From assembly GCA_960531495.1 (NCBI GenBank), contig OY482866.1, positions 20,648,384-20,712,383 on the forward strand: a stretch of DNA of 64,000 nt, read 5' to 3'. A program made the translations under genes and the position numbers. The DNA comes from Zeus faber. Its lineage: Eukaryota; Chordata; Actinopteri; Zeiformes; Zeidae. Below the pieces are notes generated by a model. That model was not told where the DNA came from and did not search any database. It worked only from the letters and a program-made list of their open reading frames with translations. How positions within the stretch are numbered: position 1 is the first letter of the stretch; each line of letters opens with the position of its first letter. Positions 1 to 64,000 of the stretch are shown one piece after another.

Positions 1-900
1 TTCGCGGGGCGTCCTGACGTAGGTCCCCGCGACGTCCGCGGTGGCAATAGGTCGCGTCGCGCGGCTGCGGGTTTTGGGGTCTTTTTTTTCCACGTGACGG
101 AAGCCTCCCCGCGAGCAAAAACGGGCCGGAAACGAAAGTATTTTGCAGAAATAAACAGTGCTTCACAGCCACTCGTTGAGGGAACCCCCGCCCCCTCCCT
201 CCTTCCCTCCTTCCCTCCTTCCCCCCTCCCTCGACTCCCGTTCGCAGCTACAGACTCGTTTTCCTCGCACGTCCGTTTGACTTGAAGGGCCCCTTTGAAG
301 AGCTGCTTCTCCCGACCTGTTTAACGGGCGATGCATTCCCGGTGTTTGTCTCGGCGGTCGCACCGGCTCACCCCCCCCCCCCCGGGGGTGCGCGGGCGGG
401 AAGTTGATTGATGGCGACTTTTGCGGGATTTTGACGGCGGGGACGGCGACGGTTGGCGGATAGACCGGCCGCGCCGCGCTTCGGCGGCGGCGGCTCAAAG
501 GGCGATAGCGGCGTCGAGTTCGACGGGAACATCCTTGATGTGACATTTCCCATTTCTTCTGATGGTCATTTCATTTCTTTTCCCGTTTTCGGGCTTCATA
601 ACGTTGGAAAGTTCCGGTGACAAACCTAAATTTAAAGTGCTGGACCAAATGAATAAGCAATCTAATACATTTATAAACAAACACATGTATGGATGACTCA
701 AGGTGTATGAAATACATGAAGAGATAGTTAGATCCGTACGGATCACCTACGTTCCTTTACACCGCTAGTTTAGGGCGCCACCATCTTTTAATAAAAATAT
801 CGATATTTTTGGCGCCAGTGTATTGATATCGCAATGGGAAGTATCGCGATACTTACATTCCGGTCTCGGTGTTCCGTCCCACCGCTAAAATGTGTTTTCC
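1..900. other. GC-rich single-copy start, no gene seen
   Basis: CpG-dense at 1-520, then AT-richer. It contains a short CCTT-type pyrimidine tract near 195-235 and a C13 run at 371-383 that runs straight into five G. No reading frame resembles a protein I recognise. Confidence 0.6.
793..816. repeat. Perfect 18 bp AT palindrome followed by GGCGCC
   Basis: Positions 793-810 read AAAAATATCGATATTTTT, a perfect palindrome centred on ATCGAT, followed at once by the palindrome GGCGCC (811-816). Nearby sequence (825-855) has repeated ATCGC/TATCG words like those seen in degraded fish DNA transposons. That origin is only a guess. Confidence 0.8.
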
Positions 901-1107
901 TTTTTTTTTTTCACGTTTATTTTTGGATTTTTTCTTTTTGTTTCTGTTTTCTTTCCTCTTCCTCCTCCCCGTCAGCGCAGGGAGCCAGGTGAAGGTGTGC
1001 GTCTGTTAGTTAACGCTTCCTTTTCGCTGAGTCCTCGCTTCTGCACCTTGTTCAGTTTCCAGGCCTCCCAAAATCCCCGATGCCGCCAATACCTAATCCA
1101 ATAGCAA

Positions 1108-1238
1108 CACGCGCACGCGCGCACTTACGCACACGCACGCACACGCACTTACACACATGCATGCACACACACACACTAGCAGACACGCACTTACACACAT
1201 GCATGCACACACACAAACATACATGCACGCACACACAC

Positions 1239-1279
<41 letters not shown>
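1108..1279. repeat. Compound (CA)n microsatellite with CGCA and CATGCA variants
   Basis: About 170 bp of CA dinucleotides interrupted by GCACGC, CATGCATG and GCGCGCG words, ending in a purer (CA)n run at 1255-1279. The CG-containing part could adopt Z-DNA. The open frames made of Cys/Val or His/Thr repeats across it are low-complexity artefacts. Confidence 0.95.
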
Positions 1280-1547
1280 ATTAGCCAGTCTGCGGGTAGG
1301 ACTGCACAACGCAGCAGTTTCTCAGCCCAGAAACGAAGGGAGGAAAAGGAAAAAAATAAATAAAGGGAAAGAGGACTCAGACGCGTCGAGGGGGAGGTGT
1401 TAATGTGCAGCCACCGCACAACAGTTGCACTTTCATTTGCTTTTTTTTATTTTTGTTTGTCTGTTTGTTTTTTAGTAGTTCACAAATTCCAATTTCCACC
1501 AAACCCCTCAATGCTGATCACTTGTGCGAGGTCGGTCATCAATGACG
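1280..1547. other. Single-copy spacer, nothing recognised
   Basis: A-rich then T-rich sequence between two microsatellites. No motif, repeat or coding signal was recognised. Confidence 0.5.
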
Positions 1548-1724
1548 ACATGGATAGATAGATGGAGAAGGAAAGGATAGATGATAAATAGATAGATGGA
1601 CAGACAGACAGATGAATGGATGAATGGAAGGATCACAGATAAATAGATGGATTAATAGTTGGATAGATGAATAGATGGATAGATATAATAGATGGATTGA
1701 TAGATGGATGGATGAATAGATAGT
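1548..1724. repeat. Degenerate (GATA)n/(GATG)n tetranucleotide repeat
   Basis: Roughly 175 bp of GATA, GATG and GACA units with substitutions, consistent with an old tetranucleotide microsatellite. Confidence 0.9.
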
Positions 1725-1860
1725 AGGGATGCAACGGTACAGTGGGCTCACGGTTCGGTGTGTTTGGTTTTTGGGGTCATGGTCATGGTACAGCTTGTTT
1801 TCTTTATATTTAAGAATAAATGTAAAAATGTTTTTTTTTAGGTTAAAAGGTGTAAAACAT
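1724..1860 (+). mobile_element. Probable hAT-like DNA transposon end fragment
   Basis: The block starts GTAGGGATGCAACGGTAC and soon contains ACGGTTCGG. This resembles the terminal sequence of a fish element family whose ends read like TAGGGGTGTAACGGTAC. No partner terminal repeat was found nearby, so this is at most one end. Family assignment is from memory. Confidence 0.4.
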
Positions 1861-2008
1861 ATTGAGTCGTGTCATAAATAACCAGCGTAACACCGTGTGC
1901 GTGACTGTGGGGGAGGGGGAGACGGGGGGGGGGTTCAGGTTCATTGGTGGTTGTTCTAAATAGTTTAAGTTCATCTCATTGGAGGGGAGGTGTCCAGGAT
2001 CATGGAGA

Positions 2009-2067
2009 TACATACATACTGTACATACATACATACATACATACTGTACAAACATACATACATAGAT
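2009..2067. repeat. (CATA)n microsatellite with CTGTA interruptions
   Basis: Tandem CATA units interrupted by CTGTACA at about 2019 and 2043. Confidence 0.9.
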
Positions 2068-2261
2068 ATGTTTTATTTTTGTAATACATCAGATACACAT
2101 GGATTTGCGTCTTAATCTATTTGTTTATTGCCACTGAACACTCTGACGTGAAATGTAAATCATCAATTCAGGAAGTTCTGAGGTATTTCTGGGAAACATC
2201 AATTGAGGAAAAGCATCAAATTCACATTTCACCCGTTACACCAGACGGAAACATACGATGT

Positions 2262-2672
2262 ATGATCTATGTATGATCTATGTATGATCTATGTCTGATC
2301 TATGATTGTATGATCTATGATTGTATGATCTATAATCTGTGATTGTATGATCTACGATTGTATGATTCAAGATTCAAGATTCAAGATTTTTTATTTGTCA
2401 CATACATATACATACTTCCATACATATATGCAGTGAAATGTAATGCAACGCACCCGGTGATAGCACACAATAAGTCCTAGGAAAAAGTACAAAAATAAAA
2501 TAAAAATAAAAAGTAGAAAATTCCTTTCTAATAGACCGACTAACTGACTCCTAAAACGTAATACAGTAAGTGGAATACTTATAGAATAAGATAAAAAAAA
2601 TGATCTATGATTGTGGGATCTATGGTTGTATGATCTATGGTTGTATGATCTGTGTCTGATCTATGGTTGTCT
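2262..2672. repeat. Short minisatellite (TGTATGATCTATGAT-like), split by an insertion
   Basis: Units of about 10-15 bp built from GTATGATCTATG and TGATCTATGATT run from 2262 to about 2365 and resume at 2600-2672. The middle is occupied by the LINE-end-like fragment listed separately, so the array is older than that insertion. Confidence 0.8.
2363..2599 (-). mobile_element. L2-type LINE 3' end (copy 1), inserted in a minisatellite
   Basis: Read on the minus strand, this fragment ends CATTTCACTGCATATATG, then a short AT-rich spacer, TGTGACAAATAAA, and a terminal tandem of TCTTGAA. That layout resembles the 3' tail of fish L2-clade LINEs, or of SINEs that share such tails. Two more copies lie at 22451 and 41362 and share the CATTTCACTGCATATA core. 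ATGAT flanks both sides, but since it is also part of the host array unit it is weak evidence for a target duplication. It is truncated and carries no coding sequence. Confidence 0.6.
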
Positions 2673-3918
2673 CTGACATCCATATGAATCGACTCTGAAC
2701 ACACACGGCTCCCACCACTTCATGACAGGTTGCGCTTCATTAAAACAGTATTTTCTTGGGCTCCCGGGTTCTGTATCACCTGCTCCGTGTTGTGGACGTC
2801 TGCTGCTGTGGCTGCAGCTGTGATTGGTGAATGACATTAAAAAGTGTTTGTTTCCTGCCCACCCCAGCTTTCCCCAAATCATACGGCGCACACGCTCGCA
2901 CAGGCTCCGTGTCAGAATTTCAATTGGCACCGAAGACGCGGTGCCTTGTCTGTCTGCTCTGGTATTACTCCGAAAAAATAATAAATATCAAAAGTGCCGT
3001 CAAGGATGAAGCGCGGCCCAAACAAACAGGGAGAAGTCAGATATCTGCTTTGGAATTCAGTGCAGTCAATGGGAGGTGTTTGTTTGATACATAGACAATC
3101 AACTGGAAAAAATGACAAAAGAATTGAAAAAATTACAATAAATAAATAAATGCAAACATTTGGGAAATTGGCAAGATGCAATAAACCTAAAAAATATACA
3201 AAAAAAAATAGAAAAATGTGCCAGGTAAAAAATAGATGAACTACAAAAATTAAAAAAGGTAATATGGAATGCATATAGAAATATAGAACTTAATTTTGAT
3301 CCTGATTATTTGCTGAAACTGAAAGGAAATGCACGCTATTACTGCGTCCTGTTTAACAATGATCAGTTTCCAGATTGTGTCATTTGATATTTTTACTCGT
3401 GGTACTTTTTTCACTTTTTCATTAGGAGGCTGTTTTCTTGTTTTGTTTTGGAGTTTTTTTGCCGGCTAAATTTGGACCGCAGGGCGCGTCCGGTGAAGCG
3501 ATAAAATGGGAAAAGTCCGCTGCGCAAACTGACATTTGGCGCTGTGCAGGGGTGTTGCTTAGATTCAGAGGCATCAGGGGCTTCGCTCGAGGAGAGCCTC
3601 ATTTTCATTTTTTTTATTTTGAGGGGGTAGTTCAGAGAGTGCCTAAGTGTCCTCCCCCTTCGTCACGCACGGTGATTATTAATTTTTTTTTTTGTTTCGT
3701 TCAATGAAGAAACGGTGTAAAATAAGACACAGCGCAAATAAACCCACAATGTTTTTATTTGCTGTATTTAGAGGAGCAGGGAGCGCAGATTGCTGGCACC
3801 CCCATCGCCCCCCTCTCCGCACTCCCCTCGGGATGGCGTCCGAGGCAGCTGCCCATGTCGCCTATAGGAGGCACCGGCCCTGGGCCAATGCCAAAATGAT
3901 AAGCCCTGTAACTGGTGT
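2673..3918. other. Single-copy sequence, no gene seen
   Basis: Mixed composition, with an A-rich stretch at 3095-3270 holding several ATAAA/AAATA words. No frame has recognisable protein content and no further repeat was seen. Confidence 0.5.
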
Positions 3919-3922
3919 TCTC

Positions 3923-3980
<58 letters not shown>

Positions 3981-3989
3981 TCCCTCCCA
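3919..3989. repeat. (TC)n microsatellite
   Basis: About 70 bp of TC dinucleotides with one GC and two CCC interruptions. Confidence 0.95.
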
Positions 3990-4065
3990 CAAAATGTGTG
4001 CCGAGTACTGTGTCGTAGATCTGCCGGAATGACACACAGAGGACCGAAAACGTACGTGCGTTTTT

Positions 4066-4083
4066 GATCATGCGCGCATGATC
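4066..4083. repeat. Perfect 18 bp palindrome GATCATGCGCGCATGATC
   Basis: The reverse complement is identical over the full 18 bp, with alternating purine-pyrimidine TGCGCGCA at the centre. It lies just before the degenerate tandem block at 4090-4640. Confidence 0.9.
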
Positions 4084-4089
4084 CGGAAT

Positions 4090-4640
4090 GACAGATGAAT
4101 CGATCCGGGGCAGTTTCTTATTCGGGGTCCTGCCCCGAAGGGCCGGGAGCCCTATTGTTTTCATGAACGAAAGATTTGACCCCAGTGGTGCGTGGATGTA
4201 ATGGATCCGCCGACCTCACAGACAGAGATGAATAAAATGTGTATTCGGGGCAGTTCAGACATGCCATCGTCCAATTCAGATTGGTCTATTATTGTGGAAT
4301 AATTTCGTTGAAAAACTGTATTCATTATCATCGCACAGCATGCTCAAATGACGGTTGCGCAGGGCACATGATAGCATTGGAGTCTGGTGATTGGTCAACA
4401 GTTGGGACCTCACCAAGATGGCGGCGCGTGCAGATATGACCGACGTCAGAACCTTTTGGATGCCGTGGATTCGGCGAAAACCCACAGGCAAAATGAATAA
4501 GATGTGTATTCTGGGCAGTTCCCGCATTGCGTCGTTGGAGTTTCATCCAGATCGGTGGCTCGGTATTGTGGAAATAAGTTTGTGATCAGCAATCGCGACC
4601 TCACCAAGATGGCGCCACGCACAGACCTATGCTGAGACTG
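4090..4640. repeat. Degenerate tandem block with repeated GGGCAGTTC and CTCACCAAGATGGCG words
   Basis: Two clear diverged copies: GAATAAAATGTGTATTCGGGGC at 4229 matches GAATAAGATGTGTATTCTGGGC at 4495. Each is followed by a TATTGTGGAA word and then GACCTCACCAAGATGGCG (about 4408 and 4598). A weaker third start is seen near 4095. The CAAGATGGCG words match the YY1 binding consensus. The unit is about 200-260 bp with indels. It could be an old transposon or a tandem regulatory repeat. Confidence 0.6.
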
Positions 4641-5143
4641 AGAAATCCTTGCGTGCATGCGCAAGTTGATGTTTTCAGTCTTCCTGAGTTGGGTTAGTTC
4701 GTTTCACAGTGACAGGCATGCCTTTTTTCTATTCATCTTTAATATGTTTGAAAATACCGAGGTTGAGGTCGGACCATAAGACAATTGTATTAAACAAAGC
4801 ACAGCGGTGCGCACCTAGGGGTGCCACCCGTCCCTTATAATACAGTATCGTCCTGAATCGAAAAGTGACGCAGTTTGTCCCATATTTTGGTGCACGCCCT
4901 ATTCTAATGCATGCAGCATGGTTTCACATACTTGGAATGACATGATAAATAATTAAACCAAAAGAGTTTGACGGGACGTAGCGTAGAGTGTTAACTCAGA
5001 ATGACAGGCAGGTTGTCTGTCGCTCCACGTTATCGCTGCTCCGGTTACGGAGGGCAGTCAGTCAGTCAGTCCTGTCAGTGGGAACGCGTACAAGTCGGAC
5101 CGCGCAGTTTGGCATCGAGTATTTTCTGTCGCGCACGTTGGAT
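4641..5143. other. Single-copy spacer with possible transposon trace
   Basis: Positions 4815-4905 (TAGGGGTGCCACCCGTCCC and following) resemble a phrase I associate with repeated fish sequences, but the family is unproven. A (CAGT)4 run sits at 5055-5071. The rest is unremarkable. Confidence 0.35.
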
Positions 5144-5257
5144 GGTTCCGACCTGGAGCAACATTCGGCGGGAGGGGGGCGGCGCCACGTAGACTAACCG
5201 TTGCCCGTGGTGGGCGGTCCGACCGGAAGTAACATTCGGCGGGGTACGGCGCCACGT
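5144..5257. repeat. 72-bp-spaced direct duplication in CpG-rich DNA
   Basis: GTTCCGACCTGGAGCAACATTCGGCGGG (split here as GTTCCGACCTGGAG and CAACATTCGGCGGG, about 5145-5190) recurs in changed form at 5216-5257. Both copies end CGGCGCCACGT. Only the second copy has CCGGAAGT, an ETS-type core. Confidence 0.75.
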
Positions 5258-5419
5258 CCGAGCAGCGCTAAGGGCGGAGGACACCGAATGCAATCGCTCA
5301 ATTCATGATACCCCAGAACTGTATTGTTGCTTTTATATCGTACTGTGTTCGGGGGGTCGTCATCGTGCCGCTCTCCGGATACACAAGTTGACACTTCCCT
5401 GAGGAAGTGCAGGCGAAAG

Positions 5420-5449
5420 GCCCGCCCGCAGGCCCCTCTGCGGGCGGGC
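5420..5449. repeat. GC hairpin, 12 bp perfect arms, 6 nt loop
   Basis: GCCCGCCCGCAG (5420-5431) is perfectly complementary to CTGCGGGCGGGC (5438-5449), with loop GCCCCT. It lies in a CpG-dense block. No T-run follows, so it is not terminator-like. Confidence 0.85.
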
Positions 5450-6108
5450 GAGCGCGCGCGCAAGAGAAAAACCTAACCGATGACCGGCTCGGTGGAAATT
5501 CACGAGTTGACACAACCTTGAATACGCAATTGTTCCGTCTCTCCACATTCCCCCCCCCCCCCCCCCCTCCCCGGAACGGGTGGATCTTTGTTTCAGCGCC
5601 TACATCCAGGGGAGCCGTTCAGTTTGACGGTATTTAAGAGGGGATTTAATTTCTCAAATGTGTTGTTCAGTCACCTGCCGCACTGGTCCCTCCGGTCATC
5701 CGCTTCGTCCTTGTTTATCAGCGGCGTCCAGGCGTGCTCGCAGACGCCGCCGGTCTGACGCCTAAATCCTCTGCGTAAACTGACGCGGCCGCGCCTCACT
5801 CCCCACTCCTCATTTCCTTTGCGTCCACGTTGAGAGCAGCGAGGAGGGGGGGGCGGGGGGGACGGACTCTGGAATGGATGCACAGAAAAAAGCACAAGCT
5901 GTTGCGTGACGGACCCCCCGGACCCCCGCTTGATCCGCGTCCCCCGGGGCATGGGGCCACTGACACCGTGTCCCTTGTTTTTTTTTCCACATTGAAGGTG
6001 GCAACCCTGCAGGCAGCGGCTCGGACCTCACCACGCCGGAACCAATGCCGTCACAATTTTACCAAAGGGCCGACTACCCTGGACCCCGTGTATTTATTCT
6101 TATTTCTG

Positions 6109-6110
<2 letters not shown>
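5450..6110. other. Single-copy sequence with a C18 run
   Basis: Contains an uninterrupted C tract at 5550-5567 and GC-rich sequence up to 6000. No coding or RNA signal was recognised. Confidence 0.5.
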
Positions 6111-6148
<38 letters not shown>

Positions 6149-6177
6149 CATTTGTAGTAGTAGTAGTAGTAGTAGTT
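6111..6177. repeat. (ATT)n followed by (GTA)n microsatellites
   Basis: ATT units at 6111-6148 and GTA units at 6154-6177, separated by a few bases. Confidence 0.95.
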
Positions 6178-6249
6178 TAGTATTAGTATTATTATGTTTT
6201 TTATTTTTTATTTTTTATTTTTACATCCGGGGCTCTTCATAAAACATTT

Positions 6250-7487
6250 CCCTCTCGCCTCTCCCTTTCTCTCTCTCTCTCTCTCTGTCTGTCCCCCGCT
6301 TTTGCTGTTTCGCCCGTCTCCCCCTCTCGCCTCCCCCTTCTCTCCCTCCCCTCTCTTTCTCTGTTCCCCCACTTTCTTTCCATCTCCCCCTCTCCCTTCC
6401 TCGCTCCCCCTCTCCCTCTCTATCTCTGTCTCCCTCTTCCTCTGTCTCCCACTCCCCTCTGTCTCCCCCCCCTCTCCCTCCCTCTCTGTCTCGCCCTCTC
6501 CCTCTTCCTCTCTCTCTCCCTCTCTCTCTGTCTCCCTCTTCCTGTCTCCCTCTTCCTCACTCTCCCTCTGTCTCCCCCTCTCTCTCTCTCCCTCTCTGTC
6601 TCGCCTTCTCCCTCCTCCTCTCTCTCCCCCTCTCCCCCTCTCTCTCTGGCTCCCTCCTCCTGTCCCTCCCTCTCTGTCTCCCACTCCCATCTGTCTCCCC
6701 CTCTCGCTCCCTCTCTGTCTCGCCCTCTCCCTCCTCCTCTCTCTCCCCCTCCCACCCCCCCTCCCTCTGTCTTCCTCTTCCTCGCTCTCGCTCTGTCTCC
6801 CACTCCCCTCTCTCTCCCTCCCCTCTCTCCCCTATTTCGTCTCCCCTTGCTAATAAGCCTTTCTCTTCTTCATGCATGGGGGCGTACCACTCCCCCCCCC
6901 CTCTCTCCCTCCTCCTCTCTCCGCCTCTCTTTCTCCCCCTCTGTCTCCATCTCTCTCTCCCTCTGTCTCCCCCTCTCTCCCAACCCTCTCCCCCTGCCTC
7001 TTTCCTCTCTCTCCCTCTGTCTCCCACTCCCCTCTGTCTCCCACTCTCCCTCCCTCTCTGTCTCGCCCTCTCCCTCCTCCTCTCTCCCTCTGTCTACCCC
7101 TCTCCTCAACCCTCTCGCACTGTCTCCCTCGTCCTCTCCCTCCCTCTCTGTCTCCCACTCCCCTCTGTCTCCCCCTCTCCCTCCATCTCTGTCTGCCCCC
7201 CCCCTCTCTGTCTCCCACTCCCCTCTGTCTCCCCCTCTCGTTCCCTCTCTGTCTCACCCTCTCCCTTCTCCTCTCTTTCGCCCTCTCCCCCTCTCTCTCT
7301 GTCTCCCTCTTCCTCTCTCTCCCTCTGTCTCCCCCTCTCCTCAACCCTCTCTCTCTGTCTCCCTCTTCCTCTCTCCCTCCCTCTCTGTCTCGCCCTCTCC
7401 CCCTCTCCCTCTGTCTCCCACTCCGCCCTGTCGTCTCCTCTCTCCCCCTCCCCTCTCTCCATCTCCCTCCTCTCACTCTCCCCCTCG
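6250..7487. repeat. 1.24 kb polypyrimidine minisatellite
   Basis: Almost every base of the plus strand is C or T, built from words such as CTGTCTCCCACTCCCCTCTG, CTCCCTCTTCCTCTC and CTCGCCCTCTCCCTCC. These recur at irregular spacing, so it is a degenerate minisatellite. A short unique island (about 6838-6893, with CATGCATGGGGGCGTACC) interrupts it. G appears mainly in CTGTCTC and CTCGC words. The tract lacks stop codons, which explains long Arg/Glu- or Ser/Pro/Leu-rich frames; I do not regard these as genes. It could form triplex (H-DNA). Confidence 0.95.
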
Positions 7488-7778
7488 GGGAGGGCATGAG
7501 AGATAGACGTGTCCATCAGTCTGTCTCATGTCGTTCCTCAGTTTGTCGAGAGTGTCGGGGCGCCGCAGCGCTCCTTAAAAAGTTTCCAGCTCGCACCGCG
7601 CCTCAATATGGGGCAAAAAAATAAAAAATAAAAAAAACATATTTAGTTTATTCATCCATTTCCACAAAACGTCCGATATGTTCGCCTCCTCGCACCTTTT
7701 TTTTTTCTTTCCACTCGGCGAGTTCATTTTCGGGGCTGCGTGTCTCTCTCGTCGCTCTGGGGAGATATCGGTTTTTAA
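7488..7778. other. Single-copy spacer, nothing recognised
   Basis: Mixed sequence with a short A-rich stretch at 7614-7638. No feature found. Confidence 0.5.
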
Positions 7779-8060
7779 ATGGTGAGATATTCACTTTATA
7801 ATGTGGAGTAAATGGTGAGATGCTTGTTTTTAAAGGAGGAGGAAGTGGTAAGATATGTTTTACATATTGGTAAGATATTTGTTTTTTAATGTGCAGTAAA
7901 TGGGAAGAAGTGTGCATTGAATGTAATGGAGTAAATGGGAAGATATTTGTGTTAAATGTTGAGTAAATGATAAAATATTCCTTTTTAAATGGGGAGGACG
8001 TGGTAAGATAGTTTTCCATTTTTTTTTTTAATGTAAATGTAAAAGTAAATGGTGAGATTA
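7779..8060. repeat. Degenerate tandem repeat, TAAATGG(T/G)(G/A)AGAT motif
   Basis: About seven diverged units of 30-45 bp share AGTAAATGGTGAGAT or GTGGTAAGATA followed by a T-rich run (TTTGTTTTTAAA). It is old and heavily substituted. Confidence 0.65.
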
Positions 8061-8386
8061 TTTGCATCGCAATGTAGTAGAGTCAAAGCATAAACTCCCT
8101 TAAAATGGAATTACTCAAAAGGAAGTAGAAATACCTAAATCATACTTAAAAGTAACCAAACTAACAAAAAAATACTTAATTGAAACATACCTAAAAATAA
8201 TCTGTTACTTTCCACTGCTGCACAGGATAAAACAAAGAACATTCTTCAAGGAAATTAGCTGTATGATGGCAATTTTGACGAGCAGTTTCCAGATTTTGGA
8301 ATGTGCTACTCCTCGTACAAATACTTCAATTATGTGGGACAGATTACTTAAGTAAAAGTAATCAGTTACTTTCCACCCCTGCACGG
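8061..8386. mobile_element. Two hAT-like transposon 3' termini in the same orientation
   Basis: CTGTTACTTTCCACTGCTG (8202-8220) and CAGTTACTTTCCACCCCTG (8363-8381) both match the inverse of a fish hAT terminal repeat reading CAGNGGTGGAAAGTAAC. The second is preceded by a short inverted repeat, GATTACTT/AAGTAATC (8342-8363). Both ends face the same way and no left end was found, so the block is truncated or nested. Family assignment is from memory. Confidence 0.5.
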
Positions 8387-11226
8387 GAATTCTCAAAGGA
8401 GTCTGTGTATCGCGGCAATTTCCCCACGATCCGTTCCCCGATTGTGAGGCACCTTTCCATTCGGGGGCTGCTCCTCGGCCAAATTGAGACGTACGGGAAC
8501 GCGACGCTTCCCATCGATGTGTGTTTACCTCGTCCCTCTTTACTCCTCGATGGGCGCCCGGGTCTCGGGGGCTGCGCGGCGTCTCTTGTCGCTCTTGGAG
8601 TGTGAGAGGCGGCCCGTCAGCTTCCCGCTGCCAAGGCGGTGTAGCGGCCCTTCAGCCCGCGAGGAGATTGGAACAGTCAGTTCGGCACACGTCTCCGTCT
8701 TCCTCGCCGCGGTGTCACATCAATGAATAACAAGAAGCCGTCCGCAAAAACTCCCAATTATGCAGGTTGTTTGTGGCGCGGCTATAATGGAGCGTCATGC
8801 GGTTTTGACGGGATGGTGGAGCATGCAGATGGGCCGGTGCTTGGCTTTCTCCGTCGCCTTCCGGACGTGAACACAGAGATGCTGTCTGTGACCCGCCAGC
8901 GTTCATTCTGCAGGACGGGGATGTTATTAACGATGCATTCACGGATTTTTAGGTTGTTCGGTGTGGCTGCGCTTCCCCCGAGGTCTTGAATAGCACGCTC
9001 TGCATGCAATGGGTGGACGCACGTATGACGTGCTGAAATCAAATGGCGGCGTTTTGGCTGTCGCTTGCCATGTTTCGTGTTTTGCAGCTTTGACAGTTTA
9101 ATTTTCTATACTTTTACTTGTTACTGTCAGGATCCCTCCCCACGTTTTTTTTAAATACTCAAACTCAAATGTGTTGAGATGCGCTCTATCAGGTTAGGGG
9201 TTCAGGTTTTCTGGCAACGGGTATATTATGGGAAACGGCCGCAAAATATTGCATCAAATACCGATGAGGAGCGACAGCAGACAGATGAGATATGATTTTG
9301 TGCTGTTGCTTAGATAGATCCTCGGGCTGGGTGATAGATAGATATAAAGTCAATAACGTGATATGCGACATCTGGGATCTACGTTATCATCACATTGCAA
9401 TATACTGTCATCAAATGTTGTCTTTAAGGAACATTTCAGTAGAGTGAACTTCATAAATTGCTCAGTCACTCTCTAACCTTACATAGTGTCCCCTTCACCT
9501 CATTTTTATTCCCTTCACACTTTTTACATTTATTTTGTTTGGAGGCACGGGAACGCACAGCGGAGTGCAGACAAAAAACGCACCTGACAGAAAGGGCGCC
9601 ATGGACATCAAGGGGCAACGGGGCAGGCGTTTGGTATTGAGGCGTAGCTGTAGTTACGATTAAGCAGATGTTTTCACAGGCGTGGACGCTGTATTTCCCG
9701 CTTCTCTGTCCCTCCGCCCAGCCTTTCAAAACAAGCCTGAGCGGCTGAATTCTCCTGCTCTTTTATTTTTGGTTTTGTTTGTCAGTTCTCTCAAACGTGG
9801 TTAGCATTATTTCTTGGGTTTCATCGCCGTTGACGTCACATTAAGGATGTTGTTTCCACTTCCCACCCGTCAGTGTTCATTATTCAGGTCAGCGCTGCGC
9901 TGCAATCATACCCGGAGTGATGATCTGATCCCACTTAATACCGCCTTTCTAGAAGTGCTCCGTGGATCTGCAACTAAAGGGATGCGGGCGCTGGAGGCGG
10001 TGTGAACCGCCGGCTAAACGCCTCCCTTCTCCACCAAAGAGAGCGCCATAAGCAAGGGGGCACAGTTGACGATTTCTTATCCTTCCCCCCCGGCCTCCTT
10101 TTTTTCTTTTTTTTTCCTGCTGTATTTATTTTATTTTTATTTTTTTAACCACTCGTGTCTGGGTTGCAGCCCTACAGTGGCAATGTTCCTTTCCCTTTGT
10201 AGCTCACTCAAATTGGCCAGGGTTGAATCCCGGGCCGAGTAGGTTTTACTTATCGCGTACCGCGGCGCTTCTGTCCAAAGTGAGGCGCACTGTTGAGACT
10301 GGCGCTCAAAGCCTGTCTTCCTGAACTCGTCTGTTGCTGTTGATTCAGCTCGGGGAATAAATAGTACTCATTCCTAGTACACACTTGACGATTAACCCCT
10401 GTGGTCAACATTTTCAAGTGAGTTGAGTGCTCTGAAGTTCAGGTCGCTATGGATAGTCGGCTATGTTCACACTGCAGGTCTATAAGGTGCTCAGTTGCGA
10501 TTGATGCCTCAGATTCGTGCAGCTCCTATGCTTGTCAATTTGGCAGGTTCGGATTCACATTTTAACGTGGCCCATAATCTGCGTTTCCATTGAAGTCGGA
10601 ACTTGGAAAGAATCGGACCTCCCTCTTGACTCAAAGCAATGGCTGCTCATGTTGACCGTGTTCCAACTTAGTGCGAAAAGCGATTCCTTTGCGCCTTTTC
10701 CAAGCAGGAGGTTGAATGTGGTTGGAATTTGGAACGTTTGTCGGGATGTGAGACCTGCCCTCAAATCATTGGGGTGCCCGGAGTAAGCCATGAGCAAAGT
10801 TCCCTTTGCATGAGTCTCTATTGGGAAAACACGTCTAAAAGATTCTCCAAAAATGGTTTGTAGCTCGTACAATTGAGGAATTTGCCAAAACAAACACAGA
10901 TTTGATGTGGGGCGCTCACCTTTTCCCGAATAGAGGCTGAAACATGTTTTGCTGTAAAATGGGAATTACTGACTCCCGACTACTGTATGTCTCCCGCGTA
11001 AAATTTTGAGGTTAGCGGGCAGAGGAGTTCAGCTGCAAATTCGTCAGCTAATGGAGATAAGGGCGTGAAGGCAAAAGAAATGGGCACAGTTTAACCTTTA
11101 GTCTTTTGTGCAGCCATGGGTGCTACCTGCGTACAGATGGACTTAAGGATGCAGTCAGATCTGGGCCGCTTGTACGGACTGTGTGAACTTGGACTTATGT
11201 GTTATGTATGTATGCGAGCGTGTCTG
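8387..11226. other. Single-copy sequence, no gene seen
   Basis: Alternates GC-rich (8400-9050) and mixed sequence with T-rich tracts (10095-10150). GGTTGAATCCCGGGCC at 10221 resembles a Pol III B box, but no A box or cloverleaf accompanies it. No exon-like conserved frame was recognised. Confidence 0.5.
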
Positions 11227-11264
11227 GATTCTTACCTTCAAATCCCGGTTTGAAGGTAAGAATC
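11227..11264. repeat. Perfect hairpin, 16 bp arms, 6 nt loop
   Basis: GATTCTTACCTTCAAA (11227-11242) and its exact complement (11249-11264) flank the loop TCCCGG. There are no mismatches, which for such a short loop suggests a recent origin or selection for pairing. No T-run or tRNA-like flank is present. Confidence 0.95.
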
Positions 11265-12142
11265 TCTTGGCTCCGCTATAGAAATGAGGAGATGGCTTAG
11301 CAGGCAGCTGGAAAATCCCATGTGTGTAGCGTTGCATGAAGAAGGGCACATGTGTGAAGGCAGAAAAAGGCACTTTACACATGGTTGACTAAGCCAATTC
11401 ACAATTTCCCCTTTTGTTCCCCCCAAAGCTTCAAAGAGAGATGCAGGAAGACAGAGAGTCTTAGAGACTGGATTTATATCAAGCGCGGCTCTCCTCTCTC
11501 GGGACGCTTCAAAGACGCACAAGAGTTGAAAAATGTGGAGCAGGAGATTTGTAAACTCTGGAAAAGTTCTGTATGTTAATACGAGACGTGAGAAGTGAAT
11601 AAACAGTATACAAATGGGACAATATGCCTGGTTGCGCAAAATAAGAGCGGCCTATATCTCATGACGACTCATGGCCTTTGTGGATAGCCGTGGAATTTCA
11701 TATATGTTGTCTCTGAGGAGCGACGCAAAGGGAACGCGGCACAATAAACTTGTCAAAGTTGAACTATTAAGCGGCAGACAGAGCTACTGTGTGGCTTTAA
11801 AACCAAAGCCAGGGGGCGTATCTGCGCTCACGCTGATGTATACCGTGTGACATGGTCGTATTTTGATTCCCGTGTTGTGTATCGTTCCAGCCGAATGTAC
11901 GGTCCCAGCCCCTCGTGCGTATGAGCGTAACGCTTGACTTTGAGGTGCACAGCCACTCAGACTTAGCTGATCACGAGTCAGCTCATATGGCTCTTTTGGC
12001 ATTATTCACAGGTTACCCGCGCTTTATTCAGACCTCCCTCATGCCAGACACTTAGAATTATTTACGTAGATATCTTTTCCCGCCCCATGGTGGCCAAGTT
12101 TCCGCTCAGAATTTTTTCGGAAGTTGTTTAATGTAATAAATA
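11265..12142. other. Single-copy sequence, nothing recognised
   Basis: Mixed composition. No repeat, RNA or coding feature was found. Confidence 0.5.
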
Positions 12143-12205
12143 CTATAAATACTAGAAACCACAAATAGACGCTTTCTGTCTATTTGTGGTTTCTAGTATT
12201 TATAG
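12143..12205. repeat. Perfect hairpin, 28 bp arms, 7 nt loop
   Basis: The left arm 12143-12170 (starting CTATAAATAC, ending ACAAATAGAC) is the exact reverse complement of the right arm 12178-12205. The loop 12171-12177 is GCTTTCT. All 28 pairs are Watson-Crick. Total length is 63 nt, close to a pre-miRNA, but pairing stops abruptly at both arm ends, so a lower stem is lacking. It could be a template-switch product, an expressed hairpin RNA or an assembly artefact. Confidence 0.97.
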
Positions 12206-14194
12206 CATAGACAATCGGTTCTCACGTGTTCTAGTCTCAGGATCCGGATTTGTTGTTGGCCGCAAAGTCACGGCCCAAACGTCATTGTGAGATTTGAAGA
12301 TTGGCCAAAAACCAATTCAATAAAAAAACACCTCACGTCCCGATCGTCCGATCGACCGTTTTTTCGAGACGGCGATAGAAACTCAGTGAGGCCTCGTGAG
12401 AAAAGCGGGAAAACAACAGTCGCACCGCCGAACGGCTTCGCTTCGTCGGAGTGGACGTGCGCGCCCACAGCCCACTCCCACCGGGAACCGCGGCCCAGTT
12501 CTGGACCGGGGGCCGGCAGTTGAGACCCAGTTTGGCGAGAGGAGTTACTCTTCCTTTGCCAACGCTTAGCGACTGCATTTCCACGTGACACACAAAGACG
12601 GACCGCTCGGAAAACTGTTGCGTGGTGGGAAACGAGTGGAGTAGCACGTCTACTTTGCCCCCATTCATTTCGACTTTCAGAGTCTATTAATATTCTTGCT
12701 GCCACACAAAAACGGATTCAAGACAAATGAGCGCTCCTTAAAATACTACATACGCAAATGACCTTGAATTCCAGAAAGGCCGATAAAGGGTACCCCCGGA
12801 CGCGAAAATACAAATCCATCACTTCCTTCTGTTCCCCTGACCCCTTCTCCCCGGAGGGACCGACTCTCTCATTCAGCCGGCGACAGTTCTCCTCTGGCGA
12901 GGATCCGGCTGCAAACTTGGCCTAATTGAAACCCTTTTGAGTTTATTATGAATAAGAGAACACTCGCTTGCCCCCCCCCCCCCCGGAGACGGATGTGTTT
13001 AATGGCCGGGCACCATCCGCCGCGAAACGGGGGAAAAAAACCCCCCCGAAAAAACGGCGGCTTTCGAAAATGCTCAGCGGCATCTCACTGGCTGTCCCGG
13101 TTGCATAACACACCCGGCTGCAGGTGTGATTCATGGCACGAGAGAGCGGGGACGGCAGACGGAGGCTTCTCTCCGTCTGGCCGCTGACGGAGCGACCGTC
13201 CGCCATCGGTCGTTTGGTTGGCCCGGCAGGTCGGGCGGGGGTGGGGTTGAGGACGCCTGTTTCGGAGACGCGCTCGCCCGTTCAGGCCTAAAGTGAAGCG
13301 GGACGGGGATAATAGGATCGGGGATGGCTTTGTGGCACGGCCCTCTGTGATATGAATTGAGCCGTGGTGAGTTGGCGAGTTTGTCGCACGACAAATTTCT
13401 TTTGGCAGAGCCGACGCGCCCGTCGCCCCCGCCTGTCGGACGCGCGCCGTCTCTCCCTGCGTGAACGAGGGGTTTTTAAAGGGACGTGAATTATTCAAGC
13501 GAGGAATTAACGCGAGGAGAAGTGCGGCCGGGCCGTTCGCTCCGAGGGCGCGGCGTGCCGGTGGAGGAAGAGCGCCGGGGCGGCGGCCAACCCTCCGAGT
13601 TGCCGGCAGCTGTTCGGAGTTGGGACTTGGCAGGTGCAGATCACGGGGGAGCTCCGTCACAGCTCTGCCTCGTCCTCCTCCCGCCCGCCAGCGGTGGCCT
13701 CATTTATCCGTCAAAACCCCCACCCGCACACACCCGCCCTTCCTTTCGAGGGACATGTCGGAGCTAACACGCTCATACTTGCCGCGGCAACTCCCATCAC
13801 TTTTCCCTTTATTCCATCAATTACCTTCCTGTCAATGCTGCAATTGTCCACGCGAAGATGTCTGCAACCCACCCCCCCCCCCGTCCCCGTCTCCGCTCCA
13901 CCGCATCCCATAATGCCCGGCGCAGGAGACACGGCGGACGCCTTGTGACACACCAATATAGCCCGACATCAAGGCTGTGTCGCATCAGCTGTGGTATTCT
14001 TGTTGCCGTCGGCGCTAAATACCTGTGGGCCCCCCCACCCGAGCAGATAGTGTTTCCCCCCGCTGAAATATGCCTTCAATTACGATGTCATATCGCCGCT
14101 CCTCCGCCGCGTTCCACGGCGTTTTGCAGGAGTGATGAGGGGGGAATCAGGCACGGGCATTAGTTCCCCCCCTTCCTGACTGATGCGTCCCTTC
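12206..14194. other. CpG-rich single-copy block
   Basis: Dense CpG at 12340-12560 and 13140-13650, with a C14 run at 12971-12984. Several long open frames exist only because GC-rich DNA has few stops; none resembles a known protein. It could include CpG islands, but no promoter element or exon could be placed. Confidence 0.45.
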
Positions 14195-14360
14195 AGAAAG
14201 TCTCATTAGTCAAATGCATCTCCATCGCACGGCGTTGGCAGCCGCTCCCACTTCATTCCAAACCCGCTTTAATTACCGTGGATAGCAATCAGGTTTCTGT
14301 TCCTACGTGATAAAAGAGTCACCCGCCACAGATTTACGGTCAAAAAGAGCCACGGAAACT
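14195..14360. promoter_or_regulatory. Candidate conserved non-coding element
   Basis: Repeat-free, with ATGCAT, TTTAATTACC and CTCATTAG motifs typical of homeodomain/POU sites, between two CpG-rich blocks. Conservation cannot be tested here; the call rests only on composition and motif density. Confidence 0.25.
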
Positions 14361-16209
14361 TGAAACCTTTTTGCTTATTTATTTATTTTTATTTTTTCCC
14401 TGAATCGGCAGTCGGCCGTTTCGCCCTGCGTCGAGTCGTCCTCGCTGATGGCGCCTTGAAAGTTTGGGGAGCGAGGGAGCTGAGACTGTGACTAATTCAC
14501 GGATCCCGGATTTGGTGGGCCGAAGAACGGGTCTTCCTCGGCCGGCGTGCGATTTGGCACGTCGCGTGAACCCGCGGCGCCGCCCCCGCGCCATCGCATT
14601 GCGAGCCGATGATAACCCGGCCCCCTCAGCCGGCCCCGGCCATCCGGGCAGGCAGGTGTTAGCCGGAGCGCCGGGTGGGGGTGGGTGGGGAGGGGAGCGC
14701 GGAGCAGCCCGCCGGCGCGTTGGAGGATCGCGGGAGGCGCCACGTGGCCGGGCCTCCCTTCCCCACACAATCTGGCCCGTTCTGTTCCCCGGCTCGCGAC
14801 GGACGGACCCCTTTCCTGGCAGCGCCCGCGGAGACGCTGAGATCTGCTCCGGTGACAAACGGGTGGATCATGCGCCACCGCCCACGCCGCCGCTTAATCA
14901 TTTATTCGCCGCGGCTGCTGCTCGCACCTCGGGGAATTACACCGCATTATGTATGTTTTTGACTCCTTTTGCATCGGAAGAGTGTCGGGGTGTGGAAGGG
15001 AAGTGGATCATCAAACCTTGTGACATTTACGTCTCAGTGGGTGAGGGATCAGACGGTGTTTGTTAGGTCGGAGGCCGAGGCTGGACTCGCGCCGCGATGA
15101 AAACCACAAAACGCTCCCCGCAAAGTACCGGCGCGGGCTCATTTATTCGACAGTTTGTTTTCCAACCGTCTCATAAATACATGCGTCAAGCGTTGTTTTG
15201 GATGCATGATTTTCAATGGAACGGAATTATTAAGCCGCAAAGAAAACAAAATAAAATAAAAATCCCGGAACAACCTTTGAGTATTTCAACAGACAGTCCT
15301 TTGTGTGCAGAATATCCATCGCCGTCATCCTTTGGTGTAAAGGCGTCCCAGGTTCTAATTAGCGGTGAAGGAATAGGAAAAAGGGAAAAACCTCGTCGCC
15401 GCGGCGCCCCGCTCTGTGAAAACAAATCGGCCCAATCAGCGGCTTGATACGAGCGGCCGCCGCCGGTGCGACGTCCCGGAGCCCCCCCGAAAAAGAAAGA
15501 ACCTTGTGAAGCTGATGCTGTTGTTTATCGATTCCACTCGCGGCGGAACAATCGGCGCAGGTGTGCGACGCGTAAATGAGAGAGAGTGCTGCCGCCGGCG
15601 CCCATCATGCAAACGTCAGTGTTCAAATACACAAACGCTTCATTGCAAATATGGGGTTTTGAATCCTCCGGCAGCTTGCCGCTGTCCACCTCTCTCATTT
15701 CTGACAGCGGTTGATCGTTTCGGAAATACGGTTCAAACTCCCTCTGATGATCTTTGCCGGAACACTCTGCGGAGAAGCAAACCAAGACAGAGGCGTATGT
15801 GCATATATTTGTACATGGCTGAACACTCGGGGTGAGATGGTATCCATGGCAGCAGGGCTACATCATTCTGATACATGTGCTAGAAATGTGAGTTGAAAAG
15901 CTGTGATATCGCCACGGTTCATTGGAGATGTCTTCCGTGCTGATTTTATTTCGCACCACTCTGGTCCTCAAGGGTGCACGGACTGCGTTTTTTTTTTTTC
16001 CCCCCCGGTGACCGTCTGCATTCTTCAGTACTGACACAGTTGGATTATACAGCAGCATAGCCAGCGGGAGCCGGAAGTGCGCCTTTATTTATCTCGGCCC
16101 GTTTGTGCGGACCGGCGGAATCGACTAAAATCAAAGTTGGCCCGAGCGCTGGGAATTTAGCGCGTCCCGCTGGGTCCGGGAGCTGAAATAAGACTGATAC
16201 AGCCCGGTG
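14361..16209. other. CpG-rich then mixed single-copy sequence
   Basis: CpG density is high at 14400-14930, then drops. No recognisable gene; open frames across 14379-15066 are compositional. Confidence 0.45.
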
Positions 16210-16269
16210 AGCCTTGATGGAAGGTGAAATAAAGAGAAAGGAGGAGAAAAAAAAAAAAAAAAAAAAAAA
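16210..16269. repeat. A-rich tract with A23
   Basis: A purine-rich run (GGAAGGTGAAATAAAGAGAAAGG and following) leads into an uninterrupted A23 at 16247-16269. It could be a retroposon tail, but nothing upstream resembles a SINE or a processed gene. Confidence 0.8.
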
Positions 16270-16734
16270 GGCGGGTGGTGAAAATTGTCAGAGATGGGGT
16301 TTGGACCCCTGGGGGACGCCTGGAGATTGGGGGAAGAACACAAGGGCTCCCTCGCTGGAGTCAGTCATTTGAGGAGTGAGAAGTCACCTGGTGACACCGG
16401 AAGAGGGGAAGAGACCATTTCAGCAATTGCAGCGTTTGAACTCACTCATGGCTGCGACAATTATGAGCGTGGAGCACTTCTAAGTGGAATGCATTAAACA
16501 CTTATGGGCAAATGGAGTGATTCATCTCTCTGGCATTCAAAATGTTATCCTGCTGTTGGTATTGCATGGGATACGAGTGGGGCTCCAAGGCACAGAGAAA
16601 CATAATTAAAATGCTGCTAACTGGATGAATACGAATGTGTTTCACACAAACACAAGACTATTTGCACAATTTGCAAGGACCCGGAGAATTTGTGTCTTCA
16701 TTTTAGCTCTTTTTTTTTTTTTTGTAATGTAATG
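16270..16734. other. Single-copy spacer, nothing recognised
   Basis: Mixed sequence without repeats until the T13 run near 16710. Confidence 0.5.
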
Positions 16735-16970
16735 TAAAAAATGTAAAAATGTAATATTAAAAATATTTACATTTTTTATATTTGTACATTTTATAACATA
16801 CGTGAACATCAATACAAATATTCAATTAAATATTTAAAAATATATTATATGTATTATTAAATATTTATTTATATATATATTACCTGAACGTCCTCCGGGA
16901 GAATAATTCGCACAGTTTAGTTAGTATAGTTTGCCTTGTTAGTATAGTTTTGTTAGTATAGTTTGTTTTT
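16735..16970. repeat. AT-rich block with TTAGTATAGTTT tandem
   Basis: Nearly pure A/T at 16735-16885 with recurrent ATGTAAAAAT and AATATTTACAT words that can pair. It ends with three copies of TTAGTATAGTTT-like units at 16921-16965. Confidence 0.7.
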
Positions 16971-19759
16971 GATACTTTTAAAGAGTTATAGATTCACTCA
17001 AAAAAAATACAAATAGGAATCCTGACGTTTCTTTTGGGGAGTTTGTCGGCGTAGCGCTGCCGCCCTGATCACCTGACCGTAGTTCCAGCCCCGCCGGAAT
17101 TTTCCTCCTCACCGCCCAATTATCGCTCCGGCTTCCCTTTCTTTTCCCCCTTGCAGAACCTCGGCCCCTCTGGGGAATAAGTCCCCGACCCCCCACCCCC
17201 ACCCTAACCCCTGCCCGCAGGTCCTTTTCTGCCCGTTTCCATTTTCCCTTCTCCCCGTTCCCGTGGAGAACGACCCTATTATGATTATTCTGGGAAATCA
17301 GAAATGTAAATGTGAAAAAAACGGAGGACTCCCTCCACCAGAGCGTCGGGCATGGGATGGCGCCTGGGTTTGGGTAAGCCCCGGATCCCGTCTGCAGCCC
17401 AGTAGGCGGGCGGTGCCGACACGGCGCCGCGCATTTCAAACCTGGACGATTCGGATCTTTTATCGTCTCCAAAAAAACCCTCTGCGCGACGAGCGACGCC
17501 GCAAAGCGGAAAAGCAAATGCGGCTTTATCGGAGAGACGGCGCGACGGCGTTCCTCCCCAGCCTCCGCTCGGACCACCGAGGCGGACGTGGGGGACGCGC
17601 GCTGCACGGCTCCGTGCGAACGAGCCTCCTGTTGAAAAAAACGGGCGGTTCCGCTTCACACGCACGTGACCCAGAGGGGTTAAAAACGAGAAGGACTGTC
17701 GGAATGCTGCCGGAGATAATATGGAAGACTCGCAAACAAATCGTTTGAATGACTCTGGTTGGCCACCACTGTTTGGATTTGTCGACACGGGCGGTATAAC
17801 GGAAGGTAGCGATTCGCCGTATTGGAATTAAATTCGGTTGCCCGGGTCTGATCTCATCATTTTTTTTCATTGACTGGAGTATTTTATATATCTTTATATT
17901 GTATTCAAACGTTGGACATGTTGTATGTTGTTTTCATTTCCGACCATGGCCAAACATTCCCCGCCTTCAGTGTTTGACAGAATAAGTGGAAAGCAGATTG
18001 ATGTTTATCTCCCTTTAAAAAGAAAAAAAAAAAAAAAAAAAAGAAAATTTTACGCTGATACGATCGCTGAGTCGAAGCCGCGCCCCGATCCCAACCGTGA
18101 GTTTTTGTGATGCGCTGCACCCCCCAGTTGACGCCGCCGCGTCCCTAAAAATCACGACCCATTGTGATAAAGTGCGAAACAATCGGCATTTAAATTTACG
18201 CCGGCGCCAGGGGCATATTAATGGTTCGGTTGAACAGAGCCGGTGAAGCGCGGCGCCCCCAGTGGAGCGGCCGCTCCTTTGTCCCCGGTTTTTGCTTCAC
18301 CACAAAAACGCTCTTGCACTTTGACGTCGGAGGAATTTGGCACAGTAAATACGTGGATTTTTCACCATAATGTTCCACCAATGCGCTCCTCGGCCCCATA
18401 TTTGTTGCATGTATTTGAGGATGGAAATATCCGGCCGACGGTCACCGCGTTGCGCCGCAGGGCTTTGGGTGATATCGCCAAACGTGGGATTGTCGCCCGA
18501 CGAGCGTGAAAAAGAATGGCCGTTTGGATGCAGGCTCGTGGCCGACATCCCGACTCACACCGCTACTCTGTCTGCAATCCGCCCAAATGCGTCCTGGCGA
18601 CCTACGCTCGCAGGATCGAAGCGTCTCGAAGGTTTCCGGGGAAATCCTTAGGGTTTGCCGGTGATTTTGAGGATTCTTTTTTCTTTCCTTCCTGGGGCTC
18701 GATCTTTCAGTGGCTCACGTCCCAGTGAGCCAGGGCGTCCGCTCCCCCCCTGGGGGGGAGGGGGGCAGTAGCAGCCGCCGGACTTCAAGGACGATCAAGG
18801 TGAGGCGGTGGCTCGGCCCCCGGCCCTTCTCCGCGATGACCTGAAACGATCTTTTTCCCATGACGAGGAGATGGAAGCGAGCCGACGGCCCCGCGGTTGG
18901 GTTTACTGCCAGGTTGCCAACAGGGGGTCGGAGCCAAAATGGCGACAGGGATTTACCGAGGGTGGGGGAGGGGGCGGTTGTCTAATCAGCCGTGTTCACT
19001 TTGTGCCTTCTCTTTGGTTCGGTTTCTCCGGCCCCTCCTCCGGCGAAAGGAGCGTTTCGGGGCGGGGCCGCGCTCGGCTCGAGCCTCACCTCGGCTCCCA
19101 ACGTCAAACCGCGTCGGAGCAGCTGAACTGATTCATCCGATCGGGGGTATTGTCTTCCGAGCTAAAACCGATGAGGCAAACAAAATGGCAGCATTTCTGA
19201 TCGCCGCCCCCTCGAGGTCTCTTGATCGCGGCGATTCAAAGCCAAAGAGGCATCTTGCGTGTGAAGATGAATCGCCGCGCACATACCCACGGCGGGACGA
19301 GGCTTCTGCAGAGATTGCGCCCATAAGGCGCTGGATGGAGATATGAAACGGCCAAGCTGTTCCCCGCGAAAACATCTGACGTTCGGCACACAGCCTGCTC
19401 ACGAGGAGGGACAGCGGGAAAGCACAAACGCTCTCCTCCGTTTAAGCCCTTTTTTTTTTTTTTTTTCCCTCATGTAAAATGGATGTCTTGGTCCGGCGGT
19501 TCCGTATAATACTCGTAGATTTTAGGCGGGAGCTGATGGGATTGCTGCTGTACTTCAATTAAAACAAAATAAACAACATACGGCAGCGATAGCAATGGAG
19601 GGAAGGAGGAACAATAATTCATCAATGGAATGCATAATACAGTCATTGTATCAAGAGACTCTCTGAATCTGACCTGTCCTGTCTCCCGCTAGACTGATGA
19701 CTAACCGCTATTCACTCGGCTTTTTTCATTTTTAATTAATTAATTTATTTATTTTCCCC
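16971..19759. other. CpG-rich single-copy block
   Basis: High CpG at 17350-17650 and 18190-19130, an A20 run at 18023-18042, and a near-palindrome CTCCCCCCC/GGGGGGGAG with a single T spacer at 18742-18760. Several open frames of 70-210 codons were inspected; none resembles a protein family I know. Confidence 0.45.
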
Positions 19760-19915
19760 GGCGCACGTTCAGCCTAACGCCCCGGATTTGATTATCGTTC
19801 CCGTCGTCACAATGATGCGCGACACGGCGCAATTACTCATCAGGGTCCGTAATCACTCGGTCTGAGTGTGCATTTAATTACCGGAGTATTAACCAAAAAA
19901 ATAATTGCACTCAAA
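19760..19915. promoter_or_regulatory. Candidate conserved non-coding element
   Basis: Repeat-free, with GATTATCG, GCAATTACTCATCA, ATTTAATTACC and AATAATTGCAC words, consistent with clustered homeodomain/bZIP-type sites. Conservation is untested. Confidence 0.25.
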
Positions 19916-20119
19916 CGCCAGTCGGGCAGAACGGGATTCGGCGAGGGGGACCCTGACCGTGATTGCCGCTCGTAAATCCAAACATGAAACCGGGCGCGGC
20001 TCTGCCTCGCGCTTAAGCGGCTTGCTGAACGGAAACTAATCCCGTTCCGTGGTTTTATACAGTTCATTAGTGTAGTTCATTGAGACGTTTTGTAATGGAG
20101 GTACGAATGTTCTCCGGGG

Positions 20120-20330
20120 AGAATCCACAACGCGTGGATGGTCGCCGCCGATAGCACCGTAAATTGAGACTGTCGACTGCACCCGCTATCTGCTCCGACT
20201 CGGCGTCCGATTCACAAAATGTATTGCGCTTATGATATGCCGGCACAAACAGGGCCACAAAGTGTGGCAGCCGAGGGCAATAGGCCCTTGTTTCGCGCCA
20301 CAATCATCCGAGTGGCAAAGTAAATGAGGG
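20120..20330 (+). repeat. Duplicated ~205 bp non-coding element, copy 1
   Basis: This block is collinear with 26520-26723. ATAGCACC(G/A)TAAATTG occurs at 20151 and 26551, and GCCCTTGTTTCGCG at 20284 and 26684. GTGGCAAAGT closes both. Identity by eye is about two thirds over the whole length with small balanced indels. It has no terminal inverted repeat, tail or coding frame. It could be a pair of paralogous regulatory elements or two copies of an old SINE/MITE. Confidence 0.8.
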
Positions 20331-21039
20331 CAAGGACCCCCCTCACGCGAAGACCCCCGTTACGCGTTGATGATTTTTATTTATTTTTCGGTCCCCGCTT
20401 CAGTTACCACCAACCCTCCGAAGACTGTATGAATGAAATATTTATTAATTATAAATAATCATTTCATTCTTACTTAACAATTCAATGATTTCACGTTTTT
20501 GCAATGAGGCTCATTTGCATGGAAAGGGTGAGATTTTGCGCCAAACGTATGCATAAAACCTCATTTATGTGCAAATAAATAATAGGTGCTGGTGAATAAC
20601 ACGCTTTCTTTTTGCCGTAACACAGGTTTACCGGCCGCAAAAGCCACGCAATCCTTTTGTGAATTCTCCCCCCTGTGTGTTATATCTGCAGCAGTTTGGC
20701 ATCACACACTCAGGGAAATTGCCGATTGTAGTCGCTGTGTTTACGGTATGTGAGGTGCATGGCAAGTTCTTCCCATATTGTCATCGGGCTGGTGGGGCTT
20801 CCGCACTTTCTTTCCACACCCACCCTCCCTTGCAGGGGTCACTTTGTCTGGAGAACTGCCCCGGCACTTCCTATTAGGTCTCTGAATTGGCTGCCAATGT
20901 GTCACAGAATTGATTTTTAAGATACCGCTCCTCGTTTCCACATCTCTCAGTGGCTTAGGGCCAAAATACATCCGTGCTTCGCTCCCCCAATGTGAACCAC
21001 TCTGACCTCTTCGGTCATCTGGAGACGGTCTGCTAACTG
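20331..21039. other. AT-rich single-copy sequence
   Basis: Contains an imperfect inverted repeat, GAATGAAAT (20431-20439) and ATTTCATTC (20461-20469), with inner ATTTAT/ATAAAT arms. Several ATGCAAAT-like octamer words (near 20512-20575) are present. No gene seen. Confidence 0.5.
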
Positions 21040-21094
21040 GACCTTGGGCGGATGCAAAACACTGTACCGCAGTGTTTTGCATCCGCCCAAGGTC
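21040..21094. repeat. Perfect hairpin, 25 bp arms, 5 nt loop
   Basis: The left arm 21040-21064 (starting GACCTTGGGCGG, ending AAAACACTG) is the exact reverse complement of 21070-21094. The loop is TACCG. All 25 pairs are canonical. Like the hairpin at 12143, pairing ends sharply. Origin by intrastrand template switching is a natural explanation; expression as a hairpin RNA is possible. Confidence 0.97.
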
Positions 21095-22450
21095 TTACAG
21101 TACGCTCCACATTGTTGGCGCAAACTTTGTGAATATCACAATGCTCATGACTTTGAAATCAGTCTCAAAACATTTATGTCTGTCGGATTTCAGGTTTTTA
21201 CTCCTGAGTTGGTAGTTAGGGCCGTGCCAAGTTTCGAGTCGGGTTGGAGTCCTCACAACCACAGTGAGCGCTGGTTCCAGTCCTGCCATGTTAACGTGTG
21301 TAGGCCGGTCTCAAATTGCGCTTCGATGCCCTCATCTGTTTTCAGCTTTCTACTTGTGTAGTTTTATATCATGCGTTTTATTCTTGAGGTGGAGCACTTG
21401 TGCCATACTCGTAAACTCGTCCATTCGCACCCTATGGACAATGCAGATTCGCCGATGAGCCGAACCGTCCGGGAATACCAACTACCAGACAGATACCGAG
21501 ATGGCTACCCTTCTTACTGCTTCATGACGTAGTTGCTTATTCTTTCCTGTTACTCATTCTCCCGCTGAACTAAAAACTTGGAAGCCCGAGATCAAACTAA
21601 GAGGAGTTTGTGGAGCTGCAGAGACCTTCAGTAGGCGTCAGGGTGTCCGATGTTTATTCCAACTCCCAATACAGTATGTCTTATGGCACCCAGGCCCCCT
21701 TCGCTCCGGCTCTCCCTTTGTTTTGCCTCTATTTCCCCGCTATCTATTTCCCGCACCCCTGGCGTGAGACGTGATTATATGCGACAACATTCTGCACAGC
21801 AGGGACACGCTGCGGGTGTTGGCTGGGGACCTCGTTGGGGGACCTCGCTGTCTCTCAAGCTCCTGGCCCCTAGCGAGGGCTGACCTCCTCGCGCACACAA
21901 ACACGCTCATACATACTAACCACCACGCGCGGCGGACCCAGGCGGCTTGTCCGACACGCTGAGTCGGCACCGTGGGTGGCTGGAGTTGCGGGGACGTCAA
22001 CAGCCTCCGGGCGCTCGACCCACCTCGCCGCACACAGTGTGCGAAGCCGGAGCGGGGGCAAGAGCTGCCGCGAAAACACACGTTGAAGGAAAACGCCTGT
22101 GTATATTTTTTAAGGCTAAATCAAATTTGTCAATTGTCGGGCTCCTCAGGATATTTTAAATTGATCCAGTACGGTGACAATGGCTTCAGCCGACTGCCGT
22201 GCACCGAGCTGCAATTCGTAGCACAATGGGGCAATCACAAGCATGTTACTCGGTGACGGCAATTGAATTACACCATTGACACTAGTCTCTCAATAATGGG
22301 ACTATTCAAAAGATTCTGAGGCCATTCACTCAGGCTCACTCCCAATGATTGAAAAATCAGGTGTCGAGTTAAAACACTTTCTTGTAAGTTCATAATCTAG
22401 CAGCGGTGATTGTTACCTGTTGTGTTCGGTCTCAACCAAAGTCCGTTTGT
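21095..22450. other. Single-copy sequence with one possible repeat trace
   Basis: CATTCGCACCCTATGGACAATG at 21422 (written here as CATTCGCACC and CTATGGACAATG) resembles a phrase common in fish repeats, CATTCACACCTATGGACAAT. The rest is unremarkable. Confidence 0.4.
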
Positions 22451-22506
22451 TACATTTCACTGCATATACGTATGACCCTATGTCATGTGATAAATAAACC
22501 TCTTGA
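22451..22506 (+). mobile_element. L2-type LINE 3' end (copy 3)
   Basis: ACATTTCACTGCATATACG at 22452, then ATGTGATAAATAAACC and CTCTTGA, matches the reverse complements of the 2363 and 41362 copies. It is in the opposite orientation to them. Only the terminal ~55 bp is recognisable. Confidence 0.65.
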
Positions 22507-24455
22507 CACTACTACTGACTACGGAAGTAAATGTACGTACCAGCCCCAAAAAACCTGCAATTTTGGAACGGCACCAGTGGTGTTTAACATAATTACACAC
22601 CAGGTGTTTGATTGTGGCGTCAGTTATTGGAGGCCTGAAGGAGGTTTTTTTTCATTTTTTGAGGGGTTATTTTTGCGGGGGTTTTTTGAGTGTCATGGGA
22701 AAAAGAAGTACCTACCTCAGTGAATGCACAAAAGGTTTGCCGGCCCGGCCATTGACCAAAATGACTGACATGCCAAATAAAAATCACCGGCCTAGTCTTG
22801 TAATGCTAATACCGTCCAAAAAAGCGTTTTGACTGAACAGCCCAGTGCTTGATATATTTGCTCACATTACATCGCACCTGAGGGGACGTATAATCTTACA
22901 AGATATTGATCTCATTATTTACCGGAAAATGAAAGCCAAAGAACACCAGAGTGGCTGTTGTACTGTCCAGTACAAAGGCCACTCAGATGTTCTTGGAAGC
23001 TGCCAGTGACATGAATAACTCATGGGGTGACACCATGCCACTAACAGAAGTACAGTTTGAGCAAACAGCCGTCCTTCAGCTGCCACGGTTTGCTTTGCCC
23101 ATTTAACTGTAATGGCGGCTTGCATTAAAATATACCATGGATTTATTTCCTCGCTCACCTTTTTGGCAGGACTGAAACAAGAATGTGCTTTTCAGCCTGC
23201 AGAGTGTAAATAACAGCCTGGTGGAATGAGAGAGGGGGGATAATCAAGAATAGAAGCTGCCTGGAACAGCGACATGTATCGCCTCCGATAAGTTCGCCAT
23301 GAGTCATTTGTCTTCTGTCAAAATTGGTGTCGACGCCTCCCTCTCTCTTATCGCACTTGGCAGTTTGTACTGTGTTTAGATGCAGCTCTACAGCCAGCCG
23401 GCTCATGCACAGGGAGCAAATTTTTCAAGAGAGGGTGCCCTTCTTCCCCGCTCGGTGGCTTAATGTCAAGGGGGCTGTGTATTACTGAATTTCCCTTGAG
23501 ATCGCCTCTGGTGTTAATCAGAGGCGAATATGACCGCTGATTTATTGGATGAAACACGTCCTTTTTGGATGTGAATGTCCGTCAGGGCTGACAGCGGGGA
23601 CGCCGTCTGGGTGTAGTGCCTTTTTAATACAAGCGGGGGATTCATCTCCGTGTTAGAAGGAGGGATTTCCGTGTATTTTCCCTGTTTTATCAGGGATGAA
23701 ATGTAATAATACCTTTAGGGAACCGCTAAGTAACCGTTTTCAGCCTGAGCGTGGATGAATGCGGTTTTACGGGTTAAGTATGGTTCCATTACCTTGTCTA
23801 AGTATCCCGTAGAAAGAATAAACTAGCTACAAGCTCTTAATATGTAATTATGGTCATTTAGGGTAATTTTTATTTCCATGTTAAAGTTGGAATTATTCCT
23901 TATGCTTAATGCACTTCGTCACACCCTTGCCGGTTTTAATGAGTTACTGAAATCAACTGCTTTTTTGAGTGGCTTACATTAACATTATTATGCATTCATG
24001 CGGTGAACCCTCAAGTAGCTTGTGGATTACTCAGTGCATTTTTCACCTATTATTGTAGACAAAGACCAGAAACAATGCCATTGCACAGTATTTAACACTT
24101 GGAACAAATAAACCATACTTACTCCAGTCTCCAGTGACTCGCACAGAAGAACCCGAAAGTCAATTGTTGGTTAATTACATTCCTAGCGGTGCTTTGTAAA
24201 TTACATTTTGCGAGGAATCAATTGCCCATTGCCTGGATTCAGAGCAGGTTTGTGGTTAAATGTGCATTTAGGGGAACAACCAATGGACACTAATCTTTCT
24301 GCTTATCCGCTGTCTTCCCTGTCAGTTCCAGGTAACAAGTCACTGCTCTCTGACATGCGCTGAGGAAAACCTGGCTCTACAACAGATTAGAGATTCACCA
24401 ATGTGTCAGGCTATGTGTGGAAAGAAATAGGCACAATTCTAAATAATTTGGGGTC
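22507..24455. other. Single-copy sequence, no gene seen
   Basis: Moderately AT-rich. TCGCCTCTG (23502-23510) and CAGAGGCGA (23519-23527) form a 9 bp hairpin with an 8 nt loop. Nothing else was recognised. Confidence 0.5.
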
Positions 24456-25544
24456 CACACCGATCAGCCACAACATTGAAACCACCACTAATAACCACTA
24501 ATATTGTGAAGCTCCCCCTCATGACGCCAAAACAGCTCTGACGCATGGAGGCGTGGACTCCACCAGACTCTGAAGGTGTCCTGTGGTACCTGGCACCAAG
24601 ACGTTAGCAGCAGATCCTTCAAGTCCTGGAAATTGTGAGGTGGGGCCCCCATGGATCGGGCTTGTTGTTCCAGCACATCCCACAGGTGCTCCATGGGATG
24701 GAGATCTAGGGAATTTGGAGGCCAACTCAACACCTTGAACTCTTGGTCATGTTCCTAAAACCATTTCTGAACAATTTTTGCAGTGTGGCAAGGAGCATTA
24801 TCGTGCTGGAGGAGGCCACTGCCATCAGGGAATACTGCATGAAGGGATGTCCTTGGTCTGTCACAATGTTTAGGTAGGTGGTACCTGTCAAAGTAACCTC
24901 CGTCGGCTTGCCTTCCTCCCATAATGCATCCTTCTGACATCTCTTCCGCCGGTAAATGACGCACACGCACACACGTGGCCATCCACATGATGTAGAAGAA
25001 AAAGGTGACTCATCAGACCGGGCCACCTTCTTCCATTGCTCCAAGGTCCAGTCCTGACGCTCACGTGTCCATTGTAGGAGCTTTCAGAGGTGGACAGGGC
25101 TCAGCATGGACACTGTGAGCGCTCTGCAGCTACACAGCTCCATACGCAGCAAGCTGTGATGCACTGTGTGTTCTACACCTTTCTATCACAGCACCATTCA
25201 CTTGTTCACCAATTTATGCTTCAGTAGCTCTTCTGTGGGATCGAACCAGATGGGCTGGACTTCGCTCCCCACGCGCATCAGGGGCATCAATGATCAGGTT
25301 GTCCTTTCTTGGGGCACTTTTGGTAGGTACTAACCACTACCAGGAACACCCCACAAGACCTGCCGTTTTGGAAATGCTCTGACCCAGTCATTTAACCATC
25401 CCATTTTGGCCCCTTGTCACAGTCGCTCAGATCCTTACACTTTCCCATTTTTCCAGCTTCCAACAAATCAACTTCATGAGACTGACTGACGCGGTATTCA
25501 TTTCAACTGTCAGTGTTTTTTAGGTTGTGGCTGATCAGTGTATA
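24456..25544 (-). mobile_element. Tc1-like (Tc1/mariner) DNA transposon A, near full length
   Basis: The left end reads CACACCGATCAGCCACAACA, and the right end, read inverted, TACACTGATCAGCCACAACC. These inverted terminal repeats match those of a Tc1-like family widespread in fish. Length is 1.09 kb, close to the usual 1.1-1.3 kb. The transposase frame runs on the minus strand and is broken. TA duplications are not clean, with TATA on the right and TCCA on the left. Element C at 54990 belongs to the same family. Confidence 0.9.
24488..25448 (-). pseudogene. Decayed Tc1-like transposase (element A)
   Basis: A functional copy would bind the terminal repeats through an N-terminal helix-turn-helix domain and cut and paste the element with a DD34E catalytic core. 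Here the family start lies at about 25448 (minus). All three catalytic positions remain visible but in different frames: RSDES (first Asp), HDNAPCHTAK (second Asp) and PMEHLWD (Glu, after WPPNSLDLHP). The change of frame between these motifs implies at least two frameshifts, and stops interrupt the N-terminal part. It cannot make a full protein. Confidence 0.9.
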
Positions 25545-26519
25545 TCGTAAAGGAAGAAAGAGAGAGAGAGAGAGTGGCAGGAACTGTGTAGTGCCTGTAA
25601 TACCTTTTAAATTTGGCGAAAAAGGTGTTTTTGTTTTTTTTTAAGTCATGAAAACATAAACGAAATAAGTTAAATAACCAGCACATCAGGCACTACAGTC
25701 ACAAATAATGCTAAAATGCTAAAGCCTTTTTCAGAGAGCACTTCGCTACCACTGACTGGCTTGGAGTTGTGCACATGAAAAAGGTCTGTATCCGGAGATC
25801 TGGAGTTCCATTTCTTCAGTCGTTTCTCTAGTTCTTACACAGAGAGAACTGGGACGCTGCCTTGCATGTAACTGTAGCTGACTGCCAATGTGATTTCACT
25901 GTCGCGCTTTTTGTCAGGAAAACACTTTCTTAGAAGAACGCAGTGGATTGGGCAGATATGCTATCTGGAAAACCTTTGCTGTTCATCGTTGCTCAAAATT
26001 GACTGAATGATGATAAATGTCTTTGGCTCGACTTTTGCTTTCGTTTATTCCTCCAATCTAGGCTCAATGGCTCTAAGCAACTTTTTTGACATTTACACTT
26101 ACTTTTCTTTCCTTCTTCCTGTTCAACTCTCAGAGTTGCTTATCCGCAGAGCGTAATATAAGTTAGCCACCAACTCATGACTGCTTTCTGTGGTCATGAA
26201 GAAATGTGTTACTTGTTGTCAGATGTGGTCCGCAAACATTCGAGGATTTTCAAGTGGTTCTCTGGTCAGAAAGAAGTGGGGAACTGCCGAACTGGGGCAT
26301 AATCAGTTTGTCTCATCAGGTCTTTGAGAGTGACTATATTCTGTAATTGCACATACATCCCATACCATCGTGTCAGAAATGTCTCACGGCTGTACCGTTA
26401 GCCGCGAAACGATTGACGAAACATAGAAACAAGACTAGAATTATAATTACAGATTTGTTGAGGTTGAGTGGAAGTCGAAGATGGATAGACTCTCCAATCC
26501 AGTCTCAAGTCTCAGGGGC
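25545..26519. other. Single-copy sequence with a short (GA)n
   Basis: AAGAAAGAGAGAGAGAGAGAG at 25553-25574 follows the transposon end closely. The rest is mixed sequence with no recognised feature. Confidence 0.5.
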
Positions 26520-26723
26520 GAAATTCACAAGGAATGGATGGCAGCCACTAATAGCACCATAAATTGCATATGAATTGCACCCCTTATCCGCCCCGTCTCA
26601 ACATCCCATGCACAAAAAGATATTGCGCCGATGGTATGACAGCACAAGCACACCCATAAAAGTTTTGCAGCTGAGTGCAATTTGCCCTTGTTTCGCGTCA
26701 GATTGGTGGCAAAGTCATGCGGG
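26520..26723 (+). repeat. Duplicated ~205 bp non-coding element, copy 2
   Basis: Partner of 20120-20330 in the same orientation, displaced by almost exactly 6400 bp. Shared blocks include ATAGCACCATAAATTG, a TATTGCGC word and GCCCTTGTTTCGCG. The two copies differ enough to be old. Element A (24456) lies between them. Confidence 0.8.
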
Positions 26724-28059
26724 AAAGTAGAAATGGTGGGTTTTGCGCCAAGAACGCAGTAGACAGGACGAGGGCAGAGAGAAGGACGAAAAACGGGTAT
26801 CAATGGCTTTGCGGACGCGGCACGCGACGCGCAGCGCTATTTTGTTTTTTTTCAAACAGGAAACGGGGAAAAATGAAGAAATCAAAAATAAAAATGCACT
26901 GTTTCCATTTGTTTGTTTTGAAAACGGACAACATGGAAAGCAGAACACCCTCAGACCGGAGAGTGCTCCCTCTCTGTTATGTATTTGGGGGCATTGCACC
27001 GTTCGACAACTATTTAACGACCATTTAAGGAAGTCTGTGCGTAAAGTCAATGAAAAATCATGATTGCTGTTTCTTTTTCTTTTTGGGGAACAACTTTACA
27101 GTTTAGAGAATGAACGCGACCATCATATTAAACTATAATAAACGTGATAAATAAGGGAATTTCTTATGGTAATCATTTCCGACCGAGGTGTATACCAAAA
27201 AATGCATTTGAGAAGTACCACTTCCTTCCATTTTATATTCAAATCAAACCTAAACCGGCGCCACGTGCGGCCACGAGGGAGAGTGCGCGAGGACGGCGGT
27301 AATACCTGAGGTGTGATCACACCGTGTTCATGTCAAATGATAGCGACAGGAGGAGACAGTAATCCCTCCTCGTCCCCCGCTGTACTTTCTGACTGTAATC
27401 TCAGATTAATGTCTGGGGAGCGTCCTCGCTAGGTGATTGCACACCAGGACAGATGTTGCAGCTTGTTAAGTCACGCCTCAGGGCCTTCAAGCTATAGCGA
27501 GCAGAGAGGGATGAATATTCACTACTCTGCCATCTCAACTATGGCGATGGATATCTGAATAACGTCGATATTTAAATGGAACTGACCGAATTACATTGAT
27601 TCTGTCATGTGTCAAAACAGTCTGTAAATAACTAAAAATATAACCAAAAATTAATGTGGCATCTAATATTCTTTTTGTAAATGGCTTTTTCTTTTCATAG
27701 GGTTATGTTTTTATTTTAAGGCAGCACATCACCCGCCTTTCTGGTTTAAGTACTATGACATAAATATTGTTGAAGAACTGGTCAAAGTACCTGGTATCAA
27801 AATATGTTGGCCTGACTCAATGACCATTCATTATATTCATCATATCCATTGTTACATCCCTGAAAATGCAGATTGTTCAATTTGTTTCCTCCATTATATT
27901 CCTGTGTTGACCATTCTTTCCAAATTAAATCATTTCTAGCCGTCATCCGTTTAATGCTCAGCTGACATTGACTATTTGAACCACTTAAATACATGCCGCA
28001 TACAGTGGTCGGCGGTACAGTGGTCAATGCCCTTCCCCTCGAGCAAAAGGCTTCAGCAG
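26724..28059. other. Single-copy sequence, no gene seen
   Basis: AT-rich from 26860 and again at 27540-27830. Open frames at 26675-27063 are short and unrecognisable. Confidence 0.5.
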
Positions 28060-28290
28060 CGACTTAATGCACTCTGCAGAGGATGCGTCTCGCATCCTTC
28101 TAATGGATCATTTTTCACCTGGCACCTCAGCACTCTTAAAATCAACTGAGAGGGATCAGCCCCATCGATTTCCGTCCCCTGCAACAATTCGGATCAATAG
28201 GGATCCCTGCATTCCGAACCGCCGCGCCCAACTCCTGCCCTGTCATGCAAAGTTGCATAATGAATTATGTTGATGCCATTGATTCGCCTC
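28060..28290. promoter_or_regulatory. Candidate conserved non-coding element
   Basis: Repeat-free. Contains the small palindrome ATGCAAAGTTGCAT (28245-28258) overlapping a POU-type ATGCAAA word, followed by AATGAATTATG. Also TTTTTCACCTGGCACCTC with a CACCTG E-box. Motif-based only. Confidence 0.25.
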
Positions 28291-29139
28291 GCCTCTCGGA
28301 GGGTATTTTGAGCAACATCCCAGTTGCGGTGTGCTCCTCCCCCATGCATTTCTAATTACAGATAGAATGATGGTTAACATTATAGCGTAATCTTAGTGTG
28401 TTATAGTGCGTTGACTGACTCCCTCCGCTAAAATTGCTTCATCAACTTGCAAGACTGTTCCCTGTGTGTACACGCGGATGATTCATTGCCATGTTGGAAA
28501 CGCAGTTGGTCGTCTGGGAGATAGTAAAAAAAAAAACCTCCAGGGCGGGAGTGGAATGGAGTGGAGTGACGCGGGGGGGGGGGGGGGGTTCCATACATCA
28601 AAGCCGTCTAGATGATGCGCTTGCCGGCATAATCAAAACAGCACGCCGAAAATGCAAAGGGATAAAAAAAATCGCCGGCAAAAGGTCGAAATGGAGAAGT
28701 GGCGCTTAAACAAACGGCAATTATAAGAAGGGGGACGCTAAACAGCGCGGCGCGCGGGGCCCCCTTCAAAGGGGATGTGAATATTCCCGAGGACTGTTGT
28801 GATAACGACCCTCGAGCCCGGCGGGATCAGACCCGCCCGCCCCGCTCACCGGGGCGAAGCCATTCAGGCTACGATCAAATATCACGAAAACAGGGCCCAG
28901 AGAGGAAGCAATTATTCATCCGACTCGTTGACGCTGGCGTGGGATGCAGGGGAGGGAGGGTGTTTTGCGTTGGATCTCGGTGTATAATATGATGGGGTGG
29001 GGGGTGGGTGGGGGTGGTGCATCATAAGAACTACCCCGACTTTTCACCCGGGGGCTATTCCAGTGCCTCATTATGCGAGGCTGTCCGGGGTTAACGGCGC
29101 GGAGAGGCCTGTTAGGATCCGCGGTGAAACCGATGCGGA
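28291..29139. other. Single-copy sequence with a G16 run
   Basis: An uninterrupted G tract at 28573-28588, then CpG-rich sequence to 28870 and a GGGTGGGTGGGGGTGG tract near 29000 that could form a G-quadruplex. Confidence 0.55.
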
Positions 29140-29290
29140 AGGTAAATAATTGTCTTCAGGTGAGAAACAATAAAATGTTCTCCCAGCGACAGGGCTGCTT
29201 TAATACAAGCTTAAAGCAGCTTATTTGTCCAACCTATGTTTCATTTATGAGGCTCTCGCACGAAGCCGGTTTACTCTCCCTTAATATTCA
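29140..29290. promoter_or_regulatory. Candidate conserved non-coding element with hairpin
   Basis: Repeat-free AT-rich block. GCTGCTTTAA (29194-29203) and TTAAAGCAGC (29211-29220) form a perfect 10 bp hairpin with loop TACAAGC. CATTTATGAGG and TTAATATTCATAG words follow. Conservation is untested. Confidence 0.3.
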
Positions 29291-30179
29291 TAGTTTGGGC
29301 GAAGGGACGCGGGGGGGGGCAGAGGGATTTATTTTATTTTATTTTTTTCGCGGGACGCGCAAAGGAAATGGAACAAGGCCAACGGAGGGGTATGTCAACA
29401 CCATTCAACGCCTAGTCACGTGAGCGCTCTCTCTCTCTCTCTCTCTCTCTCTCGCTCGCTCGGGGGTTGGAGTTGGAGCGATTTGTGAATGAACCCCCCC
29501 CCCCCCCTCCCCCCGATATCTCTTCTGCCCGGCCTGCCCATCAGTAGCCGCCCCCGGGCGAATCCCTCTCTGCTCGGACTCGGGCACTTTTTTTTTTATT
29601 TTAATTTTTTTTTGCAAATAAGCCCGTTCCTCCGACGCAAATCGGCAGTGAGGCGCGATCTGGCGGCAATAACTCGGCGGGAGCACGCGGCACGGCCCGG
29701 GGTGGGTAGCCCGACGAGGCCTGCCCGTGACATTGAGACAAAGAGCGTGTGTCTCCTCACCCCGCCGGGCCCACGCTGCGGCTATTTGCGAGGCGCCGAC
29801 GCCACATCGCATGCGGTTCACCCCAGGTGATGCCGCCGGCTCCGGGTCGATAGCGGCATGGGGGGGGGGGGCTACTTGGCAGATCCGAACGGGGCAACGT
29901 ATTTGAATCGGGAACTCGGGGCCACGGCGCGAAACCGAATCCCCCCCCCGGGTCTGCATTATCAAAGCATTTGGGAATATTACAATTTTTCTTCATTTAC
30001 AACTTCATGAATATTCAACGCCGGGCAGATTAATCCCGATTTCACAATTCGGAAACGACGCGCTCTTCACCGGGCCGCTGTCGGTCCCCTCCTCGGGCCC
30101 CGGCCGCCGGTTGGCGGAATGGCACTCCTTCTTTTCGGGCGCGGCTAAAAAAAAATAAAAGGTGGGTCAGCTGAAGAAA
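29291..30179. other. CpG-rich single-copy block with (CT)n
   Basis: (CT)n at 29427-29455, C-rich run at 29492-29512, and CpG-dense sequence to 30130. The long minus-strand open frame (29405-29965) is compositional. Confidence 0.5.
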
Positions 30180-30480
30180 ATGAAGAAAATTGCAATTTAA
30201 ATATTCATAAGATGCTTTGTCTTTCCCGCCCCTCCTATCGGTGTCTGAGAGAGTTCACGGTATTCCGCCGTGGACTTTGGCAATTACCTCTCATTGTCAC
30301 CTCCCTGTGTCCAAAGTCACCCCTGCACTCTTGAGAGAAACCTTAACATAATTGCGCCGTTATAAATGGATTCCAACTGATTTGATGGCCTCCGAGCTGA
30401 CATCATTTCGCGGCAATTGAATGGGAGCAGCTCCTTGCATTGTCCGCAGAAAAAAAAAAATAATTCTAATGGTCATGGCT
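30180..30480. promoter_or_regulatory. Candidate conserved non-coding element
   Basis: Repeat-free. TGGACTTTGG (30271-30280) is inverted at 30310-30318 (TCCAAAGTC); each half resembles an HNF4/nuclear receptor or TCF-type site. CATTGTC (SOX-like) and CAATTA words are also present. Conservation is untested. Confidence 0.3.
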
Positions 30481-30829
30481 GTACTTGCTATAAAAGGCTG
30501 GCCCTTTTTTTTTTTTGTTTTTTAGTTTTTTTTGCAAATTGCGTGTTGTTTTGGCTGCGTTACACGATGTGAGCACCCAGCCCGCTTCACGAGAATGTTG
30601 GATCGTAACTTGTACCGATTCTTTCGGCTTTTTTTTTTTTTTTTCCCGGAGCCAAGGCTGTGGCTTTGAGATCAATTTCTCCTGAGGTTTCTGGTCCTGC
30701 CACCTGCCTGTAATGACGGCCGCGCTGTGGCGCGCCGGAACATTTATCGAGCGGGGCATCGGCAGCCAAGGCTCTTTTTCTTTTTTTTTTTTTCGGGAGA
30801 AAAGGCCAGAACGACTGCCAACTCTGTCA
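30481..30829. other. Spacer with three poly-T runs
   Basis: T runs near 30507-30518, 30629-30644 and 30780-30793. No gene or RNA was recognised. Confidence 0.55.
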
Positions 30830-31080
30830 CACTATCATTACAATATGAATCACTGAGAGTCCGCTCCCCCTGGGCCTCTGTTTTCCAAGTTCCAATTAAG
30901 TCATCAAATTGGATTATGCCCTTGAGTGAGGTTATTACCAGTTGTTGGGGGATCCAAACATTTGTATTCATTTAGGCTTATTTGCCAGAATAATTGAGTG
31001 ACCACCCTGTTCTAATCAACACGTTAATACAGATCCTGTTTTTGACAATTTCAATTAATCAGTTCCACGCATAGATTTGC
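30830..31080. promoter_or_regulatory. Candidate conserved non-coding element
   Basis: Repeat-free, with CCAATTAAGTCATCAAATTGG (split as CCAATTAAG and TCATCAAATTGG; note the outer CCAATT/AATTGG pairing), AATAATTGAGTGACC and TTTCAATTAATCAG words. Motif-based only. Confidence 0.3.
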
Positions 31081-32983
31081 CAGTTCCAGAGCACTTCCCC
31101 CCGCGGTGCTTTTTTTTTTTTTTTTTGGTTTTCCCCACCACAGAACTTCAAGGGTATCGATTGGGGCACATCCTCCACGACGCGTGCGGAATGAATGAAG
31201 ATGGGCGCGCGTGACGGGGCCCTCCAAGCCCTCGCGTTCGCCGGCGCGGCGCCGGCTCTCCGCGTATTCCCCCGGTCCGTCCATTCCTGGACGCGCCCGG
31301 TCCGCCGAGGATCGAGAGCGCGGCTGCCTCGGTACGTTACGAGCGGGCCATAAATCACACCTGCGCTGGTGTAACACCGCGTGTGAATATCAATAGCGAC
31401 GGATCGCGGTCGGCGAGCGGAGCGCGGCCGCGTTCGGAGCGCTCTGGGAAGCTCCGTCCGAGATGACGGAACGCTCCGTCGGGTTTTTAACATCATAAAA
31501 CATGCCGTTGACACGGGGTGGGAAAGCGGAATAACAAGGAGAACTGGCTCGCCGCGGCCGATGTTTGACAAGTGTGAGTTCACTGCAAAGGACATGCGGA
31601 GTCCTAACAAGCCAGAAAATAATCAATCAGCCTTTTTCTTGTTGTTGTTGTTGTTGTTTGGTTTTGAGGTAAATAGTTTGACAGGACTGTGTGCCTTATA
31701 TTCTTTCAGTTAGTTTCGAAAAAATATGTGTCAAACTGCTTCAGCAAGAATTGAATGAGAGCTTATCTTGGGATTTGTTTCTGTGAGAAATGCATAGCTT
31801 GAAGTGAAATGGAGGAGCGGCGCATTTTTGACGCTCTGCGCCTCCATGACATGACGTCACTCGGCGATAGAGGCTTTCGAGCAAAGTGACTCACAATCAG
31901 CACGTTTAGGCATAGTATCAAAACCACTGTGGATCGGTGACTCGATGACGTTGTTTGAATCGCTTAGAAAGAAGAAAATCGTCCAGTGAGACATTTTTTT
32001 TCCCCCCATTTGACATATTTTTTCGAACGTTATTTTAGATTTTCTTGAAGCTCTGTCATCTCATCCAGGAGTAATCTCATCAAGTCAAACTATGGACTTG
32101 TTTATGATCTTAGTCAGAATTTCTTTTTGGGATTTTCTTTTTGGGCGAGCATTTCGGCAGTTCCTGCGGTGTCAAAATCCCGGTTTTCTCTTTCTCTTCA
32201 TTTTTATTCTCCTGTTTTTCTTTTCGCCCCTGCACCATCCCTCTCTCCCTCCCTCCCTCCCTCCGTCCCTCCCTCTGGCACCGACGGTTGGGGCGCAGGA
32301 CTGTGGCCACGCAGCCCTCACAATGGGAGCGCCATGCCAGTTGGCAGAGCTCCCCCCTTCAGCCGGGCACCCCGAAGTTCCTGCATGCTCTGTTAGCTTA
32401 CCCCCTCCCCTTCTCCCTCCTTTTTTTATTTTTTTATATTTTAAATCTGTCTGTCCGTCCATCCCTCTTTTCCTGCTTTTTTTTTTTTTTTTTTTCCGCC
32501 CCCGCTCAAATTCGTTGCACATGCACAGCGCCGCTCGGGCCGGACCCGGTGTGTCGAGTTTGTGGGTCAGCGGCCAGAAAAGCTGCACACACCTTTTTTT
32601 TTTCTTTTTTAATTAATATTTATTTTTATTTTTTTCTCGAAATTTGAAATGCCGTCCCTCCGCCCGTCCCTCCCTGGCTCCCCCACCGTCGGGGAGCGTT
32701 GCTCTTTTCCTCTGTTGTTATTTTGGTCCCGTTTGACAGTCTGAGCAGGGGCTACAATGTCGGCGCCTCCCTCCCGCGCCCCCGCTTGGCCGGGGGAGCC
32801 GGGATGGCGTGAATTTGGTCGGCGGCACGGTCACACTTGGCCGGAGCGGACGGCGTCGAGGTCGCCGAGGTCGTCGCCGAGCGATTTTGGGAGCGACGAC
32901 TCGCATCGGTCGGCATCGGTTGTGTGTTTTTCGGTGGGAGGACGCACGCGGCGTGACTGAAACAGACTGTCGACACCTCAAGA
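31081..32983. other. Mixed single-copy sequence, CpG block at 31160-31460
   Basis: Holds GCCGGCGC-G-GCGCCGGC, a 17 bp near-palindrome (31240-31256), (TTG)n at 31638-31658, T-rich and CT-rich tracts at 32170-32640, and a CpG-dense block at 32755-32960. No recognisable exon. Confidence 0.45.
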
Positions 32984-33325
32984 CAGGGGTTCCCAAAACG
33001 TAGGACCGAGCCCCCACACACACACCCCCCAAAAAATAAAAAATAAAGTGTACACTCTTCTTGTCCATGATAAAGCTTGATGACAGAAAGTGAAAATCTC
33101 AAAACATCAGCGTAAGTGAGGTTGAGTGCATGGATTCGATGAAAAATCTGTTAAAAATGGGGGGAAAAAAGGCTGCATAGGTTAAAAAAAAGAGAATGAC
33201 TAAAATTGAAATACCAATTAAAACATACAGCAAAAAGTGTCTGGGAATAATCTTGCGGTGGACCCCCTGCAATCCCTTTGAGGACCCCTAAAAGGGGGCC
33301 GCGGACCCCGGTTTGGGAACCCCAG
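32984..33325. mobile_element. hAT-like MITE with imperfect 8 bp target duplication
   Basis: The left end CAGGGGTTCCCAAA (32984) is matched by the inverted right end TTTGGGAACCCCAG (33312-33325), with one mismatch at the second base. The flanking 8-mers CCTCAAGA and CTTGAAGA agree at 6 of 8 positions, as expected for an aged hAT target duplication. Length is 342 bp with no coding capacity, so it would be mobilised by a transposase from elsewhere. Confidence 0.75.
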
Positions 33326-34774
33326 CTTGAAGACATCCCCTTCGTGAGATTCAGTGAATGCCGTTCTGAGTGCCCGACACTTTGCCAGTTCTAAGTGGAT
33401 ACATGCATAAGAGGAACGGTGGAGCGCTTCCCCCTCCTCCACCCTTCTCTCCTTTTCATAACATTTATTTGACAGCTATTTAGCCCGTGTTTAATTCCCA
33501 GCCACTCGCCCATAACAATCCCCCTCTGTGCACGTGGATAATAGGGCGGAATGTGTCCTGACTCCGTAAATTGGGTTAGCAATGCTATTCAGATTAAAAC
33601 AACGATTCAATTCATTCTTTTATAATTTAACTCCCTTTAATAATAAAAAAAAAAAAAAAAAAAAAAAAAAAGCGACAGAGAAGGGTTTCCAGTGGATTAA
33701 AGGCGCGATCGCCAGCTCCAAACGCCGCGCTCCCTTCCCCGGGTCCGAGTCCGTTGTCGCCGCCGCCGCTTTGCTTCCGAGCTCATCTGAGTCGACGGGC
33801 GAAACGCGGCCCCGGTGTCGTCGCCGCAGTGTTACACGCGGGGGGGCTCGACCGAAAAACAAAGGCAACGTTGTGGGGACGCGGAAATCCAATTAAGAAC
33901 ATGGCTGCCTCAGTCAATCAGGGGCTCGTCTTCGCCAGCACCCATCAGTGGATTCTCACGCGGGAAGTGTGTAGATGTGTGTGTGTGTTGTGCACGTGTG
34001 CGCGGGCGGCGGGCGGGGAGGAGGACCTGCCATCTCACTACACTAGATAATCGACATCCTAGACAAGCACAACCCACAGTCTTTCCAGAAGGCTGCAGAA
34101 GGTAATTACAAATTAGGCCAGCCTTTGGATCATGAGGCAGACGGCCTTCTCCAGTCAATCCTATCGGCCCGACTCTCCCCGGGCCCAAAACAGGCTTAGG
34201 GGCGAGCGAACAATGACTCAGACACCCCCGCCCCCTCACCCCCCCGCCGTGACACTGAGCGCAGGCGGGGGGGGGGGGGGGGCGCTAAGCCTTCTGGGGG
34301 GGGGGGCGTCCTTGGTGAAGGGCTTATTTGGGGGGAATTGGCAGCGCGGGTCACTAGGTTGTCGCACATTTCAATGAGATGGATGGGGAGGGATGCGCGG
34401 AGGGAGGGCACGGGGGATTTTCAAACGTCGCGGGTTTCATTCCCTCCCGGGCGCTTAGGAACTGGCCGAAATTTCGACCCCGTTAAAAAAAAAAAAAAAA
34501 AAAAGAAGACGACGCCGCTTGTTTGTCCCAGCGTGCGATCCCCAAAAATAAGCTCCGATTGACGAGGACCATCGGTGTCGTTCAGGGTTCACCGAAGCCG
34601 GGGGCTTCAGGGTCGATGCAACGAACCCCGACGACGACGGAGACGCCCGTGTGGGGCTCCGCCACGGACTTGTAACCAGTCCATACAACATCTCCTTATT
34701 TGGTCATAGAAGGTGGTGTTGGTTCAGGAGTACCTGGGTTGTCGACGGGCGAGCCTGGGCCCCCCTGAGGGCAC
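33326..34774. other. Single-copy sequence with A27 and G16 runs
   Basis: A27 at 33645-33671, a CpG-rich block to 33880, a short (TG)n near 33977, G16 at 34267-34282 and G11 at 34296-34306 (quadruplex-prone), and A20 near 34485-34504. No gene recognised. Confidence 0.5.
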
Positions 34775-34804
34775 AGCGTTTGTACCTGGACGGGTACAAA
34801 CGCT
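34775..34804. repeat. Perfect hairpin, 12 bp arms, 6 nt loop
   Basis: AGCGTTTGTACC (34775-34786) pairs perfectly with GGTACAAACGCT (34793-34804), loop TGGACG. It is followed by CTGACACCCCTG, which resembles an inverted hAT end, but no second end was found. Confidence 0.9.
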
Positions 34805-35455
34805 CTGACACCCCTGCCAGTGCCGGGCTGGCGGCGTTTTGCCGTTGCGGCGAGGCGCGGATTTGTCACCGGAGCAGAGATAAGGCAGAGCACCACGGAG
34901 CGCACCTGAGGAGGTGCGACCGGCTCGACCCGCCCCTGCACCCCTAAAGGTTCAATGCTGTCCTTTTAATTTCTAAGAGTCCGCTTCAGGTGCTTATCCA
35001 CAATCCCCCGAAGCGCAGGTTCGCGCTTGTTCGGCACCTGTTAAAATGTCGGATCCCGGCGTTTATAGCGGTTAAAGGCGAGAGACGTACCAAGCCGGAC
35101 GCGTGGATTCTCACCGCGCGGTCTAAACAAAAAGGTGAGATGAGCGTTGTAAGGTGGCCCGGCTGGAGGAAGGGCCCCTACGTCCGGCCGACCCATGACG
35201 GTGTCACATCGCGAGGCGGCTAATCCCTCCTTCGACCACATTTCGCCGTCTGTCTCTCCGTCTTTCAGCCGTCTGTCTGGCTGCTCTCCTGGGCTCCCTC
35301 TGTTCTGGGAACGGAGGATCTTGCAGGGTCCTCCCCGCACGGCGGCGGAGCCGTTTCCCGACGGCGAGCGCGGAGCCTCCGCCTGAGCGTCGGTGAACGT
35401 TTGTCCGAGGAAAATTCGGCATGAAGTGAAAGAGGGAGCGTGTCATCGCCCTCCT

Positions 35456-35491
<36 letters not shown>

Positions 35492-36649
35492 GCAGAGAGA
35501 TAGAGGGAGCGCAGGGGGACTGGCGAGCGAGCGAGCAGGGGATTACAGCGGAGCGGTACACTGGTTGGGGCTGAGGGGTGTTTTCAAGGTGTCGTGGCCG
35601 CGCCGCTCGAGGGGGCCGCTGGAGGTTGGGGAGGGGATACCGGCCATCGAGATGTTCCAGTTCACAGAGTGTTGCAAATCAGGTGGCAAAGGAAGGAGGA
35701 GGAGGAGGATGACGGGCGGGGGCGGGAGTAGAGAGCGGAGAAGCCGGGGCCATGGCCAGACCACCTCATCGGGGAGGAGAGGGGGATGAAGGGAGAGGAT
35801 TACGGAGGTGGAGGTAAAACTAGGGAGAAGTGAGGCCGGATAATAGATGGGTGAAATGGGATGGGAGATTGGGGTGGAGTGCGGCTGTGCAGGGGTTGGG
35901 GTAAGCGTCTTGATCCGCAGAAAGCACTCCGCCGCCCGACTCCGACGGATCGGCGTGCGCGTGCGATGCGGCAGCGCCGTCTAAGCCCCCCCCCCGCCCT
36001 CCGCGGTGGGATTCCGCCGGGCCGGTTGCGGGCGCGAATTAATGGCGATCGGGGCGAAAGGAGGGGGGGGCCGTCGAGCAGGTCCGCGTACGGACACGTG
36101 GTGCGGGCCGCTTTGGCCGCTTACGAGTTTGAAAACAACAACGAAACTTCCCAGCGCTGCTCTTCTCGTGTCCTCGGCCGCGTTTTCCATCAGCGGCATC
36201 AGCAAACGAGGATCTTCGTACGTCGGAATTTTTTATTTTTTTTCCTCCCTTCCCCATGCCCCCTTTTCTCGGGTGTTGCCATAGCAACGGCGGTCGAGGA
36301 TTTGGGTGGAAAAAAAGGCTTTAAGAGTTACTAACCTTTTGTGGACTTTTGTGGCCCCCTTCTCCCCCCCGACTCGAGGGTTCCATTTATTTTTTATCAA
36401 CCCCACCCCCGAAGCTCGAGCTTGTCTGGAGTGAAGAGGGGCCTCACGATTTCATTGAAAAAGTGCCTTGAAAAGAGCCATAGTCACTGAAAACTGAGTT
36501 ACCACACAAACACGTGCGTCAGACGTGGGAGCACAAAAACAACGACGAAAAAGTCCAGAAACAACTGAAAATCCTGAATAAACTAAGAACAAACAAAGTG
36601 TGCAATGCACATTTCCGTCTTTGTTTGTGAACAAATACGTACATAATAC
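34805..36649. other. CpG-rich single-copy block
   Basis: High CpG through 34800-36120, purine-rich at 35680-35860, and (GT)16 at 35459-35490. An open frame through 35463-35789 includes MFQFTECCKSG but has no recognisable domain. GCCATAGCAAC at 36279 resembles an RFX X-box half. No gene is asserted. Confidence 0.4.
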
Positions 36650-36690
36650 GTATGATAACGACACATACGTACATGTCGTACGTATCATAC
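36650..36690. repeat. Imperfect inverted repeat of GTATGATAACGACA
   Basis: The left arm 36650-36663 pairs with 36674-36690, apart from a CGT-type 3 nt insertion in the right arm. The loop is itself the palindromic TACGTA region. TACGTA words are unusually dense from 36635 to 36690. Confidence 0.75.
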
Positions 36691-36793
36691 ACACTCTACA
36701 TAATTCGCGTTTTGGTTTTTTTCCTCCTTCCACATTCGATCACCTCGTGGCTTAATTCGGGTTTAATTGAGTGTCCTTTGCAACCGCCCGTCC

Positions 36794-36810
36794 CACACCA
36801 GGGGGCCGCC
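36794..36810 (+). promoter_or_regulatory. Candidate CTCF-type motif
   Basis: CACACCAGGGGGCCGCC resembles the CTCF core CCACNAGGGGGCGC and is followed at once by an inverted partial copy, CCTGGTGG. A single-site sequence match is weak evidence of binding. Confidence 0.3.
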
Positions 36811-36812
36811 TG

Positions 36813-37896
<1,084 letters not shown>

Positions 37897-38048
37897 CACA
37901 CACACACACACACACACACACTCTATCACAACAATAAACAATGGTGACAGATGCACGTAAGGTAAATTGCGTATACATTATTTTTAACACTGATGTATTG
38001 GACAACTCCACCCCGCCCCCACCTTATGTCTAATGGTATGCAGACATA

Positions 38049-38126
<78 letters not shown>
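37897..38126. repeat. (CA)12 and (GT)38 microsatellites
   Basis: CA units at 37897-37920 and pure GT at 38051-38126, separated by 130 bp of AT-rich single-copy sequence. The two are in inverse orientation and could pair. Confidence 0.95.
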
Positions 38127-38129
<3 letters not shown>

Positions 38130-38224
38130 TGGGGTTTGGGTCGGGGCTGTCAGGGCTCTGCAGGGTCCGAGGGGACGTCATTAATCAGGGTGGACAGGAT
38201 GAGCCTCAGGATGATCCCAACCTA

Positions 38225-38502
38225 TCTCTCAATCTCCCTCTCTCTCTCTCTCTCTCTCTCCCTCTCCCTCTCCCTCCCTCCCTCCCTCTTTCTCTCCCCC
38301 TCTTCCTGTCTGTCTCTCTCTCTATCTCCCTCTCCCTCCCTCCCCCCTTCCGTCTCTGTATCTCTATCCCCCTCACCCTCCCACCCCCTCCCTTTAACTC
38401 CCTCCCTCCCTCCGTCTCTCTCTCTCTCTCTCCCGCTCTCTCCCTCTCTCTCTCTCTCTCCCTCTCCCTCCCTATGTCTCCCCTCTCTCTCTCTCTCTCT
38501 GA
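38225..38502. repeat. Compound (CT)n/(CCCT)n polypyrimidine tract
   Basis: About 280 bp almost free of A and G on the plus strand, mixing CT, CCCT and CTGT units. Low-complexity open frames across it are artefacts. Confidence 0.95.
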
Positions 38503-38845
38503 TTGGAGGACCAATTATCAACCTGCACTCCTCCATATCTCCAGGCGGAAGTGGTCCGGGGCGACCTCTACTCCTCCCGTCCTGCCGGGGGCGGCGGCGC
38601 TTTCGTCTCAAAGTCCTAAAGTGCAAAACAAAAAAAAACAAAAAAAAGTTTTTTAAAGTTGACGTAACTTTGCGAAAACGCTCCAACTCCATCCCATAGT
38701 TTCCACCCATATCGGGGAAAAGGACAACCCAGGGCCGGCGGAGGAGAGGAGACCAAATGAGTGCCGCCGTCCCCCCCCAAAAAAACCCAAAAGAATCCCC
38801 TCAGTCATGAGACGGAAGAGGTGAGGGAGGACGCTCAGAAACCTC
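38503..38845. other. Single-copy spacer, nothing recognised
   Basis: Short mixed-sequence gap between pyrimidine tracts, with A-rich runs at 38628-38650. Confidence 0.5.
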
Positions 38846-38876
<31 letters not shown>

Positions 38877-38956
38877 CTCCTCTTCCTCCTCTTCCTCCTC
38901 CTCCTCCTCCTCCTCCTCTTCCTCCTCCTCCTCCTCCTCCTCTTCCTCCTCCTCCC

Positions 38957-38987
<31 letters not shown>

Positions 38988-38994
38988 ATCTTTC

Positions 38995-39026
<32 letters not shown>

Positions 39027-39036
39027 CTCCTCCCCC
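38846..39036. repeat. (TCC)n/(TTCC) trinucleotide tract
   Basis: About 190 bp of CTC/TCC units with CTTCCT interruptions. It encodes poly-Ser or poly-Glu/Lys in different frames; these are not considered genes. Confidence 0.95.
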
Positions 39037-39164
39037 AGACGACTAATGATCAATTCCAGCTCCTCGGCATCTTTATTCATGAACATATTACACCTACTTC
39101 CTCTTTTGTTGCCGCCTTTCCTCGAGTGTTATGCGCTGCCCGGCCTCCCACGCTGCCATCCTTT

Positions 39165-39350
39165 CCTCTCTCTCCCCATTCCCTGTCTCTCTCTCTCTCT
39201 CTCTCTCTCACCCTCTCTCTCCCTCCCTCCCTCCCTCCCTCTCTCTCTCACCCTCCCTCTCTCTCTCACCCCTCCCTCCCTCTCTCTCTCACTCTCACCC
39301 TCTCTCTCTCACCCTCTCTCTCTCTTCCTCTCCCTCTCCCTCCCTCCCTG
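39165..39350. repeat. (CT)n with CACCCTC interruptions
   Basis: CT-rich tract in which CTCTCTCTCACCCT recurs five to six times, giving a minisatellite-like pattern of about 25 bp. Confidence 0.9.
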
Positions 39351-39625
39351 CTATCAATTTGGGCACTGCGCACACACCCCTGATTGTATTTGCCCAGTCA
39401 CAGCCGCCGCCGTGCACAGCTTTCCCTCCTCTTCCAATCGGGTGCGGTTATGTCTCCGCGTTTGTCCGCCTCCAAACTCCCGGGATCCACCCAAAGGCTT
39501 TCAAATTACGGCGTCGCACCTTTAAAGACTTGGTTTTTTTTTTGTTCTTTTTGGGCTGATTTTCCCCGTCCTGGTACACATGTCTCGCTGTAGGCCTTAT
39601 TTAAAAAGTGTCTTTCCCTCGTTTC
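39351..39625. other. Single-copy spacer, nothing recognised
   Basis: Mixed sequence with T10 near 39535. No feature. Confidence 0.5.
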
Positions 39626-39725
39626 TAACTGTTCATAGCATCAACCATCGCCCAGCGCTTCGCCGGTGAGAAACCTACTGCTCTGCTGCAGCTCCTCCTA
39701 TGGGGCAAACGTTTACCCTTGCTGA
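39626..39725 (+). repeat. Dispersed repeat, copy 1 (partner at 61726)
   Basis: AACTGTTCATAGCATCAACC, GAGAAACCTACTGCTCTGCTG and ATGGGGCAAACGTTTA, in order, match AACTGTTTACAGCAGCGACC, GAGAAACGTACCACTCTGCTG and ATGGGGCAAACGTTTA in the partner. The partner is about 20 bp longer in the middle. Downstream, ACTAGAAACAGGAAGTTGC (39864) recurs near the partner but inverted (62044). The family is unknown to me. Confidence 0.75.
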
Positions 39726-40486
39726 GAAAATGTACATCTCCTGTTCAAAAGCGAAAAACGAAAACCAAATAACGGTCACAGAACGTGCATTTTATCTGAG
39801 TTTTTTTTTTTTTTTTTTTAATCATCCCAGACTGCTGCATTTCCACAAGTCAGCATAAGAGACTAGAAACAGGAAGTTGCTACACTTCCCACTGGCCGAC
39901 TGGCGGCGACGCGGCCAAGAGAGAAAAATGGGAAAGTGCAAACTCAGGCGCCTCCCATAAACCAAGGCGACCCAGGTGTGGGTGGAGGAGTCTGACAGGA
40001 AGTTGTTAGAGGTTCGATCCCGGTGCTTAAAGAAGTCGATCTCATTTATTTGATTGTTGTTGCTTGTTTGTTTGTTCTACCGATCGCACCCTACACCCCA
40101 TACCCCCTCTACCCCCTATACCCCCGCTCCTCCCTCCCTCTGTTCCCTCCTTTTCCTCGTCCACGTCCCACGGTTCGATATCGATTTCGTCCGATATCGA
40201 CGAGGCGACGACTCGCGACGCGGTTCCATATCGATGTATCAGCGTTTTACACCCCTTGAGGACTGCCCCCGCCCCATTTTTATTTTATTTATTTCTTTCT
40301 TTCTTTTTTAACGGGAACGATTTCAGTCCAATACGGGAATGAAATGTTTCACTTCATTTGTGGCCCATTGTGATTCGTTTGCATTTAATCTAAGCGGGAA
40401 ATGGTGACGCCACTTCCAAACAGAGTTACTATTTTAGCATTCTCAGATCGGCTCCGAAATTGAGACAGTGGAACTGTCTGTTCTAT
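39726..40486. other. Single-copy sequence with a B-box-like word
   Basis: GGTTCGATCCCGG at 40011 matches the Pol III B box and a tRNA T-arm, but no acceptor stem or A box is evident around it. T19 run near 39801. CGATATCG words recur at 40177 and 40191. No gene. Confidence 0.4.
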
Positions 40487-40534
40487 TCCATCCATCCATC
40501 CATCCATCCGTCTATTTGTCCATCCATCCATCTC
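40487..40534. repeat. (ATCC)n microsatellite
   Basis: CATC/ATCC units interrupted by CGTCTATTTGT. Confidence 0.9.
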
Positions 40535-40937
40535 ACCTTGACCACCCCATTCATTTGTCCTTCCTAACAGTGTTGTGAACCTCCCCCCGCCCCCCGCCCT
40601 CCCCCTCCTCCTCCTCCTCCTCATCTGAAGAAGAAGATGAAGTTTTGGCTGCAGCCGGGTCTCGCTGGGGAAATCTAAGTTGGCCACCTATTGCATTAGT
40701 GTTTCCAAGCCAAGCATTAGCAGGTGATCACATTCCCTGCGCTGGAACGGAGCCAACGGGGGAAGGAGGGAGGAAGAGGAGGATGGAATGTGTCCGCGGG
40801 GGGTGGGGCGGGGGTGGGGTGGGTCGTCTTCTCGTGTGCTCGTACACGTGTATTTTACTGTGTGTGTGTGTGTACACATAAACATATACTGTCTATATAC
40901 TGTATATAAACACTGTATATAGACTGTATATATACTG
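40535..40937. other. Single-copy spacer with (CTC)n and GTATA words
   Basis: C-rich and (CTC)n tract at 40580-40622, GGGGTGGGGCGGGGGTGGGG at 40799-40820 (G-quadruplex-prone), and a run of ACTGTATATA words at 40886-40937. Confidence 0.6.
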
Positions 40938-41355
40938 TAGGGCTGTCAAAGTTAACATGTAATTGCAGGCGGTCCGTGCAAAATTTTTATCTATTTTATA
41001 TATTTCCGTTTTTTTTAGCAATCAGTGTGCATTTATTTATTTTTTTAGTAAATACAAAAATGTAAATTGTTAAAAAAAAAATGCACCAATAACAAGCGAT
41101 CCCATATTGTTTTCCATGTTTTAATACTGTATTTCATGTAAACAGGCTGCTTGTCTGAGCGGATTGAAAACGGGGGAAATGCCATTAAATACATTATTCT
41201 TTCACATTATTTTGTTTTTGTTATAGTCTAACAATCAAATCCTAGTATGGCAATAGCTCAATGCATTCTTAAATAATAAATAATAAATAATTAATCGCGA
41301 TTAATCGCTTGCTGATGTGATTACGATAAATTATTTAAATTGTTTGACAGCCTGC
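40938..41355. mobile_element. MITE-like element with GGCTGTCAAA terminal repeats
   Basis: TAGGGCTGTCAAAGTTAAC (40938) on the left is answered by the inverted right end TTGTTTGACAGCCTGC (41340-41355). Just inside the right end is AATTAATCGCGATTAATCGC, a phrase I associate with a common fish non-autonomous DNA transposon. Length is 418 bp, AT-rich, with no coding frame. The superfamily is not assigned. Confidence 0.65.
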
Positions 41356-41361
41356 ATACAA

Positions 41362-41425
41362 GATTCAAGAGGTTTTTTCATCACATACATATGCATACTT
41401 TCATACATATATGCAGTGAAATGTC
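41362..41425 (-). mobile_element. L2-type LINE 3' end (copy 2)
   Basis: CAAGATTCAAGAGG, then CATACATATGCATACTTTC and ATACATATATGCAGTGAAATG, is almost identical to the 2363 copy over about 60 bp. It abuts the MITE at 40938-41355, separated by only a few bases. Confidence 0.7.
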
Positions 41426-41744
41426 AATAACAATATTTACGCATAAATACACAGGTACTGTCAGTACGGGTAAATAAAAAATACTTTTTTAAAAGGGGAG
41501 AAAAAAATATATTGCGATAGATGCAATTATAGTATTCGTTATATTGTTTTTATATAAATAGTATTTATTCTAGAAATTTAAAGACTTGTTAGATTTTTGA
41601 CATAATTAGTTAATTTAAAAAAAAACTACGTTACAGCCGTAAATAAAGTGGTATAAAAAATATTAAAAATGTATACCACAAAACTCCCAAAGTGAATGAA
41701 TTATTTTGTTGTGATTTGTGATTACATACAGCATACTGTGTACA
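41426..41744. other. AT-rich sequence, nothing recognised
   Basis: Strongly AT-rich, with ATAAA words. It could be the 5' continuation of the LINE fragment on the minus strand, but shows no coding content. Confidence 0.5.
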
Positions 41745-41960
41745 CTCCTCTTACAGGTGTGTCCCCCGTACGGCTGGAGGAAATGTAATGGCCTTTATTC
41801 ATATGTAACGGGGGCGTCTGCAGGTGGCCGAGGGTCCTCGACGATAAATAACCAGGCGGACACGAGGGGGGCCGCGCGGCGGCTTAATGGGCCTATAAAG
41901 GAGCAGGAGAGTCAATCAGCCTCTATTGAGTGAGTCGGTAATGGCCAGCCTGACCATCAC
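41745..41960. promoter_or_regulatory. Candidate conserved non-coding element with CArG box
   Basis: Repeat-free. CCTATAAAGG (41892-41901) is a perfect CArG box, CC(A/T)6GG, of the type bound by SRF; it also fits a TATA-like site. TCAATCAGCCTCTATTGAG has weak dyad character. Regulatory role is inferred only. Confidence 0.3.
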
Positions 41961-42640
41961 ACTCCCCGGAGAGTCCGTTTTGTTTTCTATTAAGACTGTC
42001 ATTAGTGTGTCCACAGCGACGTGGGGGATGCGCACGGCGAAGGCCCGCGCACGTGCGCCAGCGCGAGGAAGGCGCGAGGGATATTGATGAGGGCGATCGA
42101 ATGAGCTGACGGGACGCGAGTGACGGCCGTCGTGCGCTGCGATGCGAGGCCTGTGCCCGTTAAAGTGGCAATCCACGAGATTACACCGTCGGGGGGGCGG
42201 AAAGAAAGAAGGAATCCCATTTTTGATTTTCGAAGTTTCTTCGCGGGGCTTTCCGGGAAACGCCCATTCCACGTATTTCCGTCACGTAGGTGCGTCCCTG
42301 TGCGCCGTCTCCGCCGCCGGCGAAAAGGGGAATTGATGACGCGGTGCCGCCGACTGCGGTCGGTAAACCGTCGGTACGGAGGAGCGCTGGCGAAGAATGA
42401 CCAAAATGTAATCCACCGGCGCAATAACAAACCAATCGCCGGACCAGAAGGCGGCAACCTTCTGAGGACAGAAATGGACGGCCGTCACCCCGGGGGGACC
42501 ACGGCCCTCACGAGGCCGCCTTTTCCGCTTTGCCTTGATTCCAACTTCGAGAACCGTTTTTTCAGGCGGCATTTCCTCTTTTTGTTTGTTCTGAGGTCAC
42601 ATCCAATCGTCCCGGGAAAGGCCCCGAGATCCCCCACCCC
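41961..42640. other. CpG-rich single-copy block
   Basis: Dense CpG at 42010-42480. Open frames of 80-178 codons on both strands are compositional; none is recognisable. Confidence 0.45.
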
Positions 42641-42730
42641 CCCCCGTCTGCAGTGAGGACCATTAATTTTAATCAAGCGCCACTTTAATTGAGAGGCCTC
42701 CCATCTTCATGAAGGTAATTACTAGAAATG
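42641..42730. promoter_or_regulatory. Candidate conserved non-coding element
   Basis: ACCATTAATTTTAATCAAG, CACTTTAATTGAG and GGTAATTACTAG pack three homeodomain-type cores into 90 bp of otherwise repeat-free sequence flanked by CpG-rich DNA. Confidence 0.25.
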
Positions 42731-44118
42731 TCAGCCGCCCGCCGTCGCTCCCCGCCCCCCGCCTGCCGGCAGCCGCGGACCGGGGGGCTCGGACATGTAT
42801 CTTTGTTAAAGGGCGACTCCGTGCGATCAACTCGACTGGCGCGATTAGTCAGCGTTAGCCGCCGACGCCCCCCACCCTCCGCCCGTAACAGAATTAAGCG
42901 CCGCTTCGTCCCCCTGAATCAACCCCGTCGAACCTTCACGGGGCGCCCGTTTGACATATTTAAGGAGTAATCGAGTGGGAGAATGGACAAAACGGCCGCT
43001 CAGCGTGATTCACCGGTGACAGGGCTTCACGGGGCTGAGAAATGCATTTTCATTTGATTTTATTTTGATTTTTTATTGACAAGACGAACCTCCGTTTTCC
43101 AAACACTCTCGCCGGGTCCTTGAATTTCACCCACAATAATGTAAGTGCTGGAATGCCTTGAAAATAGCCCCCTTTGTGCTGAAGTGCATGGAGAGTGTGA
43201 AATTCTATCTGTTTTTTGTCAATCCGCTCCAGCAGGGTTAGAAATAGACACTTATAATAGTAGATGGCAATACATACAAAATATACAATGATATATATAT
43301 AAACATAAGAGCTAAATGATATGCTTGAATTAATATGGACAATGAAACCCTGTGTTGACCGAGTGTCATGGCCGTTTATTTGTAACTGCGTGCACCTGCC
43401 GGCGGTGCATACAGATGCACTTTCGGTTATTGCCGTTTCATTGTCAGGGATCGGGGATTCTCCGGGATTCCACTGCAGTCGGATCACGAGGGGGCCCCGG
43501 CCACGGCCACTGGCACCTCCGTCGCGAGGCCGCACATGCATGATATCAGCCCACCCAAACGTGCGTCTTGCCCGCCGAATCGAAAGAGAGGGGGAAAATC
43601 GGATGCGGCCTCCGCTCGGCCGCGCGTCCCCCGCTCCCCCGTTTCTCCAGACGAAACAAATTAGAACGCTGTTCTTTGTTGTTTTTTTTCATCGCAGATG
43701 TATTTTATTTTGCTCCGTTTCCTAATCGAATAAAAAATGAAAAGCCCCATGCAGAGCGGGAAATCTTTCTCAGTCACTCTCCTCAACCCCCCCGGACATG
43801 TCAGCAAGCCAATCAATATTTCTTAACCGCCCCATCAAAGCAGTGGAGCACCTGGCTTGTGTGCCATCCCAACATCTTCATTGGCCCCATCTGCCCCCCC
43901 CCATGAAGGACTTCTGGGGGGGCGGCACTGGGCGGAGGAAACGTCAAATTTTAATCAGGAAATGGAAATGTGTTAGTATTTCCTTTGGTATTTTATTTAT
44001 ATAAATATATATACATATAGTGTATATCTAAACCCAAACTCTGGAATACGTTATAGTTTTCCGATCTACATATTGTAGGTAGATACTGTAGATGCTTAAT
44101 TAATCTATCTAAAGTGAT
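42731..44118. other. Single-copy sequence, no gene seen
   Basis: CpG-rich to 42930, AT-rich at 43030-43320, and a short (TA)n near 43292-43302. No gene recognised. Confidence 0.45.
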
Positions 44119-44170
44119 GTCTCTCTGTCTCTCTGTCTGTCTGTCTGTCTGTCGTCCGTCTGTCCGTCCA
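44119..44170. repeat. (TCTG)n/(TCTC) tetranucleotide repeat
   Basis: CTCTCTGT followed by six CTGT units and CCGTCTGTCC variants. Confidence 0.9.
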
Positions 44171-45517
44171 ACCGTCCCATCTAAAATGTCCTTAAACTGT
44201 GAGGGGCCAAGCCGTCAGACATAGGAGTCACAGGTAGATTGAGGAAAAAATTGGGATTTATTGACCAAATAAATATAAACTTTATAAATATATAAATAAA
44301 ATACATATAAAGTAATTAAATACTGCTACAAATACTTAAATACCAACTCAACTTAGGAGGGTTGCAAAACAAGTGCAGGGGGAAACTTCAAAAAATATAT
44401 TAACTATGTATGATAAAACTAGAATTGAGGTCAGGAGAACTCAAACAGGGGTTAACATGGAGACAACTGGAGAGAGCAAACGGGCCCCACCAACTGAAAC
44501 AGGAGGGAACATTTGTAGGGACGTGGCCAAACCAAAAGCACACAAGAGGGGAATAAAAATAGATAACAAACAAAAATGATTAACTGTAAATATTATAAAA
44601 CAAGGGACTAAATTATACATGTGCACATGTTTAGAGTACATGCGAAATAAATGCGGAAACACGCGTCTATAAAATGAGATCCTTTTGAAAGGGAATGGAA
44701 AACAAACCGTCCCGTCCCCCACCCCCCCGGGAGGTTGAGCTGGATGGACTCCTCCACGGCGCCGAGCGGCAGGCGTAATGAAGCTAAATCCCGGCAATAA
44801 AATATGCATGTTTTATCCGGCGAGGCCCGTGTGTGGTCATGATGTGTTTCAGCTCCGTGCGGGCGTGATGAAGGCAGGGTGTGGAGGGATCAATTTTAAA
44901 ACAAACACGAGGGAGATGTGAGATATGAGGCTGCTTACATATTTACAGCACTGCCAACGCGGCGTGGCTCCACGCTGCTGCACCCATAGCCGGACACGCC
45001 TCCACCAATGGCGTTGCTGTTTTCCCTTCTTGTTTGGCACACGGCGCTTCCCCCCCCCCGAGCGGTCGCACCATTTACCCCATTGATTGATCGATCGATC
45101 GATTGAACAAATGCATAGCTGTGTTTACTGTGAACGCTCGAGCGGCGAGGGTTGTCGAGCCCGTTCTCCGTCCCAGGCTAACTGCGACACCTTACTGTTG
45201 TGTATGATTTAGTGCGTATATCTTATCCAAAGGGTGGGGGGGGGCGGAAACTTAGCAACGGACGGAAATTCCCGCGCCGGCGTTTGGAATTATTGAAAAC
45301 AACAGGGGCGCGGACCTTGTCGGCGCTCTGACCCCCCCGCCGAGCGTCTGATTTACGACTCGCAATAACCGCTCCCATTAGTCACTTCGGCTTATCCAAG
45401 TGCGATTCACCGAAAAAAATATATATATATTTTTCGCCGCCTCGGAATCCTCGATGCTCTGTACGTACGTCCGCGCCCCCCCCAACCTTGACGGATGCCC
45501 CCGCCGGGAGGGTGAAC
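44171..45517. other. Single-copy sequence with a small ATCG tandem
   Basis: AT-rich to 44680. ATTGATTGATCGATCGATCGATTG at 45081 (described as GATT/GATC units) is a palindromic tandem. Poly-G at 45236-45244. CGAAAAAAATATATATATATTTTTCG near 45411-45436 is a near-palindrome. No gene. Confidence 0.5.
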
Positions 45518-45553
45518 GGGCCGGAGCCACCAGCCGGCCGGTGGTTCCGGCCC
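45518..45553. repeat. 36 bp GC-rich near-perfect palindrome, no loop
   Basis: GGGCCGGAGCCACCAGCC (45518-45535) pairs with the following 18 bases, ending TTCCGGCCC. Sixteen of 18 pairs are Watson-Crick and the other two are G-T oppositions. The symmetric unit lies within CpG-rich DNA. Confidence 0.85.
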
Positions 45554-46562
45554 CCGCCGCCCCGGCTTTTCATGGGACGCGGCAATTGAATATTCGGGTC
45601 GTTCTGGATAATTGAGGAAAGTGTCGCCATGGCAACCGGCCATGTGATGACGACGTCCCGCGCTGCCCTCAAGTCACTCAATCCAAATGGAAAAAGTAAA
45701 TGGATTTCCATTTGACTGGTTAAGTCACTAGTTACTGTGCTGTGGCTCATGGCGACGATACAGTTTACACATTTACATTTATTTTTTTGACGAATGCCAC
45801 AATGTCGATGATTCAGCAATATTTTTTTCGATTGACTACCTATATATTTGAGAAACAATCATAAGTAATGTGGACATTCAAAGACAGATATTTAATATTT
45901 TAATTGATTTGAAATTGTTATTTCATTTTATTTATTTATTAGCTATCACTGTTCCAATTTTCAAATCAATTGAGAAATGGAAAATGTACAATTTAATTGT
46001 ATACATTTTTTTTGGCAATATTGACAAAACCGAATATCACAATTATTGTATTGAGAGTATATTTATTCATCCCCGGAAATCTCAGTGTTACTGAGGCTCC
46101 CACGGAGACGATAGGAGATGCTAATTGAGTAACACAACAAAAGTAGAAAGAAAATTGGAAATATTCAATAAACCTTAAAATTAACTTATAAAAATAGAAA
46201 AGAAAAAAAAAAGGCAATATACAATAAACCTAAACCCCACAAACCAAACCGCTTTTATTGAGTTGGGAACAGGCTTTTCCGGTTTCTCTTTCCCGACAAA
46301 AAAAATAAATAAAAATAAAGGCGCCCCAGCGTATCCTAAAACATAAAAGGTGGAGGAAACAGAAGTAAAGTGTTGCAGATCTATCATATTCCCCACTACA
46401 AGCCTTAATTTGGTGCGACCCACGCACCAGATATGGAGAAAATCAATATTGCCTTCCCCGAGTCTGGGGCTGCGCTAGGTGGGCCCCTAATTGAAATGTA
46501 TGAGGCAGCCCGCTAAATGATCCGTGCAGGCTGGGGAGCCTGAGTGATTGCAAACATACGGA
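45554..46562. other. Single-copy sequence, AT-rich from 45680
   Basis: AT-rich with A-rich tracts near 46200 and 46300. No gene, RNA or transposon was recognised. Confidence 0.5.
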
Positions 46563-46590
46563 AATGGTTCCCTCAGACAAGGGAACCATT
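46563..46590. repeat. Perfect hairpin, 11 bp arms, 6 nt loop
   Basis: AATGGTTCCCT (46563-46573) pairs with AGGGAACCATT (46580-46590), loop CAGACA. Confidence 0.9.
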
Positions 46591-46926
46591 CGCACGCCGC
46601 CGCCGCCGGAGCGGCGACGGAGCGAGCCGAAAGACGGGGGGCGTCGGCGAGAAAAAGATAGAGGCCGAGTGCAAAAGCTGGATAATAATAATAATGTGCC
46701 GAGCCGGTGTCCGTCAAGCAGCTGGACACGCGGTGGACTTTACTTTGTTTTATTTAATTTAATCATGTTTTTTTCTACTGAAGCAGGTTTTTTCGCGGCG
46801 TCCCGAGCTGGCCGCGCAGAGCGGGAGGGGGCAGGGTGCCGGCGTGTTATCAACCAATTAAAAACATATGGCCGCGCAGACATAAGCATCGAGCATTCAT
46901 TATTGTCGTAAGCTGGAACCCGGAGA

Positions 46927-46930
<4 letters not shown>
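46591..46930. other. Single-copy spacer, nothing recognised
   Basis: CpG-rich start with (CCG)n at 46597-46608, then mixed sequence. No feature. Confidence 0.5.
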
Positions 46931-46962
<32 letters not shown>

Positions 46963-46976
46963 GGCGTGTGTGTGTG

Positions 46977-47009
<33 letters not shown>

Positions 47010-47154
47010 CGACATACGCAACGACGGGTACAAGAGAGCATCTGTGTGTGTTCTGCAGCTGCCAGCTCCTTATGTAAATGTTCCTGCGATAGTTTGAACT
47101 CAGGTTGTGTCTAATTTATAAAGGACCCATTGGGGTGTTTCTGGAAATGCCTGC

Positions 47155-47241
<87 letters not shown>
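46931..47241. repeat. Three (GT)n tracts within 310 bp
   Basis: (TG)15 at 46931-46960, a GGGGC interruption, GT to about 47010, and pure (GT)40 at 47160-47241. Confidence 0.95.
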
Positions 47242-47243
<2 letters not shown>

Positions 47244-47579
47244 GTAAACGTTCCACAGCAGCATGCCATGAAGGAGGCCTGGGCGATACGGACATAATTG
47301 AATAACACTATATATATATTTATATATAGATATATATATTTTTTTTTTCACAAAGGTTGAAAATTGCCGGATATTTTTCGCGATGGCTATTTGGTGCTTT
47401 CCCCACCAATATTCCAGCCCATAATTAGCACCATTAATAACGTGGACGTTATCACCACTGAGTAGAGCCAGTCTTTGATTTTAAGAGGGTCGCGTCACTT
47501 CACCGCGGTGCAATTACCCCAAAGTCTCAGACGACGATATCTGGCCTCAAAACAACACAAACAAACAAAAGTGTGCTCC
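47242..47579. promoter_or_regulatory. Candidate conserved non-coding element at 47395-47530
   Basis: After a TATATA-rich stretch (47310-47345), the sequence is repeat-free, with CCCATAATTAGCACCATTAATAAC (as CATAATTAGC and CCATTAATAAC) and GTGCAATTACCCC words. AACGTGGACGTT near 47429 is dyad-like. Conservation is untested. Confidence 0.25.
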
Positions 47580-47622
47580 ATCAGCCTCCGTCAGCCTCTG
47601 TCAGCCTCCGTCAGCCTCCGTC
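47580..47622. repeat. 10 bp tandem (TCAGCCTCYG)4
   Basis: Four consecutive 10 bp units with a single C/T difference at the ninth position. Confidence 0.95.
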
Positions 47623-47992
47623 CCCGTCTCTTTTCCCCCCATTCATCTCCTTAACTGCATCCGCCCCTCTCGCTCTCTTTTCAATAAGCTATTGACATTT
47701 TGTTTGAGAATGGCGGAGGCGGTGGGGGATAATGCCTCTGGTATTGTCAGGAAAAAGGGGGACGGGGTTGGAAGGGGCACTCTGCCGCCGGCTCCTCGCT
47801 CCGGTCTCGCCGGGCCCTTTTTAACGTGCCCGGTGTTGGGCCGGGGGTCAAAACGTGCCGTCTTCGCCGCCGACTGGCTTGCCTCCCCGAGACGCCGTCA
47901 TCAGTGTGAGTTGAGCCGTCGCTGTCTCGCTGCGCGGGGGGATCGCAGCTGCAGGACGATGTAGACGCGGTGAGTCACCACGGCCGCCACCA
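47623..47992. other. CpG-rich single-copy spacer
   Basis: An open frame at 47692-47964 begins MTFCLRMAEAVGDNASG but has no recognisable domain. It ends next to the minisatellite. Confidence 0.4.
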
Positions 47993-49520
47993 CCGGTTTA
48001 AACCAGCTTGAAGCAGCTTGAACCCCCAGCCACTCGTTTAAGACCAGTACGCCGGTTTAAACCAGTAACCAGCCTGCCGTTTGGGACCAGTACGCCAGTT
48101 TAAACCAGTAACCAGCCTGTCATTTTGGACCAGTCAACCAATAAACAGCAGTTTAAACCAGTAACCAGCCTGTCGTTTGGGACCATTTAACCAGGTAGGA
48201 CCAGTAAACCAGTTTAAAAGACTTACCAGCCTGTCTTTGGGACCAGTAAGCCGGTTTAAACCAGTAAGCAGCCTGTCCTTTGGGACCAGTACGCCAGTTT
48301 AAACCAACAACCAGCCTGTCTTTTGTGACCAGTACGCCAGTTTAAACCAGTAACCAGCCTGTCATTTTGGACCAGTCAACCAATAAACAGCAGTTTAAAC
48401 CAGTAACCAGCCTGTCGTTTGGGACCATTTAACCAGGTAGGACCAGTAAACCAGTTTAAAAGACTTACCAGCCTTTCTTTGGGACCAGTAAGCCGGTTTA
48501 AACCAGTAACCAGCCTGTCGTTTGGGACCAGTACGCCAGTTTAAACCAATAATCAGCCTGTCTTTTGTGACCAGTAAACCAGTTTACAGCAGTTTAAACC
48601 AGTAACCAGCCTGTCATTTGGGACCAGTACGCAAGTTTAAATTAGTAATCAGCCTGTCATTTGGGACCAGTACGTCAGTTTTAACCAGTAACCAGCCTGT
48701 CATTTGAGACCAGTACGCCGGTTTAAACCAGTAACCAGCCTGTCATTTGGGACCAGTTTGCCAGTTCAAACCAGTAACCAGCCTGTCATTTGGGACCAGT
48801 ACGCCAGTTTAAACCAGTAACCAGCCTGTCATTTGGGACCAGTTTGCCAGTTCAAACCAGTAGCCAGCCTGTCATTTGGGACCAGTTTGCCAGTTCAAAC
48901 CAGTAACCAGCCTGTCATTTGGGACCAGTACGCCAGTTTAAACCAGTAACCAGCCTGTCATTTGGGACCAGTTTGCCAGTTCAAACCAGTAACCAGCCTG
49001 TCATTTGGGACCAGTTTGCCAGTTCAAACCAGTAACCAGCCTGTCATTTGGGACCAGTACGCCAGTTTAAACCAGTAACCAGCCTGTCGTTTGGGACCAT
49101 TACGCAAGTTAAAAACAAGTCACCAGCCTGTTGTTTGGGACCATTTAACCATGTAGGACCAGTAAACCAGTTTAAAAGACTTACTGGCCTGTCTTTTGGG
49201 ACTAGTATGCCGGTTATAAAAAAGTACCAGCCTGTCGTTGGGGACCGGTTAACCAGTAAGGACCAGTAAGCCGATTGAACCCAGTAAGCAGCCCGTCGTG
49301 TGGCACCAGTAACCAGCGTGTTGTTTGGGAGCAGTGAGGACCAGTAAAACCAGTTTACAGCAGTTTAAACCGTGAACCAGCCTGTCGTTTAGGGCCAGGC
49401 GGCCGGTTTAGCCAGTAACCAGCCTGTCGGTGGGGACCCTTTAACCAGTTAGGACCAGTAAACCAGTTTACAGCAGTTCAAACCTGTAACCAGCCAGTCG
49501 GTTAGGACCAGTAAACCACT
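47993..49520 (+). repeat. 43 bp minisatellite, about 35 units, with higher-order structure
   Basis: The core unit reads CCAGTAACCAGCCTGTCATT, then TGGGACCAGTACG and CCAGTTTAAA. The period of 43 bp is constant in the centre and degrades towards both edges. The 242 bp block starting at 48119 is repeated almost exactly from 48361. From 48700 to 49080, units ending TACGCC and TTTGCC are interspersed in runs. GGTTTAAACC forms a small palindrome in many units. There are no unique spacers, so it is not CRISPR-like. No conserved frame runs through it. Confidence 0.97.
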
Positions 49521-49610
49521 TATTTCAACCTATTCCACCTTAAACCACCAATTCCTTCGAGCTCGGTGATATAATTTATATATATATATATATATATATG
49601 TATATGTTGT
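49521..49610. repeat. (TA)n next to the minisatellite
   Basis: (TA)12 at 49577-49600 with flanking AT-rich sequence. Confidence 0.85.
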
Positions 49611-51600
49611 ACATAATGTAAATATTGTGGTATCGGTCTTTTCCATCCATCCTAACCCTAGCGCCGGTACTCATCCCACAGTAAATGCCAAATTAACAAT
49701 ATCAAGGTCAAAAATGTCCAAAAATATTGGGCAATGTTGTGCAGCCCGGGCCCACTGCCCAAGTTTTCCACAAAGGCCGCGAGGGGGAAGAAGGAAAAAA
49801 AAAAAAATGGCCGCAGCATCGCCGACGCCGCCCCTGGGCTTCTGACGAGACTTTGAAAGCCTTGCGCCCGGCTCCTGCCGCCGTCTGATCAATCTTCAGT
49901 CCGGCCCAGCCCCGGTGTTTCTGTGTGTTTACTGTAGCGTGGCGTTTCTGCTTTCTTTGTCCTTGCTTGGTGAAACGTCTGCCGCTGTTGCCAAGACGAT
50001 CGGTTAATAATACCCCCCCCCGTTCTTTTCTGTAAAAGTACGGGTTTCTTTTATCTATTTATTTATTTGTTTATTTATTTATTCCCCGGCTGGGCTCGCG
50101 CCGCCGGAGGCCCACGCGACCTGGGCGACTGAAGGGCTGGGCGTCCGCCTTTGGAAGGCACAGGCGGGGAGGGAGCGGAACCAAGGCGGCGAGCAAAGGG
50201 GGCGTCGCCGCACGGCAAGAGCGCCGTAAGCCGCCGGCGGGCCCGCGGCCCCTCGGCGGCCTCGCTGGAAACGGCCGAATAAAGACACACGTACCCCCGC
50301 CTTGACCAGGCCGCCTGGAAGGGGCTTAAGGGCCAAAACCATCGCCGCCCGCCGACCCTGAGACACTCCATAAGATCACAGCGTTTTAAACAATTCCCGT
50401 CTTCGCTCCAAAGATGACACCGCCCCACCCCCCCCACCCCACACCCCACCCCAAAATTTCACCACCACGCGGGGGAATGGAGGTGAGGGGGAACTTTGGT
50501 GCAAGGATACCACAGAACAACCATCTATTATTCATCCGTTCAATGTATCGACACAGACAGCTCCAGATAGTGCCGGGCAGACGCTGTCAGGTCAGAGCCA
50601 GACCCCCCCCCCCCCCCAGATTGGGTTCCGGCGGGGGGGGCAATAGGGAAATCCAAGAGCCGCAGACAGTTCTCCGGCGACGGGCTCCACGTGTCTGCCA
50701 TGTGCGGTGTTCACGCCTCACTCTTCGATTGGACCTGTTCTTCCCCCCCCTCCCCCCCGCGTTTCTATTTTCTGCCGGTTTTCCAAGCACCCGTTCGCCG
50801 ATTTTCCGCATTTTCCTCCGTGCATCTTTCTGCGGCCGCCTCGGGGCCCGCGCGCCTCTCTGCCCCCGGGGGCCGGTCTTGTTTGTGTTTGTGTTTGCCA
50901 GAAAACAGCCAAGTGTGTACGGACGCGTTAATCCATTTGTTTAAAGGCGCCTGACATGTTCATTAAGCCCGCTAAGCCACACACCCTCACATTTTCCCTC
51001 TTTTCTCTCTCAACCCTGCGACGGGAAGCCGCTTCCTCCTACCGCATTGAGACGATAATGACCGTGCAGTCAAATGAGGGGGGATGGCAAGCGCGGAACG
51101 TAGGCGGAGCTCGTCCGTGGCCGCCTGCCAGCCGCGCAGCGGCGATGCACACGGCGCTAATAAAGGCCCGTCTCTCCGGTTTGGCGGGGGGATTATTGAG
51201 TTAATATGACGGAGCGTGTCCGGCCAGGCGACTTTGCCGGGAGGAGCGCTGGCGGTGGATAGCGAGCGAAGGACGACAAATCCCGGGGATTGTGTATCGA
51301 AAGTCAGGTGCGACCACGGGGTCGTACCCAACAGAGTAATACCTCGCTTTTTTTTAACCGACTCCTCAGAGCTCAATGCCTTTATGTGTCTCCACCGACA
51401 AACCATCTACTATTGAACAAATAACATTGTAATATAGTGTATAGAAATAAAACATTGTCAAAAGTCAAGTTTAAAGTCAAGTAGACATGCTTGAATTTTA
51501 AAGAAATATGACATGTCAGTCTTAGTAAAATAGCAGTAAATATGACATTTCTAGAGGATAAAGAAAGGCTGAAGAGTGTGTATGACAATTGGAGCCGTCG
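49611..51600. other. CpG-rich single-copy block
   Basis: CCGCGAGGGGGAAG at 49778 is one base from a CTCF-type core. A (TTTA)n tract lies at 50050-50085. CpG-dense sequence runs through 50090-50350 and 50590-51250, with C-rich runs at 50425-50455 and 50605-50618. No gene recognised. Confidence 0.45.
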
Positions 51601-53159
51601 ATACGGTTATTGGTAATATTCTCGAAGACACACTACCTTGTTTCCATTGTCGCCGGCAAAGCCAGTCAAGGGGCGGCGAAGCGGGTTGGTGAAGCTACAG
51701 CATTTATCTGTAGAAGAAGAGAAAAAAGCACCAGCACCTTTCCTCTGCTCCTGGAGGGGTTGGAGTCTCTGCCCGTTTGCCCGACCGGTGGCCAGGCGAG
51801 GCCCTGCCAAGTCGGCTCGCTTCCCTTGGCTTCGTGCTGGCTGCCGCGGCAGCGAGCCGTCGCTGCCAGCTCAATGATTGCCATGATCTGGGTCGGCGAG
51901 AGTATTACATGGCCACCTGGAGGGTGGTGAACACCTGGACGCAGCTTAGCACCGGGGCTCAGCCATAATACCAGCCTCTCCCGTGCCAATGTACCAGAAG
52001 GTATACGCGGCCCATGAAGCATCGGGAAGGACCGGCGTTGGTTCACGATCGGTAACCTGGTCTCAAAACCAAAACTACCCCTTCTGCTGCCTTCAATGTC
52101 CAAGGTGTTACCACAAGGTAGTTTGGGGGGCGGAACGCGTGCGTGGTGCGCCCAGCTGCACTCAGCGCTTAACCGGGCCTCCTTTGCCTAATTAGGTTCA
52201 TTTGGCACCGCGTGGCCTGGCGTGTCGGCGGAGGCCACACTGTGTTGAGCTGCGCCTCCTCTGACACAACGCGTGGTTTTGAGGTAAACCGCGTCCCTGT
52301 CTTTGAACAGGTGGTAGGGAATTGTTCGTTGTACGGAACCCTAATTCTGCGTTCCTTGGTACGTGCAGGAGTAAAAAAAAACAAAAAAAAAAAAAAAACC
52401 TGTCTTGTGGCCCACGGACAATGGCTCCACCGTCCCGCTCTGCTGTGTTTTCATCAACACAATTCTGGTCCAGAGCCGACGTCTGTCCGTTTTTCTTTCT
52501 AATTCACCGTGCTTGTAAAGGGCCGACGACATAATCGAGAAATATTTACATCTTGCCAAGGTTCTTCTGGGGGGGGGGGGTCCTAGCACAAAGTTCGGGA
52601 GCCGCTAATCCGATTGTTAGGACTGTGTTATTTCTTAGACCTTTTAAAGTACTGAAAATGTTCCATTTGCATTCCCAGTGCTTTGACAGCGTGATGAGGA
52701 CAGACTTCTTTTGTGGGTTTTTCTCCCACTCGTGCTACAAACCATCTGGCTTTGCTCTCTACATTCAAACAAGCATTTAAAGCGAATGTGGCTCTGCAAA
52801 TTAGACAGCAATAGGATTTCTTCTGCCCTTTTTCTCCCAGACAGATAGCTGATTGTAATAGCATTTATTAACCCTGGTTAACCCTCCGTCGGTTTCAGAA
52901 ACCCTTGGTACACGAGGTCACGTCCCGTCGAATCTTGAGAGGACGGTAAAACAAAAAAAACAAACAAACAAGAAATAAATCGGAAAGCCAAGTTTTGCTC
53001 CTCAGGCCAAGGCTCTAATCTTATATATTGCTGTTTATATGAGTTTTAATTTCTCGTAGGATGAATTCAGGTCGCACGGGCCATTGTAAAAAGACTTTCA
53101 ATAGACGGCTATGTCACAAATTCCCTTCACGATGAGCTAATTCCATCTGGGTTTTTGTT
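51601..53159. other. Single-copy sequence, no gene seen
   Basis: GC-rich at 51640-52260, with A-rich runs at 52372-52399 and G10 at 52571-52580. Unrecognised; it could include old transposon remains. Confidence 0.4.
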
Positions 53160-53490
53160 GTCACGCCATGTCACCAACTCTCCTGTCATTTCCCACCCTG
53201 TCACTCCCTCTTGCCGTGCAGTCACCTCATTCCCTCCACCTTGTTTCCCCGCCCATCTCCCCACCTGCAGCCTTGTACTCATTAGTCCCTCAGCATACAC
53301 CCCAGTCCCCTTCCCTTTGTTCGCCGCCAGATTGTCTTGTGTGTTTCGCTGAGCGCTCCAGCGTTATCCAGTCCTGTTTGTTCCCCGACCTGCTTGCCCG
53401 CTTTCTGGACCTTGGGTTCCCTGCCCGGATTCTCCTCGCCGATTGGTCCGTCTCATTGTCGCGCTTTTTGGGTTCAAACCTGCCAGTTCC
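53160..53490 (+). mobile_element. Possible retroelement leader fragment
   Basis: A pyrimidine-rich stretch with CACCTGCAGCC, GCCAGATTGTCTTGTGTG and CTGTTTGTTCCCCGACCTGC resembles sequence I associate with LTR or 5' leader regions of fish retroelements. No terminal repeat, primer-binding site or coding sequence follows before the Tc1-like element. Low confidence. Confidence 0.25.
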
Positions 53491-53618
53491 AGTTAACCTC
53501 ACGGCGAACCCAAATGGCGGGACGTTTCAAAGGATTCGCGGTACAGGGTTGACGGTCACAATACCTATAACAAAGTTTGAATGGAAACTAATAGATGAAT
53601 TGAATGAATAATGTATAA

Positions 53619-54989
53619 TACACTGCTCGGAAAAAAAAATAAAACACTTAAACAACACATCCTAGATCTCGATGAATGAAATATTCCAGTTGAAAATCTT
53701 TATTCATTACATTGTGGAATGCGTTGAGAACAAAATAACATAAGAATGATCAATGGAAAGCAAAATCATTAACCCATGGAGGTCTGGATTCAGAGTGAAA
53801 CTGAAAATTAAAATGCAAAAATCAGATCACAGGCTGATCCACCTTCTGTGGAAATTCCTCGAGACAATTGAAAACGAGGCTCAGTAGTAGGTGTGGCCTC
53901 CACGTGCCTGTATGCACTCCCTACAACGTCTGGGCATGATCCTGATGAGACGACGGATGTTCTCCTGAGGGATCCCCTCCCGGACTGGATCAGGGCATCA
54001 CTCAACCCCTGGACGGCCTGTGGTGCGACGTGGCGTCGCTGGATGGAACGAGACATGACGTCCCAGAGGTGCTCGATTGGATTCAGGTCTGGGGAACGGG
54101 CAGGCCAGTCCATAGCATCAATGCCTTAGTCATGCAGGAACTGCTCTGTGCGGCCCTCCAAGGATATGCCTCCCCAGACCATCACTGACCCACCGCCAAA
54201 CCGGTCATGCTGGAGGATGTTGCAGGCAGCAGAACGTTCTCCACGGCGTCTCCAGACTCTGTCACGTCTGTCACATGTGCTCAGTGTGAACCTGCTTTCA
54301 CCCGTGAAGAGCACGGGGCGCCAATGGCAAATCTGCCAATACTGGAATTCTCTGGCAAATGCCAATCGGGTTGCAGGGTGTTGGGCTGTGAGCACAGGCC
54401 CCATTTTTGGACGTTGGGCCCTCATACCACCCTCATGGAGTCTGTTTCTGACAGTTTGAGCAGAAACATGCACATTAGTGGCCTGCTGGAGGTCATTTTG
54501 TAGGGCTCTGGCAGTGCTTCTCCTGTATGTCCTTGCACAAAGGAGCAGATAGCGGTCCTGCTGCTGGGTTGTTGTCCTCCAACTGTCTCCAGGTATCTCC
54601 TCCATGCTCTTGACACTGTGCTGGGAGACACAGCAAACCTTCTTGCCACAGCGCGCATTGATGTGAGCTGCACTACCTGAGCAACTTCTGTGGGTTGCAG
54701 ACACCGCCTCATGCTACCTCTAGTGGTGAGGGCACTGGCGAAATGCAAAAGTGACCAAAAATCAGCCAGAAAAGATGAGGACAGGGAAATGGTCTGTGGC
54801 CACCGCCCACAGAACCATTCCTTTATAGGGGTTGTCTTGCTCATTGCCTCTCATTTCCACCTGTTAACAGCAGCTTAAGTGCATTCACAATCAGTGTTGC
54901 TTCCTACCTGGACAGGTTGATATCCCAGAAGTGTGATTCACTTGGAGTTACATTGTATTGATTATGTGTTCCCTTTATTTTTTTGAGCA
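53619..54989 (-). mobile_element. Tc1-like DNA transposon B, near full length
   Basis: The left end TACACTGCTCGGAAAAAAAA is answered by the right end, which read inverted begins TGCTCAAAAAAATAAAGGG. Both continue to AACAC. Length is 1.37 kb, typical for this fish Tc1-like family. The transposase lies on the minus strand and is inactive. The right end runs directly into element C at 54990, a different Tc1-like family. Confidence 0.92.
53808..54712 (-). pseudogene. Decayed Tc1-like transposase (element B)
   Basis: Starting from [16 protein letters not shown] at 54712, the N-terminal helix-turn-helix region contains [18 protein letters not shown], which would bind the terminal repeat. A frameshift follows near 54580. 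The catalytic core then reads VLFTGESRF where the family has TDES, so the first catalytic Asp is Gly. After [15 protein letters not shown] the sequence jumps to QFLHD, a stop and GIDAMDWPARSPDLNPIEHLWD. The segment that should carry the second catalytic Asp (DNARPH-type motif) is deleted. The final Glu (IEHLW) remains. It is inactive by several independent lesions. Confidence 0.93.
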
Positions 54990-55437
54990 CACACCGATCA
55001 GCCACAACATTAAAACCACTGACAGGTGAAGTGAATAACATTGATCTTGTTGTTCCAATGGCTCCTGTCAAGAGGTGGGATGTGTTGGGCAGCAAGTGAA
55101 CAGTCGCTTGTTGAAGTTGATGTGTTGGAAGCAGGAAAAATGCAGACCCCTGTCCACCTCTGAAAGCTCCTACAATGGACACGTGAGCATCAGAACTGGA
55201 CCATGGAGCAATGGAAGAAGGTGGAGGTCTGATGAGTCACGTTTTCTTCTCCATCCTGTGGATGGGCGGGGTTAGGGTCCGATCCGATGGAGCACCTGTG
55301 GGATGTGCTGGAACAAAAAGCCCGATCCATGGGGGCCCCCACCTCACAACTTCCAGGACTTAAAGGATCTGCTGCTAACGTCTTGGTGCCAGATACCACA
55401 GGACACCTTCAGAGGTCTGGTGGAGTCCATTAGGGAG
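54990..55437 (+). mobile_element. Tc1-like element C, internally deleted copy of family A
   Basis: The left end CACACCGATCAGCCACAACA and the next 40 bp match element A's terminal region. At about 55140 the sequence jumps past the helix-turn-helix part to CACCTCTGAAAGCTCCTAC. SDESRFLLHPVDGR follows, and at about 55270 it jumps again to GGAGCACCTGTGGGATGTGC (EHLWD region). At least two internal deletions removed most of the transposase. The right terminal repeat is missing after 55437. Confidence 0.88.
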
Positions 55438-56337
55438 GTAAATTTAGAAAAAAAATTCTGACCGTTCTCTGAGCCAGTTCTCGTTAAAGGATCATTAACA
55501 GTTATTCCACAAGATTAAAATATTAGGGCACTGTACCCCCCAAAATAAATGTAGTGGGTTTTTTTTATTGGACATTACAGCACAGCTCTCAGTGCACCCC
55601 GATCCAATATCATCCAATTGCATAGCCGTGGAGCCGTGGAGCCGTTCCTCCAAATGAAACAAAGGAAAACAGCATGTGTTTCCCGTTTTTAGTTATTTTG
55701 TTTGGAAGGACGGGGCATGGAGGAGCTCAGGAGCTTTGCCCCGTCAAAATTAACCTTAAGACCTATACGGCTGGACCCGGGTCTCAAACGCTAGAGGGCT
55801 TTAAATTTGAAACAAATTTAAACTAAACTATATGTTCAGTCTCGTTGCTGGTTGTTCCCACACATTCAGAAGAATAATTACAGCTTTTGATGTTTTGCCG
55901 GTAATTAACAGGTGGCTTCATGCGTGCGCGCCGCACAGCGCTTGTTAATTAAATTAATATTTTAAAATCTTGTTCTAAGTCATTGTGTTGGTGTTACTGA
56001 TAAATTAACAAAATGTTCAGTTGCTGGTTGTTCCGACACATTCAGAATGACTCATTTCCCTGACATTAAATGGAAGTTTAAACTAAGACTATCCTAAAGG
56101 TCAGGAAAAAAATTATTGGGCATAATAAAAATATTTTGTATGTGATAAAAAGATTGCATATATTATAAAAGCCATTTGACACCATTAACCACATTCTTCA
56201 CTAACCAAATCGGGGTTATTTTGTTTTGTATTTATCTGTAATGTAGCACAGTGTTAGTTAGAACATTCTCTCTCAGCCCTGGAACTCAAACCATTGTCTG
56301 ATACACCAGAAGATTGAAATAATTAAATTTGTATCAT
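55438..56337. other. AT-rich single-copy sequence
   Basis: A near-duplicate phrase, GTTGCTGGTTGTTCCCACACATTCAG (55844, here GCTGGTTGTTCC and CACACATTCAGAA), recurs at 56022 with one change, a direct repeat spaced about 180 bp. GTGGAGCC occurs twice in tandem near 55629. No gene. Confidence 0.5.
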
Positions 56338-56405
56338 AAACGTGCGACGATTAGTCGACTAATGGGCTTGAACTGATGACAAATAGTCGACGAGGAAAAT
56401 CTTTA
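56338..56405. mobile_element. Fragment of GATTAGTCGACTAAT-type DNA transposon
   Basis: ACGATTAGTCGACTAATGGG and AATAGTCGACGAGG are words I associate with a fish non-autonomous DNA transposon that carries repeated TAGTCGACTA units. Only about 65 bp is recognisable and no ends were found. Confidence 0.5.
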
Positions 56406-57206
56406 GTCAGCCTACAAATGAGCCACTTGAATGAAATACATCAGCCTTTAAAGCCAGGCGATTGTCCGAAAAAGTTGAGTCCACGAAGGTGATATCGGCA
56501 TCCATCTTTTCAGCTCCACAACGCATATCGCCAAGTTTTTGCGCCACGGTACCAACAAAAACGCATGCTTGAGTCGGCCGCGAATCAGGAGCTTCCACCG
56601 AGCGGGATGCGGGGCCTTGGATCTTCGGAGGCATTTATTTTTCCACAGGAACAGATCAATGGTTTTAATGAGACTATTAAGCGCCGCTGGGTCCCTGCAG
56701 ACCGCGCCCGTGCCTCATTGTTTGTCCTGCTAAATGTCTGAAAACACAACGCCTGGTAATGAAGGGAGCAGGGATTTTAGCTGGTGATGTAAATGTGCTT
56801 GCGTGGTACTGCGGCGAAGGTGGAGGTGTTATGGCCGCCGATGGAACAGAACACAGGGTGGATTGTGACGTCGCCAGTCGCGGGCGTCCGCGCGACTTGG
56901 ACAATTTCAAACGTCCTTCCGGATTTGAATGGTGGATGCGGAGGGATATTGTTAATTGTCAATTTTTTTGGTTTATTGTGTATTGGCAGTTTTTTTTTTT
57001 TTCCTTGTTCGTCATGAATTCTTTGGGGTAAATTTCTATCGTTTCTTGTTTTATTTTTTGGCTTATTTTTCATTGACAGTTAATCAACTAAGCACATTTT
57101 TAGGTTAATTATATCCTAAAATAATATAACACAAATATTTATATATATATATATCACAAATATAACACAAATAATACAAATAATCTATATATCTGTGTGT
57201 CTCTGT
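56406..57206. other. Single-copy sequence, nothing recognised
   Basis: Mixed to 56940, then T-rich and AT-rich, with (TA)n at 57139-57152. No gene. Confidence 0.5.
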
Positions 57207-57368
57207 CCAATAATAGTCTATCTATCTGTCTATCTCTTTATTCAATTCTGTATATCTAGCAATTTGCATATCTGTCTATCTGTCGGTCCAATAATAGTCT
57301 ATCTCGCGATCTATCTCTTCATTCATTTCCATATATCTAGCAATTTGCATATCTGCCTGTCTGTCTGC
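57207..57368. repeat. 81 bp tandem duplication with TATC/TCTG units
   Basis: CCAATAATAGTCTATCT starts at 57207 and again at 57288, and each copy ends with ATATCTAGCAATTTGCATATCTG (as ATATCTAGC and AATTTGCATATCTG). The period of 81 bp is a multiple of three, so an open frame repeats a 27-residue pattern, but it has no coding character. Confidence 0.9.
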
Positions 57369-58938
57369 CTCTCACAAAGTGCAGCATTTACTTTTTGAAT
57401 CTATATTCATACGGCATATTCAGTGTTTTCTGGCGACTATCTAAAATCTCCTCACAGGAGTGGAGCACTTTTGCTCTAAATTCCACTCCGCGCTGTTGTC
57501 TCAACATCCACCGGGTTTTTTTTTTGTTTTTTTGTTTTTTTGTTTTTTGCATCCTTATCTGTTCTGTTCTGGGTTGTGGCGCGAGCCGACGAGAGCCTTT
57601 TTCTCTCCCCCTGAACGGCGATACTGTCCCTGTAGATCCAATAACACTGCAATTACCTGGAAAACTTGCTGAAAAAACACTTCCGCCGTCTTCAATAGTC
57701 AATATTCCACATCGGGCCGATACAGCTGTGAAATAGAATCCCAAACGCCGGTGGGGGGAGAAAGAAAAGAGAGAGAGGGAGAGAGAAAAAAAGAAGGCTT
57801 TTATGTCGAAAGGCCCTAATTCTTATGTAAGCAACCGGAATGACACGGCGAGGGGAGGGATTTTTCAGAGCCACGTCTCATTAGCGAGGAGGGAAAAGAT
57901 GAAGCGCGTGTGATGGAAAGGGAGTGCGCGCCAGGTAATGAAGAGGTGCTGGAGGAGGGGTGGGGATGAACAAAGAGAGCAACGGCAAAGCCCTCCGCAG
58001 GCTGAGCTCTCAGACAAAGGCGGCGGAGGCGGCCGTCTCTTCCAGGACGGACTCAGACGTAGGGGTAATGGCGCGGTAATGACTTCACATGTGTTTCAAG
58101 CCGCCAGGCGACACGAGTCAAGCGGCTCGACGGGTCCGCCGACTCCTTGAATGCTGCAGAAGTTAAGGGTCGGTGGTGCTTTCCGTGCGCTAGCGTTTTG
58201 CCGCCACGTCATCGTTCGGGGGAAGTGCTCCGATACCATCGCCGATCTGTTTTGTTTTTTTCAGCTGTTTGTTCTGAGCCCGTCACGCTCCGTTTTGTTT
58301 GACGTCGAAATTGTGCCGCCGACAGACAACTCTCGGATTCGATGACAGTAGATTATTCGGCGTGGTTTGAGGCCGGGCGCCCGGGCTCTTCCCGCTCGTC
58401 ACTCCCGGCGAGGTGTGCAGCAAACGTAGGCATGCTTAATGAGCCGGGAATGTTAGAGTGATGAGCGTCAATCCCCCACCCCACTGGATGGAGGAGTAGA
58501 GCCCCAACGGGTGGATGCAGGGGAGGTGGAGGCAGCGCCGCAAGCAAAGCAGCTACGGCAAGAGGGAGGGGCTGCTTAAATAGGCCGGCCCACGAGGGGG
58601 TGGAAGCGCGTGGCGGCGTCAAGTTGTCTGACAGAGCTGGTCGTAGTTATATTAACCAGTCGAGTTTCGTCTTTGTAGCGGACATGCTAAATTCCTCCAT
58701 TTCTAGCTTCAGCGTCCGTAAGTGACGACAAAAAACAAGCTGAGCAAAAACTGCAAGAAAGAACCCCTTAAAAAATTACAACAATTGTCAGCCGAACACC
58801 CTGGAATTGTTTTCATTTTATTTTGCCTTGCTAGCTGCAAAGGTTGATACAGCCTCCTAGTAAGTGACACCAGTCAATAACTGACATCATATTCCCAAAG
58901 GTCTATGGGATATAAACCAATCTTGAAAAAAAATCGAT
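57369..58938. other. Single-copy sequence, no gene seen
   Basis: T-rich runs at 57519-57548, purine-rich at 57760-57800 and 57880-58080, GC-rich to 58640. Unrecognised. Confidence 0.45.
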
Positions 58939-58962
58939 ATCGATATAGATATCTATATCGAT
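58939..58962. repeat. Perfect 24 bp AT-rich palindrome
   Basis: The palindrome is centred between 58950 and 58951, with half-site ATCGATATAGAT, inside a run of ATCGATAT words (58933-58972). Confidence 0.9.
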
Positions 58963-59794
58963 CGATATAGATTAGCTGGGCCCCTGCGTCCTTCATCAAG
59001 TGTAAATCAGCCTTTATCAGGCCCAACGGGGTTTCACAGGGCGCCTATTTAGGACCACTGTTATTTCAAATATACATTTCCTCATATGTCAAATTCAGTT
59101 TAGGATTGTTTACTAGTCAGTGTGCATACTTTACATTAGCCCCCATGACCATTTTCCTCATGATAGATTACAATTCTTGATTTGTATTTATTTGATTTAA
59201 TTTCTGGTTTTGCATGATTCAAACACTATGGTGAGAAACCTTCCTTGAACCTATAGCATGGTTCCACTAACGACTTCTGTTATTTCACAACTTCCAGGTA
59301 CTCCATACATTTATACATTTGTCAAAGTTATTACATTTACGTTACATCTATTTGGTGGTTTTGTTCATTCCATTTCTAAAGGTGAAAGCGTCATTGCTTT
59401 AACAAATACAAAAACAGAAAAATGAAGCGCCTTTGGCATTTTATTTCTCCTGTGAAGACTATTCTTTTTGCAGTAGCAGCCAGCTTGTAGCCACCCACGC
59501 TCCCGATCAAGGAGGGAGACGGCCCATTTCAAAATTCACGCCAATTCATCAGCCGCCATCTGAAAGAACCATACGAGGAACATCACAAAACCATCCACCA
59601 AAATAAAATGGTTCTCCCGCGACCACGCGGCCTTGTAAAGTCCCGCGTTTAGAACCAGCGGGATTATTTTTGGTGCGTATGGTTTGGACGGTCCAAAGGC
59701 ACGTCCCCATGTAGAGTGGTACACATCATGACGTGTACGTATACATGCAGGATAAATGCGCCAGGGTAGGGTCACCTATAATTTGTGGGACGCA
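58963..59794. other. Single-copy sequence, nothing recognised
   Basis: AT-rich single-copy DNA. No transposon end or gene found. Confidence 0.45.
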
Positions 59795-60090
59795 GACACA
59801 CACATGCAGTCACGGATATAAATCCAGATACACACATACTGTGTACACACATACTGTATATACACACTTATACACACATACTTGCAGATACAAATGGACG
59901 TATAGCACATAATATACGGAGATAGACACAGATACAAAACTTGACATTGGTATGCACAGGTATACACACAGACAGACAGATACATATAGTGTAAACACAC
60001 ACAGGCACACACATGAATGCACATGTGAATGTGCACACACAAATGTGGGCGTGCGCACACACACACACACACACACACACATACAAACAT
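59795..60090. repeat. Degenerate then pure CA-type tract
   Basis: ACACATACTGTATACACAC-type words from 59795, grading into (CA)n at 60054-60081 and CATACAAA triplicates. Cys/Val-rich frames across it are artefacts. Confidence 0.85.
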
Positions 60091-60210
60091 ACAAACATAC
60101 AACGGTAGAAAGGCGTCTCATCTCGCCAGGGAAAATATCGGCTGTCAGTGGGAAAAATGGAGTGGAACAGATGGCGTCACAATGATTGAAACCACCTACA
60201 AAGGTTCCCA

Positions 60211-60211
<1 letters not shown>

Positions 60212-60246
<35 letters not shown>

Positions 60247-60445
60247 CTGTCTATTCCCCTTCATTCGATCCCTTCCTCCTTCCCTCCCTCCCTCTGAGGC
60301 CCTCCCCTGCTCTTTGCTGCCATCCAGTCGGAGGGTTCTTGCCAAAGAGGCTCAGGCTCATGGAAGCCCCACGGTGCTGCACAAAGTCAGCCAAGATGAG
60401 GAGGAGGAGGGGGGGGGGGGGGGTGGGGGGGAAAGGAGGAGGAGG
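60212..60445. repeat. (CT)n and G-rich tracts
   Basis: (CT)n at 60214-60243 and a purine tract, GAGGAGGAGG leading into G18 and GTGGGGGGG, at 60397-60457. The latter is quadruplex-prone. Confidence 0.85.
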
Positions 60446-60785
60446 AGGAGGGGGGGGATTTCTTTTTAAAAAACAGCATGCGTATTCCAGGAAGTGTCAT
60501 GCGCTCGTCTGCCGAGCGTTAATCCGCACACGCACGTGTAAATACCCGAGCGCTGCAGGGATGCTCTGACGCGCGGAACCCCACCCCCGAAAAAAACCCC
60601 AAAAAAACAAAAACCAACAACCCAAGGACGGGCGCCGGCAGGATCCCGCGGCGCACGTTGGATTGGAGCGTTGCCTCCGGAGCGTAGCGCCCCCTTCCCG
60701 AAATCCCCCGAACCTCCGCGCTCTCTCGGCCCGTTTTGGCTTCACTTCCTCTTCCTCTTCCTATCCGTCGCCTCCTCTCCTCCGC
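60446..60785. other. Single-copy spacer, nothing recognised
   Basis: CpG-rich with a short C/A-rich stretch at 60580-60625. No feature. Confidence 0.45.
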
Positions 60786-60824
60786 CCTTCCTTCCTTCCT
60801 TCCTTCCTTCCTTCCTTCCCTTCC
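60786..60824. repeat. (TTCC)n microsatellite
   Basis: Nine CTTC/TTCC units. Confidence 0.95.
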
Positions 60825-61041
60825 TCCCATTACAACACCAGGCCCAGCTGTTAAGTGCCAGTCATGTAAATTAGATAGTTGGCGGGTGGGAAAAAAAAAA
60901 GCCTGGATGGGAATTTTTTAATAGCAGGAGAGGTGTTGATAAGTGTCAGAGGGAGACGCAACAAACTAGAGTGCAAAGGCGAAGTGCAGACCGCCTCCAT
61001 TACACCTCCCCGCTTTGAGACATATGCCCGTGTGAGTGTTG
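60825..61041. other. Single-copy spacer, nothing recognised
   Basis: Mixed sequence with an A10 run near 60891. Confidence 0.5.
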
Positions 61042-61054
61042 GGTGTGTGTCTGT

Positions 61055-61099
<45 letters not shown>

Positions 61100-61239
61100 A
61101 GTATGCAAGTATGTAATTGTGTTCGGTGTGTTTGCGATCCATCGGGGGAAAGAGTTGGGAGTATTTTGCTGTTCCAGATGTGCTCATCCATCTATTAACA
61201 GATACAAGACTTGTGGTGTGTGTGTGTGCGTGCCTGCAC

Positions 61240-61269
<30 letters not shown>
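61042..61269. repeat. Two (GT)n microsatellites
   Basis: GT-rich at 61042-61095 (with CTGT interruptions) and 61215-61269 (with CGTGCCTGCACG interruption), separated by 120 bp of single-copy DNA. Confidence 0.95.
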
Positions 61270-61271
<2 letters not shown>

Positions 61272-61725
61272 TGCATCAAAGCTCGGCTGTCTCCCCTCCG
61301 GAAGATCATCGTTAATGCATAATACATAGGCCTCCATATTTCTGACGATAACAGCAATAATGTCGGCGCTCGGAGTTTTTGTAAAGAGGAGATCAGGTGT
61401 GGGAGGAAGTGATTACGGGGCACAAACACCGTCGCGATATTGCTTTTCCCCCGTGAGGGGCGACCGACGGGAAGGCGACGACGCCGGTTCGGGAGCGATG
61501 GCCGGAAGAAGGGGCTAAATGGAGGGCTTTGTGCGCCGGGGAGCAGGGGGCGGACGCGTCTCCAAAAAGGGCTTACTTTGGAGCGAGCTTTGAGGATGAA
61601 AGGGATGGGGGTTTGCCGCGGCGGCTTCAACCCAGCCCTTTATTATTAAAATGTTGGTTCCCGTCATTGATAACTAGCTAAGTCATTTTCCCCCGGCAGG
61701 GAGTAAGAAAGTGTGCAAAAATAAA
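61270..61725. other. Single-copy sequence, nothing recognised
   Basis: GC-rich at 61430-61640. No gene recognised. Confidence 0.45.
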
Positions 61726-61843
61726 TAACTGTTTACAGCAGCGACCTCGCTGAACGCATGGCTGTGGAGAAACGTACCACTCTGCTGCAGATTCTCAGCG
61801 GGCTTCAATGCAGTGCAATGGGGCAAACGTTTAAGCCTTGAAA
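61726..61843 (+). repeat. Dispersed repeat, copy 2 (partner at 39626)
   Basis: Shares AACTGTT, GAGAAAC, CTCTGCTGCAG and ATGGGGCAAACGTTTA in the same order as the partner. The inverted companion block ACTTCCTGCTTCTAGTTTC lies at 62047. Confidence 0.75.
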
Positions 61844-61902
61844 AAAAAAAACTTTAATCTGCTTAAAGGAAATGAGAAACTCACATTATATATGTTTTAA
61901 GA

Positions 61903-61942
<40 letters not shown>

Positions 61943-62589
61943 GTATATATATGTATAACATTTAATTTTTAACAACTTTTCTGAATTGCGGCACATTGTA
62001 CACACAGAGTGGAACGTTGACTACAGTTGGGTGCCAACAGCGGTGCAACTTCCTGCTTCTAGTTTCATGCCCTTTTTTTAAATTGTCTGTTCCTCTAAAA
62101 CCCTGACAAAATGCACCACTTGACACCTCCACCCCCCCCCCCCCACCCCCCCACACACACTTCCCCGTGTAGCCTCTTTACCTACGTTCTTACTTAAAAA
62201 AGACTCTATTATTATTCGACTCCATTAACGCTGTTCGCTCGTGGTTTGACACCGCCGACAAAATGCACCTATTCTACGTCGCTTCGGACGGAACCCTCAA
62301 AAGCTAAATGACGTCATTAGCGTCGTGTCCAAACTCTCCGATACCCTTCCCTGAAAGCAGATTGAGTGTTATTTTTAGAGTGTGCGTTCCCTCGACAGCC
62401 CAGCGTCCGGCGAGCTTGTGCCATGAAGCGTCGTTAACGATGAACATTTGAAGACGGCCCGGCTTGGAAAAACGGCGAAACTCTCCTTTAAAGTGATCCG
62501 ACGTGTCCAGCTGTCATGGCGACAAGATGGCCTCCGAAATGAGCGCGAGATCATTAAACCGTGCCGCGGCGCTTGTCTGGCCTGGCGAC
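61844..62589. other. (TA)n, C-rich run and single-copy spacer
   Basis: (TA)16 at 61905-61936, extended to 61955 with CACACAG, and C-rich runs at 62131-62152. The rest is unremarkable. Confidence 0.6.
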
Positions 62590-62628
62590 GTGTGTGTGTG
62601 TGTGCGTGTGTGTGTGTGTGCATGTGTG
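62590..62628. repeat. (GT)n microsatellite
   Basis: GT units with CGT and CAT interruptions. Confidence 0.9.
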
Positions 62629-63758
62629 AGATTCATGGAGTCCAGCAGAATTTTACCCATACCGTTTGTGCAGCACTTTTCCTCCCGTAATATAGGTTAT
62701 TATTGTATTAGCTGTAAATCCTTAAAGATAATCACATTCTTGCTCAGGGCGAGGCGGCGCGGGGCGAATCGCTAATTGCCACGAACACGCATTAAATTAG
62801 GCGATAATTGCAGCACCCGGGTCCATTTTCCGGCGAGAAGTTATCCCTGAACTGCATCTCAACCCACGCCGGGCCAGGGTCCCGCCCGGGTCTGATTTTC
62901 CAAGGCCCGCTCCCGCGCCGCGCCTGTGACGTGTGACACCGCCCCCGCCCCCCCACCCGCTCCCGCCCCCGCCCGGCACCGCCGCCCGACCCTGCCCGTC
63001 AACACAAGATCCGCGGCCCCGCCCGGAACCGCATATCCTAGGGCAGTTTGAATAATTTGGCTTAATAAAGTACGTTTAAAGTGATCGTTTTGGGCCGTTT
63101 TCATGCATTGAAATTGAGATTATATAGTTTTACAACAAAGGGAATTCGGGAAACACAATTTAAATTAATATTTTCGTGCTTATTCTCATAACATTGAGCA
63201 GCACACCGCCACAGCTTGTTCCGCGCCTGATTGAGGCGGCGCTCATGTTCCAGGGCCCACACGCAAAGGTCATGTTTTTTGTTTTTTTGACTCGGAGGAT
63301 TAAATCATTGAACTGAATTGTTATTATTTAAATTTAGTTTTAACACATTTATTATGCGACACCCGCCGTCCGACCCGCATGCTCTTTGTTTTACCCGGCA
63401 ACCGAACGAGGAAACCCCGCGGGTACCCGATCCCGAGCCGCCCGGCTCTCGTATTCATATTCACGTGAAGCCACGACATCTCAGGGCGGGTTCATGCTGT
63501 AGAAGAGGTGGAGCGATGAATAAATAGCGGTTCAAGGCCGCGGCGTACCCCCGGCTCCTAATTCTGCGTCGGGGGGGGGGCCTCGCCCACATGCCTCCAC
63601 CACCACCACCACCAGTTTCATATCCCGCCCTCCACAGCTGCCGCCCGGCTCGCACTCACAGATGGCAGGAGGGTCAAAGCGCTTTAATGAATTTTCAAAG
63701 GAGCCGCATTGGCAATATTAAAAGGAGCTGCCAAACTTAACCACACCTGACACTGGAG

Positions 63759-63759
<1 letters not shown>
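62629..63759. other. Single-copy sequence with a CpG block
   Basis: CpG-dense at 62815-63030 with repeated CCCGCCC words, AT-rich at 63050-63350, GC-rich to 63660. CACCACCACCACCACCAG at 63597 is a short (CAC)n. ATTAAATTAGGCGATAATTGC at 62792 is homeodomain-motif-like. No gene recognised. Confidence 0.45.
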
Positions 63760-63809
<50 letters not shown>

Positions 63810-63901
63810 CATCGGCATGCACATCGAGAGGAACGCATGCAGACCCGTCCCCAAAACGCACGCATTTGGAAAAAAAAAAAAGAAAGTGCTCCACGACGTA
63901 A

Positions 63902-63946
<45 letters not shown>
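63760..63946. repeat. Two (CA)n microsatellites
   Basis: Pure CA at 63760-63806 and 63904-63946 with about 100 bp between them, containing a GCATGCACATCGAG stretch. Confidence 0.97.
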
Positions 63947-63947
<1 letters not shown>

Positions 63948-64000
63948 TGCACACAAATTCCATTATTACTTTCTTCACAATCTAATAACATCCACAAACA

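Follow-up and report, generated by a model that had tools for sequence, protein, structure and literature searches.

The stretch of Zeus faber DNA that we analyzed is 64,000 nucleotides long and is referred to here as the window (C22:20648384-20712383). It contains a hairpin, the focal hairpin of this report, whose site in the assembly is C22:20660486-20660628. On the forward strand, the left arm occupies window positions 12143 to 12170, the loop, GCTTTCT, positions 12171 to 12177, and the right arm positions 12178 to 12205, with each 28-nt arm being the exact reverse complement of the other. A preliminary description of this DNA had reported a perfect hairpin with 28 bp arms and a 7 nt loop, and this was confirmed, as all 28 of the 28 pairs are exact. 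The innermost loop bases, G and T, can add a 29th pair through a wobble, which would leave a loop of 5 nt. The same description held that no pairing continues beyond the arms. The flanks are indeed essentially unpaired, but two further pairs lie beyond an outer A/C mismatch, so that the end of the pairing is not quite clean. Folded as DNA, the hairpin reaches -27.1 kcal/mol (z -17), and it is also very stable when folded as RNA (z -8.4). A tandem duplication of 9 nt, in which ATAAATACT occurs twice, spans the left outer end of the hairpin at positions 12136 to 12154 of the forward strand (match run of 10 at an offset of 9). The chance of finding such a duplication near either end is around 0.03, a figure that applies to a feature spotted post hoc.

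The GC content is about 0.49 in the window, as compared with 0.44 in the control stretches described below, and microsatellites are abundant; like the Tc1-type transposase and the chromosome-sized contigs, these traits suit an animal, probably a ray-finned fish. No gene was identified near the focal hairpin in the 30 open reading frames scanned out of 172 with at least 70 aa, a search that introns and short exons could escape, and the Pfam matches in these 30 frames consisted of pieces of a Tc1-type transposase and one weak match to an unknown domain, with nothing else. Neither tRNAs nor Rfam matches at gathering score were found. The transposase is a broken one of the Tc1/mariner type on the reverse strand (53811-54850), with a match to HTH_Tnp_Tc3_2 within 54126-54713 that exceeds its cut-off; the adjoining frames contain weaker pieces of the DDE and HTH types. 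Next to this remnant, the segments at 24554-25541 and 54991-55429 form an inverted pair whose pieces are 87-95% identical, and they are probably parts of one mobile element family. The window also holds an array of a 43-bp tandem repeat of about 1.5 kb with diverged edges (48026-49521), as well as a tract of about 1.2 kb that is rich in pyrimidines on the forward strand (6250-7469), with a GC skew of about -0.55 over positions 6001-8000.

The focal hairpin is real and non-random. When sites resembling its arms were sought in the window with up to three mismatches, only the two arms themselves were found, and the number expected from 100 shuffles was 0. Local dinucleotide shuffling of the window, repeated 20 times, gave stems of up to 11 bp at loops of 3-10 nt, and perfect stems reaching 11 bp or more at such loops averaged 0.1 per shuffle, as compared with 6 in the window. 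We then looked for relatives in the whole genome (803,497,848 bases in 153 contigs), using a search in which very frequent words are passed over and scoring is limited to the best candidates. One query of 143 bases covered the hairpin and another of 1001 bases covered its flanks, and both matched this one place, apart from the hairpin's own inverted self-match, and no paralogue or relative of the locus was found in these 803 Mb. An exact search with the focal arm in the non-animal collections viral_contigs and genome_contigs gave 0 matches, and no publication that we could recognize as treating this locus turned up in a literature search.

The six perfect stems of the window with at least 11 bp and a loop of 3-10 nt measure 28, 25, 16, 12, 12, and 11 bp, and all of their loops are 5-7 nt long. 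Besides the focal hairpin, these are, on the forward strand, a stem of 25 bp with a loop of 5 nt at 21040-21094, whose left flank is a dispersed repeat, and four with loops of 6 nt: 16 bp at 11227-11264, 12 bp at 34775-34804, 12 bp at 5420-5449, and 11 bp at 46563-46590, the last of these being close to the chance limit. Per loop length, there are thus 2 stems at loops of 5-7 nt (6 stems) against 0.05 at loops of 11-200 nt (9 stems). None occurs at loops of 3-4 or 8-10 nt, and two overlapping palindromes have loops of 0-2 nt. Given that all six lie at loops of 5-7 nt and that so few are found at 11-200 nt, long perfect pairing in the window is tied to short loops. An imperfect hairpin on the forward strand at 22939-22994, with 26 pairs, 4 mismatches, and a loop of 4 nt, has only a sub-threshold match in Rfam; it may be a decayed hairpin of the same class but greater age, or else a candidate small RNA. 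We also observed that the base pair just inside the stem is G/T in five of the six window hairpins and C/A in the remaining one, but we dropped this pattern as chance, as the four control hairpins of at least 15 bp do not have it (inner bases CT, GG, CT, and TC).

Because the window had itself been selected for its hairpin, we took an independent control of 20 stretches of 10 kb, one from each of the contigs C1-C20, starting at position 5,000,001. These places were fixed beforehand, and the filter applied to them differed somewhat from that of the window scan. Within these 200,000 bases (13,029 of them N), there are four perfect stems of at least 15 bp with a loop of 3-10 nt, namely L009 (29 bp, loop 4), L013 (23 bp, loop 5), L010 (15 bp, loop 3), and L022 (15 bp, loop 4), while stems of at least 11 bp total 10. 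The four correspond to a density of 21 per Mb (95% interval 5.8-55), and the two with at least 20 bp to 10.7 per Mb (95% interval 1.3-39). Extrapolated to the genome, the former density gives roughly 17,000 stems of at least 15 bp, with an interval of about 4,700-44,000, and thus the class may number in the thousands, although this is an extrapolation from a small sample. The control also has an excess at short loops, though a smaller one than the window: counting stems of at least 11 bp, there are 2.5 per loop length at loops of 3-4 nt, 0.67 at 5-7 nt, and 1.0 at 8-10 nt, and then 0.5 at 11-20 nt and 0.2-0.3 at 21-100 nt. Control stems of at least 16 bp with longer loops are limited to one at 11-20 nt and another at 51-100 nt. 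Across the window and the control, the longest stems have loops of 3-7 nt and lengths of up to 29 bp, and their sequences are all different. This combination of differing sequences, variable stem length, and consistently short loops points to a process acting on DNA rather than to a substrate of RNA processing. The literature offered us no count for other animals that could be compared directly. A survey of perfect inverted repeats across genomes describes those of eukaryotes as mostly spacerless and their longer arms as rich in AT/TA (PMC13155455); in comparison with the longer arms described there, the hairpins of this genome are not AT/TA-rich.

Two of the control hairpins, L013 and L009, sit inside dispersed repeats, so the other copies of these repeats can serve as an outgroup. 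The L013 hairpin copy reads GACTCTCTCCT-CCCCACACCCGC-GCCAG-GCGGGTGTGGGG-AGGAGAGAGTC. We fetched six paralogues, which were our own selection among 40 scored out of 679 candidates. All six carry GACTCTCTCCT (0 edits in five, 2 edits in one), and all six carry GCGGGTGTGGGG with 0-2 edits, with other sequence separating the two. The inverted partner halves were found as exact strings in none of the six, and their scores were near chance. In one copy of this family, L050, the match to the right flank starts 260 nt past the left anchor, as compared with 51 nt in the hairpin copy, while the other five, which were fetched as shorter pieces, show no right-flank match (27-28 edits in 60). As the new halves are reverse complements of old halves lying within tens of bases, they bear the mark of short-range inverted templated synthesis. 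Nevertheless, two separate halves have changed and the flank in L050 is shifted, which calls for a minimum of two switches or for repair in which sequence was lost.

The history of L009 appears to be less simple. Its inner right arm is kept in seven of the nine paralogues examined, with 2-3 edits where chance would give 4.4-5.5, while the halves of its left arm are not clearly above chance in the nine copies. Five of these bridge the site in 17-21 nt, as compared with 62 nt in the hairpin copy, and the remaining four have other insertions or match on a single flank. The outer right arm is absent from the family too, and the history must therefore be more complex than one copied arm. This comparison left out L041, which is the same place as L038 (G000:C12:6667310-6668171). 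At that place, a different insertion of several hundred bases occupies the site of the L009 hairpin, with ATGTTGT at its start and family sequence resembling ATGTTGTTTCCTGAAGCCA at its end. The repeat copies thus show newly added inverted sequence in L013 and, less simply, in L009.

Other hairpins were less informative in this respect. For L010, one copy, L054, has sequence resembling the left arm together with a GCAA-CAT-TTGC core, neither of which is seen in the other copy, L053. This core may be a 4-bp seed with the same loop as L010, in a test that comprised two copies and half-arms too short for edit scoring. For the hairpin at 21040, a loose alignment suggests that the left arm is family sequence, and the four half-arms are at or near chance in nine copies. 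We dropped this case as proof of a newly added arm, given that the family is too diverged and the half-arm edits are at that level. For the hairpin at 11227, no spanning paralogue was found among the 4 candidates scored.

We consider it very probable that short-range inverted templated copying of DNA gave rise to the focal hairpin. In such a process, a nascent or resected 3′ end would turn back on itself, leaving a loop of a few bases, and copy the neighboring 28 or so bases in reverse, after which it would either return to the original template, as in replication template switching, or be joined to another end, as in foldback repair of a break. The original arm would then be accompanied by a newly made one that pairs with it perfectly and ends abruptly. 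An inverted copy with abrupt ends beside its template, as expected of a template switch or a foldback event, is what is found at the focal hairpin. Since no paralogue of this hairpin was found in the genome search, we infer its template-switch or foldback history by extension from L013 and L009. The 9-nt duplication may be the scar of a return switch, and it suggests that the left arm is the newer one. The allele that preceded the hairpin would be predicted to have one arm absent, a left flank continuing ...GTAATAAATACTAG, and no 9-nt duplication. Between a switch at the fork and the repair of a break, the duplication would favor replication template switching at the focal site, as a return switch that re-anneals slightly upstream leaves a duplication of this kind; for L013, the shifted right flank favors foldback synthesis with end joining. 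The preliminary description had suggested a single intrastrand template switch. The copies of L013 and L009 that do not contain the reverse-complement parts support the inverted copying indirectly, but the single clean switch does not extend to L013, with its two or more switches or repair with loss.

If the pairing were instead kept by selection because the hairpin is the precursor of a functional small RNA, such as a microRNA, a hairpin siRNA, or a mirtron-like RNA, a very stable RNA fold (z -8.4) would be no surprise, and several of the weak, sub-threshold Rfam matches are in fact to unrelated microRNA families. Template switching has also been reported to create human microRNA loci, for example, MIR633 (PMC8794818). 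However, those Rfam matches, at 18-30 bits, fall short of cut-offs of 48-211, and none reaches its gathering score. The focal hairpin and an animal microRNA precursor are both around 60 nt long, but the former has a shorter stem, a smaller loop, and no bulges: its stem of 28 bp (29 with the wobble) and loop of 5-7 nt compare with the stem of around 35 bp and loop of at least 10 nt given for pri-miRNAs in PMC11100773. Moreover, the sister hairpins have short loops in common but stems anywhere between 11 and 29 bp, which is unlike a class of Dicer or Drosha substrates. We therefore regard such a precursor as improbable, and the earlier proposals that the hairpin encodes a small hairpin RNA precursor and that it is under selection find no support. 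As template switching can seed microRNAs, in the account of PMC8794818, the hairpin is better seen as raw material than as evidence of function, and a function of its own is unlikely.

Inverted repeats with abrupt ends are likewise a property of small mobile foldback elements and MITEs, and the window does contain a transposon remnant elsewhere. An element of this type would nevertheless be expected to recur, and the focal hairpin occupies one place in the 803-Mb search, the sequences differ among hairpins, and no target-site duplication is visible by eye in the flanks. In addition, the new parts of L013 are reverse complements of local family sequence and not of a common element, so we find this origin extremely improbable. 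The preliminary description had also raised the possibility of an artefact. A chimeric or fold-back read could produce a perfect hairpin in an assembly, and the control contains 13,029 N among its 200,000 bases. However, a fold-back read would be expected to run on into the reverse complement of the left flank, and unrelated sequence is found on both sides instead. Hairpins with differing arm lengths are found on several contigs, one of them with an apparent loss of flank, which is unlike simple chimeras. Given these unrelated hairpins on several contigs and the matches between their parts and repeat families, a sequencing or assembly artefact is very improbable. We thus return to inverted templated copying: the focal hairpin is best read as a further example of a mutational process that is already known and has acted repeatedly in this genome, and the density of such hairpins is the interesting part.

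The absence of differences among the 56 arm bases of the focal hairpin bounds the divergence since its origin to no more than about 5% per arm. The earlier description of the hairpin as recent is fair in the light of this bound, but only loosely and not in an extreme sense. Arms can also be re-perfected by further switching, as described in PMC7954356 and PMC5677150. Under steady formation and neutral decay, hairpins with 0, 1, and 2 mismatches in their stems would be expected in about equal numbers. Among stems with loops of 3-10 nt in the window and control together, these numbers are 4, 0, and 1 for arms of 20 and 3, 0, and 2 for arms of 25, although the counts are small and some of the imperfect entries are shorter perfect stems read beyond their ends. 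For arms of 15, the numbers are 7, 2, and 15, with shuffles giving 2.4 for two mismatches. Thus, the longer arms hint at fast loss or re-homogenization, while the shorter arms have no clear skew of this kind, and the two-mismatch excess among the latter (15 against 2.4) weakens the argument for homogenization. One could speculate that this lineage makes or keeps perfect short-loop hairpins at an unusually high rate, whether through weak processing of short-loop hairpins (of the Mre11/CtIP type) or through repeated re-perfection by template switching, but we consider this doubtful in view of the counts for arms of 15, and the density is that of this one genome. If it were true, new small RNAs could draw on an ample natural stock of raw hairpins in this genome.

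Whatever the rate, these observations indicate that a striking perfect hairpin need be neither functional nor an artefact. They also illustrate that an outgroup can come from within the same genome, as dispersed repeat copies show which of the halves of a hairpin were added. Should the density prove to be genome-wide and high in comparison with other animals, the rate of fold-back mutation, the rule for loop size, and the fate of the products would all be directly measurable, and such measurements would bear on the birth of hairpin RNAs.

Comparable processes have been described in other organisms. Template switching with return to the template is presented in PMC7954356 as a route to such inverted copies, and as in the four-point model of template switching (PMC7954356 and PMC8794818), we observe an inverted copy beside its template and the gain of stable hairpins. 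Ancestral copies that do not contain the copied part are a further feature of this model, represented here by L013 and, less simply, by L009. In great apes, three genomes were compared and 4017 significant events reported, the copied segment having a median of 12 nt among the 1503 gold-standard events (PMC7954356); as these events and the approximately 11 standing stems of at least 20 bp per Mb found here are different measures, the contrast is only suggestive.

The closest parallels to the individual structures come from yeast. In foldback inversions, which are described as primed by microhomology, with the other end captured by end joining (PMC11724301 and PMC7467729), we find a process that fits the shifted right flank of L013. 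Inverted insertions at yeast breaks are reported to be mostly 5-34 bp long (PMC11724301), although the local case described there has a loop of 41 nt, as compared with 3-7 nt for the stems of at least 15 bp found here, and short loops (<15 nt) are said in PMC7467729 to be normally suppressed by Mre11/Sae2. In rad27-deleted yeast, a nascent strand that has folded over at a small palindrome is extended by tens of copied bases before going back to its template, and the product is an inverted copy accompanied by a short direct duplication (PMC5677150). A comparable duplication lies at the left end of the focal hairpin. In that report, the events are new mutations in a repair mutant, whereas here we are dealing with a standing feature of an animal genome.
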